IMG/VR virus record: IMGVR_UViG_3300037258_000061
Coordinates: 1 to 50,445 of that record
DNA length: 50,445 bases
From: a virus
Reading direction: 5' to 3' (one strand)
Notes under the pieces: model-generated
The model's input: only the letters and a program-made list of their open reading frames with translations
What the model was told of the DNA's origin: nothing
The model's database searches: none
Made by a program: the position numbers and the translations under genes
Part shown: piece by piece, positions 1 through 50,445 of the stretch
Position numbering within the stretch: the first letter of the stretch is position 1
Layout: each line of letters opens with the position of its first letter

Positions 1-113
1 GCAGGTGTCATACCAGACCAAACTCCACCTCTAATCTTGATATTAGACTTAATCAGAGGTGTAGTTTGAGGTCCAGTGAAGGTAGCTTGATGACCATAAA
101 ACACGTTTGCCAT
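1..113 (-). CDS. small virion-type protein, 5' fragment (second copy)
   Basis: This is the first 37 codons of a gene cut off by the window edge. Its protein is identical over this stretch to the N-terminus of the complete 88-residue protein at 50021-50287. It starts MANVFYGHQATF and lies just downstream of the 267-residue gene on the same strand, as the complete copy lies downstream of a homologue of that gene. It is either a true duplicate or the same gene seen twice because the contig ends overlap. No enzymatic motif is visible; the size and composition suit a small beta-rich structural protein. Confidence 0.75.
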   Translation of the reverse strand, partial: MANVFYGHQATFTGPQTTPLIKSNIKIRGGVWSGMTP

Positions 114-160
114 TTAAATATCCTCTCTACAATAATTCAAATTTAGATTGAGTTAAATGG
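1..160. repeat. terminal direct repeat, left copy
   Basis: Bases 1-160 match 50175-50334 with one mismatch that I can find (C at 127, T at 50301). Beyond 160 the two ends remain alignable for about 35 bases with several changes and then diverge, although both still encode the C-terminus of related proteins. The repeat covers the start of the 88-codon gene and its leader. Confidence 0.95.
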
Positions 161-964
161 CTAGTTAAAGTTAAAGTCGCAACCAAGAATAATTCCAAGC
201 AAGTTAACAGTACTACCGGCAGGGGTTACAGCTATCAGAACTGCTGTCAATAAAGTTCCATCCACAGTTAAAAACTGAGTTGTAGGATTGCCTGATAAAT
301 CTGTTATCAAGCACCGCTCTCTATGAGCTTTATGAACTGTAGAATTTATAGCCAAAGCTGCACTAGGAAGATTTACATCGGAATAACCACCATTCCACTG
401 GATAGGTACATCATGACCACTTCCAAATGTAAAGTTAACTAGTTCTAATCCCAATGATGTAAGTGCTACACCATTTACTACATAAATAAGATCAATCCAT
501 TTAATTCTAATTCCCTTTGGCAATGCATTGGGAAACGGTCCTAGAAGAGTCGGCAGCAGTTGAGATTGAATTGGAGGAAGAGTATTGCTTCCTGCTATTA
601 CATTATCACCATCTGGGATACCTTGATCGTAACCAAAACCAGAGGGATCGGAAGTTCCTTCGACAAGACTAGGACCAGGACCATTCGCAGTACCAAATGC
701 TTGCTGCATAGTATTTGTAGCAAAGTTATTGCTTTGTAAAATACCTGTACGCACAAACAATTTAGAAAGATTAAATTGAATTTGAGTGGAAGCTGAGGCT
801 GGAATTAAAATTGAACTTATTGGAGTAGTTCCAGCTCCACCCTGGGGTTCAATAACTGGAAAACTGGCAACAGCAGCATTAGCTACAATAGCATCTGTAG
901 CAGGTAAAAACAACTGAAGATCAGTATTTGGTGTATCTGCAAGGAGAGGTCCAGCAGTTCTCAT
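161..964 (-). CDS. putative virion surface or accessory head protein
   Basis: This encodes 267 residues rich in Gly, Pro, Thr, Ile and Leu, without charged helices, signal peptide or catalytic motif, so it looks like a beta-structured virion protein. The ATG at 964 follows a strong GGAGG ribosome binding site; an in-frame GTG at 976 lies inside that site and is less likely. It sits downstream of the capsid and zinc-ribbon genes and upstream of a small structural gene. Its last 35 or so residues have a diverged homologue at the other window end (50335-50445) that shares a GCD(F/Y)N(F/L)N ending. A head decoration, spike or connector protein is the best guess from position. Confidence 0.7.
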   Translation of the reverse strand: MRTAGPLLADTPNTDLQLFLPATDAIVANAAVASFPVIEPQGGAGTTPISSILIPASASTQIQFNLSKLFVRTGILQSNNFATNTMQQAFGTANGPGPSLVEGTSDPSGFGYDQGIPDGDNVIAGSNTLPPIQSQLLPTLLGPFPNALPKGIRIKWIDLIYVVNGVALTSLGLELVNFTFGSGHDVPIQWNGGYSDVNLPSAALAINSTVHKAHRERCLITDLSGNPTTQFLTVDGTLLTAVLIAVTPAGSTVNLLGIILGCDFNFN

Positions 965-1034
965 GATTTCCTCCACCCGAGAGGTTTACAATGCGTCGGG
1001 CCGCGGTTGCTAGGAACGTTAAGTTTAAATAGGA

Positions 1035-1310
1035 TTAGAATCCTACTATTTGGACATCATTATCATCCTTGTCGATATTATTATCGGGGTTGGTAATCTT
1101 AGGATCAGGCATAAATTCAATTTGACCGTCATCCAAGCGCTGAACTATCATACGCTCTCTAATTCCAGGAGACTGAGGAAATTGATCTAAGCATGTGTTG
1201 CATAGCAAAACTCCATTTTGCCATGTCATTTCGTGAATCTTAAGTTTATCATCGCACCGGCCACAATAATGCCAAGGTCCACCGGGTACTTGATAGATAT
1301 TCCTTGTCAT
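1035..1310 (-). CDS. small zinc-ribbon protein
   Basis: This encodes 91 residues with two CxxC knuckles (CGRC near residue 17 and CNTC near residue 38) and an acidic Asp/Asn-rich tail. That pattern fits a single zinc-ribbon domain. I place the start at the ATG at 1310, preceded by a GGGGAAGG ribosome binding site; a TTG fifteen bases upstream is also in frame. Small zinc-ribbon proteins are frequent in phage structural operons, and their role is generally unknown. Confidence 0.7.
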   Translation of the reverse strand: MTRNIYQVPGGPWHYCGRCDDKLKIHEMTWQNGVLLCNTCLDQFPQSPGIRERMIVQRLDDGQIEFMPDPKITNPDNNIDKDDNDVQIVGF

Positions 1311-1371
1311 AATTGCCTTCCCCAAGGTATCATTCCAGATAAACGACAGAACGATGCGATGATAAAATTAA

Positions 1372-1421
1372 GTGGGAGAGAAGCGGAGTCACCTAAGAAA
1401 ACGCTTTTTAAACTCTCCCAC
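1372..1421 (-). terminator. long hairpin after the 187-residue gene, possible terminator
   Basis: A 9-bp perfect stem (GTGGGAGAG at 1372-1380 with CTCTCCCAC at 1413-1421) encloses a second stem, AAGCG with CGCTT (381-385 and 402-406 of that kilobase). On the minus strand it lies directly after the stop codon at 1429 and is followed by TTAATTTTATC, a moderate U-rich tail. It may be a weak terminator or a 3'-end stabilising structure. Confidence 0.5.
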
Positions 1422-1428
1422 AGTGCCC

Positions 1429-1992
1429 CTACTTTGACTCGGTAGGAGTTGCAGGGGCAGCTTTAGCAGGCTTTGCAGCTTCAACTGGCTTAACTTCTTC
1501 AGTTTTAACTGGATCAGCAGGCTTTGGTGTCTGAGTTGGCACAGGTGTCTGTGCCGGCTTAGGTACAATAGGAACAGCAGGCTGTAGAGTTGCCGGAGTT
1601 ACTGCAGGTGAAGTTACTGGCAACTTAGGAGCAGGCTGAACAATTGCCTTCGGGGGAATAGATTGACCAGTTCCTGCAGTAGAAACTGCAGATTTAACTG
1701 CAGTTGTATTTACAGCTGCTGCTTCTTTCTTTTGACGCCTGGTAACTCGCAGAACGTTTCCCTCTACATCTGCGTCCTGAAAGGTCTGCCACGGCGAGGT
1801 CTTAATCGTAACTGTCAAAAGCTGCTGATTACGATTATATGCGCCTGTAAGATAAGTAAGTGAGCCAATATGACCTGAAACTGTATCAATTGTGCTCTGA
1901 GTTACTTGAAAACCATCCTGCATAACTGCGGCGCGGAACTGTTCAAACTCCGCAGGACTGTAACTTGCGAATTGAAACTGCTGAGATTTCAT
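1429..1992 (-). CDS. structural-operon protein with Pro/Ala/Lys-rich tail
   Basis: This encodes 187 residues. The first 90 or so look globular. The rest is a low-complexity stretch of Pro, Ala, Thr, Val and Lys (repeated PKPA/PAKPA-like units) that is probably extended and disordered. The ATG at 1992 follows CGGAG. It lies between the major capsid gene and the zinc-ribbon gene, and is bracketed by two hairpins (2028-2063 upstream, 1372-1421 downstream), so it may be transcribed at a different level from its neighbours. I do not recognise the family. Confidence 0.65.
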   Translation of the reverse strand: MKSQQFQFASYSPAEFEQFRAAVMQDGFQVTQSTIDTVSGHIGSLTYLTGAYNRNQQLLTVTIKTSPWQTFQDADVEGNVLRVTRRQKKEAAAVNTTAVKSAVSTAGTGQSIPPKAIVQPAPKLPVTSPAVTPATLQPAVPIVPKPAQTPVPTQTPKPADPVKTEEVKPVEAAKPAKAAPATPTESK

Positions 1993-2021
1993 GATAGCTC
2001 CGAGAAACTGTAGTTTAAGTT

Positions 2022-2063
2022 AAAAAGTGGGAGTAGTTCGGTTCTCTCTAGAAACTACTCCCA
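2022..2063 (-). terminator. rho-independent terminator after the major capsid gene
   Basis: TGGGAGTAGTT at 2028-2038 pairs perfectly over 11 bp with AACTACTCCCA at 2053-2063. On the minus strand the stem is followed by CTTTTT (2027-2022). It sits 15 bases beyond the capsid stop codon. A terminator just after the most abundant structural gene would raise capsid message over the genes that follow. Confidence 0.8.
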
Positions 2064-2077
2064 AAATTTAAATTTAA

Positions 2078-3034
2078 CTACGGCCCCATCGACCCCCAGG
2101 TTCCCTGCCACTGTGGGCATCCAGCACTAACTCTGAAACGAACCTTCTGCTTAATTGCATCCGTATCGAAGTCGTTGTCGAATGTGGTAGTTTCACGCTC
2201 ACGATTGTAGAATGTGAGAGCCGTGTCCATCTTATCTGCAGTCAAGAACCAACTAGAAGCAGACGTAAAGTAATGGCACTGCATAACATCGAGATTCTCA
2301 GGAAGAATAGAGTTGATCTCGTTGTCAGACGTGTACGGTTTGCCCGGTGAGCCAAGAATCTCACGAGCAATGAAGATTAACTCAGGCGGAATCAATAGAT
2401 GCTTCCAGCGTGATGCAGTTGGAAAGCCTCTATTATCAACCATACGATTTGCCTGGTTGATTGCAAGTTGTAGACCAGCGATTGATAGATCAATATCAGT
2501 CTCTGGACGGTTGGGATAAGTACCAGCAGCAGTGATGATATTGCCCAAACCCGGAGCAATAGCAGTTGCCTGTGAACCACCAAGCAATGCGTGCTGATTG
2601 TAGAACAGCGGATTGCCGTCAAACGTTACGACGTTAGAGCTGAAGCCCTGATTAAAGATGCTCCAAGCAATAACTTCGCGTGTGAAACGAGAGCTGCGAG
2701 CAAGTGTACGAGGACCTTGACGAATAAGACCATACTGGTCATCATCCATCAGTTCCTTTGATGTACGAATGCCCAAGCTATAAGTCAAGTGCAGGAAACG
2801 ATACGAACCGCCCTGAATCATAGCTGTATACTGCGTGGGTGTATTCTCAGGTTTCTCTTGAAGCGGCCCAACACCTGCCATTTCAAGTTCCTGTTCATAC
2901 ATTGCGTCAGATCCCTTTACGTTAAACACCGTAGGGTACTCTTCTGCGCGCTGTTCCATGTCTTGCCAGTCTTTGTAAATCTTCTTAAGACCGGGAGCCA
3001 TGAGCTGATAAAACATTCCGCGTACTTGGCTCAT
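2078..3034 (-). CDS. major capsid protein (HK97 fold, Mu gpT-like)
   Basis: This encodes 318 residues and would form the icosahedral shell. The N-terminal region with an SKELMDDDQYGLI-type segment, the TREVIAW helix and the NPLFYNQHALLG stretch are reminiscent of the Mu-like major head subunit family, which adopts the HK97 fold. Length fits that family. It starts with ATG after a GAGGAT site. The order portal, scaffold, accessory proteins, capsid, terminator is the usual phage head order. The family assignment is by eye; the position makes the capsid role likely. Confidence 0.75.
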   Translation of the reverse strand: MSQVRGMFYQLMAPGLKKIYKDWQDMEQRAEEYPTVFNVKGSDAMYEQELEMAGVGPLQEKPENTPTQYTAMIQGGSYRFLHLTYSLGIRTSKELMDDDQYGLIRQGPRTLARSSRFTREVIAWSIFNQGFSSNVVTFDGNPLFYNQHALLGGSQATAIAPGLGNIITAAGTYPNRPETDIDLSIAGLQLAINQANRMVDNRGFPTASRWKHLLIPPELIFIAREILGSPGKPYTSDNEINSILPENLDVMQCHYFTSASSWFLTADKMDTALTFYNRERETTTFDNDFDTDAIKQKVRFRVSAGCPQWQGTWGSMGP

Positions 3035-3093
3035 TGCTATATCCTCATTTTGAATTTAATTACAAAATTGTTGCTCAGTTATTCAAACTGAGG

Positions 3094-3729
3094 TTAGCTA
3101 AGCTGACGCGCTGCAGTGATGAACTTGCCAATTACATGACCATTGACAAGATTACCATCTACAGAGTCGTAGTCAAGCACCTGAAATACAGTGTTTGTGC
3201 CCGGCGTATCTTTGTTTGCGTCGAGATAGCAAGTTCCACCGGAATCAAACGTAATTCCGTAAGACTTACCAAGCATCTCTAGCAAAGTTGGAATATAATC
3301 TGCAGGCACTGCACCGGCAGAATTATCTACCTGAATGTTAAAACGAGTATCTCCATTTGCAACGAAGAACAAAGTACGTCCATCAATTGCAGGAGTACCC
3401 AAAGCAATGTTAACCGCGTTTGGCTCATTTACAACGTTGCCATAGGTCTGTAGTGCTTTATTTCCAGTTACCTGTTGATAGCCAGGCTGAGGTGCTCCAG
3501 CGCCATCTGTACCAAGATTCTGGCCAAATGAAGATGAGATTCCTGAAATACCAGCCGTGATAGTTGTACCATCCCACTTCTGAATGAAACCCGCACCAGT
3601 AAGTTGAACGGGTACACCACCTAGAAATGTCTGGCCTGCGAGTTCCGGAATTGCTTGAGTACGATCGGTGTTTCCGGAATCCGTTTCGACAGGAAAGACA
3701 GGCGTGTGAACTGCAATATTCGCTGCCAT
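3094..3729 (-). CDS. putative head decoration or stabilisation protein
   Basis: This encodes 211 residues, strongly Gly, Thr, Ala and Asn rich, starting MAANIAVHTPVFPVE after a good AAGGAG site. It contains beta-type segments (TFLGGVPVQLTGAGFIQKWDG) of the sort seen in small capsid-binding proteins of siphophages and podophages. It lies immediately upstream of the major capsid gene, the usual place for a decoration protein. No catalytic motif is visible. A decoration role is an inference from position and composition. Confidence 0.6.
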   Translation of the reverse strand: MAANIAVHTPVFPVETDSGNTDRTQAIPELAGQTFLGGVPVQLTGAGFIQKWDGTTITAGISGISSSFGQNLGTDGAGAPQPGYQQVTGNKALQTYGNVVNEPNAVNIALGTPAIDGRTLFFVANGDTRFNIQVDNSAGAVPADYIPTLLEMLGKSYGITFDSGGTCYLDANKDTPGTNTVFQVLDYDSVDGNLVNGHVIGKFITAARQLS

Positions 3730-3828
3730 TTTTCTGTATCTCCTTCAATTTAACTACTTTGTGATGCACCCTTTTCAACTGGCGTCAGCTTTTATACTAA
3801 AGCTAATCTATTTTTAAACTCTAAAAAC

Positions 3829-4668
3829 TTAACCGAGTGGCGAATACGTTGTCATCTTTCCCTCAGAGTTATACTTATTCCAAGCATCTCCAAGAGGCAA
3901 ACCCGTTCTATCGTCGAGTGATTTCTCAATCTCACCTTCGATTGTTCTTTTCATCTGTTCGTGCAACTTAGACTGCTGTGTCATTGCAATTGCACGCAGA
4001 TAATTACTGCGAAGCTGCGTGTACAAGCGCTTCTTTGGAATCTTCATTGCAACTGCGTCAATATAAACAAAATGACCTTGAGCATCTGCTTCAATTTCAA
4101 CCTTCAACTCTTCTGCAAGATCTTCTCTTGTTATATACTGCCAGCCCTGTGCGCGCTTCTGTCCAAGATTCTTAGATGAAGTCTGAACCCAGCGAGGTGA
4201 AAAGTTAGAATCCTTCAATTTGATATTAAGAAACTCAGGAATTTGATGGTCGATTGCCTGAATTGGTACGTTAACATCAAAAATAGAACTTTCTTGCAGA
4301 TTTTCAAAGTCAGTTATGTACTGAAGCTTTGGTTTTTTAATCTCTTGTGTTGCAACTGCATCTGCTTGAATTGTTTCTTGAACTCTGCGTGCAAATTGAG
4401 CAAGCAAATCATCAGGTAGATGCTTAATAAACTCAACTTGCTGTTCATACGTGAGCTTTTTTCCAGTTGAATCAGCTGCAACCTGACTTACAACGTTAGG
4501 TGGGGCATCTGCTGGAATAGTATCACGTTTAATTCCTTCGGTGAATGTGTTCGGCGCGGTTTTAACTTCGTTAATCGGCCGTGTTACTTTCTCCGCATTG
4601 GTTTCTTCCACGCCAGATGGCATAGAAGTCGGAGTTTTGACAGGAGGAACAATAGGATTGTTTGGCAT
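3829..4668 (-). CDS. head-operon protein of unknown function
   Basis: This encodes 279 residues. A Pro/Thr-rich, probably flexible N-terminus (about residues 1-75) is followed by a charged, partly helical region with many Lys, Gln and Glu and the segment DIETDAQGHFVYIDAVAMKI-like near residue 190. It lies between the scaffold-like gene and the decoration-like gene, and starts two bases before the scaffold stop is cleared, with a GGGAGAAA site. Position suggests a head-assembly or internal head protein. I do not recognise a family. Confidence 0.6.
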   Translation of the reverse strand: MPNNPIVPPVKTPTSMPSGVEETNAEKVTRPINEVKTAPNTFTEGIKRDTIPADAPPNVVSQVAADSTGKKLTYEQQVEFIKHLPDDLLAQFARRVQETIQADAVATQEIKKPKLQYITDFENLQESSIFDVNVPIQAIDHQIPEFLNIKLKDSNFSPRWVQTSSKNLGQKRAQGWQYITREDLAEELKVEIEADAQGHFVYIDAVAMKIPKKRLYTQLRSNYLRAIAMTQQSKLHEQMKRTIEGEIEKSLDDRTGLPLGDAWNKYNSEGKMTTYSPLG

Positions 4669-4669
4669 G

Positions 4670-5386
4670 TTAGTCTATTTCTCCCGTCAACTGCAATTCC
4701 TGCATTGCTGTGGCATATTCCTCTGGTTTCATACCCATCTTCGCAGCAACTTCTTTCATTTGCTGTGTGAGTACAGGAGTTTTAGAACCACCATCTCCAG
4801 CAGGAGCACCTGTTCCAGTACCAGAAGAACTAGCTGAAGAGAAACGAGACTTAATCTTATTCTCAGCTATGTCTTTCTGGAAGTCAAAGACAATAAGTTT
4901 GTATGCATTCCTAATAACTTCGGGATTTGCACGTTGTTCTGGTGATTGAGCATCGAGGAGAGCGTCAATTTTTCCTCGTACAGCCCCGGTGTAGTAAGGA
5001 AACTCCTCTTCATTATCAAAGATTGATCTGCGCTGCTCGTTTCCTTGCTGAAGCAAGGTTGCGATAGCAAGCGGCCTGAGAGTTTCGCTGACATAATTCC
5101 TCGTAGCATCGTCAACATTTTCAAACTGTTTGTTATGCTCTGTCTGTTGCTGTTGTTGACGCTGCTGCTCTACACGCTGGCGAGCTGCAGTCTGCTCATC
5201 CAAGAAAGTTTGCATCGCTTTCAGAGTTGGATGCTCATCAATCTTAGAACCAAGAGCATCAAGTTTCGTTTGAAACTCTGTTTTCTGTTCAGTTATAGCT
5301 TTGTTAATTGTTTCAGGCGTGACCTCTGGAACTTGGTCACCCTCCGTTTTGGACTTTACTCCGCCCATCTGCAACCAGTTTGGCAT
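4670..5386 (-). CDS. scaffolding protein
   Basis: This encodes 238 residues with a strongly helical, Gln/Glu-rich centre (a run of arginine and glutamine around residues 68-85, probable coiled coil), a Gly/Ser/Thr hinge near residues 185-205 and a short helical C-terminus. This is the composition of phage scaffolding proteins, which fill the prohead and are lost on packaging. The start is ATG at 5386 after AAGGAG. It lies between portal and capsid genes as expected. Assignment rests on position and composition. Confidence 0.7.
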   Translation of the reverse strand: MPNWLQMGGVKSKTEGDQVPEVTPETINKAITEQKTEFQTKLDALGSKIDEHPTLKAMQTFLDEQTAARQRVEQQRQQQQQTEHNKQFENVDDATRNYVSETLRPLAIATLLQQGNEQRRSIFDNEEEFPYYTGAVRGKIDALLDAQSPEQRANPEVIRNAYKLIVFDFQKDIAENKIKSRFSSASSSGTGTGAPAGDGGSKTPVLTQQMKEVAAKMGMKPEEYATAMQELQLTGEID

Positions 5387-5397
5387 TTCCGTACTCC

Positions 5398-5634
5398 TTA
5401 ATTTGACTTAGATGGTTCAGTTTTAATACCTTCTTGCGCTCTCATTGCTTTTAGTTGTTCTTCTTTAAAATCATGATGTTTCTTTGCAGTTTGAGGGAGA
5501 AGTATAGCTTGATCTACTTCATGTAAAGCTCCGCGATGCTTATTTATCTCATCTAGTGTGAGATTGCTATTGTACAGTATCTCCTGTATTAGGAATACCC
5601 TGCGGAAGTTGAGGTATTCCAGAATTGCCTGCAT
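5398..5634 (-). CDS. small head-operon protein overlapping the portal gene
   Basis: This encodes 78 residues, helical and charged, ending IKTEPSKSN. I choose the ATG at 5634 (MQAILEYLNFRR), which overlaps the portal 3' end by 68 bases in another frame. An in-frame upstream ATG at 5760 would make 120 residues, but the extra part lies wholly over portal codons and looks arbitrary. It precedes the scaffold gene by 11 bases. The function is unknown; small helical proteins here often assist prohead assembly. Confidence 0.55.
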   Translation of the reverse strand: MQAILEYLNFRRVFLIQEILYNSNLTLDEINKHRGALHEVDQAILLPQTAKKHHDFKEEQLKAMRAQEGIKTEPSKSN

Positions 5635-7579
5635 TTCCACCGAATGGTATTGAACCGCCAGCGCTTGGTGATTGCTGATTAGTTTGGGCCACGGGTTTTG
5701 TAGTTCCACCACTCCCGCCGCTCCGGATACCTGCTGAGTTGACTCCTGCTTCGAGTTCATTTTGCTCCTGTTCTAACAACTGTTGTACTCCTTGAGGCAA
5801 TGGTGCAAGTCTTTCTACGTCTGGATGCTCAAAGTTACGTAGAATTCTACGAACTAAAGCATTTTTTGCTATCAAACACTCCATCATATATTGTTTTAAC
5901 TCAGGTGGCATTTGCTGAGTTGTAACAATGGCTGCTACAGTTTGCTGATCTGACTGTTGAATCCGTTCTAGAGTTGAAAGCAGAAGCATATCATTCTGCT
6001 TTTCAAGTTCTTTGTTGTTGCTTGCTGTAGCTGGCTTAATCAGAAGACCAAGCTTTCCATTCTTATAGTTTTCAAGTGCTGCTTTAAGAATTTGAGCTTT
6101 ATCACCATAGCTACGCAGTCGATTACCACTAATACCATAAGTTGCGTATTGTGTAAGAATCTTTCGACCCATACGAACGTGAGCCGAGCGCATATCACTC
6201 ATGCGCAAGTTGTTCCGATTGTTAGAAGCCTGCATTGCTATTGCAGTTCCCTGCGCTGAATAGTTACCACGCTTCGGATTTACAATTCCACCTCCTGCAC
6301 CACCCACTGCAGGATCAACACCTGATCTATCTTTCGCAAGAGAGAGTGTAAGCATCTCATCTTCAGATGTAATAGTTGCGCCGGGCGCTCCAAGAGTCAA
6401 TAGTTCTAGATCATCCTTCGGTGCTGGGATAACTGCGCCAGGATAAATTTGAATTACAGATGATAAGGAACTCCCTGTGTTAATTCTGACAACCCCAGTA
6501 TTTGCGAGGTCACGATTATCAACACGTTGATTATGAATTCTCGAAACTTCTCGTTGGTACATCTCCAACATTTCCATGAATCCATAACCATAGTACTGGT
6601 CGTCATCATAGGCAAGTTTCGCATCTTCAAATGGAACCTCATTCTTTGGATAGGGATTAAATATACCACCCAAAAGAGATTTAGACTTATGATGCCAGTG
6701 AGCAATGATTCTGTACTTCTTACCACCCATCCACCAAGAGAACCAGCACTCGTGAAAGTCCCACTCACCTCCAACATTACTCCAATTGTTGTTCATTCCC
6801 TTAGATTCTTCTTGCATGGCCTGCATATAGTCAGGGCCTTGTCTATCAGGACCAAGATCCAAGAGCGTTTGCAACTTTGCTTTGTCGTAAATATGAAGGT
6901 CTTCGTTCTTTTCGATCAAATCACGTAGCTGTGGCTTCTTGTATGGCACAATATGAGCCATGAAGTCACAATTACGCAAGTTTGAGGTCTGGGGATCGAC
7001 TAGAAAACGATTGAGTGGCACATTCTCAGGACGAGGATTATCAAAAATCGTCTCTGTTTCGAATCTTGATGAACCTTCCCCGCCTGTGTACACTTGTTCT
7101 TGAGTAAAGAGCCAGGGAAATTTAGCAATTCCAGTGCCATAACGACCTGCGGAGGCAAATACAACTTCCTCGACGCGGTATAAATCTAATTCCATCGGAT
7201 CGAGAGATACATCTGACATGAAAGCTTCGATCATAGCTCTCTGATCGTCTCCAACACCCTTCTTCCAATCACCAAGGATCGAAGCTACAAATAGCTGATC
7301 GCTTTGGTAGATCGACATTATTCGAGATAGCAGCTCGTCAGAATGAGTAGCGGCTAACTGTACGACTAAGTTGCTTGCCATAGGCCAAGGAAATGTTTTT
7401 TCCTTAACTTCTGGTATACCTTTGTAAGTCTTAACCCACTTCGGTAAAAGGTCTTCACGCAGATTCTGAGTTTTCGCCATCAAATACGAAATCTGATTGA
7501 AGATGTAACTCTTCAAATCATCCAACTCTTGCGTATTTGAAATCTCTTTTTCTAGCGAAAGAACTTTAGGAAAGGGCAT
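5567..7579 (-). CDS. portal protein
   Basis: This encodes 670 residues. The N-terminal part carries portal-like features: an early helical region, a FPWPMASNLVVQLAATHSDELLSRI stretch of the sort found in P22-type portals near residues 64-90, and a central domain with QREVSRIHNQRVDN (about 345-360). The C-terminus is Gln/Gly/Ser rich and probably disordered. Length fits podovirus portals. The dodecameric portal forms the DNA channel and docks terminase and the tail adaptor. The gene follows the terminase and a few small genes, and precedes the scaffold. Confidence 0.85.
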   Translation of the reverse strand: MPFPKVLSLEKEISNTQELDDLKSYIFNQISYLMAKTQNLREDLLPKWVKTYKGIPEVKEKTFPWPMASNLVVQLAATHSDELLSRIMSIYQSDQLFVASILGDWKKGVGDDQRAMIEAFMSDVSLDPMELDLYRVEEVVFASAGRYGTGIAKFPWLFTQEQVYTGGEGSSRFETETIFDNPRPENVPLNRFLVDPQTSNLRNCDFMAHIVPYKKPQLRDLIEKNEDLHIYDKAKLQTLLDLGPDRQGPDYMQAMQEESKGMNNNWSNVGGEWDFHECWFSWWMGGKKYRIIAHWHHKSKSLLGGIFNPYPKNEVPFEDAKLAYDDDQYYGYGFMEMLEMYQREVSRIHNQRVDNRDLANTGVVRINTGSSLSSVIQIYPGAVIPAPKDDLELLTLGAPGATITSEDEMLTLSLAKDRSGVDPAVGGAGGGIVNPKRGNYSAQGTAIAMQASNNRNNLRMSDMRSAHVRMGRKILTQYATYGISGNRLRSYGDKAQILKAALENYKNGKLGLLIKPATASNNKELEKQNDMLLLSTLERIQQSDQQTVAAIVTTQQMPPELKQYMMECLIAKNALVRRILRNFEHPDVERLAPLPQGVQQLLEQEQNELEAGVNSAGIRSGGSGGTTKPVAQTNQQSPSAGGSIPFGGNAGNSGIPQLPQGIPNTGDTVQ

Positions 7580-7580
7580 C

Positions 7581-7808
7581 TTAATTTCCAGTCTTTACAG
7601 TCGTGGTTGCTTGATCTGTATTGATTGTTGTAGATGGTTGAGATGGTGTCAACTGACGAATACCCATTAAAGCTGAACCAATGTAACTAAAAGCCTGAGC
7701 TGCTTCGTTATTCTTCTGATAAAAAAAGAAGGCTGCTATGAGTAAGAGTAAAAATCCGTAAAAATTCTGATTTAGAAAATTTGTGGCGGCATTTACAGCA
7801 GTACTCAT
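7581..7808 (-). CDS. small single-span membrane protein, holin candidate
   Basis: This encodes 75 residues with one strong hydrophobic helix (FYGFLLLLIAAFFFYQ, about residues 16-31) followed by a Thr/Gln-rich polar tail. AGGAGG precedes the ATG. It ends one base before the portal gene begins. With the endolysin encoded far away on the other arm, this is one of few plausible holin candidates, although a virion-associated membrane peptide is equally possible. Confidence 0.6.
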   Translation of the reverse strand: MSTAVNAATNFLNQNFYGFLLLLIAAFFFYQKNNEAAQAFSYIGSALMGIRQLTPSQPSTTINTDQATTTVKTGN

Positions 7809-7822
7809 AGCAACCTCCTATT

Positions 7823-8200
7823 TTAAACTTTAGCAGGAACTGCAGCAGCAGCGACGGGAGTGGCAACAACTGGAGCGACAGCAGCAGGCGTAGCTTTCTG
7901 TGCTTCGTAATCTTTATAAGCTTTCTCAATAGCTGCATCTGCAACTTTAAATTGAGCAAGCCAAGTTTTAGCATCATCGTATGCTGTGGTGTCCGCAGGA
8001 ATGTTAATTCCCTTATCATCTACAGCAACTGCAATAGCTGCAGCGAGAGGAATACTAGCTTTCCAGAGCGGTACAATAGCCTCTGTAATTGCTGGAGCAT
8101 CCTTAACTGCAACTTCAAGTACTGATTGAACTTTCTTTTCATCGGCAAAGAGTTTCACGGCGAAACCCTTGATATCGTTAAACACTGACGTAAGACTCAT
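7823..8200 (-). CDS. unknown Ala-rich protein of the packaging operon
   Basis: This encodes 125 residues beginning MSLTSVFNDIKGFAVKLFADEKKVQ and ending in an Ala/Pro/Val-rich tail. The ATG at 8200 follows an excellent GAGGGAG site, so I prefer it. An in-frame ATG at 8401 would add a Pro/Thr-rich segment of 67 residues, overlapping the neighbouring membrane-protein gene; that longer form cannot be excluded. A central stretch, PLWKASIPLAAAIAVAV, is moderately hydrophobic. No family recognised. Confidence 0.55.
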   Translation of the reverse strand: MSLTSVFNDIKGFAVKLFADEKKVQSVLEVAVKDAPAITEAIVPLWKASIPLAAAIAVAVDDKGINIPADTTAYDDAKTWLAQFKVADAAIEKAYKDYEAQKATPAAVAPVVATPVAAAAVPAKV

Positions 8201-8225
8201 GGTGACTCCCTCTTGAACAACTGGT

Positions 8226-8561
8226 TTATTCGGTACTATCATCTGTTCTGTGATTGCGGGTGTGGGACTCAACTCCGGGGCGACGTTTGATAGTTGTGAG
8301 ACTTTTTTTTCTACGGCCACTGGGGAGACGTGAGAAGTAGTTGGGGTATGAGTCAAGCTCTTCCGGATGCCGCCGTAGATAGTCGTCAACAAGTTTTTCA
8401 TGTTCTTCTATAAACACCATGAATGCATTTTTATACTTCTTATAGTTCTTCCAACCATACCGGAGTATTAAACCAAGAAGTCCTGTATTACCACCAAGAA
8501 GTATAGTTATGAAGAACTTGAATAGAGACACTTTAAGTTCAATTGTCCCTGGTGTAAACAT
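8226..8561 (-). CDS. small membrane protein with cytoplasmic tail
   Basis: This encodes 111 residues. A hydrophobic segment at about residues 12-32 (FKFFITILLGGNTGLLGLIL) is followed by a strongly basic and acidic helix (YGWKNYKKYKNAF, EEHEKLVDDYLRRHPEEL). GAGGCGGG precedes the ATG. It lies ten bases after the large terminase stop. The topology would suit a lysis accessory (holin or i-spanin-like) protein, but nothing in the sequence decides this. Its 3' third overlaps the possible longer form of the next gene. Confidence 0.55.
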   Translation of the reverse strand: MFTPGTIELKVSLFKFFITILLGGNTGLLGLILRYGWKNYKKYKNAFMVFIEEHEKLVDDYLRRHPEELDSYPNYFSRLPSGRRKKSLTTIKRRPGVESHTRNHRTDDSTE

Positions 8562-8570
8562 GACCCGCCT

Positions 8571-10451
8571 CTAGTTTTGAATCCCCTGCATAGCTCTCTG
8601 GAAGTTAAGAGCACGCTGCTGAAATGCTGCAGCCATTTCTTTATCTGAAACCGCATTAAACTTCCAGACTTGAGGCCCATAACCAAGCGTGTCCAGAACA
8701 TCTATCAAACCGTTTTTGTTTCCGTAAGCTTCATACTCTTCAAGGAAGATTCTGGAAGAGTTATCGTCACTGCGCACAAAGAACTGCCCGCGATTGTAAA
8801 TAGGTTGCATTGACTCAATGCGAGTTTTCTTAGCATCCTCTTTATTGTCATACTTTAAATCCTTGATCTTGATATGCTGAATCTCGGGCATCTTTTCAGC
8901 ATTTACTTTTTTGAAGTATTCAAGGTGGTATTTGAGATATTTCTGTGCACCAACTGTTTCAAGCCAGATTTCGTTGAGTCTCCACTGGACTGCTTTACGA
9001 AACATGACATCGACGAACTCTGCAGGATCGGTTGACTTTGCCCACACGTCAAGTAGGTAGATAAAATTAGTTGATTGGTTGACCCCGGTAACAGTGATAG
9101 CATGTCTGCAACGACCTTTTTTGCCTGAGTGATTCGGATCAACTATCATGTACCGATCAAGTGTAGTTGGATATACATCTTTCTTGACCGGCATCCCTTC
9201 TTTAACTTCGTGCTTAATAATTACACGATAGGTCTTCTGAAGAGTTGATGCAACTTCCCTCGTCGGTCCAACTAAATGATGGTGAGGAAGAACTCCACCT
9301 GTCTGCGCGCTATAGTCTTTCTCGAAGTGGAAGTGCCCAAGGTCTTTAACTTCAAACTTACATAGCTCGGGATTGATAGGAAAGTTAAGGAACTGACACG
9401 AGAATAGATACGGTCCAAGTCTTTTTTTCCAGCGAGCAAGTTTCTCAACTGTGAAAGCTTCAGGGAAGATAGGTGTGCCATAAGGATGTAAGTCGCAACA
9501 TCCTCCCAACGCGGAATGGGTAATAAACTTAAAGTAGGGTTCATTCTCTCGAACCCAACTGTTAAGGTCTTTGAAGCTCCATCTGTTTCCGACGATGATT
9601 TCATTGTTATCTCTTCCACCGTTTCCTGCATGACTATCAAATGCTCCTACAAGAAGTCTGTGATAGTCAATCGTATCATTCATTACAACTTCAGATTTTA
9701 AAGCTTTCCGTCCAACCAGATCATCTTGAACAACATCATCGTAATGCCTAGATTGAAGAGCAGCGCCAACGCCAATAAGATCAAAAGTCCCTTCGCCGTG
9801 CTGCCTGCCTTTCGCAGTTCGTTTCTGATGAAGAGACTCGTTAGTCCAGGTACATGATGCGTCAGGAATAATTTCGGGGAAGATATACTTGAAGAGATCG
9901 TTTGATTCGTAGTGGTTTTTGAGTTTAGTCCCAAGCTTAATAGCATTGTTTTGAGTCTCCGATGCGAGCAATACACGCACATCTTGATCGTGTGCGCGAT
10001 GCATCCAAGCTATAAATGTATCTCCGTAGCCCAACTTTCTCATCAACTCTTCATCTTTTTCTAAGAATGGAAGAGCCCTAAATATGGGAAATGCCTGGCT
10101 AAAGATTGTAGATTTATAGTGGTCGCGGGGGATTTCAATACATTCTTTAAGCCCATCCTTCATCACGCAGGCGCACATATTAAAGTGCAAGTTCTTCGTG
10201 ATATCTGGATTTGTTTGAAGCCGATCAAAACCTAAAACGTATCGTGCGAGATAAAAGAGATTTGCTAGACAGTTGAGTCGAATAGCAACTCGCTTCGATT
10301 CTCCTGTCAAATCTTGCGTGCGAAGAATTGTCCAGCTATTGATGATTTCTTGTGAAACATAAACTCCACCAAGTTCATCGACGTAGTAATCTTGATGACG
10401 ATTTGCTTCGTCTATAACAGCTTCGATTACGCGCTGGTCAAGTATCTCCAA
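8571..10451 (-). CDS. terL: terminase large subunit
   Basis: This 626-residue protein is the ATP-driven packaging motor and headful or site-specific nuclease. A Walker A variant, IPRDHYKST (residues 107-115), aligns with the PRGHGKST-type loop of terminases; YDDVVQDDLVG (237-247) is the Walker B region. RYMIVDPNHSG (433-443, Asp438) begins an RNase H-like nuclease domain. The gene starts with TTG directly after the small-subunit stop (TAATTG), with no ATG before residue 92 and no clear ribosome binding site, so translation is probably coupled. It follows terS as is usual. Confidence 0.9.
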   Translation of the reverse strand: MEILDQRVIEAVIDEANRHQDYYVDELGGVYVSQEIINSWTILRTQDLTGESKRVAIRLNCLANLFYLARYVLGFDRLQTNPDITKNLHFNMCACVMKDGLKECIEIPRDHYKSTIFSQAFPIFRALPFLEKDEELMRKLGYGDTFIAWMHRAHDQDVRVLLASETQNNAIKLGTKLKNHYESNDLFKYIFPEIIPDASCTWTNESLHQKRTAKGRQHGEGTFDLIGVGAALQSRHYDDVVQDDLVGRKALKSEVVMNDTIDYHRLLVGAFDSHAGNGGRDNNEIIVGNRWSFKDLNSWVRENEPYFKFITHSALGGCCDLHPYGTPIFPEAFTVEKLARWKKRLGPYLFSCQFLNFPINPELCKFEVKDLGHFHFEKDYSAQTGGVLPHHHLVGPTREVASTLQKTYRVIIKHEVKEGMPVKKDVYPTTLDRYMIVDPNHSGKKGRCRHAITVTGVNQSTNFIYLLDVWAKSTDPAEFVDVMFRKAVQWRLNEIWLETVGAQKYLKYHLEYFKKVNAEKMPEIQHIKIKDLKYDNKEDAKKTRIESMQPIYNRGQFFVRSDDNSSRIFLEEYEAYGNKNGLIDVLDTLGYGPQVWKFNAVSDKEMAAAFQQRALNFQRAMQGIQN

Positions 10452-11147
10452 TTAGTTCACTGTATGTGAATCAAAATCTTCAAGCTTGATAAATTCTTTC
10501 ATGCGCTTCTGCGCATCTTCATTACCACCTGAACTTACAAAAGCTTCAAGTGTGATAGTTTGCTCGCTACGTTTAACTTTGTTTGTAGAACCATCCTGAG
10601 CAGTCTCTTCCCTTTCGCGCTCAGATTGAGCACGCTGCAGCAATGCAAGCAAATCGTCTTCAACCTTTTCCTGTCCTGAAAAGGATGGCATCTCTTTAAC
10701 TTTGATTTCGGATTTAGAAACCTTGGTAAAGGTTCCTTCGCGGTCCATGATTTCTTTAGATGCTTCTACACCGAGCTTGATATCTTGAATAGGTGCATTG
10801 TTAACTGCACCGCGCTCTACTGCATTTCGTAGAGTTCTCAAAGCTGCTGGGAGCATCTCACGAATCTCTGCACGGATATTCTCTTCATCTACGCGCAGAC
10901 CATTCTCTAAACCAACTACAACTCCTGTTGAAAGCTCTGCACGTTTCTGCAGATATTCTGTTTGAGCTTTCATCTGATGTAGGGTGCAGAGTTTTACACC
11001 CAAGATTTTGGCTATTTCATTGTTTGTGTATTGACCAGAAGATTCTAAACGAACAGCTTGTTCCATTCGCAGGTGACGACGAAAGTAACGACCCTTGCGA
11101 GGTTTGACAGATATATTGCCCGGTTTAACTTGAGCTGCATTACTCAT
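10452..11147 (-). CDS. terS: terminase small subunit
   Basis: This encodes 231 residues. A helix-turn-helix lies near residues 41-62 (TNNEIAKILGVKLCTLHQMK) after a basic N-terminus, and the rest is helical and charged, consistent with oligomerisation and large-subunit contact. Small terminases recognise packaging sites and regulate the motor. AGAGGT precedes the ATG, which overlaps the upstream stop codon as ATGA. Its position just upstream of terL supports the call. Confidence 0.8.
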   Translation of the reverse strand: MSNAAQVKPGNISVKPRKGRYFRRHLRMEQAVRLESSGQYTNNEIAKILGVKLCTLHQMKAQTEYLQKRAELSTGVVVGLENGLRVDEENIRAEIREMLPAALRTLRNAVERGAVNNAPIQDIKLGVEASKEIMDREGTFTKVSKSEIKVKEMPSFSGQEKVEDDLLALLQRAQSEREREETAQDGSTNKVKRSEQTITLEAFVSSGGNEDAQKRMKEFIKLEDFDSHTVN

Positions 11148-11338
11148 GCTGCTACCTCTGAATCAGTCTCTTTAATTACTGAACTTCCCTTAAATTTCAA
11201 ACTAGGATCATTAGGAGCCCAGTTTTTAAAATAAGAAAATAGAGCACTCAAACTTTCAGATTTAGCGATCTTTTCAGAATCAATCCGCACGTCTGCAGTT
11301 AACACATGAGGGGCTTCTGATAGTCGTGGCGTAGTCAT
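11144..11338 (-). CDS. first gene of the leftward arm, unknown
   Basis: This encodes 64 residues, starting MTTPRLSEAPHVLTADVRI, coupled to terS by ATGA. The start is uncertain: the ATG at 11338 lacks a clear ribosome binding site, and a TTG at 11386 would add 16 residues that look unremarkable. It is the promoter-proximal gene of the late arm. No motif recognised. Confidence 0.45.
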   Translation of the reverse strand: MTTPRLSEAPHVLTADVRIDSEKIAKSESLSALFSYFKNWAPNDPSLKFKGSSVIKETDSEVAA

Positions 11339-11535
11339 AGTTGAGTGCTCATGAAAGTCAGTTGTTAGGGAGCTATGCCAGCTCAAAGTGTGACATATAT
11401 ATAAGGTAGGCGCAAGCTATAAAAAGCCCCCTTTTTGCATTTCCGCCCCCTAAAATACGCAGCGCGCCCGCGAGAGCAGAATGCGTTACCCCGCGCGAAA
11501 CGATACAAGTGATAGTTGAATACTTGCTTGCGTTC
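11339..11535. other. leader of the leftward arm
   Basis: This stretch holds no convincing gene. It contains an AAAAAG-CCCC-CTTTTT short hairpin at 11421-11436, a very GC-rich patch (about 11456-11502) and the first ATGCGTTACCCC copy at 11481-11492. The late promoter should lie here or in the AT-rich repeats just to the right, reading leftward, but no good -35/-10 pair stands out. Confidence 0.5.
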
Positions 11536-11631
11536 ATTAAGAATAGAATTATATTAAGAATAAAATTATGTTCTTGATGCAATTAAATATAACTATGCAA
11601 TTAAATATAACTATAAAAGATGCGTTACCCC
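11481..11631 (+). repeat. 12-bp direct repeats framing the AT-rich block
   Basis: ATGCGTTACCCC occurs perfectly at 11481-11492 and 11620-11631, one on each side of the AT-rich tandem repeats. A 9-base core, GCGTTACCC, recurs in inverted orientation at 18726-18734 in another gene-free gap. The arrangement suggests binding sites for a replication or regulatory protein. Confidence 0.7.
11536..11612 (+). repeat. AT-rich tandem repeats, candidate replication origin
   Basis: Two tandem 17-mers (11536-11552 and 11553-11569) differ at one base and have the core ATTAAGAATAaAATTAT. After seven bases there are two perfect tandem 18-mers (11577-11594 and 11595-11612), ATGCAATTAAATATAACT. Iteron-like, very AT-rich repeats between divergent arms are what an origin or a strong promoter region looks like. 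Function is inferred. Confidence 0.7.
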
Positions 11632-11713
11632 AAAAGTAAATTTTGTAAAAATTTATTGTGAGCTCCCCCCGCGGAGCCCGGCGAGAAAACGTTTTTTAGA
11701 GCCTGAGCGATCC

Positions 11714-11840
11714 GTTACTGAGTAGTAACTATGTTAACGTTATCATCACTCATGAGTGCGCAGTGCTTGTCAATACAACTAATGATGTATTGTAGTAACC
11801 ATGCGTGTGAGTTACTATGGCTATAGTTAATCCTAACTAT
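11714..11840. promoter_or_regulatory. cluster of inverted repeats upstream of the first rightward genes
   Basis: Four dyads lie within 127 bases: GTTACT/AGTAAC (11714-11719, 11724-11729), the perfect palindrome CACTCATGAGTG (11747-11758), TAGTAAC/GTTACTA (11793-11799, 11811-11817) and ATAGTTA/TAACTAT (11823-11829, 11834-11840). The last ends one base before the GAGG ribosome binding site of the first micro-gene. A promoter-like TTGTCA begins near 11768, with TATTGT downstream at non-ideal spacing. The set suggests operators controlling the early promoter. Confidence 0.6.
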
Positions 11841-11850
11841 GAGGTTGATT

Positions 11851-11991
11851 ATGTATACATACATCCTGTCTTGGTTTGATAGCTATGGCTCTACATGCTG
11901 CGCGCTCTTCTCTCAGCAGTGGGAAGCTATGCAGCACCTATCTAATCTTATTGACATGGGCCGAGTTGTTATAGCCGTGGAGGTTGTATAG
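11851..11991 (+). CDS. early micro-protein 1
   Basis: This is a 46-codon gene, MYTYILSWFDSYGSTCCALF at the N-terminus, with GAGG six bases before the ATG. It stops at TAG and the next gene begins on the following base (TAGATG). It is mildly hydrophobic, with one Cys pair, and no recognised motif. It has its own promoter region and a terminator 180 bases downstream, so it and its neighbour form a separate two-gene unit, the first on the rightward arm. Very early phage micro-proteins often interfere with host functions; that is only an analogy. Confidence 0.6.
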   Translation: MYTYILSWFDSYGSTCCALFSQQWEAMQHLSNLIDMGRVVIAVEVV

Positions 11992-12153
11992 ATGCCTACT
12001 CTCATACTGCCGGGCGTTGCTATACTTGCTCTCAGTTATCACATGGTCGCAGCTACCAAGAGCGCTCGCGCTCGCTCAGAGCGCTGTGCGTTGTATGCCT
12101 CTGCACTGCGCGCAAGTGACTTAGAACAATGGCATTCGATCGATTCAGAATGA
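11992..12153 (+). CDS. early micro-protein 2, small membrane-like peptide
   Basis: This encodes 53 residues. The N-terminus is hydrophobic (MPTLILPGVAILALSYHMVA) and is followed by a basic segment (KSARARSERC) and a polar C-terminus, as in a single-span peptide with positive residues inside. GGAGG (11979-11983) precedes the ATG by eight bases. It is directly followed by the terminator at 12173-12206. No family recognised. Confidence 0.6.
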   Translation: MPTLILPGVAILALSYHMVAATKSARARSERCALYASALRASDLEQWHSIDSE

Positions 12154-12172
12154 TGTAACTGTAATTGATAGC

Positions 12173-12206
12173 TAACCCGCTCATTATGGGCGGGTTATCT
12201 GTTTTT
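12173..12206 (+). terminator. rho-independent terminator of the micro-gene unit
   Basis: TAACCCGC (12173-12180) pairs perfectly with GCGGGTTA (12190-12197) around a nine-base loop and is followed by TCTGTTTTT. It closes the two-gene transcript that starts near 11.8 kb and separates it from the rest of the rightward arm. Confidence 0.85.
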
Positions 12207-12519
12207 CCGTGCGGTCACCCATTCTGAGAGATAGGGGGGCTATGGGGCTATGATAGTTCGCTTGTTCTTCGCTTTAGCTGATAGTTAGTGTTCTCTTAGT
12301 TATAAATTTTTTTTTTTCTTAAAGAGAACGAAAGGCGAACATCCCAAACACACCCACCCCCCTACTTTCTAGACGACGTGACCCCGCTCGAATCTACCTA
12401 AAGCCTTTATAATCTGTCACTTACCTACTCATTATGGATATAACCCATTCGACACAATTATCTTGTGCATTATCAATGGCTTGTGCTACCCTACTAGAGA
12501 TGCACCCCAGGTTATCTAT
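12207..12519 (+). promoter_or_regulatory. gene-free leader with nested inverted repeat and TATAAT
   Basis: GTTCGC (12256-12261) with GCGAAC (12335-12340) encloses GTTCTCTT (12290-12297) with AAGAGAAC (12322-12329); the inner loop holds a run of 11 T (12307-12317). Downstream, a perfect TATAAT at 12408-12413 is the best -10 element of the region, but no matching -35 box stands out. It is the likely promoter for the gene at 12520 and what follows. Confidence 0.5.
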
Positions 12520-13182
12520 ATGAGCAATGAACAGACTATCAATAGCGACTTTGCTATAGTTATCGCTGCCAAGTATCGCAGTGCTCGGAACATAACAGAG
12601 TTACAGGCGCTGTTAGTCATGGCGCAGCAACTTGAAATTAGCTTGAAAGAGTTATCACCTACGCTCAGTAATCGTGCCCGCATTAAAACAATCAAGCTAC
12701 ATATACGTGAGATATCAAAGCGTATGACTAACGTTGAGCAAATGAATAACAAGAAGAATAGTGAGCGCTCGAAGTTAGTTAAGCAAGGCGAGTTTATGAA
12801 TAGTCTAGTTCAGTCTGGACTAATACCTCAGCTAGTGTCAGAATCACGTAGCGCTCGCAGTGAAGCGTTACATGATAGCAAGCAAGCAGCGCAGATAGTG
12901 CGTACTGCGAGTGTGCCAGCTATCAAGGCACAGTTTGCAGAAGTTGGTTATGATCCCACTGCGAGCAAAGAAGACCGCGAGATATGGGAGAACAAACAAT
13001 TAAAACTTAAAGAGGGATTACCTGATACAGACCTATCAGGACAAGGCGATTTTATGCTGCGTAGGATGCAGCAAGCTGAAGATGAGCGCAGCATAGAAAA
13101 ACGCGAGTTAGGTAATACGGGTTTAACTACACTCGAAGATGGTACTGATAAACTCGGCAGTGTGGAGGATTGGTTAAAATGA
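12520..13182 (+). CDS. unknown helical early protein
   Basis: This encodes 220 residues starting MSNEQTINSDFAIVIAAKYR; an in-frame TTG at 12463 would add 19 residues but has no ribosome binding site. It is Ser, Gln, Glu, Arg and Lys rich, with heptad-like stretches at about residues 35-85 suggesting a coiled coil. It ends with ATGA overlapping the next gene. It is the first long gene of the rightward arm. No family recognised. Confidence 0.6.
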   Translation: MSNEQTINSDFAIVIAAKYRSARNITELQALLVMAQQLEISLKELSPTLSNRARIKTIKLHIREISKRMTNVEQMNNKKNSERSKLVKQGEFMNSLVQSGLIPQLVSESRSARSEALHDSKQAAQIVRTASVPAIKAQFAEVGYDPTASKEDREIWENKQLKLKEGLPDTDLSGQGDFMLRRMQQAEDERSIEKRELGNTGLTTLEDGTDKLGSVEDWLK

Positions 13183-13529
13183 TAATTCGTGTATGCAAAT
13201 TCTGTATCAATTGTGAAGAGCCTATATCTAGCGAGTTAGCCGATGATTTTTGCAGCGCCGAGTGCGCGGCGGAATTTATCAGCGGTGCAGATGTAGATAT
13301 ACTGGCGCGTGAGACTAACTCGAATCCTAATGCGTTGACTGTAGGCCAGCAAAGAACTATAACTGGTATGGATCAGATGATCAAAAATCAAGAGTCAAAA
13401 CACGGTATCTTACCGCCTAATAGCTTCGATGCTATTACTGCGTTGTTACAGACTAGCAGCACTCAGAGTATTAAGGATGCTGTCAAGCATTTAACTCCCA
13501 ATTCCCAGAATAAAACAGAACCGGAGTAA
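13179..13529 (+). CDS. small protein with N-terminal zinc-finger-like motif
   Basis: This encodes 116 residues from the ATG at 13179 (overlapping the upstream stop as ATGA, with GGAGG about ten bases upstream). The first 35 residues carry CKFCINC and, after a spacer, FCSAECAAEF, a pattern like small treble-clef or MYM-type zinc fingers. The rest is polar. Possibly a nucleic-acid or protein-binding regulator; the function is unknown. Confidence 0.6.
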   Translation: MIIRVCKFCINCEEPISSELADDFCSAECAAEFISGADVDILARETNSNPNALTVGQQRTITGMDQMIKNQESKHGILPPNSFDAITALLQTSSTQSIKDAVKHLTPNSQNKTEPE

Positions 13530-13730
13530 TGCTCGCAGCAGTTACCTTTTGGGAGATTGCGCAGTTACGTTTGGGGGATGCCCATTTTGCTCCCATCTGT
13601 TAGGATCATGACTGGCAGCGCTCTTGCCGCTTGAGTTTGAGTTACAGTGCAGCTATCACGCTAACGTTAGCTGTCAAACCTTTCACTGAGTCACCTAACC
13701 CCGCGCATTGCGCAGAAACGAGCAACTATC
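13530..13730 (+). other. gene-poor gap with possible 24-codon reading frame
   Basis: A 24-codon frame starts at 13529 as TAATG after CCGGAG and ends at 13603; it may be translated but has nothing recognisable. The repeats GCAGTTACCTTTTGGG and GCAGTTACGTTTGGGG (near 13537 and 13561) lie inside it. The perfect palindrome GCTAACGTTAGC is at 13660-13671, 60 bases before the next start codon, and is a plausible operator. Confidence 0.4.
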
Positions 13731-14264
13731 ATGGGAACCGCCGTTGTCTCCACTGAAGTACCTGTCAAGTCTGAGAACGTTGTCTACGAGCGCTATTCTA
13801 AAGTCACGATGAGTGAGGATCAGACTAAGGTTGTCGATACTGAAGTCGCACTCCTCACTAACGCGAAGGATGACGAGCGCAAGCTGCTGACTGACAAAGG
13901 CTATAAGCTGGAGTTTACGCAGACTGTACGCGTGGACAAAGCGGGCACTTGGGACGGTTGCGCATCTATTATCAGTGACGAGGATGAACGCGTCATTGTT
14001 TGGAATCGCGGCTTGCAGTCGAAGTTGAATCAGAAGTTAAATAGCAAGTTCCGCGAGACAAACGAAGATGGAACTGCAACGTTCCAGAGCACTGAGGAAG
14101 TGTTTGACCCGTCTGAGTTGGTTAACGAAGCGACACAGCGCAAGAACCTTTCCCCGATTGAGAAAGCATTCAAGGGACTGGAGAAATCTGGCGTTAGCGC
14201 TGAAGCGATTGCAGCTGCAATGGCTGCGATTCAAGCGGCGCAAGCGGGATCACAGGGACAGTAA
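13731..14264 (+). CDS. unknown early protein
   Basis: This encodes 177 residues, starting MGTAVVSTEVPVKSENVVYE. The first 100 residues look like a mixed alpha/beta fold; the C-terminus is Ala/Gln rich (SAEAIAAAMAAIQAAQAG). Base composition is slightly more GC-rich than its neighbours, and the gene is isolated between a palindrome-containing leader and a strong terminator, so it is probably a single-gene transcription unit and perhaps highly expressed. I do not recognise the family. Confidence 0.6.
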   Translation: MGTAVVSTEVPVKSENVVYERYSKVTMSEDQTKVVDTEVALLTNAKDDERKLLTDKGYKLEFTQTVRVDKAGTWDGCASIISDEDERVIVWNRGLQSKLNQKLNSKFRETNEDGTATFQSTEEVFDPSELVNEATQRKNLSPIEKAFKGLEKSGVSAEAIAAAMAAIQAAQAGSQGQ

Positions 14265-14289
14265 CACTGCACCAATTGAATATCAGAGT

Positions 14290-14322
14290 AGAGCCCACCT
14301 AAAAAATGGGCTCTCTCTGTTT
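14290..14322 (+). terminator. rho-independent terminator
   Basis: AGAGCCCA (14290-14297) pairs perfectly with TGGGCTCT (14307-14314) around an A-rich loop, followed by CTCTGTTTT. It lies 26 bases beyond the preceding stop codon. Confidence 0.85.
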
Positions 14323-14352
14323 TATCAATCTATCAGCCTATATCATCCCGCC

Positions 14353-14369
14353 CGTATCATCGTGATACG
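14353..14369. promoter_or_regulatory. perfect dyad before the J-domain gene
   Basis: CGTATCA and TGATACG are separated by three bases, 48 bases before the start codon at 14418 and 31 bases after a terminator. It could be an operator or a short hairpin in the leader. Confidence 0.5.
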
Positions 14370-14417
14370 AGTTGTATGTGATAGGAGTCTGGATAGATTG
14401 AGAAAGCAGAGAAGTCT

Positions 14418-15050
14418 ATGCCCCACGCATACATCCATTACTTTGTGGATTCAGTGAACGGATTAGCGAAGATACATTTCAGTGCTAGTCAGTTCAAAGC
14501 AAAAGTACATATCAAGAACAAAACCATTTTTACCTGCTGTCTCGCAGGTATGCAACAAATCCCATCGGGAGATAAAATCTGGAACCCCGATACAAAGACG
14601 TGGAATGTACACTCGCAGGTATGGATTACTCTCATGCCATACTATACTGTCGCGCCTGAAGTATACGGCATGGTGACATATGCGACGCGCGCGCAGTGGG
14701 AAGGTTTTATTACTGGCAAAGTTAACTATGATCCCTCGCAGGTATACGCAGACGGGTTTACTCGTACTGCAGTTACAGATGCGGAGAAAGCTGCGCAATT
14801 CTTTGGAACTGCCGCATTTAATAGCGCAGTGTATGCGACCGCGAGCGTTAACAATGACCGCGAGGAGTTGCTATCGTTACTCGGATTGAATAGCTGGGGT
14901 CAGCTTGATACCATTCTCAGTGATAAGAATGGCGCAGCAAAGAAGCTATATCGCAGTGCAGCTATCAAGTACCATCCCGACAAGAATAACGGTGATGGCT
15001 CAAAGATGTCGAAGCTGAATGAATTGTGGGGTATCTATGGCGCCCGCTGA
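14418..15050 (+). CDS. J-domain (DnaJ-like) protein
   Basis: This encodes 210 residues. The C-terminal 65 form a J-domain: LLSLLGL, then KKLYRSAAIKYHPDKN with the HPD tripeptide at 186-188, then KLNELW. J-domains stimulate the ATPase of Hsp70 (DnaK). The N-terminal 140 residues do not resemble the DnaJ Gly/Phe or zinc regions and include a KIWNPDTKTWNVHSQVW stretch; they may recruit a phage client. It overlaps the next gene by 14 bases. A phage J-protein probably redirects host DnaK for replication or assembly; that is inferred. Confidence 0.8.
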   Translation: MPHAYIHYFVDSVNGLAKIHFSASQFKAKVHIKNKTIFTCCLAGMQQIPSGDKIWNPDTKTWNVHSQVWITLMPYYTVAPEVYGMVTYATRAQWEGFITGKVNYDPSQVYADGFTRTAVTDAEKAAQFFGTAAFNSAVYATASVNNDREELLSLLGLNSWGQLDTILSDKNGAAKKLYRSAAIKYHPDKNNGDGSKMSKLNELWGIYGAR

Positions 15051-15675
15051 CGATCCAAACGCATTACTCTATACACGCTGTCAGCATACTCCTGTTGATA
15101 GTAAGAAGTATGATTGTCTAAATGAGGGCTGGATGTTTTGCACGCTCTGTCACGCATACTTCTGCGAGGATCATGCTTGCATCCATCTGGCATCGCAGGT
15201 TAACGCAGATGCAGTGCGCGAAGTGTCCTCTACTCAGCCAGGACAAACTGAGGACATGACTCCGCTGGAGTCTGAGAGCAAATCATTCTTTCGAGAATTA
15301 AGCACGTCACAGCTAGCGGATGCTGGCGACATTGCACTGCGCTCATACTTTCGTCGTTTGCTATCTGAGGCAAAGCGTATCCAACGTGAGATTGAGCGGC
15401 GGATGATCTATGCGACCGAGATGCAGGGCGGCCCAGACTATCGCCGTAAACGTCATCTATCACAGGATGAGATAGACGCAGCCCGCGATCGCGCAAAGCG
15501 TAAGCTCGATTTAACTCCACTCGGTCTACTTGAGAGGGAGCAGCGAGAGTTACGTGCGAAGGAACTGCAACGCAAGAAACAAGCTGATATACAGGCGCAC
15601 ATCGCAGTGCTCGCAGAGCAAATCAAACTCGGCAATTTAACTATTGACCAACTTAACAAGTTGGGAAAGAGATAG
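15037..15675 (+). CDS. zinc-binding protein with basic helical C-terminus
   Basis: This encodes 212 residues from the ATG at 15037 (an ATG at 15019 is also possible). The N-terminal 55 residues carry Cys/His pairs (RCQHT, FCTLCHAYFCEDHACIH), suggesting one or two zinc sites. The rest is a long, strongly charged helix (EREQRELRAKELQRKKQADIQ) likely to be a coiled coil. It overlaps the J-domain gene and is probably co-translated. The combination suggests a scaffold or nucleic-acid-binding partner; no family recognised. Confidence 0.6.
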   Translation: MAPADDPNALLYTRCQHTPVDSKKYDCLNEGWMFCTLCHAYFCEDHACIHLASQVNADAVREVSSTQPGQTEDMTPLESESKSFFRELSTSQLADAGDIALRSYFRRLLSEAKRIQREIERRMIYATEMQGGPDYRRKRHLSQDEIDAARDRAKRKLDLTPLGLLEREQRELRAKELQRKKQADIQAHIAVLAEQIKLGNLTIDQLNKLGKR

Positions 15676-15717
15676 TAGCAAGCCACCAACGGGTGGCACA
15701 TAGCACTAAATCGCTAC
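15675..15717 (+). other. nested hairpin in the VWA gene leader
   Basis: GTAGC (15675-15679) pairs with GCTAC (15713-15717) and encloses GCCACC/GGTGGC (15682-15687, 15692-15697). It starts at the upstream stop codon and ends 33 bases before the next start codon. There is no U-tract of terminator type right after it. Confidence 0.45.
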
Positions 15718-15750
15718 AGCATTTTTCATATATTAAACTCGGAGAATAAA

Positions 15751-16602
15751 ATGAGCAAATCAATTGGTGGTTTCGATGGTCCTCCACGTAAGGATAGTTT
15801 CGCTGCGAAAGTTGCTCGCAGTGATAATCCTGACGCAGCCGTAGATGTTAGCGAACTAACTGAGAATGAAAAGACTCAGTTACGCAGAGCATCTGAGATT
15901 GATAAAGCCGCAGCATCATTTAGCTTTATCAAGCCTGAGTTAGCTACAGAACGTGTTGAAATTATCTTCGACAATTCTGGCTCGATGCAAGGCCAGGAGA
16001 TTAAAGATGCAAAAGAGGGCGTGACTGAGTTTATGAAAGCTTGCACGCCAAACGAAACAGCTATTAGAGTTGTGCCAGTGGATTCGACACGTTCAAGTGT
16101 AACTCTTGCATTTACGTGTGATTTGCCTGCAGTTGCTATGCGCGTGCAAGAGTTTAAAGCTGAGGGCGGTACTCCACTTTACTCTAAACTCTTGAATGCA
16201 CTTGGCAAAGGTAATCGCAATGATTTATATCCGACTCGTATCATTGCATTTTCAGATGGGCAAGCTGGAGACGGTTATGCGCGTCGTCAACACAGTTATG
16301 GCGATATTATATTAGCTGATTCTCCTACTCATACTGAAATGGTACAACTCGCAAAACAGCACAATGTGCCTATTGATACATGTTACATTGCAGATCGTAT
16401 CGCAGCCGATGAAGAACATCTGCGTCAAGATGGCGCGTATCAAACAATGAAAGCAATCGCAGAAGATACGGGCGGCATCTTTCTGGTATTTGAGAAAGGA
16501 AAATGTGATTTTAAACGTGGATTCAAATACCTTACAAAAGGCAATCGTCTTTTTCTTATGGACTCTTCTTTCAAAGCGAAGTTGGAAGCGGGACAGATTT
16601 AG
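15751..16602 (+). CDS. von Willebrand factor A (VWA) domain protein
   Basis: This encodes 283 residues. Residues 66-240 form a VWA domain with a complete metal-ion-dependent adhesion site: DNSGSM (Asp74, Ser76, Ser78), Thr141 in GGTPLYS, and Asp169 in AFSDG. VWA domains mediate metal-dependent protein contacts, often with AAA+ ATPases such as MoxR. CGGAG precedes the ATG. There is no signal peptide, so it acts in the cytoplasm. No MoxR-type partner is seen nearby; the FtsK-like ATPase lies three genes on. Role unknown. Confidence 0.85.
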   Translation: MSKSIGGFDGPPRKDSFAAKVARSDNPDAAVDVSELTENEKTQLRRASEIDKAAASFSFIKPELATERVEIIFDNSGSMQGQEIKDAKEGVTEFMKACTPNETAIRVVPVDSTRSSVTLAFTCDLPAVAMRVQEFKAEGGTPLYSKLLNALGKGNRNDLYPTRIIAFSDGQAGDGYARRQHSYGDIILADSPTHTEMVQLAKQHNVPIDTCYIADRIAADEEHLRQDGAYQTMKAIAEDTGGIFLVFEKGKCDFKRGFKYLTKGNRLFLMDSSFKAKLEAGQI

Positions 16603-16616
16603 TTAGATAGCAGGTT

Positions 16617-16712
16617 GTATACTGCTATGGATGCATTCTTAGTCATTATGCGGAAATAGCGAGTAAAGGCATAGTGTTAATTACTAGTTAGAATGCATCC
16701 ATAGGAGTATAC
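16617..16712 (+). promoter_or_regulatory. 96-nt nested hairpin that buries a ribosome binding site
   Basis: GTATAC-TG-CTATGGATGCATTCT (two arms at 16617-16622 and 16625-16639) pairs with the mirror at 16690-16704 and 16707-16712: 22 of 23 positions pair. Inner pairs TAGT/ACTA and TATGC/GCATA extend it. The right arm contains AGGAG (16703-16707), the ribosome binding site for the ATG at 16716. The folded RNA should therefore block translation of the small membrane protein. Confidence 0.75.
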
Positions 16713-16715
16713 AAA

Positions 16716-16925
16716 ATGAATCCATTCTTAGCAAGCGGTCTTTTACTCATAATTAGATTCCTGATGTTCCTAGCAGCGAATCAAGTTATGCCAACTCGTG
16801 CAGATCAATACAACAAACTTGATGAGTTACTTGACGCTGCACAGCGTTATTCAACTCAACTTTCAAATCACACACTCAACGCTCACCAGATGGATGACAG
16901 CAACAGCGGAAAGCAGGTTATGTAA
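16716..16925 (+). CDS. small membrane protein
   Basis: This encodes 69 residues with one hydrophobic segment (LASGLLLIIRFLMFLAANQV, residues 5-24) and a polar, helical C-terminus. The start codon lies four bases downstream of a long hairpin containing its ribosome binding site, so expression is probably conditional. It ends as TAATG, overlapping the next start. Membrane location with a cytoplasmic or periplasmic polar domain; the function is unknown. Lysis or superinfection roles are possible. Confidence 0.6.
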   Translation: MNPFLASGLLLIIRFLMFLAANQVMPTRADQYNKLDELLDAAQRYSTQLSNHTLNAHQMDDSNSGKQVM

Positions 16926-17209
16926 TGGATATTGAAGATCCGCATGGCGTGACTAATATCATGCCTGCGTTAACTCAAGATCAGCGAGACTCAGAAGAAT
17001 GCGAGTTTCGTATTTTATCTTGTTCTTATATGGTGCAGATGTATGGAACACAGTTACAGATGCATCTTTCAGTTCCTTATGGACAGCGCGACAACGGCAT
17101 GGTTGACATGCTCAAGTTTAATATGAATGCAATGCAGCGTTTCGCAGTTCGCATGAACAAGCGTTACGAGTATTTGCAGAACAAAATGAAGCTTGGCAAA
17201 CTATCTTAA
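16925..17209 (+). CDS. unknown small early protein
   Basis: This encodes 94 residues, starting MDIEDPHGVTNIMPALTQDQ, Met-rich and helical towards the C-terminus (FNMNAMQRFAVRMNKRYEYL). Translation is coupled to the membrane-protein gene by a one-base stop/start overlap, so both probably respond to the hairpin upstream. No family recognised. Confidence 0.6.
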   Translation: MDIEDPHGVTNIMPALTQDQRDSEECEFRILSCSYMVQMYGTQLQMHLSVPYGQRDNGMVDMLKFNMNAMQRFAVRMNKRYEYLQNKMKLGKLS

Positions 17210-17226
17210 CTGCAACTCAGGATGCT

Positions 17227-18441
17227 ATGACAAAGAACGCTAACAATGACGTTGCTATGATTGCGTTAAAATGCCAGGGATTAGGATTTCCTGTCTTTTA
17301 CAAACGTAGCGAAACAGGTCCACGTGTAACTACACACTTCTTTACGCAGCAAATGGGATCATCTGCACCACTTAACAAAGTTATAAATAAAGCTGAAGAT
17401 ATCGCATTCGCGTGCGGAGTTCCATCTGTAATGATAACTCGTGTATTAAACGAGATTGCATTTCAAGTCCCGCTTGATCCTGAAGATGTGAAGCTGATTC
17501 CATTCGATGCAGGTATTCATAACTTGATGCTCGAAGCTGTTAAAACTCAACAGCTACCCATAGTTATGGGTCAAACAGTGCAGGGGCAGAACTTCACAGT
17601 AGATTTAGTAGAGCAACCCCACTTACTCATAGCTGGATCAACGGGTGGTGGTAAATCTGTATTTCAGGGCTCAGTTGTATGCGGCTTGCTCCTAGCTAAA
17701 TCTCCCGCTGAATTAGAGATGTATCTAGTCGATACCAAACAACTAGATTTGCCTCTATTCAAAGGTGCAGCGCAAGTTAAGAATATAGTTGATAAGATTG
17801 AGAAAGTTCACGATCTAATCGACAATATGATTCTCAACGTAAGACGGCGCACTGAGAGAATGAAAGGCATAGCCAGGAATATAGCTGAGTATAATGCGCT
17901 GCAAGGTACTTTTATAAATCAGCATCTAGCGCCACCTGCTATCAAGTATAAAGTGGTAGTAATTGACGAACTGGCAGATGTTATTTCACTCGACAAAGAC
18001 TTAGCTGTAAAAGAAGCGGGTGAGATTGAAGCTGGACTGCGCAGCGAGAAACGTACACGCATTGTTAATAAACTTCAGACACTAACTCAAATCTCGCGCG
18101 CATCTGGTATTCACGTTATCGCGGCTACTCAGCGCCCGAGTGTTAAACTTATGTCGGGAGATATCAAAGCTAACTTTCCGATGCGGCTTACTTTCAGACT
18201 CCCAACTTCTGCAGACTCTCGCGTGATATTAGGTGAGGGCGGCGCAGAGAATCTTCTTGGCAAGGGAGATTATCTCTACCAGACTTTTGATATGCCATCC
18301 CCTGTAAGATCGCACGGCGCATATGTAAGTACAACGGACATCGCAAGGATTGTAGATCAATCTCAGATGATAAGGGAGAGTTATGAACAACTCAGAGCAA
18401 CAGCCGATGATGTTAAAGCCGAAACTGAAACTGAAGTATAG
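17227..18441 (+). CDS. FtsK/SpoIIIE-like DNA translocase ATPase
   Basis: This encodes 404 residues. Walker A is GSTGGGKS (137-144), Walker B VVVIDE (243-248), followed by the FtsK signature region HVIAATQRPSV and DIKANFPMRLTFRL, and by VILGEGGAENLLGKGDYLY. The N-terminal 110 residues resemble the FtsK alpha-domain. The membrane anchor and the DNA-reading gamma domain are absent. FtsK motors pump double-stranded DNA as hexamers. An FtsK-type motor in addition to terminase is unusual in a phage of this size. Possible roles: genome segregation, concatemer handling or DNA entry. AGGA precedes the ATG. Confidence 0.85.
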   Translation: MTKNANNDVAMIALKCQGLGFPVFYKRSETGPRVTTHFFTQQMGSSAPLNKVINKAEDIAFACGVPSVMITRVLNEIAFQVPLDPEDVKLIPFDAGIHNLMLEAVKTQQLPIVMGQTVQGQNFTVDLVEQPHLLIAGSTGGGKSVFQGSVVCGLLLAKSPAELEMYLVDTKQLDLPLFKGAAQVKNIVDKIEKVHDLIDNMILNVRRRTERMKGIARNIAEYNALQGTFINQHLAPPAIKYKVVVIDELADVISLDKDLAVKEAGEIEAGLRSEKRTRIVNKLQTLTQISRASGIHVIAATQRPSVKLMSGDIKANFPMRLTFRLPTSADSRVILGEGGAENLLGKGDYLYQTFDMPSPVRSHGAYVSTTDIARIVDQSQMIRESYEQLRATADDVKAETETEV

Positions 18442-18628
18442 CGTAGAATTCTTAGTCCCTGTAAGTGCTAGTCATTACTATTTTCCTCAGTATCAATATG
18501 CTACAGTTGATACCAGAGATAAAGTCAGTAAAGACTTTTATCTGAATTGGTTTAAAAATAACATTGTAGATATTCCAATGACAGATACTAAAGCTTGCTG
18601 GATTCTTATAGGTATTCGACGCGCCTAG
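18383..18628 (+). CDS. unknown small protein overlapping the FtsK-like gene
   Basis: This encodes 81 residues. Its ATG lies inside the 3' end of the FtsK-like gene (59-base overlap, different frame), preceded by AGGGAG at proper spacing, so I accept it. Contains aromatic-rich beta-type segments (SHYYFPQYQYATVD, FYLNWF). No family recognised. Confidence 0.55.
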   Translation: MNNSEQQPMMLKPKLKLKYSVEFLVPVSASHYYFPQYQYATVDTRDKVSKDFYLNWFKNNIVDIPMTDTKACWILIGIRRA

Positions 18629-18815
18629 GCGGGGTAATCCACAACCCCCTGTGGGAAGGGCGCAAAACGCGCCAACTTGCTCATTCTAGGGGGTTTAATG
18701 GCCTCTGTTAGCCACTAGACAGAGCGGGTAACGCAGAGTAGGCTTAGGACTGGTTTTGTAGCTGCGAGCGCTTAGAGAGGCACCTACGCAAAGAGATTTT
18801 TAGGAATTAACTATA
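18629..18815 (+). other. gene-free gap with nested stems and a GGGTAACGC site
   Basis: AACCCCCT (18643-18650) pairs with AGGGGGTT (18688-18695), enclosing GGCGC/GCGCC (18659-18663, 18669-18673). A second hairpin, CTCTGT/ACAGAG, lies at about 18702-18723. GGGTAACGC at 18726-18734 is the inverted core of the direct repeat near 11.5 kb. No gene of useful length is present; a six-codon frame follows the AGGGGG. Confidence 0.5.
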
Positions 18816-19046
18816 ATGCCCAGCACTAAATACACTTACAACAAATCGATTCGATTCACTTATCTACAACTAGCATGGCTAGATCAACCACGGCTGCGTG
18901 GCAAATCTGGTCATATTATGAGATTTTTTATTGATAAATGGATCGCGGGCCAACTATCGCCTGAAATGATCCAGGAATTGGAGAATGTCATTGCCAGAGT
19001 TCCAAGTATCACAACCGGAACCACCGGATCAACCACCACAGGATGA
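18816..19046 (+). CDS. unknown small basic protein
   Basis: This encodes 76 residues with a basic N-terminus (TKYTYNKSIRF), a helical centre and a Thr/Gly-rich end. Its size and pattern would fit a small DNA-binding (ribbon-helix-helix-like) protein, but no diagnostic motif is present. Its 3' end overlaps the possible start of the next gene. Confidence 0.45.
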   Translation: MPSTKYTYNKSIRFTYLQLAWLDQPRLRGKSGHIMRFFIDKWIAGQLSPEMIQELENVIARVPSITTGTTGSTTTG

Positions 19047-19875
19047 AATAGAAAACAAAAATGCTACAGCATTTTCGGATTTGGAGAATCAAAATGAACG
19101 ATCAACAAATAGTAGTATGGTATCGAATATTCGAGAAAGTAGCAGTGGTAGCTATAATAATATTGGGATTGATATACCTTTTAAAACGGAGATAACCTCT
19201 TCAGAACTTCCAGACAAAGTCTGCACCCAGTGCTTAGAAGACAACTTAATTAAAAAAGGTATTATAGAAACCTTTACTCCGTGTCAGAAATGCGGCGAAG
19301 AATTTTGCATCCACGGAGTTTCAAAGCTTGATCCACAGTATTGTATTCACTGCTGCAATGATTTCAAGATCGTTGATGTAATTGAACAAGAGCAACGACC
19401 GATCTTTAATAAAGACGGCGCTCTCATTGCAGTCCGCCAGTTTAAAGTGCGGCACATAACTCTTTCAGGATTGCACTGGCTATTTTTCAACCGTGCGATA
19501 ACAAATCTTTCAGACATTGAGTTGGAACACGCGATAGAATACCACCAGAGTATCTATCATGGGATGATCTATGAGAGAGAAGCTCGCAGAGTTCAGAAAG
19601 CTCATCGCAACAAAGGTAAAGTTGCGGGCAATGAGAATCACAGTATTACGCAAAATCCGTTTGAGTCTACTCAAGATGGAGTTAGATTCGTCACAGGAAC
19701 AGGAACTCCTACTCAGAAAAAAGTTAGAACTCGCACGGTTAAAGTATCTCAATCTTCTACAGGAATTACAGGAACTAAAAAAGGTCTCTCTCCAGAAGCA
19801 CTCCAAGCTTTAGTTGCAGAGTTAATGAAAGCTGGCTTGAGCCAGGAACAGATACTTGCGATAGGAAAAAAATGA
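18985..19875 (+). CDS. zinc-binding protein of the early arm
   Basis: This encodes up to 296 residues. The reliable part starts near residue 72, where two zinc knuckles (VCTQC, PCQKC, FCIHG, CIHCC) lie in about 45 residues, followed by a helical domain and a basic Ser/Thr-rich linker ending in a short helical segment (SPEALQALVAELMKAGLSQEQ). The first 70 residues are low-complexity and overlap both the preceding gene and a nested reading frame at 19094-19195, so the true start is uncertain. It ends as ATGA with the next gene. Function unknown. Confidence 0.6.
   Translation: MSLPEFQVSQPEPPDQPPQDEIENKNATAFSDLENQNERSTNSSMVSNIRESSSGSYNNIGIDIPFKTEITSSELPDKVCTQCLEDNLIKKGIIETFTPCQKCGEEFCIHGVSKLDPQYCIHCCNDFKIVDVIEQEQRPIFNKDGALIAVRQFKVRHITLSGLHWLFFNRAITNLSDIELEHAIEYHQSIYHGMIYEREARRVQKAHRNKGKVAGNENHSITQNPFESTQDGVRFVTGTGTPTQKKVRTRTVKVSQSSTGITGTKKGLSPEALQALVAELMKAGLSQEQILAIGKK
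19094..19195 (+). CDS. nested 33-residue membrane peptide
   Basis: In another frame inside the low-complexity start of the zinc-protein gene, a 33-codon gene has GGAG seven bases before its ATG. It encodes a polar N-terminus, a clean transmembrane segment (VAVVAIIILGLIYLL) and a KRR end. The fit to a real small membrane peptide is better than expected for a random frame, but it is short. If real, the zinc protein may start downstream of it. Confidence 0.45.
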   Translation: MNDQQIVVWYRIFEKVAVVAIIILGLIYLLKRR

Positions 19876-20612
19876 CTTTACGTAAAACTGATGGTCAAAT
19901 AGCGAGAGCTAGAAAAGAGTGGAAACTAATGTCAAACGTTGATTTTAACATGATTGAAGCTTTAATCGCACAGGAACCAATTGGTAATCTCATGCAAATT
20001 AAAGACATTGTTGATAAAGAGATACAGTTTTGCAGAAATAACATGGCGAAACAAGCTGTACAGCAAGAAACAGCAGCAAAACGTGCAATTCCTCGCATGG
20101 AAGGACAGTTGCGAAGAGCAGATCGAACTGATGAGTTTGATAACTTGAAAACGCAGGCGGGAATTGGTGCAGTTGATCCTCGTATTCAAACTGTACTTGG
20201 TACAGGTCTTAGCGACGTTGGACAAGAATCATTGAAAGCAAATTATCAAGAAAGCTTGCACAGAGATGTTTCTGGAGCTACCAGCGGAGAGAAAAAAATC
20301 CGTTATGATCTAATGCTGCGCAGTGTTTTAGAAGCCTACTCTCGTAGACTCACAGCGGGCGCAAATAAACATGGTGATAACAACTACCTGAAGGGATTGG
20401 ACTCTCCAACTTTTATTCGAGAGCGTATCAATCATCTTTATCATCATGTATTAGCTTTGAATAATATTCACAGCTCGGACATAGAAACTCCCCAGGACAA
20501 TTTGGATGCGATTTTGTGGAATGCAGGATTCCTGTGTGAAGTTCTGTGTACCGAAAATGGTATGAAGCTTTTTTACGAAGTTGTAACTAAGCCAAACTAT
20601 ACCAGACGCTAA
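19872..20612 (+). CDS. DUF5664-like (dATP/dGTP diphosphohydrolase-type) protein
   Basis: This encodes 246 residues. The C-terminal 115 residues carry the pattern of the phage DUF5664 family, annotated as dATP/dGTP diphosphohydrolase-like: RYDLM, then KHGDNNYLKG, then HLYHHVLAL and DNLDAILWNAGFLCEV. The N-terminal 125 residues are an extra helical region not typical of that family. It would act on the nucleotide pool in the cytoplasm. It overlaps the upstream stop by ATGA. The family name is by eye, the activity is by analogy. Confidence 0.65.
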   Translation: MTLRKTDGQIARARKEWKLMSNVDFNMIEALIAQEPIGNLMQIKDIVDKEIQFCRNNMAKQAVQQETAAKRAIPRMEGQLRRADRTDEFDNLKTQAGIGAVDPRIQTVLGTGLSDVGQESLKANYQESLHRDVSGATSGEKKIRYDLMLRSVLEAYSRRLTAGANKHGDNNYLKGLDSPTFIRERINHLYHHVLALNNIHSSDIETPQDNLDAILWNAGFLCEVLCTENGMKLFYEVVTKPNYTRR

Positions 20613-20894
20613 ACAATTTTGTAGTTAAATCCAAAAGAAAGTGACTGCCTGTGAGTGTGCATGAACCTGAAGATTTAGTTGTGGACAATTAAATATTGGA
20701 GACGTTCAAAGTAAAAAGGCGAAAGATAACATTCAGCATCATATCTTAATTTTAGCTACGGTCAAAGTTAAGAATGGTAGTTGAATGTTAGAGCCCCACA
20801 CAGTATAGTTTGACCTGCGAATTATACAAGGTAATCTCGTTTAGAGATGGGGCTCTAAGATTCAACTAACTTTAACTCTAGAAGAGAGGGTAAA
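20613..20894 (+). other. gene-free gap with a multibranched inverted-repeat element
   Basis: I find no gene here. The right part (20778-20868) folds as an outer helix TAGTTGAAT/ATTCAACTA and TAGAGCCCCA/TGGGGCTCTA, enclosing GTATA/TATAC (20803-20807, 20823-20827) and TCTC/GAGA (20835-20838, 20844-20847). It ends 26 bases before the next start codon and just ahead of its GAGAGGG site. The left part shows nothing distinct. Confidence 0.6.
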
Positions 20895-21137
20895 ATGCGA
20901 CATATAGAAGAATCATTTGCAAATTTTAAAAAGAAAGTTCTTGATCCTTTACAACTCCCTGAAAACCATACTCAAATCATTGAGATGCGCAGAGCTTTTT
21001 ATGCTGGCGCTGCTGATATGTTTATGGCAATAAACAAGATTACTGAAGCAGAAGAAGATTCTGCTTGTAAAGAACTAGATTCAATCAGAGGTGAGATAGC
21101 TGATTGGATGATAGCTTTGATGTCGGGGAGGGCGTGA
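20895..21137 (+). CDS. small phage protein of the FYAGA type
   Basis: This encodes 80 residues with the MRRAFYAGAADMFMAINK stretch that I recognise from many small, uncharacterised phage proteins near recombination and replication genes. It is helical. GAGAGGG precedes the ATG, and its TGA overlaps the next ATG by one base. Role unknown. Confidence 0.65.
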   Translation: MRHIEESFANFKKKVLDPLQLPENHTQIIEMRRAFYAGAADMFMAINKITEAEEDSACKELDSIRGEIADWMIALMSGRA

Positions 21138-22216
21138 TGACAATCAATCTCGATCCAGAAATATTCATGCGCGCTTGTATACTTGAGAAACAGCTGCATT
21201 GGTTCTCAATCAATCCTGAAGATCAAGTGATAGAGATGGTCCTAGATCATCACATGCTATCAACTTTCAGGATGTGTCCTTCTCGTTTTAAGCTTGAGAT
21301 GGTAGATGGCTGGGCACCAAAGGGATCATTTTGGTTCTTAGAGTTCGGTGCTTTACTTCACAAGTGTCTTGAGTATTATTACCAATATTTCAGGACGCCC
21401 GAGTTTACTATAGAACGCTGGTTTGCTTATGCAACCAACTTCTGGGCAAAGGGAAACTTTGATAAATACAGCGAAATTCCAGGCTACAAGAACATGGGAG
21501 GACGCATCGGTTTCCTAACAATGCTGCAAGAGTATTATCTCCGTTTCAGTGCAGAGAATGAACGTCTTCGCATAATTGGAACCGAGCTATACTTTGGCAA
21601 AGGCAAAGAAGTCCCACTTCTTGCAGAACCACTTAATAATCGCATTCCGTTCCGTCTATACTTGAGCGGCAAGATTGATATCCTCTGCGATACATCTTCA
21701 CATATAGCACCAATGGATCATAAATCTCACGGCGATTTTCGTGGACAAAATCCCAATAAATCTTATGAAATTCAAGAGGGCATGACTGGCTATATTTATG
21801 CCACGCGTGAGTTAGTAAAGCATTTTATTGATTTAGAAGTTTTTGAACCTGGTTCACGTCAAACTAACATGATTCTCATGAATCATATTCAAGTTAAACC
21901 CGGCAAGACTTCATTTCAAGATCGTTTCTCGCGCATCCCAATGCGTCGCACAGATGCCGATCTAGAAGAATATCGCTGGCGTCAGGTAGCAACTGCGCGC
22001 GATATCTTTAACATGCTAATTGATAGCATGGAAGGTATTCCAGCGCAGTATAACGCAGGAGTTTGTAGTAATTGGTGGCACAATGAATGTCAATTTCATA
22101 AAGTTCATCGCCAGCACTCGGGAGATTCTCAGCTCTTTGTGTTACAGAATGAATACATTAAGAAACCTATCTGGGATCCAGAGAACAGAGATAACGACGG
22201 AAGTTCTGCAAATTAA
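21137..22216 (+). CDS. RecB/Cas4-like PD-(D/E)XK nuclease
   Basis: This encodes 359 residues from the ATG at 21137 (GGGGAGGG site). It has the RecB-family signature order: GALLHKCLEYYY (71-82, His75), Glu150, SGKID (177-181, Asp181), MDHKS (193-197, Asp194 and Lys196) and the QEGMTGYIYA region (213-222). Cys46 and two C-terminal Cys residues hint at, but do not prove, a Cas4-type Fe-S cluster. Such phage exonucleases resect DNA for single-strand annealing and replication. It forms one unit with the Sak4-like ATPase and ssDNA-binding protein downstream. Confidence 0.8.
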   Translation: MTINLDPEIFMRACILEKQLHWFSINPEDQVIEMVLDHHMLSTFRMCPSRFKLEMVDGWAPKGSFWFLEFGALLHKCLEYYYQYFRTPEFTIERWFAYATNFWAKGNFDKYSEIPGYKNMGGRIGFLTMLQEYYLRFSAENERLRIIGTELYFGKGKEVPLLAEPLNNRIPFRLYLSGKIDILCDTSSHIAPMDHKSHGDFRGQNPNKSYEIQEGMTGYIYATRELVKHFIDLEVFEPGSRQTNMILMNHIQVKPGKTSFQDRFSRIPMRRTDADLEEYRWRQVATARDIFNMLIDSMEGIPAQYNAGVCSNWWHNECQFHKVHRQHSGDSQLFVLQNEYIKKPIWDPENRDNDGSSAN

Positions 22217-22231
22217 CTAAAGGAGAAATAA

Positions 22232-22507
22232 ATGGCAAGCGAAGTCTACTTCAGAGATTTACCTGCATCTTCAGCTTATAAATGCAATGTAATGCTTGAA
22301 AACAAGATGCAGTGCCAAGAACGTGCTTCAGTTGAATATTTTACGGCACAGGAAAGAACTAATATTTCACGTAATCATATATGCAAGCATCACTTTGCAG
22401 TTGAACGTCAGCTAAATGAAGCTGAAGGAACTAAATACCTTTTGTATACTTCTGAGGGTAAGCTGATGGATGAAACAAAGGAAGAGTTTAAACCACCCCA
22501 AAAATAA
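22232..22507 (+). CDS. small Cys/His protein
   Basis: This encodes 91 residues with spaced Cys and His residues (YKCNVM, MQCQER, NHICKHHF), suggesting one zinc site. A perfect AAAGGAGA precedes the ATG. It lies between the nuclease and the Sak4-like ATPase and may be an accessory of that set. No family recognised. Confidence 0.6.
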   Translation: MASEVYFRDLPASSAYKCNVMLENKMQCQERASVEYFTAQERTNISRNHICKHHFAVERQLNEAEGTKYLLYTSEGKLMDETKEEFKPPQK

Positions 22508-22582
22508 ACCTGAGAAAACCTGACCAATACAGCATTTTTGACTATTTGACTATAAAATCTATTTATTTAAAGGTAGGGAGTT

Positions 22583-23458
22583 ATGCCAACAACAGAAGAA
22601 CACGGGATAAATAAAACGACTCAAGTTATAGATGATGCGTTCGGCGGTTTGACCGGCGGTGTCAAAGCTGATACAATTGTGCCCGGCAAGACCAAGAATT
22701 ATGCGCTCGCTATAGTTGGAAGACAGAAATCAGGTAAGTCTTTCTTTGCAACTAGCGATAACGAGACTAAAAAAGTTTGGGTTGCAGACTTTGACAATCG
22801 CAGCGAATCAGTCTCAGGTAAGAAGAATGTTTATATCAAGACGTTCATTGATATAAATCAACAGTCTCCCCAGGCGATTAAAAATCTTGAGATTGATCTT
22901 GAATTATTCAAGTATCGCAAAGTTAAAGGCCAACCCATTCCCGATGTATTCGTCTTAGACTCCATTACTTATATGAAGAAAGTATTGGAGAATGAGATTA
23001 TCTCTGCAATGACCAAGAGCAAAGGTGATAACAATTTCTCGCGGCAAGTTGGATCTGGCTCTCGCAAAGTTTTAATTGCTCAGGGCTGGGATATGATTAA
23101 CGCAGTGAGGGGGTATCTTGAGTATTTCATCGCAGAGTTCAGAGAACTCGGTAACCTTATCTGTGTATTTCACGAGAGACCTGAAAAAGATACAATCCAT
23201 TCAACTAAAGACAACACGGTATTTACCGGACAATACTCCGTCGATCCGTTCTATCTTAATTCCCTCTTATCTGTTTTCTCCGAAGTCATGCGAATTACTG
23301 TTGACGGTTATGGGAAGTACACTGTTAATACAACCAGCAACAACGAGTTCAATGGTGCAACTACATGGAAAGTTGACGCCAAAGAAGAACCAAATATCAG
23401 TGCTATGCTCAAGAAACACTTCATACATCTTGAAAAAGGCACTAAACCAGTTCGCTAG
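22583..23458 (+). CDS. Sak4/RecA-like recombination ATPase
   Basis: This encodes 291 residues. Walker A is GRQKSGKS (46-53) and Walker B VFVLDS (122-127), with FHERPEKD in the sensor region; this is the AAA_24/Sak4 pattern, a short RecA-like ATPase that acts as a phage single-strand annealing or recombination protein. GGTAGGGAG precedes the ATG. Together with the nuclease upstream and the ssDNA-binding protein downstream it makes a standard phage recombination set. Confidence 0.75.
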   Translation: MPTTEEHGINKTTQVIDDAFGGLTGGVKADTIVPGKTKNYALAIVGRQKSGKSFFATSDNETKKVWVADFDNRSESVSGKKNVYIKTFIDINQQSPQAIKNLEIDLELFKYRKVKGQPIPDVFVLDSITYMKKVLENEIISAMTKSKGDNNFSRQVGSGSRKVLIAQGWDMINAVRGYLEYFIAEFRELGNLICVFHERPEKDTIHSTKDNTVFTGQYSVDPFYLNSLLSVFSEVMRITVDGYGKYTVNTTSNNEFNGATTWKVDAKEEPNISAMLKKHFIHLEKGTKPVR

Positions 23459-23527
23459 TCACTGACTATCGAAGATGTAAAATAACCTGAACCTGAACCC
23501 ACAAATAAACCTGAAAGAGAGATAAAT

Positions 23528-24034
23528 ATGGCACATCAGATGGATTTCGGCAAAGAAGAACTCAAAGGTCTACAACCAATTCCTGCGGGGATTTACGAAG
23601 TGCGCTTGATTGGTTTTGAACCAAAGTCTTCTAAAGCTGGAGACAGTGTAAACCTGAATCCTATCTTCAGTGTTGTAAACAACCCTGAGTTTGAGGGACG
23701 TACACTGAAGTATGTATTTGTAGGTAACTCGAAAATTCCCTCATTCTTGCAGGATATGTGTCACTGCTTTGGGATGGAGATGGAAGAGTATGATTCCGAT
23801 CGCCCAAGGATTCCTGGTATCTGGGATACAGACAAGAATAAGTTCAAGGTAGGTGCTTATGACACTTACGTTTATTCAGGACCACTTCTGAATAAAGTTG
23901 GCAAGATTGAACTGATTGAGTCTGAGTATCAGGGAAAGAAGAACAATAAGATTCGTAAGTTCTTCTGCAATGTACCGCAGTGCGCAGAGCGTTTTCCGGA
24001 TATTAATCACTCGGATAACGTAGCAGGTAAGTAG
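23528..24034 (+). CDS. DUF669-like ssDNA-binding protein
   Basis: This encodes 168 residues. The opening PAGIYEVRLIGFEPKSSKAGDS-type segment, followed by NLNPIFSVVNNPEFEGR, is the pattern of DUF669 and related phage proteins, which adopt an OB-like fold and act as single-strand binding proteins beside Sak4. A GAGAGATAAAT leader precedes the ATG. It ends 17 bases before a strong hairpin. The family call is by eye, supported by the neighbours. Confidence 0.65.
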   Translation: MAHQMDFGKEELKGLQPIPAGIYEVRLIGFEPKSSKAGDSVNLNPIFSVVNNPEFEGRTLKYVFVGNSKIPSFLQDMCHCFGMEMEEYDSDRPRIPGIWDTDKNKFKVGAYDTYVYSGPLLNKVGKIELIESEYQGKKNNKIRKFFCNVPQCAERFPDINHSDNVAGK

Positions 24035-24050
24035 TAGTTGTTAGTTCCTT

Positions 24051-24082
24051 ATTGCTCCGCAGTTTAAATATTGCGGAGCAAT
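24051..24082 (+). other. perfect 11-bp hairpin
   Basis: ATTGCTCCGCA (24051-24061) pairs with TGCGGAGCAAT (24072-24082) around GTTTAAATAT. The base after it is T then GGGAG, so there is no terminator tail. It may stabilise the upstream message, be processed by RNase III, or bind a regulator. Confidence 0.65.
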
Positions 24083-24111
24083 TGGGAGTTAACAAATCCT
24101 AGGAGAATCAA

Positions 24112-24348
24112 ATGGCATTGACTCAAGAACAAGAAGACGCAATTGATACAAAACTCAGCGAAATGAACCTCGATGAGATGAATAAGCGTTATGATGAACT
24201 CGACGAGAAAGTTGATCTCGACGAAGTTGAACAGTACGAGTATGACGAACTTGAAGAACGAATAAATGCATTGACAGATGATGAAGATGAAGACGAAGAT
24301 GAAGACATTGGTCCTCATGATGCTGATGTAGCAGATAAAGACAATTAA
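24112..24348 (+). CDS. small highly acidic protein
   Basis: This encodes 78 residues dominated by Asp and Glu, ending with the repeated DEDEDEDED stretch. AGGAGAATCAA precedes the ATG. It could mimic DNA to block a host nucleic-acid-binding enzyme, as several phage anti-restriction proteins do, or act as a chaperone for a basic protein. Nothing specific confirms either. Confidence 0.65.
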   Translation: MALTQEQEDAIDTKLSEMNLDEMNKRYDELDEKVDLDEVEQYEYDELEERINALTDDEDEDEDEDIGPHDADVADKDN

Positions 24349-24371
24349 ATAAAAGCAGCGCTTGTTTGCTG

Positions 24372-24447
24372 CTAGCTACCTATATAGCTCAGATTGGAGA
24401 GCGCTGAAAAGAGGTCGGGGGAGTAAATACCCTCTATAGGTAGCTAG
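24372..24447 (+). ncRNA. tRNA-like element without an anticodon arm
   Basis: The acceptor ACCTATA (24378-24384) pairs with TATAGGT (24435-24441). T-A separates it from a consensus D-arm, GCTC-AGATTGGA-GAGC (24387-24402). A T-arm-like stem GGGGA/CCCTC (24418-24422, 24430-24434) has one A-C mismatch and a loop GTAAATA. Only 15 bases separate the D- and T-arms, where about 23 are needed, so the anticodon arm is missing or reduced. The acceptor helix extends outward by six perfect pairs (CTAGCT/AGCTAG). This is a remnant or a tRNA mimic, not a working tRNA. Confidence 0.5.
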
Positions 24448-24481
24448 GATCAAATAAACCTGAACCTGACAAGGAGTAAGT

Positions 24482-25189
24482 ATGGTAATTACAAATTCAA
24501 TTGACTATGTGCGTTGGACTCAGACCACAGCTCTTTATATTGATAAAGTTGATAGTACAAGAGAAGCAGCATTATATGAAATGCTTGGTGTGCTTGACGA
24601 AGTGGGCGAAATTGCAGGGATGCTTAAGCGTCAAATTCGCGATTCACTTGCATTTGATCGTGAGAAGTTTGGGCTTGAACTTGGAGATTTAGCTTGGTAT
24701 CTTGCTCGCATTCATTATAATCATGCAGACTTGCCTCTTGACATAGAGAACAATACTTATCCTCTTATCAAAGAGTTAAACTGGATTGAAGAGATTAAAG
24801 GTTTAACTTGCTTTGATATCGCAATTAAGATATCTGAGCATATGAAACCTCACTGCATCTCTAAAGATGCAGCTTCGAGATTTATCTTTGGTGGTAAACC
24901 CAAAGATATAATCGAGTACTTCAATCAAGTTCATCAAGGAATGTCTAACGAAAGTCCTCTCAATAACTTTGTAACTTCAATGTACAGAAGAATTTCCAGC
25001 GACGTTGACACAGTCGGTATTCTTATGCACATTGCAGCGGAAGCATATTCGATGGAAGCTGTTTTCGACTGGTGTACTCTATGCTACAAATACAATTACG
25101 ATATTCTCGATGTTCTACAGAACAACGTAATTAAACTTGAATCAAGAAAGGATAGAGGTACTCTTCATGGCAAGGGCTCGGAACGTTAA
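24482..25189 (+). CDS. MazG-like nucleotide pyrophosphohydrolase with central insertion
   Basis: This encodes 235 residues. Residues 28-80 carry the MazG pattern: DEVGEIAG (39-46; Glu40, Glu43) and LELGDLAWYLA (65-75; Glu66, Asp69). The C-terminal end KLESRKDRGTLHGKGSER is the usual MazG closing helix. Between them, residues 82-200 are an extra domain of about 110 residues that I do not recognise. MazG enzymes convert NTPs or dNTPs to monophosphates and can lower ppGpp. Metal-binding acidic residues look intact. AAGGAG precedes the ATG. Confidence 0.75.
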   Translation: MVITNSIDYVRWTQTTALYIDKVDSTREAALYEMLGVLDEVGEIAGMLKRQIRDSLAFDREKFGLELGDLAWYLARIHYNHADLPLDIENNTYPLIKELNWIEEIKGLTCFDIAIKISEHMKPHCISKDAASRFIFGGKPKDIIEYFNQVHQGMSNESPLNNFVTSMYRRISSDVDTVGILMHIAAEAYSMEAVFDWCTLCYKYNYDILDVLQNNVIKLESRKDRGTLHGKGSER

Positions 25190-25361
25190 AGAGATGAATG
25201 AAGTTGATGCAGCTCCAAAGCAATTTATGCCCTCACAGAGATATCCTGTGAGTTGCCCTGGCTGTGGTACTAACTCTCGTATCACAGTAGCTACTGCGGG
25301 AGCGTTCAAAGGCAACAAGCTTGACTGTGATAACTGCAGCATGACTTTTACTTGGAGCTAA
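25167..25361 (+). CDS. zinc-ribbon mini-protein
   Basis: This encodes 64 residues, MARARNVKEMNEVDAAPKQF at its start, with CPGCG and CDNCS forming one four-Cys zinc ribbon in the C-terminal half. It overlaps the MazG gene by 23 bases. It ends one base before the next start codon. Such ribbons resemble those of transcription factors, but no larger domain is present. Confidence 0.6.
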   Translation: MARARNVKEMNEVDAAPKQFMPSQRYPVSCPGCGTNSRITVATAGAFKGNKLDCDNCSMTFTWS

Positions 25362-25362
25362 A

Positions 25363-25569
25363 ATGAGCGGACCCCCAGCAATCGTTTGGCCGCAGTTCAA
25401 ATGTCGTTATGTAGATTCACACGGCACTGAGTGTAACGTAATTGCGGCCAAACGTATTCACTTCAGTACAGATCATCCCTTCGATCATATGGACCTATGT
25501 AATCAGCATCTGATCGAATATCAAAATTGGGTGTGGGCTCAACCTTTAACAGATGGGAGAGTGATGTGA
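25363..25569 (+). CDS. small Cys/His protein
   Basis: This encodes 68 residues with C-x7-C and a later DLCNQH, a pattern resembling the 91-residue protein at 22232, so they may be related. GGAG precedes the ATG. It overlaps the GTG start of the next gene by four bases. Possible zinc site; function unknown. Confidence 0.55.
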   Translation: MSGPPAIVWPQFKCRYVDSHGTECNVIAAKRIHFSTDHPFDHMDLCNQHLIEYQNWVWAQPLTDGRVM

Positions 25570-25886
25570 GTATTCTTAGAAAATCTGTTGACAATCAACC
25601 GTTGTATAAGATTAGACCGGGACAGATAGGTGAAAGAATTAAATTATTTCCCGGCATGGTTTTTCCTGGGGAGGTAGAACTTCTTAACATACCTGAACCA
25701 CATAAACATTGCTTTAATTCTGAAGTAGGAATTGTATTTGGTTCTAGTATTTGGTGGATTTATGATCCAAAACAAAGATTGATGGCCACCCATACTAGAA
25801 TTGCAGGTTTGCTTTGTTCCTGCGGCAGTGTTCTAATGCTTGATAACCCTGACGAGAAAAATGGCATATATCAAACCTCAAGGTAG
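25566..25886 (+). CDS. unknown small protein before the polymerase
   Basis: This encodes 106 residues, starting with GTG at 25566 after GGGAGAG. It is beta-rich, with PGQIGERIKLFPGMVFPGEV. A cupin or barrel-like fold could be imagined, but no motif decides it. Its last 26 bases overlap the polymerase fragment gene. Confidence 0.55.
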   Translation: MSILRKSVDNQPLYKIRPGQIGERIKLFPGMVFPGEVELLNIPEPHKHCFNSEVGIVFGSSIWWIYDPKQRLMATHTRIAGLLCSCGSVLMLDNPDEKNGIYQTSR

Positions 25887-26991
25887 CCCCACTGCAAAAG
25901 TGTGGGTAGTTGTAGAGCAACCGTATCCTCAAGATGCGCAAGCGGGTTACGTCTGGTCTGCGGGATATGGGCGCATGTTTAACTCTATGATGCAGGCCGT
26001 AGGTATACGAGACTACTATGTATTACCACGCCGTCCTGATCTAGATCATCCGGATACCTATACCATAATCGAGACTGATATTAACCAATATCAACCACCA
26101 ATCATTATTCCTATCGAGGAAGCTGGAACATTTTTCTGTCGTGAATTGATTAAGAATGAATTTTCAAAGCGTAAACTCTCTCAAGGAGAGTCTGAGATAT
26201 CAAAGTACGCTGGGTCGATTTTAACATCGCCCTTTTTTAATTACCCACACTACATTATACCAACGCTTGCCCCCGATACTGTGATGAAACAGTATAAGTT
26301 AAAGGATATTGTAACTTACCTCGATTTGGGAAAGGTATCCGATGAACTTACATATTTCACCACCAATGGAACTCTCCAGCCGCTACCAGCGCGCACTCTT
26401 AAATATAACATTACGGAGTTTGACGAACTTATCGGATACCTTGAAACGTTTAGCTCCCACTCCATTTTATCGAATGATATTGAAACTATCTATCCAAAGA
26501 ATAAAAACTCCCAATATTGGGGTCATCCAGGTTTGCCAACTTGCGTTGGCCTCGCTACTTCTAAAAACTTTGGTATATCTTTTGAACTCTTCCAAGGTGA
26601 CGATAAACTTGGAATCAAGAGAACTGCACAACTCTGGAGAAAACTTCAAAGCGTATTCGACCGTGTCGATCAATTAGGACAGAACTTTTTTAACTTTGAT
26701 CTTCCACGTTACGAGATGTTAGGTTTTCGCATTGATAGATTTAGATGTCACGATACACTAATTCGCCAGCATATATTGTGGCCAGAGTTAGAAAAATCGC
26801 TGCAGTTTATGACACGTCAGTACACTCGTGAACCTTATTACAAAGATGAAGGACACGGTTGGTCATTTAAAGATATGCGTAGACTTAAACGCTACAATTG
26901 TCTTGACGTATGTGTAACAATGGAAGTCTTTGAGGCACAGCAAAAAGAGTTTGAGAAACGCCCATACCTACTAGGAGAAAAAACAGCATGA
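25861..26991 (+). CDS. DNA polymerase fragment: UDG-like domain plus 3'-5' exonuclease
   Basis: This encodes 376 residues. Residues 10-160 resemble the uracil-DNA glycosylase-like domain that is fused to some phage family A polymerases (KVWVVVEQPYPQDAQAG, later IIPTLAPDTVM). Residues 200-355 form a DnaQ-type exonuclease: Exo I SNDIETI (Asp206, Glu208), Exo II NFFNFDLPRYE (Asp280), Exo III YNCLD (Tyr345, Asp349). It stops exactly where a normal polymerase would continue into its thumb and palm. The polymerase part is encoded 1.1 kb downstream at 28085. The UDG active-site residues look degenerate. Confidence 0.8.
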   Translation: MAYIKPQGSPTAKVWVVVEQPYPQDAQAGYVWSAGYGRMFNSMMQAVGIRDYYVLPRRPDLDHPDTYTIIETDINQYQPPIIIPIEEAGTFFCRELIKNEFSKRKLSQGESEISKYAGSILTSPFFNYPHYIIPTLAPDTVMKQYKLKDIVTYLDLGKVSDELTYFTTNGTLQPLPARTLKYNITEFDELIGYLETFSSHSILSNDIETIYPKNKNSQYWGHPGLPTCVGLATSKNFGISFELFQGDDKLGIKRTAQLWRKLQSVFDRVDQLGQNFFNFDLPRYEMLGFRIDRFRCHDTLIRQHILWPELEKSLQFMTRQYTREPYYKDEGHGWSFKDMRRLKRYNCLDVCVTMEVFEAQQKEFEKRPYLLGEKTA

Positions 26992-27755
26992 CAACTACAC
27001 CATCCGGTATCTTTCTAGATACCATGAATAACAAGTATAACATTCCCGGCGCAGTTCCGATTCCGCCGCAACCAGTTGCACCACTTATTCCAGCTACAGC
27101 TACCACTGTAGCTAATATATGTTCACTTGCTGGCTGGAAGATGGAGAAAGATTCTGGAACTCCAGGAACTGCAAAAAATATTACAATGACTTATAACGCT
27201 ACTACCAAAGCCTGTCTATTTTCAGCTAATCAGACTGGTAAGGGTGGCGTTCGTTGGTCGCGGACTATTGCAACAGGTGTGCCTGATACCGTAGCAAATT
27301 ACGTCTACGATATTACGTATGAATTTCCTGATCCTATGCAGCAAGCTTGCGTTGAGATGGATATCAATCATGTTGACTCTAAGGGAGATACCTATCTTCT
27401 TTGTGTTCAGGCATCCGAATACTCTGACTCCTACGAGTATACTCTGCTTAAAGCTGCAGGGAGTTACGGTTGGAATCCTTCCACCATTAAAGTAAATCCT
27501 ACACTTTGGCCTAAGAATACTCCAAAGCACATTCGTATCTTCACGCAGCGGAATCTAGCTAACGGTAAAGTTGTATATGTGGGAGTTGAAGAGGATGCAG
27601 TTTATAATCCATTTGCAGCTACTTGCACTGGTGTTAGCGATTCTCCTATGGGTTGGACTAAACAAATAATTCTGCCCAACTTTCAACTCGACGGGGCAAA
27701 TGCCAGTGGCCTCATGCAGTGTAACGTACTTGCGTTTGATATCATCTATTGGTAA
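26988..27755 (+). CDS. jelly-roll-like protein inserted within the polymerase locus
   Basis: This encodes 255 residues without signal peptide. It looks all-beta, with alternating aromatic and Thr/Gly strands, WRK-type segments such as GWKMEKDSGTPGTAKN and GGVRWSRTI, and a closing LAFDIIYW strand, resembling concanavalin or lectin-type jelly rolls. It starts as ATGA on the exonuclease stop with AGGAG just upstream, so it is co-translated. Its composition differs from replication proteins and fits a carbohydrate-binding or virion-type moron. No catalytic residues can be named. Confidence 0.6.
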   Translation: MTTTPSGIFLDTMNNKYNIPGAVPIPPQPVAPLIPATATTVANICSLAGWKMEKDSGTPGTAKNITMTYNATTKACLFSANQTGKGGVRWSRTIATGVPDTVANYVYDITYEFPDPMQQACVEMDINHVDSKGDTYLLCVQASEYSDSYEYTLLKAAGSYGWNPSTIKVNPTLWPKNTPKHIRIFTQRNLANGKVVYVGVEEDAVYNPFAATCTGVSDSPMGWTKQIILPNFQLDGANASGLMQCNVLAFDIIYW

Positions 27756-27763
27756 AACGGTTT

Positions 27764-27943
27764 ATGAAAAAAGAAGAGTTTGACAAGCAACGTGAATCTC
27801 TGTACCGAGAGCTACTTTCAGCTCTCGGTACAATTTCACGTCATCCTACGGTACAGGCGCATCCAATATTGCAGGATTGCGCTGTAGCTATTGCTAAGAA
27901 CTATCGCAGTCTTAACCAGATCATTGATGAGGTTGTGCGATGA
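27764..27943 (+). CDS. small helical protein within the polymerase locus
   Basis: This encodes 59 residues from the ATG at 27764 (a TTG at 27749 is also in frame), charged and helical (KKEEFDKQRESLYRELLSAL). It overlaps the next gene as ATGA. No family recognised. Confidence 0.5.
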   Translation: MKKEEFDKQRESLYRELLSALGTISRHPTVQAHPILQDCAVAIAKNYRSLNQIIDEVVR

Positions 27944-28092
27944 GTCAAGAAAGAGATATAAATCTTAAACTCTCAATCTATGAACTTGTTATGGTTCTTG
28001 AACGAATCATGAAAAAAGATACTAGTTTATCATCAGCAACTTCATATAGTATTGTTGAAGAAGCAAGAAAGTTTGCTCGCAAAGATGATTGA
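27940..28092 (+). CDS. 50-residue protein within the polymerase locus
   Basis: This encodes 50 residues, MSQERDINLKLSIYELVMVL then a charged helix. It starts as ATGA on the upstream stop and ends at 28092, eight bases into the polymerase gene, which fits continuous translational coupling across the gap. Its predicted amphipathic helices and size suggest a small binding protein. No family recognised. Confidence 0.6.
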   Translation: MSQERDINLKLSIYELVMVLERIMKKDTSLSSATSYSIVEEARKFARKDD

Positions 28093-29575
28093 ACCCCGCA
28101 TAACTTACGACTATGAGCGAAAGCTCCAAGCTGTCTATAATGAGATAGCTAACAGAGGTATACGTGTCGATGAAACAAGACTTAAAGAAGCTAAAGTTTT
28201 TGTTGATCGAGAAATCCAGAGAAATTTGGCGATTGCTTCTTCTCAGTGGAATATCAAACTTTTTGTTGGTGTGGAGAATGATCCCAACAAAGGTAAAAAG
28301 AAGGGTGATCCCACACTCATTGAATCACAGAATCTTGGTAGTACTTCTGGAGAAAAGAGTTTCCTTAATCTTCTCAAAACACTGGGCTACACAGTTCCAA
28401 AAATAGCTAAACGCAATAGCGAAGGAGAGTATGAGACTAACTATTCGACGGGAGAACTCGCTCTGCAACGAATCTTACGTGATAACCAGTTTGGATACCC
28501 AACTGGTGATCCAGCGATTAAAGCGGTACTTGCTATACGTGAACTTGCTAAGCTCAGATCTTCCTATCTCAACGCAAATTTCTATAGAGATGTTTCATCA
28601 AACTTGTTCTTTCTCAGCCTCTATAATGCAGCAGGAACTCTTACAGGACGTAGATCATCGAGAAAACATACTTTCGGTTTTGGAAACAATGGTCAGAACC
28701 ACCCAAAACATTCTAGAATTGCCGAGCAGTGGAGAAGATGTCTAGTAGCTAGACCAGGAAATATCTTCTTAATGGTCGATCAGAAGTCTGCAGAGGAATG
28801 GCCTGTCTGCGCTCTATCTCAAAATCATCTTGGAATTGAGCAGATGACTAAAGGTATTAACCGCCACATCTGGCGTGCGTCATTTATCTTTAACATCGCA
28901 GAAGGTGCTCGCAGCAAGAAAGAATGGAAGGAATCGATCGAGTATTATCTGGGAAAGAAGACCGGACATGCAAATAACTATAACATGCAGCCACCTAGAA
29001 TGTCTGAGTCTCTTATTCAAGAAGGACATTATGTTAGCGTTGATGCGTGTGCAGGGATGCTTGCGCGGCTTAATAGTTTGGAGCCTAACATACGAGGTGT
29101 TTTCCATAAATGGGTGCGCGATACTATTAACCATTGCAGAGTTCTCAAAACTCCGTTCGGGCGTGAAAGACAATTTCTCGGATTGCGTCCTAACGATGCG
29201 AACAATAAGATATTTAATGAAGCATTCGCTTTCGTACCGCAGTCGTCCGTTGGCGATAATACTGGTTTTGCAGTTGCTCATATCGAAAACAGTGATCTTG
29301 ATCCAGTCTGTCGCTATATTGTACAAGAAGGCCACGATTCGATCGTTCAAGACATCCCGGACAACCTTACGTGCCTTGATATTGGTCTTTCTAATGCTGT
29401 CGCAGCCTTTGATAGAAAAATGCGATTTGACAATGGAATCGAAGTTCAAGTCCCTGTGGAAGCGGAAATTGGCTACGATTTTAACACTACCGTAACTGTG
29501 GACGATTTGTCCTATGAAGGTTTGCGTATCGCAAAGCAAAAACTGCTCGAAGAGATAAATAAGAAAGCTGCCTAA
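28085..29575 (+). CDS. DNA polymerase I (family A) catalytic fragment
   Basis: This encodes 496 residues. It begins ERKLQAVYNEIANRGIRVDE (11-30), the usual link between exonuclease and palm. GTLTGRRSS (184-192) precedes motif A, FLMVDQKSAEEWPV (228-241, Asp232). KKTGHANNYNM (291-301) is motif B, FAFVPQSSVGD (381-391) follows, and motif C is EGHDSIV (415-421, Asp418), with Ser in place of the bacterial Glu, as in many phage enzymes. It must use the separate exonuclease fragment or work without proofreading. It overlaps the upstream gene and is followed by the helicase gene (TAATG). Confidence 0.85.
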   Translation: MIEPRITYDYERKLQAVYNEIANRGIRVDETRLKEAKVFVDREIQRNLAIASSQWNIKLFVGVENDPNKGKKKGDPTLIESQNLGSTSGEKSFLNLLKTLGYTVPKIAKRNSEGEYETNYSTGELALQRILRDNQFGYPTGDPAIKAVLAIRELAKLRSSYLNANFYRDVSSNLFFLSLYNAAGTLTGRRSSRKHTFGFGNNGQNHPKHSRIAEQWRRCLVARPGNIFLMVDQKSAEEWPVCALSQNHLGIEQMTKGINRHIWRASFIFNIAEGARSKKEWKESIEYYLGKKTGHANNYNMQPPRMSESLIQEGHYVSVDACAGMLARLNSLEPNIRGVFHKWVRDTINHCRVLKTPFGRERQFLGLRPNDANNKIFNEAFAFVPQSSVGDNTGFAVAHIENSDLDPVCRYIVQEGHDSIVQDIPDNLTCLDIGLSNAVAAFDRKMRFDNGIEVQVPVEAEIGYDFNTTVTVDDLSYEGLRIAKQKLLEEINKKAA

Positions 29576-30894
29576 TGCCCCACAGAGCACTCTCAAAGAA
29601 CTGGATACTTGCGTATAATGAAGCTATATCTAAAATCTCGGAAGCGCCGGGACAGTATAACATCTGGGCTGCTATTGCAGTTGTATCTGCTGTGTTGAAG
29701 AACCACGTAAGAATGGCACGCGGCCCATATGTCGTAAATCCTAACCAATACATAATTCTGGTAGGTCCACCCGGCGTTGGTAAAGGCACTGCGATTCATC
29801 CTGCGTTTGATATTCCAAAGAAACTAGGTTTAATTAACACAATCTCTGATCGTGTAACTGCGCAGAAGATAGTTGAGAGGTTATCCAATGGATTTGACGC
29901 GCCTCCAAAGATTATATACGGTACTACAAACGGTCATGGACCCTTACCAACTAATACTGTCGCAGGAGGACATCTCTTTAATACTTCAAGCACTCCAACT
30001 ATTGTTGCTACAAGAGAATCAGCAGCAACAATTATGTCCACCGAACTCCAAACCCTCCTCTCCAGTTCAGAATGGATGACGCAATTTCTCTGCGATGCTT
30101 GGGATAGAAAAGACTTTGAATATGATACCAAGAATAAAGGAACTCACATAGTTAAAGATATGTGTGTTTCTATGATCGGTGCTTGTGTTCCAGCCTATAT
30201 TCAGAGCATTAATAAGAGTACGGAAGCTGCAGTCAATGGTGGATTCACAGCTCGTGCAGTGTTTGTGTATGCAGATAAAAAAGCCCAAGATATCGTATGG
30301 CCCAGGAATCTAGAAGAAACTATGGGGGCAGAGTTTATCAAGAAGCTTGAAGAAGATTTAGTTTCCATCTCAAATCTAGAGGGCGAATTTACATTCAGTC
30401 CCGAGGCTAAAAATCTCTTTGAGACGTTTTACAAAACTTCACCTATAGTTCGCCAGCACGAAGCAGATTCAGAAGTCATGCTATACTTCAAATCACGCGT
30501 GCATGTTCACTTTTTCAAAGTGGCTATGGCATTTAGCGCTGCACGAGATGACTCTCGAATAATAGATCGGATTGATACTCTAGTATCTATTGATCTATTA
30601 AAACAGATTCAACAGAATCTAGATCGTGCATTTAGAGGAGTTGGCAACTCTCCTCTTGCAGATGCTACCCAAAAAGTTCTAGGTTATATTGAACGCATGG
30701 GCGCAGCTAATCGCAGACAGATTCTGAAACACAACTACATGCACGTCACTAATGACGATCTATCCAGGGTTCTATTCACGCTCTGTGAGATGGGAACTGT
30801 AAGAGAAGATTCAATCGGTGGCGAAAAAATCTTTGTCTACTGTGAAACTCAAAAGACAGTAGATACAAACGTCAAACAAATCAATAAGACATAG
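29575..30894 (+). CDS. DUF3987-like replicative helicase/primase-type ATPase
   Basis: This encodes 439 residues. Walker A is GPPGVGKGT (64-72). The layout, with an N-terminal helical region (AAIAVVSAVLKNHVRM), LQTLLSSSEWM and a long helical C-terminus ending in a winged-helix-like segment (ATQKVLGYIERMGAANRRQILKH), resembles the DUF3987 group of phage and plasmid replication ATPases. It starts within the polymerase stop codon. It is the only helicase candidate in the window and so probably unwinds the fork. The family is by eye. Confidence 0.7.
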   Translation: MPHRALSKNWILAYNEAISKISEAPGQYNIWAAIAVVSAVLKNHVRMARGPYVVNPNQYIILVGPPGVGKGTAIHPAFDIPKKLGLINTISDRVTAQKIVERLSNGFDAPPKIIYGTTNGHGPLPTNTVAGGHLFNTSSTPTIVATRESAATIMSTELQTLLSSSEWMTQFLCDAWDRKDFEYDTKNKGTHIVKDMCVSMIGACVPAYIQSINKSTEAAVNGGFTARAVFVYADKKAQDIVWPRNLEETMGAEFIKKLEEDLVSISNLEGEFTFSPEAKNLFETFYKTSPIVRQHEADSEVMLYFKSRVHVHFFKVAMAFSAARDDSRIIDRIDTLVSIDLLKQIQQNLDRAFRGVGNSPLADATQKVLGYIERMGAANRRQILKHNYMHVTNDDLSRVLFTLCEMGTVREDSIGGEKIFVYCETQKTVDTNVKQINKT

Positions 30895-30903
30895 GGAGAA
30901 GAG

Positions 30904-31689
30904 ATGCCGTCAAATCCACCATTTAATGATGATTTTGAAGTTCAACCTGCAGATGCAGATTTGTGGGCCAAAGTTGAAGAAGATAAAAAGCAAGAAAAGA
31001 TTGACGAAGGTGGTGTGCAGCCAGAAGTTGGTCCTATAGCTACTTTCAAGCAAGTAGAAAATGCAATGGTGAATGTCGAAGCGGGCGAAGATAACATCGT
31101 CGGTTTAATTGAGTTAGGTGTTGGTCTGGAGGCAGTTGGTGACAATATCATTGTGCTTATTGATAACTATCGCTCTGGTTATGAATGCACTGCTTGCAAA
31201 GGGACGGGTAAATTACGGAGGTTTGTTCGGTGTGTCTGCGATCCGGATATTCCAGATTCTGATCTGGACTTCCCTCGCGGTACTCGCAATCGCTTTAAGG
31301 CTGTCTGTGAGGCTTGCTCTGGCGAATATCTCACCGTGCGGATAGATGACGTAGTTACTTGCCATAAATGCAATGGTAGAGGAGCAACTCTAGTTATCCC
31401 CGAAAATGCTCAATCTCTGCCAACTACAGGAATTATTCTAAGTATGGGTCCAGAGGTTACTCGCAAGGGAATTGCTATAAACAAGCGAGTTATCTGCACT
31501 CCGCACGCAGGTGTATTTCTTCCGATGAAGGGAAATATTCCTGTGAAAGTTTATCGCCAGCATGAACCTCTCTGCAATATGTATAACATTAAAAAAGATG
31601 GAACTGCAGATAAGGAAAAACCTGGCGAATTAGTTACAAATCAATTCGTTGAACATGATACACCGCTTGGCACACAACACAATGCTTAG
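30904..31689 (+). CDS. GroES-like co-chaperonin with DnaJ-type zinc insertion
   Basis: This encodes 261 residues. From about residue 78 a GroES-like barrel begins (VGDNIIVLIDNY) and resumes at 162 (LVIPENAQSLPTTGIILSMGP, VICTPHAGVFLPMKGN, VKVYRQHEPLC). Between the two, where GroES has its mobile loop, lie eight cysteines: CTACKGTG (95-102), Cys110, Cys112, CEACSG (135-140) and CHKCNGRG (153-160), a DnaJ-like CxxCxGxG module for two zinc ions. The N-terminal 75 residues are acidic and unrelated. It likely cooperates with GroEL or a chaperone in capsid folding. GGGAG precedes the ATG. Confidence 0.75.
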   Translation: MPSNPPFNDDFEVQPADADLWAKVEEDKKQEKIDEGGVQPEVGPIATFKQVENAMVNVEAGEDNIVGLIELGVGLEAVGDNIIVLIDNYRSGYECTACKGTGKLRRFVRCVCDPDIPDSDLDFPRGTRNRFKAVCEACSGEYLTVRIDDVVTCHKCNGRGATLVIPENAQSLPTTGIILSMGPEVTRKGIAINKRVICTPHAGVFLPMKGNIPVKVYRQHEPLCNMYNIKKDGTADKEKPGELVTNQFVEHDTPLGTQHNA

Positions 31690-31726
31690 TAACGAAGTTC
31701 TCTACTTAGAAAAGGGTGGGAAGCCT

Positions 31727-32299
31727 ATGTCACTTCAACAAACAGATGTGGGAAATATTCAACAAAGAGGTACTTCAGTACTTGCGAATCCTCAACTCGT
31801 CTCATTCGACATTGCATATAAACAACTAATCGAACGCTGGGAAGATCCACATCTCACAGGTAAAATTACTCATGATGCAGGTGGTGCAACTAAATATGGA
31901 ATTTCACAGAATGCTTATCCATCTTTAGATATTTCTACTATTACTGCCTCAACTGCAAAAGAGATAACTTTTAAAGATTATTGGATGTATTCTAAGTGGA
32001 ATATATCAAAATTACAAGCTGCCTATCAACCTCTTGCAAATAAGTTATTTCAGTTTGGATTTAATGTGGGAGTTGGTACAGTAATTCAAATTGCAAATAT
32101 GTGTGTATTCTCGGCTGAGATAGGCGATCAAATACCAAAGTTAGGTGATCCCTTAGATATTACAAGCCGTAGCCCAGAAACATTAAGTGATTTGAGACTA
32201 ATGATGGTTGCAGCTCAACTTTCAAGATATGTAGTTGATTATCATGGTTTAAGTCGCGTTCCGCACTCCCTAATGGACCGCGCTCTTTGTATAGAGTAA
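31727..32299 (+). CDS. endolysin, glycoside hydrolase family 108
   Basis: This encodes 190 residues from the ATG at 31727 (AGGGTGGG site); earlier in-frame ATGs at 31649 and 31682 lie inside the upstream gene. IERWEDP (Glu36 catalytic), DAGGATKYGIS (50-60) and FKDYWMYSKWN are the GH108 muramidase signature. It would cleave peptidoglycan. There is no signal peptide, so a holin is needed. It is the last gene of the rightward arm, separate from the structural genes. Confidence 0.85.
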   Translation: MSLQQTDVGNIQQRGTSVLANPQLVSFDIAYKQLIERWEDPHLTGKITHDAGGATKYGISQNAYPSLDISTITASTAKEITFKDYWMYSKWNISKLQAAYQPLANKLFQFGFNVGVGTVIQIANMCVFSAEIGDQIPKLGDPLDITSRSPETLSDLRLMMVAAQLSRYVVDYHGLSRVPHSLMDRALCIE

Positions 32300-32331
32300 T
32301 TGCGAATTACACAGGGTTGATTACTCTATAC
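32289..32331 (+). other. 12-bp stem overlapping the endolysin stop codon
   Basis: GTATAGAGTAAT (32289-32300) pairs perfectly with ATTACTCTATAC (32320-32331). A competing hairpin GTAATT/AATTAC (32296-32301, 32305-32310) shares the left arm, so the two folds exclude each other. The stop codon of the endolysin is inside the left arm. Confidence 0.6.
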
Positions 32332-32336
32332 GAAGA

Positions 32337-32371
32337 AATGCCCCTGATATTGCCTATCAGGGGCATTCTTT
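32337..32371. terminator. bidirectional terminator at the convergence point
   Basis: AATGCCCCTGATA (32337-32349) pairs perfectly with TATCAGGGGCATT (32355-32367) around TTGCC. The plus-strand tail is CTTTTGC, and the minus-strand tail is TTTCTTCG. It ends the rightward arm and the leftward arm, which meet here. Confidence 0.9.
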
Positions 32372-32396
32372 TGCTTTAAATTAACTACAAATTAAA

Positions 32397-32882
32397 TTAC
32401 GAACCCGCAGGCGTGGTTGTAACCGGCGGAGTTGTATCAGCAGGCGAAATCTGTTCAAGATTACCAAGACCACCAGTAATCTGTGATGCAGATGCCGTAA
32501 CTGCAGCAGTTGCAGAGTTAATATTACTTGTATTGGTATTGATCTGAGCAACCTGTGCTTCGATCGCTGCGATAGCTGCGCTTTCATCCGGAGTTGTAGC
32601 AACCGGCAGATTTGCAAGTGCAGTTGTAATAGCTGCAGTTGCTGCAGTAATCTCAGACGTTTCAGCCTGAACTGCAGTTCCATTAGCTGTAACTGCATTT
32701 GCGAGGTCAGTTGTTGCCTGTGCGAGTGTGGTAGCGGCTGTTCCCAAGGTATGAATCTCCTCTGCCAGTATAAGCGTGGCGGCTATTATTAGCAGTCCAA
32801 ACTTTTCTTCCGAATCAAACTTACCTCTTTGAAGATCGTTGGAAAGTTGTTCTGCTAAATTCTTAAGTTTATCTGCAAACAT
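32397..32882 (-). CDS. last gene of the tail arm, helical protein
   Basis: This encodes 161 residues after AGGAGG. The first 40 residues are charged; a hydrophobic stretch (FGLLIIAATLILAEEI) follows; the rest is an Ala/Thr-rich region with heptad periodicity (TTLAQATTDLANAVTANG) ending Pro/Thr-rich. It may be a trimeric coiled-coil fibre or a membrane-associated accessory protein. Position after the tailspike favours a fibre or chaperone role. Confidence 0.55.
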   Translation of the reverse strand: MFADKLKNLAEQLSNDLQRGKFDSEEKFGLLIIAATLILAEEIHTLGTAATTLAQATTDLANAVTANGTAVQAETSEITAATAAITTALANLPVATTPDESAAIAAIEAQVAQINTNTSNINSATAAVTASASQITGGLGNLEQISPADTTPPVTTTPAGS

Positions 32883-32894
32883 CAAATCCTCCTA

Positions 32895-34493
32895 TTAAAC
32901 TGTCCACCAATTTGTGCCGTCATACTCTATGGTCATTTTTGAATATTGTGTTATCAAAGTTGGATTAGCTGCTCCATCTATAGTTCCGACTATAGTTAGA
33001 ACAGTAGTTCCATCTGACTTTTTAAAAGTATGTCTCTGGCCAGCATAAGCCTGAGTTGAAAGTGTTACAGAGAATGTGCCAGTGGTTACAATCATTCCAT
33101 CGGTGGGCAGAAGAGTATAGTTAGCACTCTTAGCAGCTACCTGCGAGCTAGGAAATACTCCGGCTCCTCTCATAGAAGTTATAGCAGCATACGAGTCTGC
33201 GAGTTTGGCAATATTAGCGGGGTCTAAGGCGGCGATATATAATTCTGCAATTCCGATGTTAGTCATTGCAAGTGCAGCAGTAATAGCTGCGTAACTCTCG
33301 CCTTGCTCATTTACTACATAGAACCCGTTGATAGTCATTCGCTCAAGAGTTAGAGCCGCAGTCGCAGATAGCAACGGAGTACCGGTATTATTACCAGCCA
33401 TAGTTCTGGAAATTCGACAGTTATTCAGTGTGATCGCAGAGATAGTGGCAGCAAAATTACAGAGCAAGAATGAGCCAGCCCCTGTGGGACTTAGCCAGGT
33501 ACAGTTAGAAAACTCGATGTCTCCTAGACCACCTTGTAGTTGTACGTAATTTCCGGCAGTACTAAATACATTATTACTTGCAATCAGTTTACGTACTAGA
33601 TCGCCAGTGTTAGGCACAGTAGTACTACCAAGAATGAACACACTAGTGGTTGTGCTACCAGCGTTGTCTGCAATTACTACTTTGCCAACTTGTCCTTCGA
33701 CGTTGCCATATACTCTAAATGCGTTCAAACAATTGAATATTGTGTTATTGCTAACTACTGCATCGTCTATCAAACCGCCGTAGCCCTCAAACGCATTAAG
33801 TGCAATAGCATCATCAGAACCATTGTTATCAATATAATTACCCTTGATTCGTATAGCAGATGCAGGACCATCAATGTGAACACCATCTTGATTGAAAGTA
33901 TCTGTCACATTTGGATTTATGATCGTATTGTTCTGAACTACAGCATCAGAACAGTTATTCAATCTAATCTCATAGGCTGCTGAATCGTAGAGATACATAT
34001 CCTCAATACGAACGCCGTTAAGATTTGCTAGATTGATATTGCAATACCAATATGTACCAGTTACTCCACGGGGATCACCTGAAGTTGAATTTCCAGTTGT
34101 TCCATCTCCACGATTGCCATTTATCATGAAGTTTCGCAGGCATACATTCTCACCGCTGGCTGGAGGAGTGGTATCTTGATCGAACGGAAGAATTTTTCCG
34201 TTATTAATCGGATCGGCATTAGAACCTGACGCTATCCAGATACCAGAATCCCACCCTATTCCTTCGATAGTAGTATGGCCAGCTACTGCAACTACTAAAC
34301 CAGTTACTAATGAAGGACCGTCTAGAATTAACTTAAGCGGATTTGTAGCAGAAGCACCAGCTAGAAATTTATTAAGCGCAACAGTGTTATCGGTGGCCGT
34401 TCCGCCACCAATCTTGGCTCCAGTCGCTAAGTCACAATCCAGCACAACACCAGCTATAGAAGATGCTTTTACTTCATTGAATGGCTGATTCAT
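32895..34493 (-). CDS. tailspike with right-handed beta-helix
   Basis: This encodes 532 residues with repeated beta-strand coils of the pectate-lyase type (SDAVVQNNTIINPNVTD, SAIRIKGNYIDNNGSDDAIALNAF, DDAVVSNNTIFNCLNAFRVY). That fold is used by phage tailspikes that bind or cleave surface polysaccharide. The C-terminus (GTFSVTLSTQAYAGQRHTFKK) looks like a separate beta-domain. It overlaps the upstream gene by four bases. It is probably the host-recognition or depolymerase protein. No catalytic residues can be named. Confidence 0.75.
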   Translation of the reverse strand: MNQPFNEVKASSIAGVVLDCDLATGAKIGGGTATDNTVALNKFLAGASATNPLKLILDGPSLVTGLVVAVAGHTTIEGIGWDSGIWIASGSNADPINNGKILPFDQDTTPPASGENVCLRNFMINGNRGDGTTGNSTSGDPRGVTGTYWYCNINLANLNGVRIEDMYLYDSAAYEIRLNNCSDAVVQNNTIINPNVTDTFNQDGVHIDGPASAIRIKGNYIDNNGSDDAIALNAFEGYGGLIDDAVVSNNTIFNCLNAFRVYGNVEGQVGKVVIADNAGSTTTSVFILGSTTVPNTGDLVRKLIASNNVFSTAGNYVQLQGGLGDIEFSNCTWLSPTGAGSFLLCNFAATISAITLNNCRISRTMAGNNTGTPLLSATAALTLERMTINGFYVVNEQGESYAAITAALAMTNIGIAELYIAALDPANIAKLADSYAAITSMRGAGVFPSSQVAAKSANYTLLPTDGMIVTTGTFSVTLSTQAYAGQRHTFKKSDGTTVLTIVGTIDGAANPTLITQYSKMTIEYDGTNWWTV

Positions 34494-36259
34494 CGAGCCC
34501 CCGCGGCTGTGTAATTGGTTTCATCCGTTTGAGATAACAAACGGTTATAGATACGTGTATAGGCTATAACACCAGCAATCAAAGGTTGAGTGCCATCTGT
34601 GCGAGCGCCAAGACTTACACTCTTAGTGTTGACAAGGCTTCCAGTAAGTGTATCTTCAACAGGACTATTGTTGGTACACAATATTCCATCGATATAGAAA
34701 GCCACTCCGGCTGCTGTCTTACTTCCATCATAAGCCATAGTAACTCTATGAGTAGTTGCTGTGGTCAATACTGTAGTAGTTCCAACTTCTATGGCATTAG
34801 ACGGGTAGTCATTTACTAGAAAAGCATGAAGGTGAAATGCAGTTCCACCTGTAGCATCGATGGTAAATTCCCAGCCAATAAAATTATTATTTGGATCAAG
34901 CGTACTTGCTATAGTACGTTCGGATGTAGCGGCACCAGTGATATTAACATAAGCTGATACACTAAATGGAGTTGCGCCGTTGAAATTGGTAGCGGTCTGA
35001 TTCACGCCTGTAGTGTAGGCAGTGGCACTAAATAACGGAGTAAGTCCGGGTAAAGAAGAAGTAGACTGCCAAGTCAATGTACCAGTCTGCAACGTTTCTA
35101 TATTACTAGTACCACATCCGTCAGCAAAAGTAGTTCCTGTACCATCAGTCATTGGCCAGCATTCAACCATTCCTTGATTGATAGTACCTACAGTTAGAGT
35201 AGGACTAGTTGAATGCGAATTAGTTCCGTCATTACCAGTCACACTAAATGTAGTACTTGCAGGAGTCTGGCTGAATGGAAAACTTATTGTAAGAGTATTA
35301 CTGCCAGCCCCAGTAATAGTCGTGGGACTAAAAACTCCTGTCATTCCAGAAGCTAATCCGCTATCAGTATACGAAGCTGTTCCACTATAACCACCGGATA
35401 TAGATTGATTTATAGTGAAAGTAGGAGATTGAGTCCCACTCATAGTGGGCTCGTAAATCTGAGTCGAGGGACTAGAAGATACACTGAAAGCAGCAGCAAT
35501 AGCTGAAGTAGCAGTAAATGTACAAATATAAGTACCAGCTGAAGGTACTGTAATACTTGTATCGTTAGCATCTACTGATGTAGCAGTCCAGACCGCAAAA
35601 CTAGAGCTAGTGTAGCAGGTTACCTGTGGATAGAGAGAATTTAGATTATGCTGGAAAGTAAAAGAACCTGCACCAGAATAAATGTTTTCGAGTGTGACAG
35701 AAGTTCCACCGCTTCCACCACCACTGTTATTCCAAGTAGTGCCATTCCAAGTTCTACTCACACCGCTTATCAGATTGAAATAAGTTCCACCGATAGGTGG
35801 ATTTACAATCTCAACATCTGCATAAGCTCGCGTACCAAAAGCTATCGGAATACGAATAGCTTTAATCAGCCCATTGATATATGTGCTAAGACTCTGGCTT
35901 GAACCACTTATTGTTGTTGGAGTTATAGTTTGGGCGGGTGCTGTAGCTGCACTGGTAATTGTAATTGCCCACTGAGTATTTACAGGAGTAACAGAAGCAT
36001 TAGGGCAGAGCGTAGTTGAAAATGCTCCACTACTGTTTAAACTGGCAGTAACTGTAGTTTGAGCAGGAGTCATCAAAGTTCCACTGCAAAAATAACTTTG
36101 ACCCCCATTTCCAACTAAGTGAAATGTTATACTTCCGTTTGCCCAAGCAATGTTATCTGGATCAGTTACAGTTCCAGTAACAGTTGTTGATGCTGCATTA
36201 GCTGCAACTGCGAAGCCCAATATCAAAGGCAGCAAGCAAAATTTCATGAATTTAGACAT
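34490..36259 (-). CDS. tail or surface protein with signal peptide, Ig-like and LamG domains
   Basis: This encodes 589 residues. It starts MSKFMKFCLLPLILGFAVAANA, a clear Sec signal peptide with likely cleavage near residue 22-23. A beta-domain (TVTGTVTDPDNIAWANGSITF) is shared with the next upstream gene; a Gly/Ser linker and Ig-like repeats follow; the last 200 or so residues resemble a LamG/concanavalin jelly roll (GATPFSVSAYVNI, VAFYIDGILC, SLGARTDG). Exported tail-like proteins are rare. It might act on the host surface or be displayed there. CGAGGAGA precedes the ATG. Confidence 0.7.
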   Translation of the reverse strand: MSKFMKFCLLPLILGFAVAANAASTTVTGTVTDPDNIAWANGSITFHLVGNGGQSYFCSGTLMTPAQTTVTASLNSSGAFSTTLCPNASVTPVNTQWAITITSAATAPAQTITPTTISGSSQSLSTYINGLIKAIRIPIAFGTRAYADVEIVNPPIGGTYFNLISGVSRTWNGTTWNNSGGGSGGTSVTLENIYSGAGSFTFQHNLNSLYPQVTCYTSSSFAVWTATSVDANDTSITVPSAGTYICTFTATSAIAAAFSVSSSPSTQIYEPTMSGTQSPTFTINQSISGGYSGTASYTDSGLASGMTGVFSPTTITGAGSNTLTISFPFSQTPASTTFSVTGNDGTNSHSTSPTLTVGTINQGMVECWPMTDGTGTTFADGCGTSNIETLQTGTLTWQSTSSLPGLTPLFSATAYTTGVNQTATNFNGATPFSVSAYVNITGAATSERTIASTLDPNNNFIGWEFTIDATGGTAFHLHAFLVNDYPSNAIEVGTTTVLTTATTHRVTMAYDGSKTAAGVAFYIDGILCTNNSPVEDTLTGSLVNTKSVSLGARTDGTQPLIAGVIAYTRIYNRLLSQTDETNYTAAGAR

Positions 36260-36276
36260 CGCAGTTCTCCTCGAAA

Positions 36277-37617
36277 TTAGTTATGAACCCCTATACATTC
36301 AATGCTTCCGAAAGAAGCATTACCATCAGAACCTTTTGATACAGTCAGGGTGTTTATTGTAGTAGCTGTTTTAGAACCCCAACCAGTTAAATCTATAGCA
36401 TTTGCTTCTGTACTTGAACCAGAATTAAAAGGTGTTCCTCCCATACAAGTAACTTGATAATTTGTATCAGCAAAACCTCCCCCAGACCACGTTAAAGTAT
36501 CAGAACAAGAAGCACCTGTGGGTGGACCAGAGGGTGTAGTACAACCCGGGGTTATTACAGCAGTTCTAATTACTTGGGTAGATGGAGCAGTTCCATTTGT
36601 ACAAGCTGTAACTCTACCATACGCATCAATAACTTGCGAAGAAGGAGAGGTGCAGGTTTTATTAGCACCTACTTGAGCAGCATCAATCTCAGTTGAATCC
36701 ATACCTGAATCAACAACATTGAAAAAACTAGTAAATGTAAAAATTGGTTCTTGAGGCAACGAAGTTCCAGGAGGAAAATGTATATTCTGATAATATATAC
36801 TAGTACCGACTGGAAGATAAGGTAACGCAGGAATCATTGCTGCAGTTAGCGAGCAAAAGTTAGGTGTAGCTGTAGAAGTAGTACAGTTAGCAAATACCTT
36901 ATTTGCTGCTGCAGTATCTAGAGTAAAAGTTAAATCTGGATTTGTAGGATCACCTCCAAGTGAAGTAGTAAATAGAGGAGGTAAATCACCCGCACTAAGA
37001 GATGCAACTCCAGATAGAAAATTGTGCCAAGCTTGATCTTGTCCCCAATATCTGGGACATCCAATACTTGCACACGAACCACCAACGTTAAGATAAAAAT
37101 AACCTGCGAAACTTGGGTTCGGAGCTACTTCGCTATCATTATAGGCACGATATAAAAACGTTGAAGTAATTTTTAATCCGAGAGTATTCGCAGTGAAATT
37201 TGAACTAAAGTCTATCGAAGATCCCGTAATCGTAAGTGACCTAATGACAGAACATGGTGCTGTTGCGTTAGGACAAATAGTAAGAGTATAAGTACTACCA
37301 GCAGGAGTAATAAAGTTGTTGGATTGAACCCCACTCTGCGAAAAAGCACCGGAGCCGTCCAGACTTCCCTGTGTAAGCCATTCTGACGTAGGAAAAGGAG
37401 CGCCATTCCAATGCACATTATTAGTAGGATTATTAGGATTAGGAACGAATTGTAATGTCCATGTGCCATTTGACCATACCTGTGATGATTGATCTACAGC
37501 AGTTGTAGTTACAGTAGTTGATTGTGCTCCTGCAGGGAGACACATTAACATGAATGCGATAGCTATAGCTATGAAAATCATCCAAGGACTAACTTCAGAG
37601 CGCATTAACTGCCGCAT
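36277..37617 (-). CDS. tail or surface protein with signal peptide, paralogue of the LamG protein
   Basis: This encodes 446 residues from the ATG at 37617 (GGGAGGAA site); the frame extends further upstream but over the neighbouring gene. MRQLMRSEVSPWMIFIAIAI then MLMCLPAGAQ is a Sec signal peptide or membrane anchor. The following TTVTTTAVDQSSQVWSNGTW segment resembles the N-terminal domain of the 589-residue protein, so the two are paralogues. The C-terminus is Cys-containing and Gly/Ser/Thr rich. A surface or tail-fibre role is inferred. Confidence 0.65.
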   Translation of the reverse strand: MRQLMRSEVSPWMIFIAIAIAFMLMCLPAGAQSTTVTTTAVDQSSQVWSNGTWTLQFVPNPNNPTNNVHWNGAPFPTSEWLTQGSLDGSGAFSQSGVQSNNFITPAGSTYTLTICPNATAPCSVIRSLTITGSSIDFSSNFTANTLGLKITSTFLYRAYNDSEVAPNPSFAGYFYLNVGGSCASIGCPRYWGQDQAWHNFLSGVASLSAGDLPPLFTTSLGGDPTNPDLTFTLDTAAANKVFANCTTSTATPNFCSLTAAMIPALPYLPVGTSIYYQNIHFPPGTSLPQEPIFTFTSFFNVVDSGMDSTEIDAAQVGANKTCTSPSSQVIDAYGRVTACTNGTAPSTQVIRTAVITPGCTTPSGPPTGASCSDTLTWSGGGFADTNYQVTCMGGTPFNSGSSTEANAIDLTGWGSKTATTINTLTVSKGSDGNASFGSIECIGVHN

Positions 37618-38020
37618 CGTATTCCTCCCAGTTAACTCCAAGTTCACTAGCCATGAATCTTTCAATACGAGTTGCCGTTTGATGCTGCTTAAAATAGGGA
37701 GCGTTTGGATCATCGCCAGGTTCGTCACACTCGCCGTGCATTCCTTTTGCACGTTCGTCTTCAAACTTGATATCAAAATCAGTTACAGCTTGCTCTTCAA
37801 CTCCATCAAGCCAGCAGAGGAGAGCTTCAACTTGTTCATGCACTGATACGAGCAAATTATACTTATAATTACCCATATCGCTAATGCGAATATGAAGAGT
37901 TGTGTAACGCCAAAACCAGTCGCCAACTGTGGGATAACGTTGGCAGCGATGTGCGATGAATCTAATACTAAGTGCAACTAAATCCTTGCGCGAACCTTTT
38001 CTAACTGGCATTAGATCCAT
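37595..38020 (-). CDS. conserved phage protein of unknown function
   Basis: This encodes 141 residues with an internal acidic stretch and the end HQTATRIERFMASELGVNWEEYDAAV, which I recall as a conserved ending in uncharacterised phage proteins. An in-frame ATG nine bases later is an alternative start. It overlaps the ATP-grasp gene upstream and the signal-peptide protein downstream. It may work with the ATP-grasp enzyme. Confidence 0.6.
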   Translation of the reverse strand: MDLMPVRKGSRKDLVALSIRFIAHRCQRYPTVGDWFWRYTTLHIRISDMGNYKYNLLVSVHEQVEALLCWLDGVEEQAVTDFDIKFEDERAKGMHGECDEPGDDPNAPYFKQHQTATRIERFMASELGVNWEEYDAAVNAL

Positions 38021-39318
38021 CCCATCTCTTTGAGTTTGAAAAATCTCTTCATAATACTTTTTTGTAAATCTGTTCGGTGTTGCATGTCAGGAATCTCAAT
38101 CTTTTCAATGCGAGCATCTAATTGAGCGAATGCACCTTGAGGAGTTGCGCTAACTTCAATAGGACAACAAATCAATCCATTGACGCCAGCGCATACTAGT
38201 TCCGCACTCTTGCCCGAGCCCTGCATCATTACATCATAAAAATAGGTCTTCATTAACTCTTCTTCTGAGTTAATATCAATACCTTTAACTGGAATACCTT
38301 TAACTTTAGCTAACCTGATTTCTGTTGGGTAAGGTGGTATAGTGATTCTTGCCGATACGCCATACTCCGCTTTCCACTTTTGTTCAGGAATTCCACCAGT
38401 TGCCACCCGCTTGAGAAGTTCGCCAAAATCACCACCATACATATTAAACAAAGTAGCTGAAGCATCATAGCCGAAACGAGGAGTCCATTCCAGACCATAT
38501 AGTTTTTCCTCCGTTGCTATCGTATTTAGATCGATCATGCCACGATAACCGAGAGCAGAAAGTACCTCACGAGCTTTAGCTAGACCTTCTGTAAATACAC
38601 GCGAGCCAGGATTTAGAGTAAACACTAAATTACCTGAACATCCTGTATTTGGGCCTATTCCGTCATTCATAAACTTTTTTTCTTCTAGTGTGCAATTCAA
38701 GCAGTAGAAGTCATTTCCGTTAAACCATCCTTCTACGGAAACTTCAATACCGGGCTTAAATTCTTGAAGAATGAAGGGAGAACCTTTAGATAGAAGAAAT
38801 AGTTTATCAATATACTCCAGCATATCAGTATCAGAATAGCTAACATAAGTTGTCCCAGCATCCTGATCTTGCCCACCGTTTGGTTTGTAGACGTATCTTT
38901 TTTTGGTTTCCTTGATAAAAGATTTCGCAGTGGATACATCTGTGAACACCTCCCAGGCGGGCACATCTATACCAGCGTTCTCCATCATTTCTATGCCGAA
39001 GAGTCTATCTTCTTCGAGCATTTTGTGAGTTGAACCATCACCGATTGTAGGTGTTTGGTTGGAACTATGATCGGCTTGTCTCTCTCTTCCAGTAAGATCA
39101 AACACTGAGACATCATACTTAGAGTAATCGGGAAATCCGATGTTTTCATCACTCTTCCTGTTGTCATGAAACTTAACAAATGGAGTGGGAGCTATGCCTT
39201 GCATTACATCAGCATATTTGTTCATACTAAGGTAATAGTCTACAGAATGGCCCTGCATTCGCATAACCGCAGCAAACCAAGCACCATAGCCTGCATAACT
39301 TGACAAGGCAATCTTCAT
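38011..39318 (-). CDS. PurD-like ATP-grasp ligase
   Basis: This encodes 435 residues with an ATP-grasp fold close to phosphoribosylamine-glycine ligase: KPNGGQ (145-150), LQEFKPGIEVSVEGWF (184-199), GPNTGCSGNLVF (222-233), MIDLN (261-265) and LEWTPRFGYDASATL (276-290), the counterpart of the PurD EFNxRFGDPE region. Such enzymes join a carboxylate to an amine through an acyl phosphate. It lies in the tail operon, not with nucleotide genes, so a role in modifying a virion component, DNA base or small molecule is more likely than purine synthesis. The substrate is unknown. Confidence 0.75.
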   Translation of the reverse strand: MKIALSSYAGYGAWFAAVMRMQGHSVDYYLSMNKYADVMQGIAPTPFVKFHDNRKSDENIGFPDYSKYDVSVFDLTGRERQADHSSNQTPTIGDGSTHKMLEEDRLFGIEMMENAGIDVPAWEVFTDVSTAKSFIKETKKRYVYKPNGGQDQDAGTTYVSYSDTDMLEYIDKLFLLSKGSPFILQEFKPGIEVSVEGWFNGNDFYCLNCTLEEKKFMNDGIGPNTGCSGNLVFTLNPGSRVFTEGLAKAREVLSALGYRGMIDLNTIATEEKLYGLEWTPRFGYDASATLFNMYGGDFGELLKRVATGGIPEQKWKAEYGVSARITIPPYPTEIRLAKVKGIPVKGIDINSEEELMKTYFYDVMMQGSGKSAELVCAGVNGLICCPIEVSATPQGAFAQLDARIEKIEIPDMQHRTDLQKSIMKRFFKLKEMGWI

Positions 39319-39356
39319 AGCTCCAACCCCATTTTAATTTTCACTTCGGGTTTTAA

Positions 39357-39503
39357 TTACTTCTTAGGTACGCAAACATCCATACCTTTAGGACCACTGT
39401 TAGGACTACCAGAACCCTTTGGTGTTGCACCGGGTCCGCGCTCAATCTTTTTCTGCATCGAGATTGACTCACTGCGTGACATATTTGCTGACTGTCCAGA
39501 CAT
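39357..39503 (-). CDS. 48-residue basic protein
   Basis: This short gene begins MSGQSANMSRSESISMQKKI and continues with a Gly/Pro/Lys-rich half ending in VPKK. A perfect AAGGAGG lies six bases before the ATG, which argues strongly for translation. It is basic and probably disordered. It lies between the ejection-protein gene and the ATP-grasp gene. It could be a substrate or tag for its neighbour; that is speculation. Confidence 0.65.
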   Translation of the reverse strand: MSGQSANMSRSESISMQKKIERGPGATPKGSGSPNSGPKGMDVCVPKK

Positions 39504-39512
39504 ACTTCCTCC

Positions 39513-41336
39513 TTATTGAAAAGTCATTTTCTTCAAGCCACTCATCTTCAATCGCTTGAGTTTGTGAGATTGAGAAGCAGCCTCTTTCTCTTTCTTTGTT
39601 GGAACAAGCGCATGTTTTGCATAACGGCCTAGACCATATGGAAGACCAATTTCAAGAGCATCTCGTTCCGCAGCTTCAGGATGTATTTTCTTTCCTTCGA
39701 TTGCTCTGAATCCAAGTCCACCAAAGTCTTGTAGATATTTTGCTCCAGTTCCCAGCAATGGACCTGCCATCTGCTGAAGTAAAAACCCACGTTGTATACC
39801 TTGAATCAACTCAAATCCAACACCAAATGCACCAAGATGTGCATATGCATCTAGATAAACTCCAGCAAAATCTCTGGCTTTACCAGCAATTGATTCTGAC
39901 TTTTGTCCTGAGAGTTCTTCCCAGTCGTTATGTGCTTCAGCATGAATTGAACTCCACTGTCCACGTCCTACCATTTCAAGCATCTTCAAAGCTTCGCCAG
40001 CGGCTGGAAATAGAACGCCCATAATAGCAATTGACTTTGCTATCTGAGCTACATCTCCAGACTTAAATGCAATTGAAGCTTCATCTCGCATGAACTTAGC
40101 TTGAGATGAGATATATCCATGATACATAGTAAATGCGCGAGTCCAAGCATTCGACTGTGCCTTGTATGAGCGATTCATACTTGTATCTAAAAATATCTTC
40201 TTGTTGACTCCATTCCAGACTGCACGCTCTATTTGATCTGGAGTTAATTTTCCAGTTTCAGCTATCATTTGAAAGTCAGTTGGCTTCATACCATACTGCT
40301 CAAGTCTTGCTCTAGCTAACTTATTTGAAGGGTCGCGAGCAAGCTTATCAGCGTAATCAATAGCACTATGATAAGTAGCAGAACCTGTAAAAGCCATTTG
40401 CCAGTCGCGTACATAGTTGAAACCTGGAGTTGAAGTAACTTTTTGAATTACGTTTTGAAGAGTTCCTGGCAGATGTTTGACAATGGCCCCGTTTCTGCTA
40501 TCTTCAAACGCTCGCATAGCCCTGAGCGCACCTTCTGCTGTGATTCCACTTGCGATATGCTGTTGTTTAAGCTCTGCAAGAGATTTAAGATTTGTTGTTT
40601 CTCCCAATGCCTTAATAAGAGCTGACGTTTGAGTACTTTGAACTGTATTAAAAATAGTACCCAAGTGAGGAAGAGCAATAAGGGGACTAAAGCGAGAAGA
40701 GATAAAATTAGTAGCGGACTTTTCAATTTGGTCCGGTCTGCGATAGTCAGAACTAGTATTATAGTGCTGAACACCCAACTGATCCATAGCGCTATCAAGA
40801 GATATCTCAGATTTCTTTGCAAGCTCTTTAGCTTGTTTATATCTTGGATCGTTTTTCTCAATAACTTGCGAAGCGTTAGTTTTGAATCTACTCTCATGTC
40901 CATGAGTTCCAATTTTCTGATCTTCGTGCAAATACAGAGCAATGTTATCCATCATGTTCTGAGTTGCTATGTGACCATTATTTTGGTGAGATTGATGGGC
41001 AAGGAAAGTTAAAGCAGCATCATGAGAACCAAAGGTAGCTGTGCGAGCAGCAGTTCTTGCTTGACCCAGCAACTCTTGCGACTCAGGCATTTTTGTAATG
41101 ACTTTAGTTGCAAGATCATTTGTTGCTTTGGTATGCAAGCCTGCAAAGATTTGATCACTCTTTTGTCTGTAGCTAGTGAGTAATCCAGCTACATCTCTAC
41201 CTTCTTCAGTCTGGGATAGAGAATGACCTATAGAACGGATATAAGGTTCAGCTTTTTGAGTTGCTTTCGCAAGAAATTCCTTAGCCTGTGGGGCTAAGTC
41301 TTGCAGCAAGTCTCTAACTACGGGAGCACCTGCCAT
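39513..41336 (-). CDS. large helical internal virion (ejection) protein
   Basis: This encodes 607 residues, mostly helical, with Ala, Gln, Lys and Ser. Two hydrophobic stretches near residues 445-460 (IAIMGVLFPAAGEALKML) and 500-540 (LDAYAHLGAFGVGFELI) could insert in a membrane. Podovirus ejection proteins leave the capsid and build a channel through the host envelope, and have this composition and size. It overlaps the upstream gene by one base (TAATG). No enzymatic motif is seen. Confidence 0.65.
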   Translation of the reverse strand: MAGAPVVRDLLQDLAPQAKEFLAKATQKAEPYIRSIGHSLSQTEEGRDVAGLLTSYRQKSDQIFAGLHTKATNDLATKVITKMPESQELLGQARTAARTATFGSHDAALTFLAHQSHQNNGHIATQNMMDNIALYLHEDQKIGTHGHESRFKTNASQVIEKNDPRYKQAKELAKKSEISLDSAMDQLGVQHYNTSSDYRRPDQIEKSATNFISSRFSPLIALPHLGTIFNTVQSTQTSALIKALGETTNLKSLAELKQQHIASGITAEGALRAMRAFEDSRNGAIVKHLPGTLQNVIQKVTSTPGFNYVRDWQMAFTGSATYHSAIDYADKLARDPSNKLARARLEQYGMKPTDFQMIAETGKLTPDQIERAVWNGVNKKIFLDTSMNRSYKAQSNAWTRAFTMYHGYISSQAKFMRDEASIAFKSGDVAQIAKSIAIMGVLFPAAGEALKMLEMVGRGQWSSIHAEAHNDWEELSGQKSESIAGKARDFAGVYLDAYAHLGAFGVGFELIQGIQRGFLLQQMAGPLLGTGAKYLQDFGGLGFRAIEGKKIHPEAAERDALEIGLPYGLGRYAKHALVPTKKEKEAASQSHKLKRLKMSGLKKMTFQ

Positions 41337-44300
41337 TATTTCCGCCCTTCGGAATCTTCAAGAATTTTCTTGATCTTAGCATGGGCTTTAAAGAAATCCT
41401 CATCTGTCTTTGAATTCTTTCTAAGACTCTGAAGTTTAGCCAATTGCTTGAGTCCCTCATCGTATTCATCTGCGAAATTCTTTTTGTAAGGCCCCATAGT
41501 GGTCTTATAGTTCTGTATTTCTGCGAGCGCTGCTTCTTTTTCGGCTTCACGCTGCCACCTAGTGCGGCCTACAAATGAAGTGCTAATTGTAGAACGGAAT
41601 ACGTTACCTTCAGTATCAAGTCTTCCAGACATTGCCAGCATATCTATATGGGCAGATAAACGCTTGGCTTCGTCTTTCCATTCAGCTGTGGTTCCGTTAG
41701 GGTCCGCATCGTGGAGAACTTTTTTAATTCTGGATACGATAGGCACTGGAATATCTTCACTATGATGCAATCCCCAAAGAAGCATATCATGGGGCTTCTC
41801 GAATTTAATTCGATTTCCCATTTGATCCCCGATTTCCTGGACAAAATCAGTATCGTCCATTCCGTCCAGAAACGATGCGAGAGATTTATTCTGCTTCTTA
41901 GCACCGGAGGTAAAGGGATTTGTAAAGTGCGACAGCGCAGATTGCTTAAACGATACGTAACTCTTAGGTAAGTCTTCATGGACTGCTCCCGTCAACTTAT
42001 GGATATTTGCTATATCAATAGTGTTTCCTGCAGGATGTTCATTGGCCAACCACTTAGGGTCAGCTCTGCGCAGTGCAATCTGACTATCGATCTGAGTCTT
42101 TATAGTTGTGGCTAAGTCTTTAATTTCACTATCTGATTTCTCAGGAAAGTACTGTCTCAACTTTCGCATTGAGTTATCATGCGAGCGAAGTCTAGCTTTA
42201 GTTTCAGGACCACCAAAACGTTGTGGTTCACTTGAAACTCTATAAAGAGCTTTGTCTGCTTTACTAGCAAACTTAAGATCAAAACTCTCGTCTTTGCGAT
42301 TGTATTTAACGTTGCCAGTATCGCTTAGTTCGTTAAAGACCTCATCCTCTTTAGATTTCGACGCCTTTGGAGTTTCTTTCCTTGGACTTCCCAACTCAGC
42401 ATTTTTGTCAGCCAGAACCTTTTCGTTTCGCCCAACTCGTTCTGTAGCTCCCTGAGTAGATTTGACTCCGTTTTCGACAGCAATTGAATCTTGCTCTTCT
42501 TTGACGACCGCATCGACAATCTTCGCGCCATATTTTTGCTCCAAGGTCTGAAATGTTTGTGCTAACTGAGGATTAACTTTTACATCTTCTGAAAGCTTTG
42601 TTGTAACTTCATGCTGTGCTACATCTGGAACATGAATTGGCATTTCAGTTGTTGCTTCTGCAGCCATTTTAGCCATGTTAATTCTAACACGACGGCGCTG
42701 CAACTGTGATAGTTGATTCAGAGGTTTGCCATAAAGCTGACGTGCCATAGCATTCTGCGAGATTTTCTCAGCAGTTACTGCAGCATGTTTAATAGGATCA
42801 GCTTGATGGGCAGCTTCCATTTGTGCTGCATAAATCTTATCTTGCTCTGGATGAGCTTTATGCTCATCTGTATGAACAATTGGATTACCTGCAGCATCCG
42901 TACCAACTATATCATGTTCAATCTCAAAAGCAGCTTGGTCAGCTACAGTTTCATGGAATACTTTACCCCCGACAGCGATATTATTTGCAGCGACTCTCTT
43001 CATAGCTGCGCGAGATATAGGCTTGACTAGTGTTCCAAGACCTTCACCTGCTGCACCTAAGCCCATAAATGTAAGCATAGCGCCTGCGCGATCACCTTGG
43101 GGAGTTTCAGAGAAAATATCTCCTATATATGCAGAAGCGGCTTCTTTAAGTCTGCGACCTGCAAATTGACCAGTTTTGCTAGTTGCTAATCTGCGAGTAA
43201 AGTTGGCCGCTTTACCAATTGAACCAGTTGATTCAACAGCTTTTCCTGCACCAAGCAAGGCTTCACCAGTAGCCCCGAGTGCTTCTAAAGGACCATTGAT
43301 GGCTTCATACAAGGGAAGTTGAACAATTGCCTCTCCAACAAAACTACCAGCTTTCTCTGTGTAGTTTTTAGTTGGATGAGTATCTAGCCAAAATGTCTGA
43401 CGATCTATAACATCCTGAGATAACTTGAGAGCTGCGTCAGCGACTCTGGCATCATTATCAGATCGTTCGGTTGCCCAGGTATGAAGAGCGCTACCCGGGA
43501 AGAAATTGGCAACCCCGAGTATCTTTCTATCGACTTTAATTCCCGCCATAAATATAGAATGGACAAGGTGTCCGTTAAGCTGAATTGCACTAGCTTCGGT
43601 GTGTGCCACTCCGGCTTGGAAGTCTGAGAATGCGTCTTTGTTTGTAGCCTCACTATACTCATAGAAGTCTGAGGTTTTAAACGAGCCCTTCTGAACTTGG
43701 CCGACCCAAAGATCCTTCGGGGGAGGTTCTATTTTGGAGTTTTTGTAAATTGGTACGACATACTTATCGTAGTAATTATCGAGAACGTGGGTTTTTTGGT
43801 CACTAGGCAAGGCAGCAAAACGAGGATTTTTAATGATACGTTCGGCTTTTGCATAGGTAGCGGCCTGCCGATCTAACGGATGCGTGAAGTTAAAAGGATT
43901 CTTATTCGCAGGATTTTCGACTGAAGCAATTCTGCTCTTGATTAACTGTTGGCGATAATCCCGAGGAATGTTTTGCTCTTCACCAGTTTTCTCATCTTCT
44001 AAATTAGTTGGAGCAAAGTGATGCTCACCAGTTTTAGCTGCTGGTTTAGCTGCAGGTTGAGCTTGCTGTCTGGATGGACGTGGAGATACAACAGGTTTTT
44101 CAGCACCTGCATCCTTCGCGTATGAATGTCCTTTTTTCATCCAATCTACAGGAGTTGCTAACTTAGCTAATGCTGGATCAGTTCCTTCAGTTCCAGTTGA
44201 AGCTGTAGGTATAGTGGAATCTGACATAGTATCAAACGTTCCAGTAACTTGCTGTAAATTAACCGGCGGTAAAGGCGCGCGCGGAGTTGTATTGATAGTA

Positions 44301-44926
44301 CCAAAGAATTTTTGTTTTACTGCATCAAGTATTCCCGAGGGATTCGGATCGGTAGATTCAATAGTTGATAACTTAGCTTTTTCCCAATCCTTAGACCAAG
44401 GTTCATAGATAGCTTTATACTGATCCATCTCTTTCTGAGTAATATATCCTTTTGCAAATGCCTGTTTCTTAGAATGATAATACTGCATCAGATGAGATTG
44501 CTGTTCAAACGGCAACTGTAAAATGGTCTTTCCAGCTTTACGTTGCGCTGCAAGATACTTAGGATCAGTAACTACTAAAGGATTACCAGTGTCAGGAGGA
44601 ATAGCTTTGCGTTGCTCTGGAGTTAGATTATTCTGAACCAGATGAATAGATTCATGCAGTGCAACTTGTTCTGGATCTTTCAAAAACTCTGGTACGTCAG
44701 TTACAGAAATATGATTAGGACTTCCAGGTATAACTCCAGCAATAGGATCACGATCAGTAGGTTGAGGACCAATTCCTTGAGTTTTTCCAGTTTCGATAGA
44801 AAAAGAAGGATCAATAGCCGATATTAAGCGGCTCAGTGAGGCGGGTGTAGCTTTTTGCAAAGCTTGACGACCAATTGAATTTATATCTGTACTATTGGTC
44901 GTAGTCGTCGGGATCGTCGTCGCCAT
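41336..44926 (-). CDS. giant internal virion protein with HExxH metallopeptidase motif
   Basis: This encodes 1196 residues from the ATG at 44926 (a start at 45004 is also possible). An HExxH zinc-protease motif occurs at about residues 91-95 in LHESIHLVQNN. Residue 390-560 are charged and helical; a hydrophobic stretch (EAIVQLPLYEAINGPLEALGATG) follows, then long helical, coiled regions to the end. Large ejection proteins with lytic or protease domains are known in T7-like and P22-like phages. The protease may process envelope or virion proteins at entry. Activity is unproven. Confidence 0.7.
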   Translation of the reverse strand: MATTIPTTTTNSTDINSIGRQALQKATPASLSRLISAIDPSFSIETGKTQGIGPQPTDRDPIAGVIPGSPNHISVTDVPEFLKDPEQVALHESIHLVQNNLTPEQRKAIPPDTGNPLVVTDPKYLAAQRKAGKTILQLPFEQQSHLMQYYHSKKQAFAKGYITQKEMDQYKAIYEPWSKDWEKAKLSTIESTDPNPSGILDAVKQKFFGTINTTPRAPLPPVNLQQVTGTFDTMSDSTIPTASTGTEGTDPALAKLATPVDWMKKGHSYAKDAGAEKPVVSPRPSRQQAQPAAKPAAKTGEHHFAPTNLEDEKTGEEQNIPRDYRQQLIKSRIASVENPANKNPFNFTHPLDRQAATYAKAERIIKNPRFAALPSDQKTHVLDNYYDKYVVPIYKNSKIEPPPKDLWVGQVQKGSFKTSDFYEYSEATNKDAFSDFQAGVAHTEASAIQLNGHLVHSIFMAGIKVDRKILGVANFFPGSALHTWATERSDNDARVADAALKLSQDVIDRQTFWLDTHPTKNYTEKAGSFVGEAIVQLPLYEAINGPLEALGATGEALLGAGKAVESTGSIGKAANFTRRLATSKTGQFAGRRLKEAASAYIGDIFSETPQGDRAGAMLTFMGLGAAGEGLGTLVKPISRAAMKRVAANNIAVGGKVFHETVADQAAFEIEHDIVGTDAAGNPIVHTDEHKAHPEQDKIYAAQMEAAHQADPIKHAAVTAEKISQNAMARQLYGKPLNQLSQLQRRRVRINMAKMAAEATTEMPIHVPDVAQHEVTTKLSEDVKVNPQLAQTFQTLEQKYGAKIVDAVVKEEQDSIAVENGVKSTQGATERVGRNEKVLADKNAELGSPRKETPKASKSKEDEVFNELSDTGNVKYNRKDESFDLKFASKADKALYRVSSEPQRFGGPETKARLRSHDNSMRKLRQYFPEKSDSEIKDLATTIKTQIDSQIALRRADPKWLANEHPAGNTIDIANIHKLTGAVHEDLPKSYVSFKQSALSHFTNPFTSGAKKQNKSLASFLDGMDDTDFVQEIGDQMGNRIKFEKPHDMLLWGLHHSEDIPVPIVSRIKKVLHDADPNGTTAEWKDEAKRLSAHIDMLAMSGRLDTEGNVFRSTISTSFVGRTRWQREAEKEAALAEIQNYKTTMGPYKKNFADEYDEGLKQLAKLQSLRKNSKTDEDFFKAHAKIKKILEDSEGRK

Positions 44927-46175
44927 CTGAGATGTAGTTGGGTCCGGCACTTGTTCCACCTGCTCCAGGTTTATTATCTGAAACTGTAGGAGTTTCGCCT
45001 GCACTACTTAATCTATCAGCAAGTTCAGACTGTTTTGCTTCTAAGACTGAACCTTGAGATTCAAAGAACTGAATCTGTTTATCATACTTATCGCGCTGCG
45101 AAGGATCAGCATTCTTTCTATTTTGCTCAAGCATGTTAATTTGCTGCTGATAAGTTCCAAGAGTTTTTGTAATAGAATCAAAGGCTCTTTGAGCTTCTTG
45201 CTGAGCTTTTGGAGACTTACCATTAACTCCATTTAAAGCATCAATCTTTGCCTGTGTTGTTGAAAGCAAAGTATCATCACGCATCCGAACAGCTTCAAGC
45301 ATACCTTTTACATGAATATTTGCGCCTTGAATAGCTGCCATATAATGCTGATTTGCTGTGTAAACTAGACCATCGTATCTTTTTTGAGCTGTATTTGCCT
45401 CTGAGGTGGCTTTAGTTGTAGCTGCATCCGTAACAGACTGAGCACGAACTATAGCAGGCGCGAGCTTATCTACAAGGTCATGTGTCGCTTTAGCTTCAGC
45501 CGTCGCACTCTGAGCCGCTGCAATAGCTTGCTGATTAGGTGCCATATTAGATGGAAGTTTATCTTGAAATTGTTTGGCATAAGAATCGGTCGCTTGTTTC
45601 ATGGCCGCATGTTCAGGAGTGTTGTTCTTGCTAGGATCAACAAAGTTAATATTGAATGCCTTAGCTATAGCTTTACGATTCTTATCATCATTCAAGACTT
45701 CGCCCTGAATTGCCTGCGCTTTAGCAAGCTGATCCTTAGCTGCTTGATTGTTTGGGTCTTGAGCTAGAACTTGTTTTGCTTGATCCTCAGAGTTAACAGC
45801 ACCCATCAAGTGTTCGATGTTAACACTTAATTCCTGTGTCTTCTTTGCATCACGCTGCTGTTGTACTTGACCAACTACATTTGCAACAGACTTAGATAGA
45901 TTAGCTAAGCCCTGCATTGTAGCTTGGTGTCTTCCATGAACCTGTGAAGTATCTAGAGGTTGCTGCGCATATGTACGACCAGCACCTGGTAGATTAACTG
46001 CAGTAGGCTGTTGATGACCACCAGCTATAGGAATTGAGGCCGCACGAGTAGCGGCTGCAGCTTTTTGATCAGCAGCAGTGGCAGCAGTTACTAACTGCGA
46101 TACGATATCAACTGCACCAGCGGCAGTACTTTGCTGTGCACCAGAACCACTCGAAATGGGAATTGCGTCAGCCAT
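44892..46175 (-). CDS. helical internal virion protein
   Basis: This encodes 427 residues rich in Ala, Gln, Thr and Asp with extended helical and coiled stretches (NIEHLMGAVNSEDQAKQVLA, QAIAAAQSATAEAKATHD) and an acidic end (DGDDDPDDYDQ). GAGGAT precedes the ATG. Its 3' end overlaps the start of the giant protein. Position and composition suggest one of the three ejection proteins of a podovirus, together with the 607- and 1196-residue proteins. Confidence 0.6.
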   Translation of the reverse strand: MADAIPISSGSGAQQSTAAGAVDIVSQLVTAATAADQKAAAATRAASIPIAGGHQQPTAVNLPGAGRTYAQQPLDTSQVHGRHQATMQGLANLSKSVANVVGQVQQQRDAKKTQELSVNIEHLMGAVNSEDQAKQVLAQDPNNQAAKDQLAKAQAIQGEVLNDDKNRKAIAKAFNINFVDPSKNNTPEHAAMKQATDSYAKQFQDKLPSNMAPNQQAIAAAQSATAEAKATHDLVDKLAPAIVRAQSVTDAATTKATSEANTAQKRYDGLVYTANQHYMAAIQGANIHVKGMLEAVRMRDDTLLSTTQAKIDALNGVNGKSPKAQQEAQRAFDSITKTLGTYQQQINMLEQNRKNADPSQRDKYDKQIQFFESQGSVLEAKQSELADRLSSAGETPTVSDNKPGAGGTSAGPNYISDGDDDPDDYDQ

Positions 46176-46189
46176 TTAAATCCTCAATT

Positions 46190-47149
46190 CTAGCCAATTG
46201 ATAGTGGCATTGGTCCAGCATAACCACCACTTACTGCACCAGGAAGCTGTGCTCCACTACCGGAACCTGATAGAGTTGGAATTGAACCTCCACCACCACC
46301 AAACAGAGAAGCAAGTCCACCTGTACCGGTGACTGCTCCTGCTACTTGACTACCAATTCCAACAACTTGAGATAGTGTATTTAGCCATGAAGTGCTATTC
46401 TCGGCTGCAGTTTCACCTTCAGTGCTCTCAGTTAAACCAATTGCTTCACCTTGCTGAGTCTGAAGTAACTGTTGCTCTTGCAGTCCTTCTTGAGAAGTAA
46501 CACCTGAGAGATAATCTCCCTGCTCAATAGCGGCTGCAGAACTATTAGCGCTCACGCCAGAATTACCTAAACTTGTAGCAATTGTCGATTGACCTTCAGC
46601 AGTTGACTTAGACATAGCAGCTTGATATGCTTGCATATAACTGCTATCATTAGAGCCAAGATTCTGCATTAGGGAGAATAACTCTCCACCTTCGCCTGCT
46701 CCATAGGTATCATTTAACTGTTTTTGGAGGGCTGCAGTTTGCTGTGGACTATAACCAGCAATTGGATTTCCATTATTTGCAGGTGCATTTGAACCTGCAG
46801 CGCCAGTTGCAGGAGCCCCAGTTCCTACAGCACCGCCAGCTTGAGCGGGAGCGGTATTTATAGGCTGTGGCTGTGCTCCATTCATAGCTCCAGGTACGGA
46901 AGTAGGTGTACCTATAGCACCGCGAGTTCCTCCAGAAGTAGGAACCGTACCTGTAACTGAAGCACTAGCTACAGGATTAGTCATAGGTGAAGATACACCA
47001 CCGTTTGGTCCCTGCGTTGGGCTCATACTTGGAATACCACTCGCAGGACTGTATTGATTCGTACCAAACTGGCCACCTAATACTGGCATTCCAGTATTCT
47101 TAGCTCCGGTTGCCATACCACCCGAAATGCCTGTAGGGACGGTTCCCAT
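46190..47149 (-). CDS. Gly/Ser/Ala-rich virion protein
   Basis: This encodes 319 residues from the ATG at 47149 (GAGG site); a TTG at 47161 is in frame. The N-terminal 130 residues are Gly, Pro, Thr and Asn rich, the centre is helical (QQTAALQKQLNDTYGAGEGG, SYMQAYQAAMSKST), and the end Gly-rich (GGGGGSIPTLSGSGSG). It lies between the adaptor and ejection-protein genes. It may be an internal scaffold or core protein. No family recognised. Confidence 0.55.
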   Translation of the reverse strand: MGTVPTGISGGMATGAKNTGMPVLGGQFGTNQYSPASGIPSMSPTQGPNGGVSSPMTNPVASASVTGTVPTSGGTRGAIGTPTSVPGAMNGAQPQPINTAPAQAGGAVGTGAPATGAAGSNAPANNGNPIAGYSPQQTAALQKQLNDTYGAGEGGELFSLMQNLGSNDSSYMQAYQAAMSKSTAEGQSTIATSLGNSGVSANSSAAAIEQGDYLSGVTSQEGLQEQQLLQTQQGEAIGLTESTEGETAAENSTSWLNTLSQVVGIGSQVAGAVTGTGGLASLFGGGGGSIPTLSGSGSGAQLPGAVSGGYAGPMPLSIG

Positions 47150-47167
47150 ACTAAACCTCAATTCAAA

Positions 47168-47932
47168 TTAAGCTCTACGAATCTGAATGCTACGAGTGGC
47201 CGTAACGCTATCACGCTGATACTGAGATACGCGACCGAAGATTAGACCCGGCTGACCTTTAAGACCACCGCTACGCTGAAAATCTGGATCACCATACAAC
47301 AGCGTTTTGATAGCTGAAGCTATATCAAATAAACGCACTGAAAAAGCTGCCCGCATTGCAGCGCAGTATTCAACAATGTCCTGCCAATCATCATCGAGCA
47401 TGATTACATCATCGGCTGTAGGTGCAGGTTTATCATCTACGAGAGTCCAAGGATGCTGTTTTTGATAGCGCATGAAACAGAGAAAAGCTTGAACTGGATT
47501 CGGAGATATGAATACTTGACCTTGCCATCTACTCCAATAACTAGGAAAAGATTGAATGGCCATAGTATTTTCAGCGCTCGCAATCTCTCTATATTTGAGC
47601 TGAACTCCAGGATTTGTGTAACTCAAATCGATAGTAGAAGAGGTCAAACCCACTTGATAATACATAAAAAACGATACCACTTTGTTGATATCAAGTGCTG
47701 CATCTCCGGCTTGCTGAAAAAAACTTGGTTCATAGAGAAACTGGCCAGTTACAAAATTAACGTATGGTCCTGTAGCCTGTAACCCCTGAAACCAATAATC
47801 CTTTGAAAGTTCCAAAACAGAGCGATAAACCCACCGAATCATATTTGCATCAGGAAATTGTCTACCCGCGCAGTATTCCATGATCTGCGGAAACAAATCA
47901 CCAACTGTGAAATTTCCATAGCCTACGGGCAT
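47168..47932 (-). CDS. head-tail adaptor (connector) protein
   Basis: This encodes 254 residues. TVGDLFPQIMEYCAGRQFPDANMIRWVYRSVLEL in the N-terminus and DDWQDIVEYCAAMRAAFSV in the C-terminal half recall adaptor proteins that bind below the podovirus portal (P22 gp4 or T7 gp11 type). GAGG precedes the ATG. It is clustered with the beta-rich tail genes. The call is inferred from pattern and position. Confidence 0.55.
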   Translation of the reverse strand: MPVGYGNFTVGDLFPQIMEYCAGRQFPDANMIRWVYRSVLELSKDYWFQGLQATGPYVNFVTGQFLYEPSFFQQAGDAALDINKVVSFFMYYQVGLTSSTIDLSYTNPGVQLKYREIASAENTMAIQSFPSYWSRWQGQVFISPNPVQAFLCFMRYQKQHPWTLVDDKPAPTADDVIMLDDDWQDIVEYCAAMRAAFSVRLFDIASAIKTLLYGDPDFQRSGGLKGQPGLIFGRVSQYQRDSVTATRSIQIRRA

Positions 47933-47939
47933 TTTAACC

Positions 47940-48329
47940 TCAAAAGATATAAACAGTGATGTTTACTGTGTTATCAGAAGTTTGCAATTGCATGATGTCT
48001 TGAGTAGGTACTTGATAGCGCCAGATAGTAGCATTACCATCAAGATCGCATATAATAAAACCGATCGGTGGCCGTTTCAGCGCGTGATTTATAGTTACTT
48101 GTCCGCTAGAGTCCCACGCATATGTTAGACCTGATCCGTTGGCACCTACCCGAAACATTATACCATTGCCATTGTCAGTATTGAAAGTTGTATATATTCC
48201 GGTACTATCTTGTAAATTACCTTCAGCAAGCGCAGTCTTATTGACCAACGTATCAAATATAGACTGCGCCCAGCGTAAAATACCTGCAGGTGTATTGATC
48301 TGAGAAACTGTGGGATTGATTGGCTTCAT
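47940..48329 (-). CDS. small tail or nozzle-associated protein
   Basis: This encodes 129 residues, all-beta, with WAQSIFDTLVNKTALAEGNL, GNGIMFRVGANGSGLTY and GFIICDLDGNATIWRY strands. It overlaps the 555-residue gene by four bases (ATGA). I do not recognise the family; the position between adaptor and nozzle suggests a tail part. Confidence 0.55.
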   Translation of the reverse strand: MKPINPTVSQINTPAGILRWAQSIFDTLVNKTALAEGNLQDSTGIYTTFNTDNGNGIMFRVGANGSGLTYAWDSSGQVTINHALKRPPIGFIICDLDGNATIWRYQVPTQDIMQLQTSDNTVNITVYIF

Positions 48330-49993
48330 GGTCTACGTCCCGGTCCAATAGTTCCATAGAGGCTAATCTCACCAAAAGCAATTGTACCACTTGCTTCAAC
48401 TACCAAAGCTGGCTGCAAACTAGTTGCAGCAACTTGATTGACTGGATATGCTGTATAAAGATTCTTTGCTGAATCTCTACCAGTTCCTAGAGTTTGTACA
48501 CCATAAGGAATACCATCAACTAAAGGTTGAAAAGTTGCTCCAGCTATTCCTTCAGCATAAAAACCCACTGCATCAATTGTTACATCTTTGAATGTCTGTA
48601 CTCTGGCAGGTGGAAATGTAAGTTGACTCTGGTTTGCATTTCCAAGTGCAGCAGTATTTGAAGGCAGAAGTGGAATATAAAACCACAGCGGAGATGCTCC
48701 GGGCACCTGCGTAGCTATAGCCACTCCATCACAGCTAACACTATCCGAGAATGTAGTTACAATGATATTAGACAACAAAAGAGAAGCAATTGAAACTAAA
48801 TTTGCTGTGGATGCAGTAGTAAAGGTAAGACGCATCCACTGTTTAGTCTCAAATCCATATACGTAGGTACGAACAATATAGGTTGAGGTAGTTGAATCTG
48901 TAATTTGAAAGGCCAAAATATAACAAAGTTCAGGTGCTCCATTTATAGTCAGCGCTACCATAGCGCTCTGCACTACTGAAGCGGCCTGCAAATCGCTATA
49001 AATGGCATTTTTAGCCACTCCACCTATAATTGAAAGGCCATCAAGACCTATCGAATAGATGTCATCTTTAGCTACAAATGCACCTTTAGGGCCATATTGT
49101 GAGATAGTTTCGGGAAATACAGTACCTACGCCTTTATGAGAGGCCCACATATGGTCAAAATTGAATGGAGAAATTCCATTATTTAAGGCTGTAATTTCCG
49201 TAATGCCTGCTCTTCGTATGCAATAAACAGTCGGGCCGATAAATAAACCGCCCGTAATTTCATCTTCCACGTCGGGTAGATTGTTGAATCCAGCACCAGT
49301 GGCATTACCCGACATATCCAACGGATTCCAGATAGCATACTGCTGTCCTGCAGCACTCCATGCAATTTGATATGGAAAGTTCTGCGCAAAATCTATCATT
49401 CCTCCTGTTTGCCACTGCGATACATTCATAGCTACAAGACGACCATTAAATTCACCGAGAAACTTGCAGCCTAGATATGAAGTTAATAAACTAAAAGTCA
49501 AATTGCCTGACATATCAGGACCAACTTGAAAAATTTGAGACATTCCTGGAGCAGACATAAAAGTTGTATTATTGATTGTCTTCCAAGTTAATGTCCCTTG
49601 AATTGGAGAACCAAGTGTTGCAATAGGCGCTCCTGGTAAATCTCCTCCGCTTGGAGCACCTATATAGTCTGCAACTCTCGCTGAGATATTACCTCCACTA
49701 TCAAGTACAACGTAGAAGAATTTATCTTCAACATTGGTCGCACCTGAGATTGCAAGTGGAAAACCTAATTCTCCAAAACCGATGAGAATTGTTGAACTCC
49801 AATCAAAGCCTGAGTCACCAAAGGGAATTGATTTCCAAGTTGATGCAACATAACTTTGGTTTTGAATTAAAAAGTTTTCTGCATCAACCAAACCATTGGT
49901 ATAGGGAGCAAGCGCAGATGTATCAAGCCCCGACATCGGAGCTGACCACTCCAGCTTCAAGTGCTGATCTTCTTGCTGAGATTTCCAAGCCAC
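48326..49993 (-). CDS. tail nozzle/hub-like beta protein
   Basis: This encodes 555 residues from a GTG start at 49993 with GGGAG seven bases upstream. It is nearly all-beta, Gly, Ser, Thr and Ile rich, with repeated DxSGNxT turns (DSGGNISARV, DMSGNLTFSL, DMSGNATGAG) suggesting a propeller or stacked sheet domain. Podovirus nozzle proteins such as P22 gp10 and T7 gp12 have this type of composition and length. Inferred from position next to the adaptor. Confidence 0.6.
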   Translation of the reverse strand: MAWKSQQEDQHLKLEWSAPMSGLDTSALAPYTNGLVDAENFLIQNQSYVASTWKSIPFGDSGFDWSSTILIGFGELGFPLAISGATNVEDKFFYVVLDSGGNISARVADYIGAPSGGDLPGAPIATLGSPIQGTLTWKTINNTTFMSAPGMSQIFQVGPDMSGNLTFSLLTSYLGCKFLGEFNGRLVAMNVSQWQTGGMIDFAQNFPYQIAWSAAGQQYAIWNPLDMSGNATGAGFNNLPDVEDEITGGLFIGPTVYCIRRAGITEITALNNGISPFNFDHMWASHKGVGTVFPETISQYGPKGAFVAKDDIYSIGLDGLSIIGGVAKNAIYSDLQAASVVQSAMVALTINGAPELCYILAFQITDSTTSTYIVRTYVYGFETKQWMRLTFTTASTANLVSIASLLLSNIIVTTFSDSVSCDGVAIATQVPGASPLWFYIPLLPSNTAALGNANQSQLTFPPARVQTFKDVTIDAVGFYAEGIAGATFQPLVDGIPYGVQTLGTGRDSAKNLYTAYPVNQVAATSLQPALVVEASGTIAFGEISLYGTIGPGRRP

Positions 49994-50020
49994 AACTTGC
50001 TCCCTTGTTATTGTTAAGTA

Positions 50021-50287
50021 CTACTTGTCAAGATAGAGATTCAGATTTCCCGATGGAAGTAGAGGAACTGTCAATCCTCTAATCCAGCCGAGAGGTCCAA
50101 TGATTACGTCATCTCCAGTTGGCGCTGTAAATGGAAAGGTTTTACCTGCAAGATCAACAATGGTCATAGTATCTGCAGGTGTCATACCAGACCAAACTCC
50201 ACCTCTAATCTTGATATTAGACTTAATCAGAGGTGTAGTTTGAGGTCCAGTGAAGGTAGCTTGATGACCATAAAACACGTTTGCCAT
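50021..50287 (-). CDS. small virion-type protein
   Basis: This is the complete 88-residue gene, MANVFYGHQATFTG at the start, with AGAGGAT before the ATG. It is beta-type, with no catalytic motif. Its first 113 bases are identical to window bases 1-113. It lies between the nozzle-like gene and a homologue of the 267-residue protein. A connector or decoration role is possible. Confidence 0.7.
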   Translation of the reverse strand: MANVFYGHQATFTGPQTTPLIKSNIKIRGGVWSGMTPADTMTIVDLAGKTFPFTAPTGDDVIIGPLGWIRGLTVPLLPSGNLNLYLDK

Positions 50288-50334
50288 TTAAATATCCTCT
50301 TTACAATAATTCAAATTTAGATTGAGTTAAATGG
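50175..50334. repeat. terminal direct repeat, right copy
   Basis: This matches bases 1-160 with a single mismatch at 50301. Directly after it comes the stop codon of a diverged homologue of the 267-residue protein, where the left end has the 267-residue gene itself. Confidence 0.95.
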
Positions 50335-50445
50335 CTAGTTCAGATTATAGTCGCAACCAAGAATAATTCCAACTACTTTTGCTGTGCTACCAGAGGGAGT
50401 TACTGCTGTAATAATTGCGCTAAGCATTGTACCATCTTCAAAAAG
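50335..50445 (-). CDS. homologue of the 267-residue virion protein, C-terminal fragment
   Basis: The last 36 codons of a gene that runs off the window. It ends IILGCDYNLN, against IILGCDFNFN at 161-964. By eye about half of the 36 residues are identical, while the flanking repeat is nearly unchanged. It is a second, diverged copy or an allelic variant. Confidence 0.8.
   Translation of the reverse strand, partial: LFEDGTMLSAIITAVTPSGSTAKVVGIILGCDYNLN

What the first reader, a model, noticed from the sequence alone, without database searches (positions are those of the whole stretch)
30904..31689. GroES-like co-chaperonin whose mobile-loop position holds a DnaJ-type eight-cysteine zinc module
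The GroES-like barrel is seen before residue 90 and again after 162. Between them are eight cysteines, with clear CTACKGTG and CHKCNGRG units of the DnaJ type. GroES contacts GroEL by its mobile loop, so a zinc module there would change or replace the partner interface. DnaJ zinc centres bind unfolded clients, so this may be one protein that both captures clients and caps a chaperonin. A separate J-domain protein is encoded at 14418. I do not know of a described protein with this layout, but I cannot check.
Basis: partly seen in the sequence, partly recalled or inferred. Interest (0 to 1): 0.8.

Follow-up and report, generated by a model that had tools for sequence, protein, structure and literature searches.

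The report
Phage GroES with inserted DnaJ zinc module
This phage gene encodes a GroES-type lid for the cell's protein-folding chamber with a DnaJ-type zinc module spliced into the loop that normally grips the chamber; the same build recurs in about 75 other uncultivated virus contigs and was found in no named phage searched.

Summary
ORF 30904-31689 (261 aa) is a GroES/Cpn10 barrel interrupted by a 68-residue, eight-cysteine DnaJ-type insert (residues 93-160) at the mobile loop. Alone, the window protein gives only weak profile hits. Homologues settle it: two independent junction patterns found about 75 IMG/VR contigs encoding the same architecture (62 distinct inserts). Their profile finds GroES/Cpn10/Cpn20 structures (best E 1.6e-15) and the E. 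coli DnaJ zinc domain (1e-3). AlphaFold2 gives a confident barrel whose best 34 PDB matches are all co-chaperonins. Inserts carry 4 or 8 cysteines (one has 9), never 5-7; loss to four happened in several lineages, as expected if the motifs pair into two zinc sites as in DnaJ. The GroEL-contact segment (GGIVL in GroES) is kept directly after the module, and the roof hairpin is missing in 61 of 62, as in T4 gp31. None of 37 records encodes GroEL; 16 encode a J-domain protein, including this window. Best reading: a phage co-chaperonin that caps host GroEL and uses the zinc module to hold or hand over clients. Identity is strong; mechanism is inferred.

The parts
30904..31689 (+). Zn-GroES gene, 261 aa: GroES/Cpn10 barrel with a DnaJ-type zinc module in the mobile loop
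30904..31122 (+).
   Evidence: alignment; AF2
31123..31179 (+). Residues 74-92: first barrel strand and ascending limb of the mobile loop (GLEAVGDNIIVLIDNYRSG), aligned to GroES PLxDRVxVxR
   Evidence: hhalign; per-residue alignment; strand near residues 81-86 in AF2 models
31180..31383 (+). Residues 93-160: DnaJ-type zinc module inserted in the mobile loop, eight cysteines
   Evidence: Pfam PF00684; 1exk match; 62 distinct inserts compared
31186..31209 (+). Cysteine motif 1, CTACKGTG (C95, C98)
   Evidence: sequence; invariant in A5 and A8
31231..31239 (+). Cysteine motif 2, CVC (C110, C112)
   Evidence: both cysteines invariant in the close lineage; absent in four-cysteine relatives
31306..31317 (+). 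Cysteine motif 3, CEAC (C135, C138)
   Evidence: C135 invariant in the close lineage, partner cysteine shifts in L085-L088
31360..31383 (+). Cysteine motif 4, CHKCNGRG (C153, C156)
   Evidence: invariant in A8
31390..31398 (+). L163-V164-I165, counterpart of the GroEL-contacting I25-V26-L27 of E. coli GroES, followed by P166
   Evidence: alignment; GroEL contact role of IVL is established knowledge of GroES
31399..31593 (+). Residues 166-230: rest of the GroES barrel, roof hairpin missing
   Evidence: hhalign; roof residues 48-56 of GroES gapped in 61 of 62 members; AF2 strands
29575..30894 (+). DUF3987-type primase gene directly upstream; conserved neighbour of Zn-GroES in the window's branch
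   Evidence: PHROG 14296 E 3e-34; synteny
28052..29575 (+). Family A DNA polymerase (polymerase part), next gene upstream; conserved neighbour
   Evidence: PHROG 17; synteny
14418..15050 (+). J-domain protein (HPD motif in a C-terminal J domain, no zinc domain recognised); possible partner through host DnaK
   Evidence: PF00226 E 5.4e-5; J domains in 16 of 37 family-bearing records

Best explanation
The gene encodes a phage co-chaperonin of the GroES/Cpn10 family. Shown computationally: it has the GroES barrel, lacks the roof hairpin like T4 gp31, keeps the hydrophobic GroEL-contact segment, and carries a DnaJ-type zinc module on the N-terminal limb of the mobile loop. Inferred: it forms a GroES-like heptamer that caps the host's GroEL (no GroEL was found in the phage), so each ring would carry seven zinc modules at the lid-chamber junction. 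There the modules most likely hold unfolded phage proteins (capsid or another large client) and pass them to, or keep them at, the GroEL cavity, much as the zinc region of DnaJ or BSD2 is thought to act on clients. The open roof and longer loop would also enlarge the chamber, as in gp31. Confidence by step: GroES family with a DnaJ-type insert in the mobile loop about 0.95; works with host GroEL about 0.8; zinc bound in two DnaJ-like sites about 0.85; module acts mainly in client holding or hand-over about 0.45.
For: Fold: profile of 38 members finds Cpn20 1.6e-15, GroES 4.2e-11 and eight further co-chaperonin sequences at 6.2e-7 or better; Pfam Cpn10 in 33 of 38 and DnaJ_CXXCXGXG in 25 of 38 members; AF2 mean pLDDT 78, most barrel blocks 82-97; the best 34 PDB matches are all co-chaperonins, the top seven at probability 1.00. 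Position: excising the insert restores a continuous Cpn10 match; the insert falls at about GroES residues 16-24. GroEL contact kept: in the 22 loci found by the N-terminal junction pattern alone, which did not select for it, 17 have GG followed by a hydrophobic run. Zinc: 62 distinct inserts have 4 (7), 8 (54) or 9 (1) cysteines; four-cysteine members are scattered in the tree among eight-cysteine ones, i.e. several independent losses of two motifs together. [quoted passage not shown] that Center I is motifs 1+4 is my own knowledge. Retention of the outer pair therefore points to client binding as the core role. Host GroEL: 0 of 37 records encode Cpn60. gp31 precedent: 22-residue loops against 16, no roof loops, larger chamber, folds the capsid protein (PMC6318259). 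In a second branch the gene lies just upstream of terminase and portal, where relative vir526 carries a plain groS.
Against: No experiment: zinc, heptamer, GroEL binding and client binding are all untested. The zinc module is the less confident part of the model (blocks of 51-72 over most of it), and Foldseek E-values stay above 0.001. Coordinates and PAE were not available, so module orientation and cysteine pairing were not seen. Seven inward-facing modules would fill much of the chamber, so they may instead face outward. In the window's branch the gene sits with polymerase and primase, not with head genes. More than half of the records held show no J-domain protein, so a DnaK link is not general.
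Confidence: 0.6

Rival explanations
1. Chamber spacer: the zinc module is a rigid, folded extension that lifts the lid off GroEL (or props the loops apart), making a larger cage for a large phage protein, with no client contact of its own.
For: gp31 precedent of longer loops and missing roof giving an 8% larger chamber (PMC6318259); roof hairpin missing in 61 of 62 members; terminase/portal neighbourhood in one branch.
Against: A spacer would not need the conserved DnaJ glycine pattern (CxxCxGxG), and one-site modules of about 30 residues occur within the same clades as modules of 74, so length is not kept.
Confidence: 0.25
2. Partner adaptor: the module recruits host DnaK (with the phage J-domain protein) or another host factor, linking the DnaK and GroEL systems or steering GroEL toward phage clients.
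For: J-domain protein in 16 of 37 records including the window and most of its lineage; DnaJ Zn Center II was reported to act in the DnaK interaction (PMC4428491); no zinc domain was recognised in the window's J-domain protein.
Against: Four-cysteine members lack the inner pair yet several of their records still have a J-domain protein (L118, L137, L164, L166), and 21 of 37 records show none.
Confidence: 0.2
3. Redox switch or thiol chemistry: the CxxC pairs sense oxidation or exchange disulfides, turning capping on or off.
For: [quoted passage not shown]
Against: Nothing in the sequence points specifically to it; the glycine pattern fits structural zinc.
Confidence: 0.06
4. Not a co-chaperonin: a GroES-like barrel reused for another task (for example regulation, as in Q-like or Anti-TRAP zinc proteins, or an ADH-like domain).
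For: Weak hits of the zinc part to Q-like antitermination proteins and Anti-TRAP; ADH_N in 2 of 38.
Against: Cpn10 in 33 of 38; PHROG co-chaperonin GroES in 26 of 38; GroEL-contact segment kept; no dehydrogenase domain follows; the structural zinc lobe of ADH lies at another place in the fold (own knowledge).
Confidence: 0.05
5. Annotation or assembly artefact that joins two genes.
For: None.
Against: Same layout in about 75 other contigs with one open frame.
Confidence: 0.01

Closest known systems
GroES / Cpn10 (Pfam PF00166)
   Same: Barrel fold, strand order, GroEL-contact segment after the mobile loop, size of the core; Pfam Cpn10 in 33 of 38 members
   Different: Zinc module in the mobile loop (21-95 residues from first to last cysteine), missing roof hairpin, N- and C-terminal extensions
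T4 gp31 and other phage co-chaperonins
   Same: Phage-encoded GroES, enlarged mobile loop, no roof hairpin (PMC6318259); gp31 is among the top structural matches
   Different: gp31 has a 22-residue loop and no zinc module
vir526 groS (BK063670) and DSL-LC05 GroES
   Same: Plain phage GroES; vir526 shares replication and packaging genes with the window, and its groS is the best named-phage match, 39.7% over residues 161-218
   Different: No cysteines at the loop; the window protein has 68 extra residues there
DnaJ cysteine-rich domain (PF00684, 1exk)
   Same: Four CxxCxGxG-type motifs, E 1.1e-3 by profile
   Different: Inserted in a GroES barrel instead of lying between a J domain and a client-binding domain
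BSD2 of chloroplasts (PF25436)
   Same: Stand-alone DnaJ-type zinc domain without J domain that matters for Rubisco assembly (PMC4428491); BSD2_CRD profile hits 11 of 38 members
   Different: Separate small protein, not part of a co-chaperonin
Helicobacter pylori HspA (own knowledge)
   Same: A GroES that binds metal
   Different: Metal-binding C-terminal His/Cys tail, not a DnaJ-type module in the loop

Membership tests
GroES/Cpn10 co-chaperonin | Cpn10 sequence profile | tested here: met
   33 of 38 members hit PF00166, best 4.8e-10; the window protein alone stays below the cut-off
GroES/Cpn10 co-chaperonin | GroES beta-barrel fold | tested here: met
   AF2 pLDDT 78, top 34 PDB matches all co-chaperonins
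GroES/Cpn10 co-chaperonin | Hydrophobic GroEL-contact segment in the mobile loop | tested here: met
   L163-V164-I165-P in the window; [IL]-[VI]-[IV]-P in most of 62
GroES/Cpn10 co-chaperonin | Roof hairpin | tested here: not met
   Missing in 61 of 62; also missing in gp31, an accepted co-chaperonin, so not a defining feature of the family as a whole (PMC6318259)
GroES/Cpn10 co-chaperonin | Heptameric ring that caps GroEL | not testable with these tools
   Needs purified protein or multimer modelling
DnaJ-type zinc domain (PF00684) | Four CxxCxGxG-type motifs | tested here: met
   54 of 62 distinct inserts have eight cysteines; in the window motif 2 is CxC and motif 3 lacks the second glycine
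DnaJ-type zinc domain (PF00684) | Two zinc sites, motifs 1+4 and 2+3 | tested here: inconclusive
   Indirect: 4 or 8 cysteines (one 9), repeated joint loss of two motifs; no coordinates or metal data
DnaJ (Hsp40) protein | J domain with HPD | tested here: not met
   No PF00226 match in the protein; the J domain is in a separate gene at 14418
Alcohol dehydrogenase GroES-like domain (PF08240) | ADH_N profile followed by a dehydrogenase domain | tested here: not met
   ADH_N in only 2 of 38, best E 1.1e-3, and no dehydrogenase family among the matches

The most novel reading that the evidence does not exclude
A widespread viral class of co-chaperonin fuses the client-holding zinc module of the Hsp40 system into the lid of the Hsp60 system, so that one ring both captures unfolded clients and closes the chamber of host GroEL; together with a phage J-domain protein it would join the DnaK and GroEL pathways during infection.
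Probability: 0.35. Interest if true: 0.88.

Novelty: new variant of a known kind. Interest (0 to 1): 0.74.

Why it matters
GroES is a highly constrained chaperone, and its mobile loop is the very part that grips GroEL. A family of viruses that tolerates a zinc domain there shows that the lid can be re-engineered in nature. It gives a direct test of whether a co-chaperonin can take part in client capture, and a natural design for changing what GroEL folds. It also gives a likely function to a gene shared by many uncultivated phages for which no named phage with the same gene was found.

Tried and rejected
Direct searches with the window protein alone found nothing in IMG/VR, GTDB genomes or INPHARED at useful E-values, and the primase query found no IMG/VR relative; the terminase query did, and searching those records gave the first homologues. 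MAFFT of the full protein with plain GroES misplaces the first strand because of the insert; barrel-only alignment was used instead. The first AF2 run with 11 close relatives was poor (pLDDT 48). Thirteen of 65 loci from the first pattern scan are unrelated or chance (for example L119, the L143 helicase, L153) and were left out. A huge-phage hit (H33) proved to be another cysteine-repeat protein, not GroES. Q-like antitermination and ADH readings were considered and dropped (see rivals). The idea that the second zinc site goes with the J-domain protein was checked and not supported. Named-phage searches with L080, L118, L109, L133, L134 and L163 found plain GroES, other zinc proteins or nothing.

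Full report
What is there. The ORF at 30904-31689 (+) encodes 261 residues. The window is a 50,445-base IMG/VR virus record with terminase, portal, family A DNA polymerase and a DUF3987-type primase. The ORF follows polymerase and primase directly and is followed by a GH108-type endolysin.

Single-protein evidence is weak. Pfam gives DnaJ_CXXCXGXG at E 6e-4 and Cpn10 at E 0.069, both below their cut-offs. Taking out the insert raises Cpn10 to E 6e-4 across positions 3-74 of 93. No relative was found by direct search in IMG/VR, INPHARED or GTDB genomes. The best named-phage match was the plain groS of phage vir526, 39.7% over residues 161-218, a phage that also shares the primase, terminase and portal families. 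That groS aligns on both sides of the insert and has nothing at that place.

Relatives. Terminase relatives led to 43 virus records; seven encode a homologue at 39-44% identity, all in records of 34 kb or more. An alignment search gave further members. A DNA pattern written only for the C-terminal junction (CxxCxGxG, two residues, three hydrophobic, P, D/E) matched 65 IMG/VR loci; 52 of these encode the same architecture. A second pattern written only for the N-terminal junction matched 43 loci: 21 already known and 22 new, and all 22 new ones are again zinc-module GroES proteins. That two unrelated junction patterns converge on the same proteins is the strongest argument against chance. In all there are about 75 contigs besides the window and 62 distinct inserts. 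No annotated phage among 50,697 records showed the architecture with seven different queries, nor did plasmids with one query.

Fold. A 38-member profile finds chloroplast Cpn20 (1.6e-15), GroES and Cpn10 chains (to 6e-7), E. coli DnaJ zinc domain 1exk (1.1e-3) and an Anti-TRAP protein. Cpn10 is hit by 33 of 38 members and DnaJ_CXXCXGXG by 25; PHROG co-chaperonin GroES by 26. AlphaFold2 on this alignment gives mean pLDDT 78 and most barrel blocks at 82-97, and the best 34 PDB matches are co-chaperonins: Cpn10, GroES, gp31 or chloroplast Cpn20-type chains. Against viral models every named match in the listed top 50 is a GroES or chaperonin. The zinc module itself is modelled less well, so its shape is not shown.

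Position and retained parts. Aligned to E. coli GroES, D8-R9 and the first strand are kept, the insert falls at about residues 16-24, and I25-V26-L27 is matched mostly by [IL]-[VI]-[IV], with P after it in 90%. The first pattern scan selected for the hydrophobic run and the P, but the second did not: of its 22 new loci, 17 have GG before the hydrophobic run. So the GroEL grip is most likely kept and the module sits beside it. The roof hairpin (GroES residues 48-56) is missing in 61 of 62; the exception, L129, carries two more CxxC motifs there. An aspartate at the position of K15 is invariant in all 62.

Zinc logic. Cysteine counts are 4 (seven members), 8 (54) or 9 (one); none has 5, 6 or 7. 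In the barrel tree the four-cysteine members lie in separate places among eight-cysteine ones, so two motifs were lost several times, each time as a unit. This fits the nested DnaJ sites (1+4 and 2+3; own knowledge) and suggests that the outer site is the indispensable one. In DnaJ, Center I is reported as essential for substrate binding and Center II for the DnaK interaction (PMC4428491). The first and last motif are kept partly by definition of the insert edges, so the informative facts are the even counts and the joint loss.

Setting. None of 37 records encodes GroEL, so a host chaperonin is needed; these records may be fragments. Sixteen encode a J-domain protein, among them the window (14940-15029) and seven of the nine other records of its close lineage. 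Gene order falls in two kinds: polymerase-primase-ZnGroES in the window's branch, and ZnGroES-terminase-portal in the other; the latter resembles the groS-terminase-portal order of vir526. The 62 zinc-bearing barrels are separated from six plain ones by one supported branch, with few plain sequences and long branches.

Mechanism. Best supported: a GroES-type lid for host GroEL with a DnaJ-type client-holding module at the lid-chamber junction. Barrel, insert position, retained contact segment, absent roof and family breadth are shown by computation. Ring formation, GroEL capping, zinc and client binding are inferred. Rivals are a chamber spacer, a DnaK or host-factor adaptor, and a redox switch.

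Literature. Searches of open papers for GroES with zinc, mobile loop, DnaJ zinc domain and phage found no such protein. The 2017 survey of viral chaperonins (Marine et al.) is not held; many 'uncultured virus' GroES entries among the BFVD hits probably come from it (attribution from memory), the listed ones at most 153 residues long; whether any has a one-site module could not be checked. UniProt/InterPro architectures could not be searched. Novelty is therefore stated as a new variant, not as a certain first description.

Noticed in passing
L129, protein at 2898-3578 (-): A relative carries two further CxxC motifs (KCLQCDGTG ... LCPTCCGKG) in the place of the GroES roof hairpin, a second zinc-module insertion in the same barrel.
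   Followed up: partly
window 14418-15050 (+): J-domain protein with a C-terminal J domain and no recognised zinc domain; J domains also occur in 15 other family-bearing records.
   Followed up: partly
L092/L123, L164, L166: Three relatives have extra residues (tens) in the roof-loop position where others have a deletion.
   Followed up: no
L170 (LR745206.1, huge phage), ORF 559-1986: C-terminal tail with more than ten tandem CxxCxGxG-like repeats after an unknown domain.
   Followed up: no
window 25840-26991 and 28052-29575 (+): Family A DNA polymerase split in two ORFs (exonuclease part and polymerase part) with small ORFs between; the split recurs in relatives.
   Followed up: partly
window 38011-39318 (-): ATP-grasp / GARS-like protein among tail-side genes, about 45-57% identical in relatives downstream of Zn-GroES.
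   Followed up: no
window 17227-18441 (+): FtsK/SpoIIIE-like ATPase (PHROG 1358, E 1.4e-64) in a phage.
   Followed up: no
L143, 683-aa ORF: Helicase-like (SNF2-type by eye) protein with a DnaJ-like cysteine pair inserted in its ATPase part (CKFCKGKP...CLKCKGKG).
   Followed up: no
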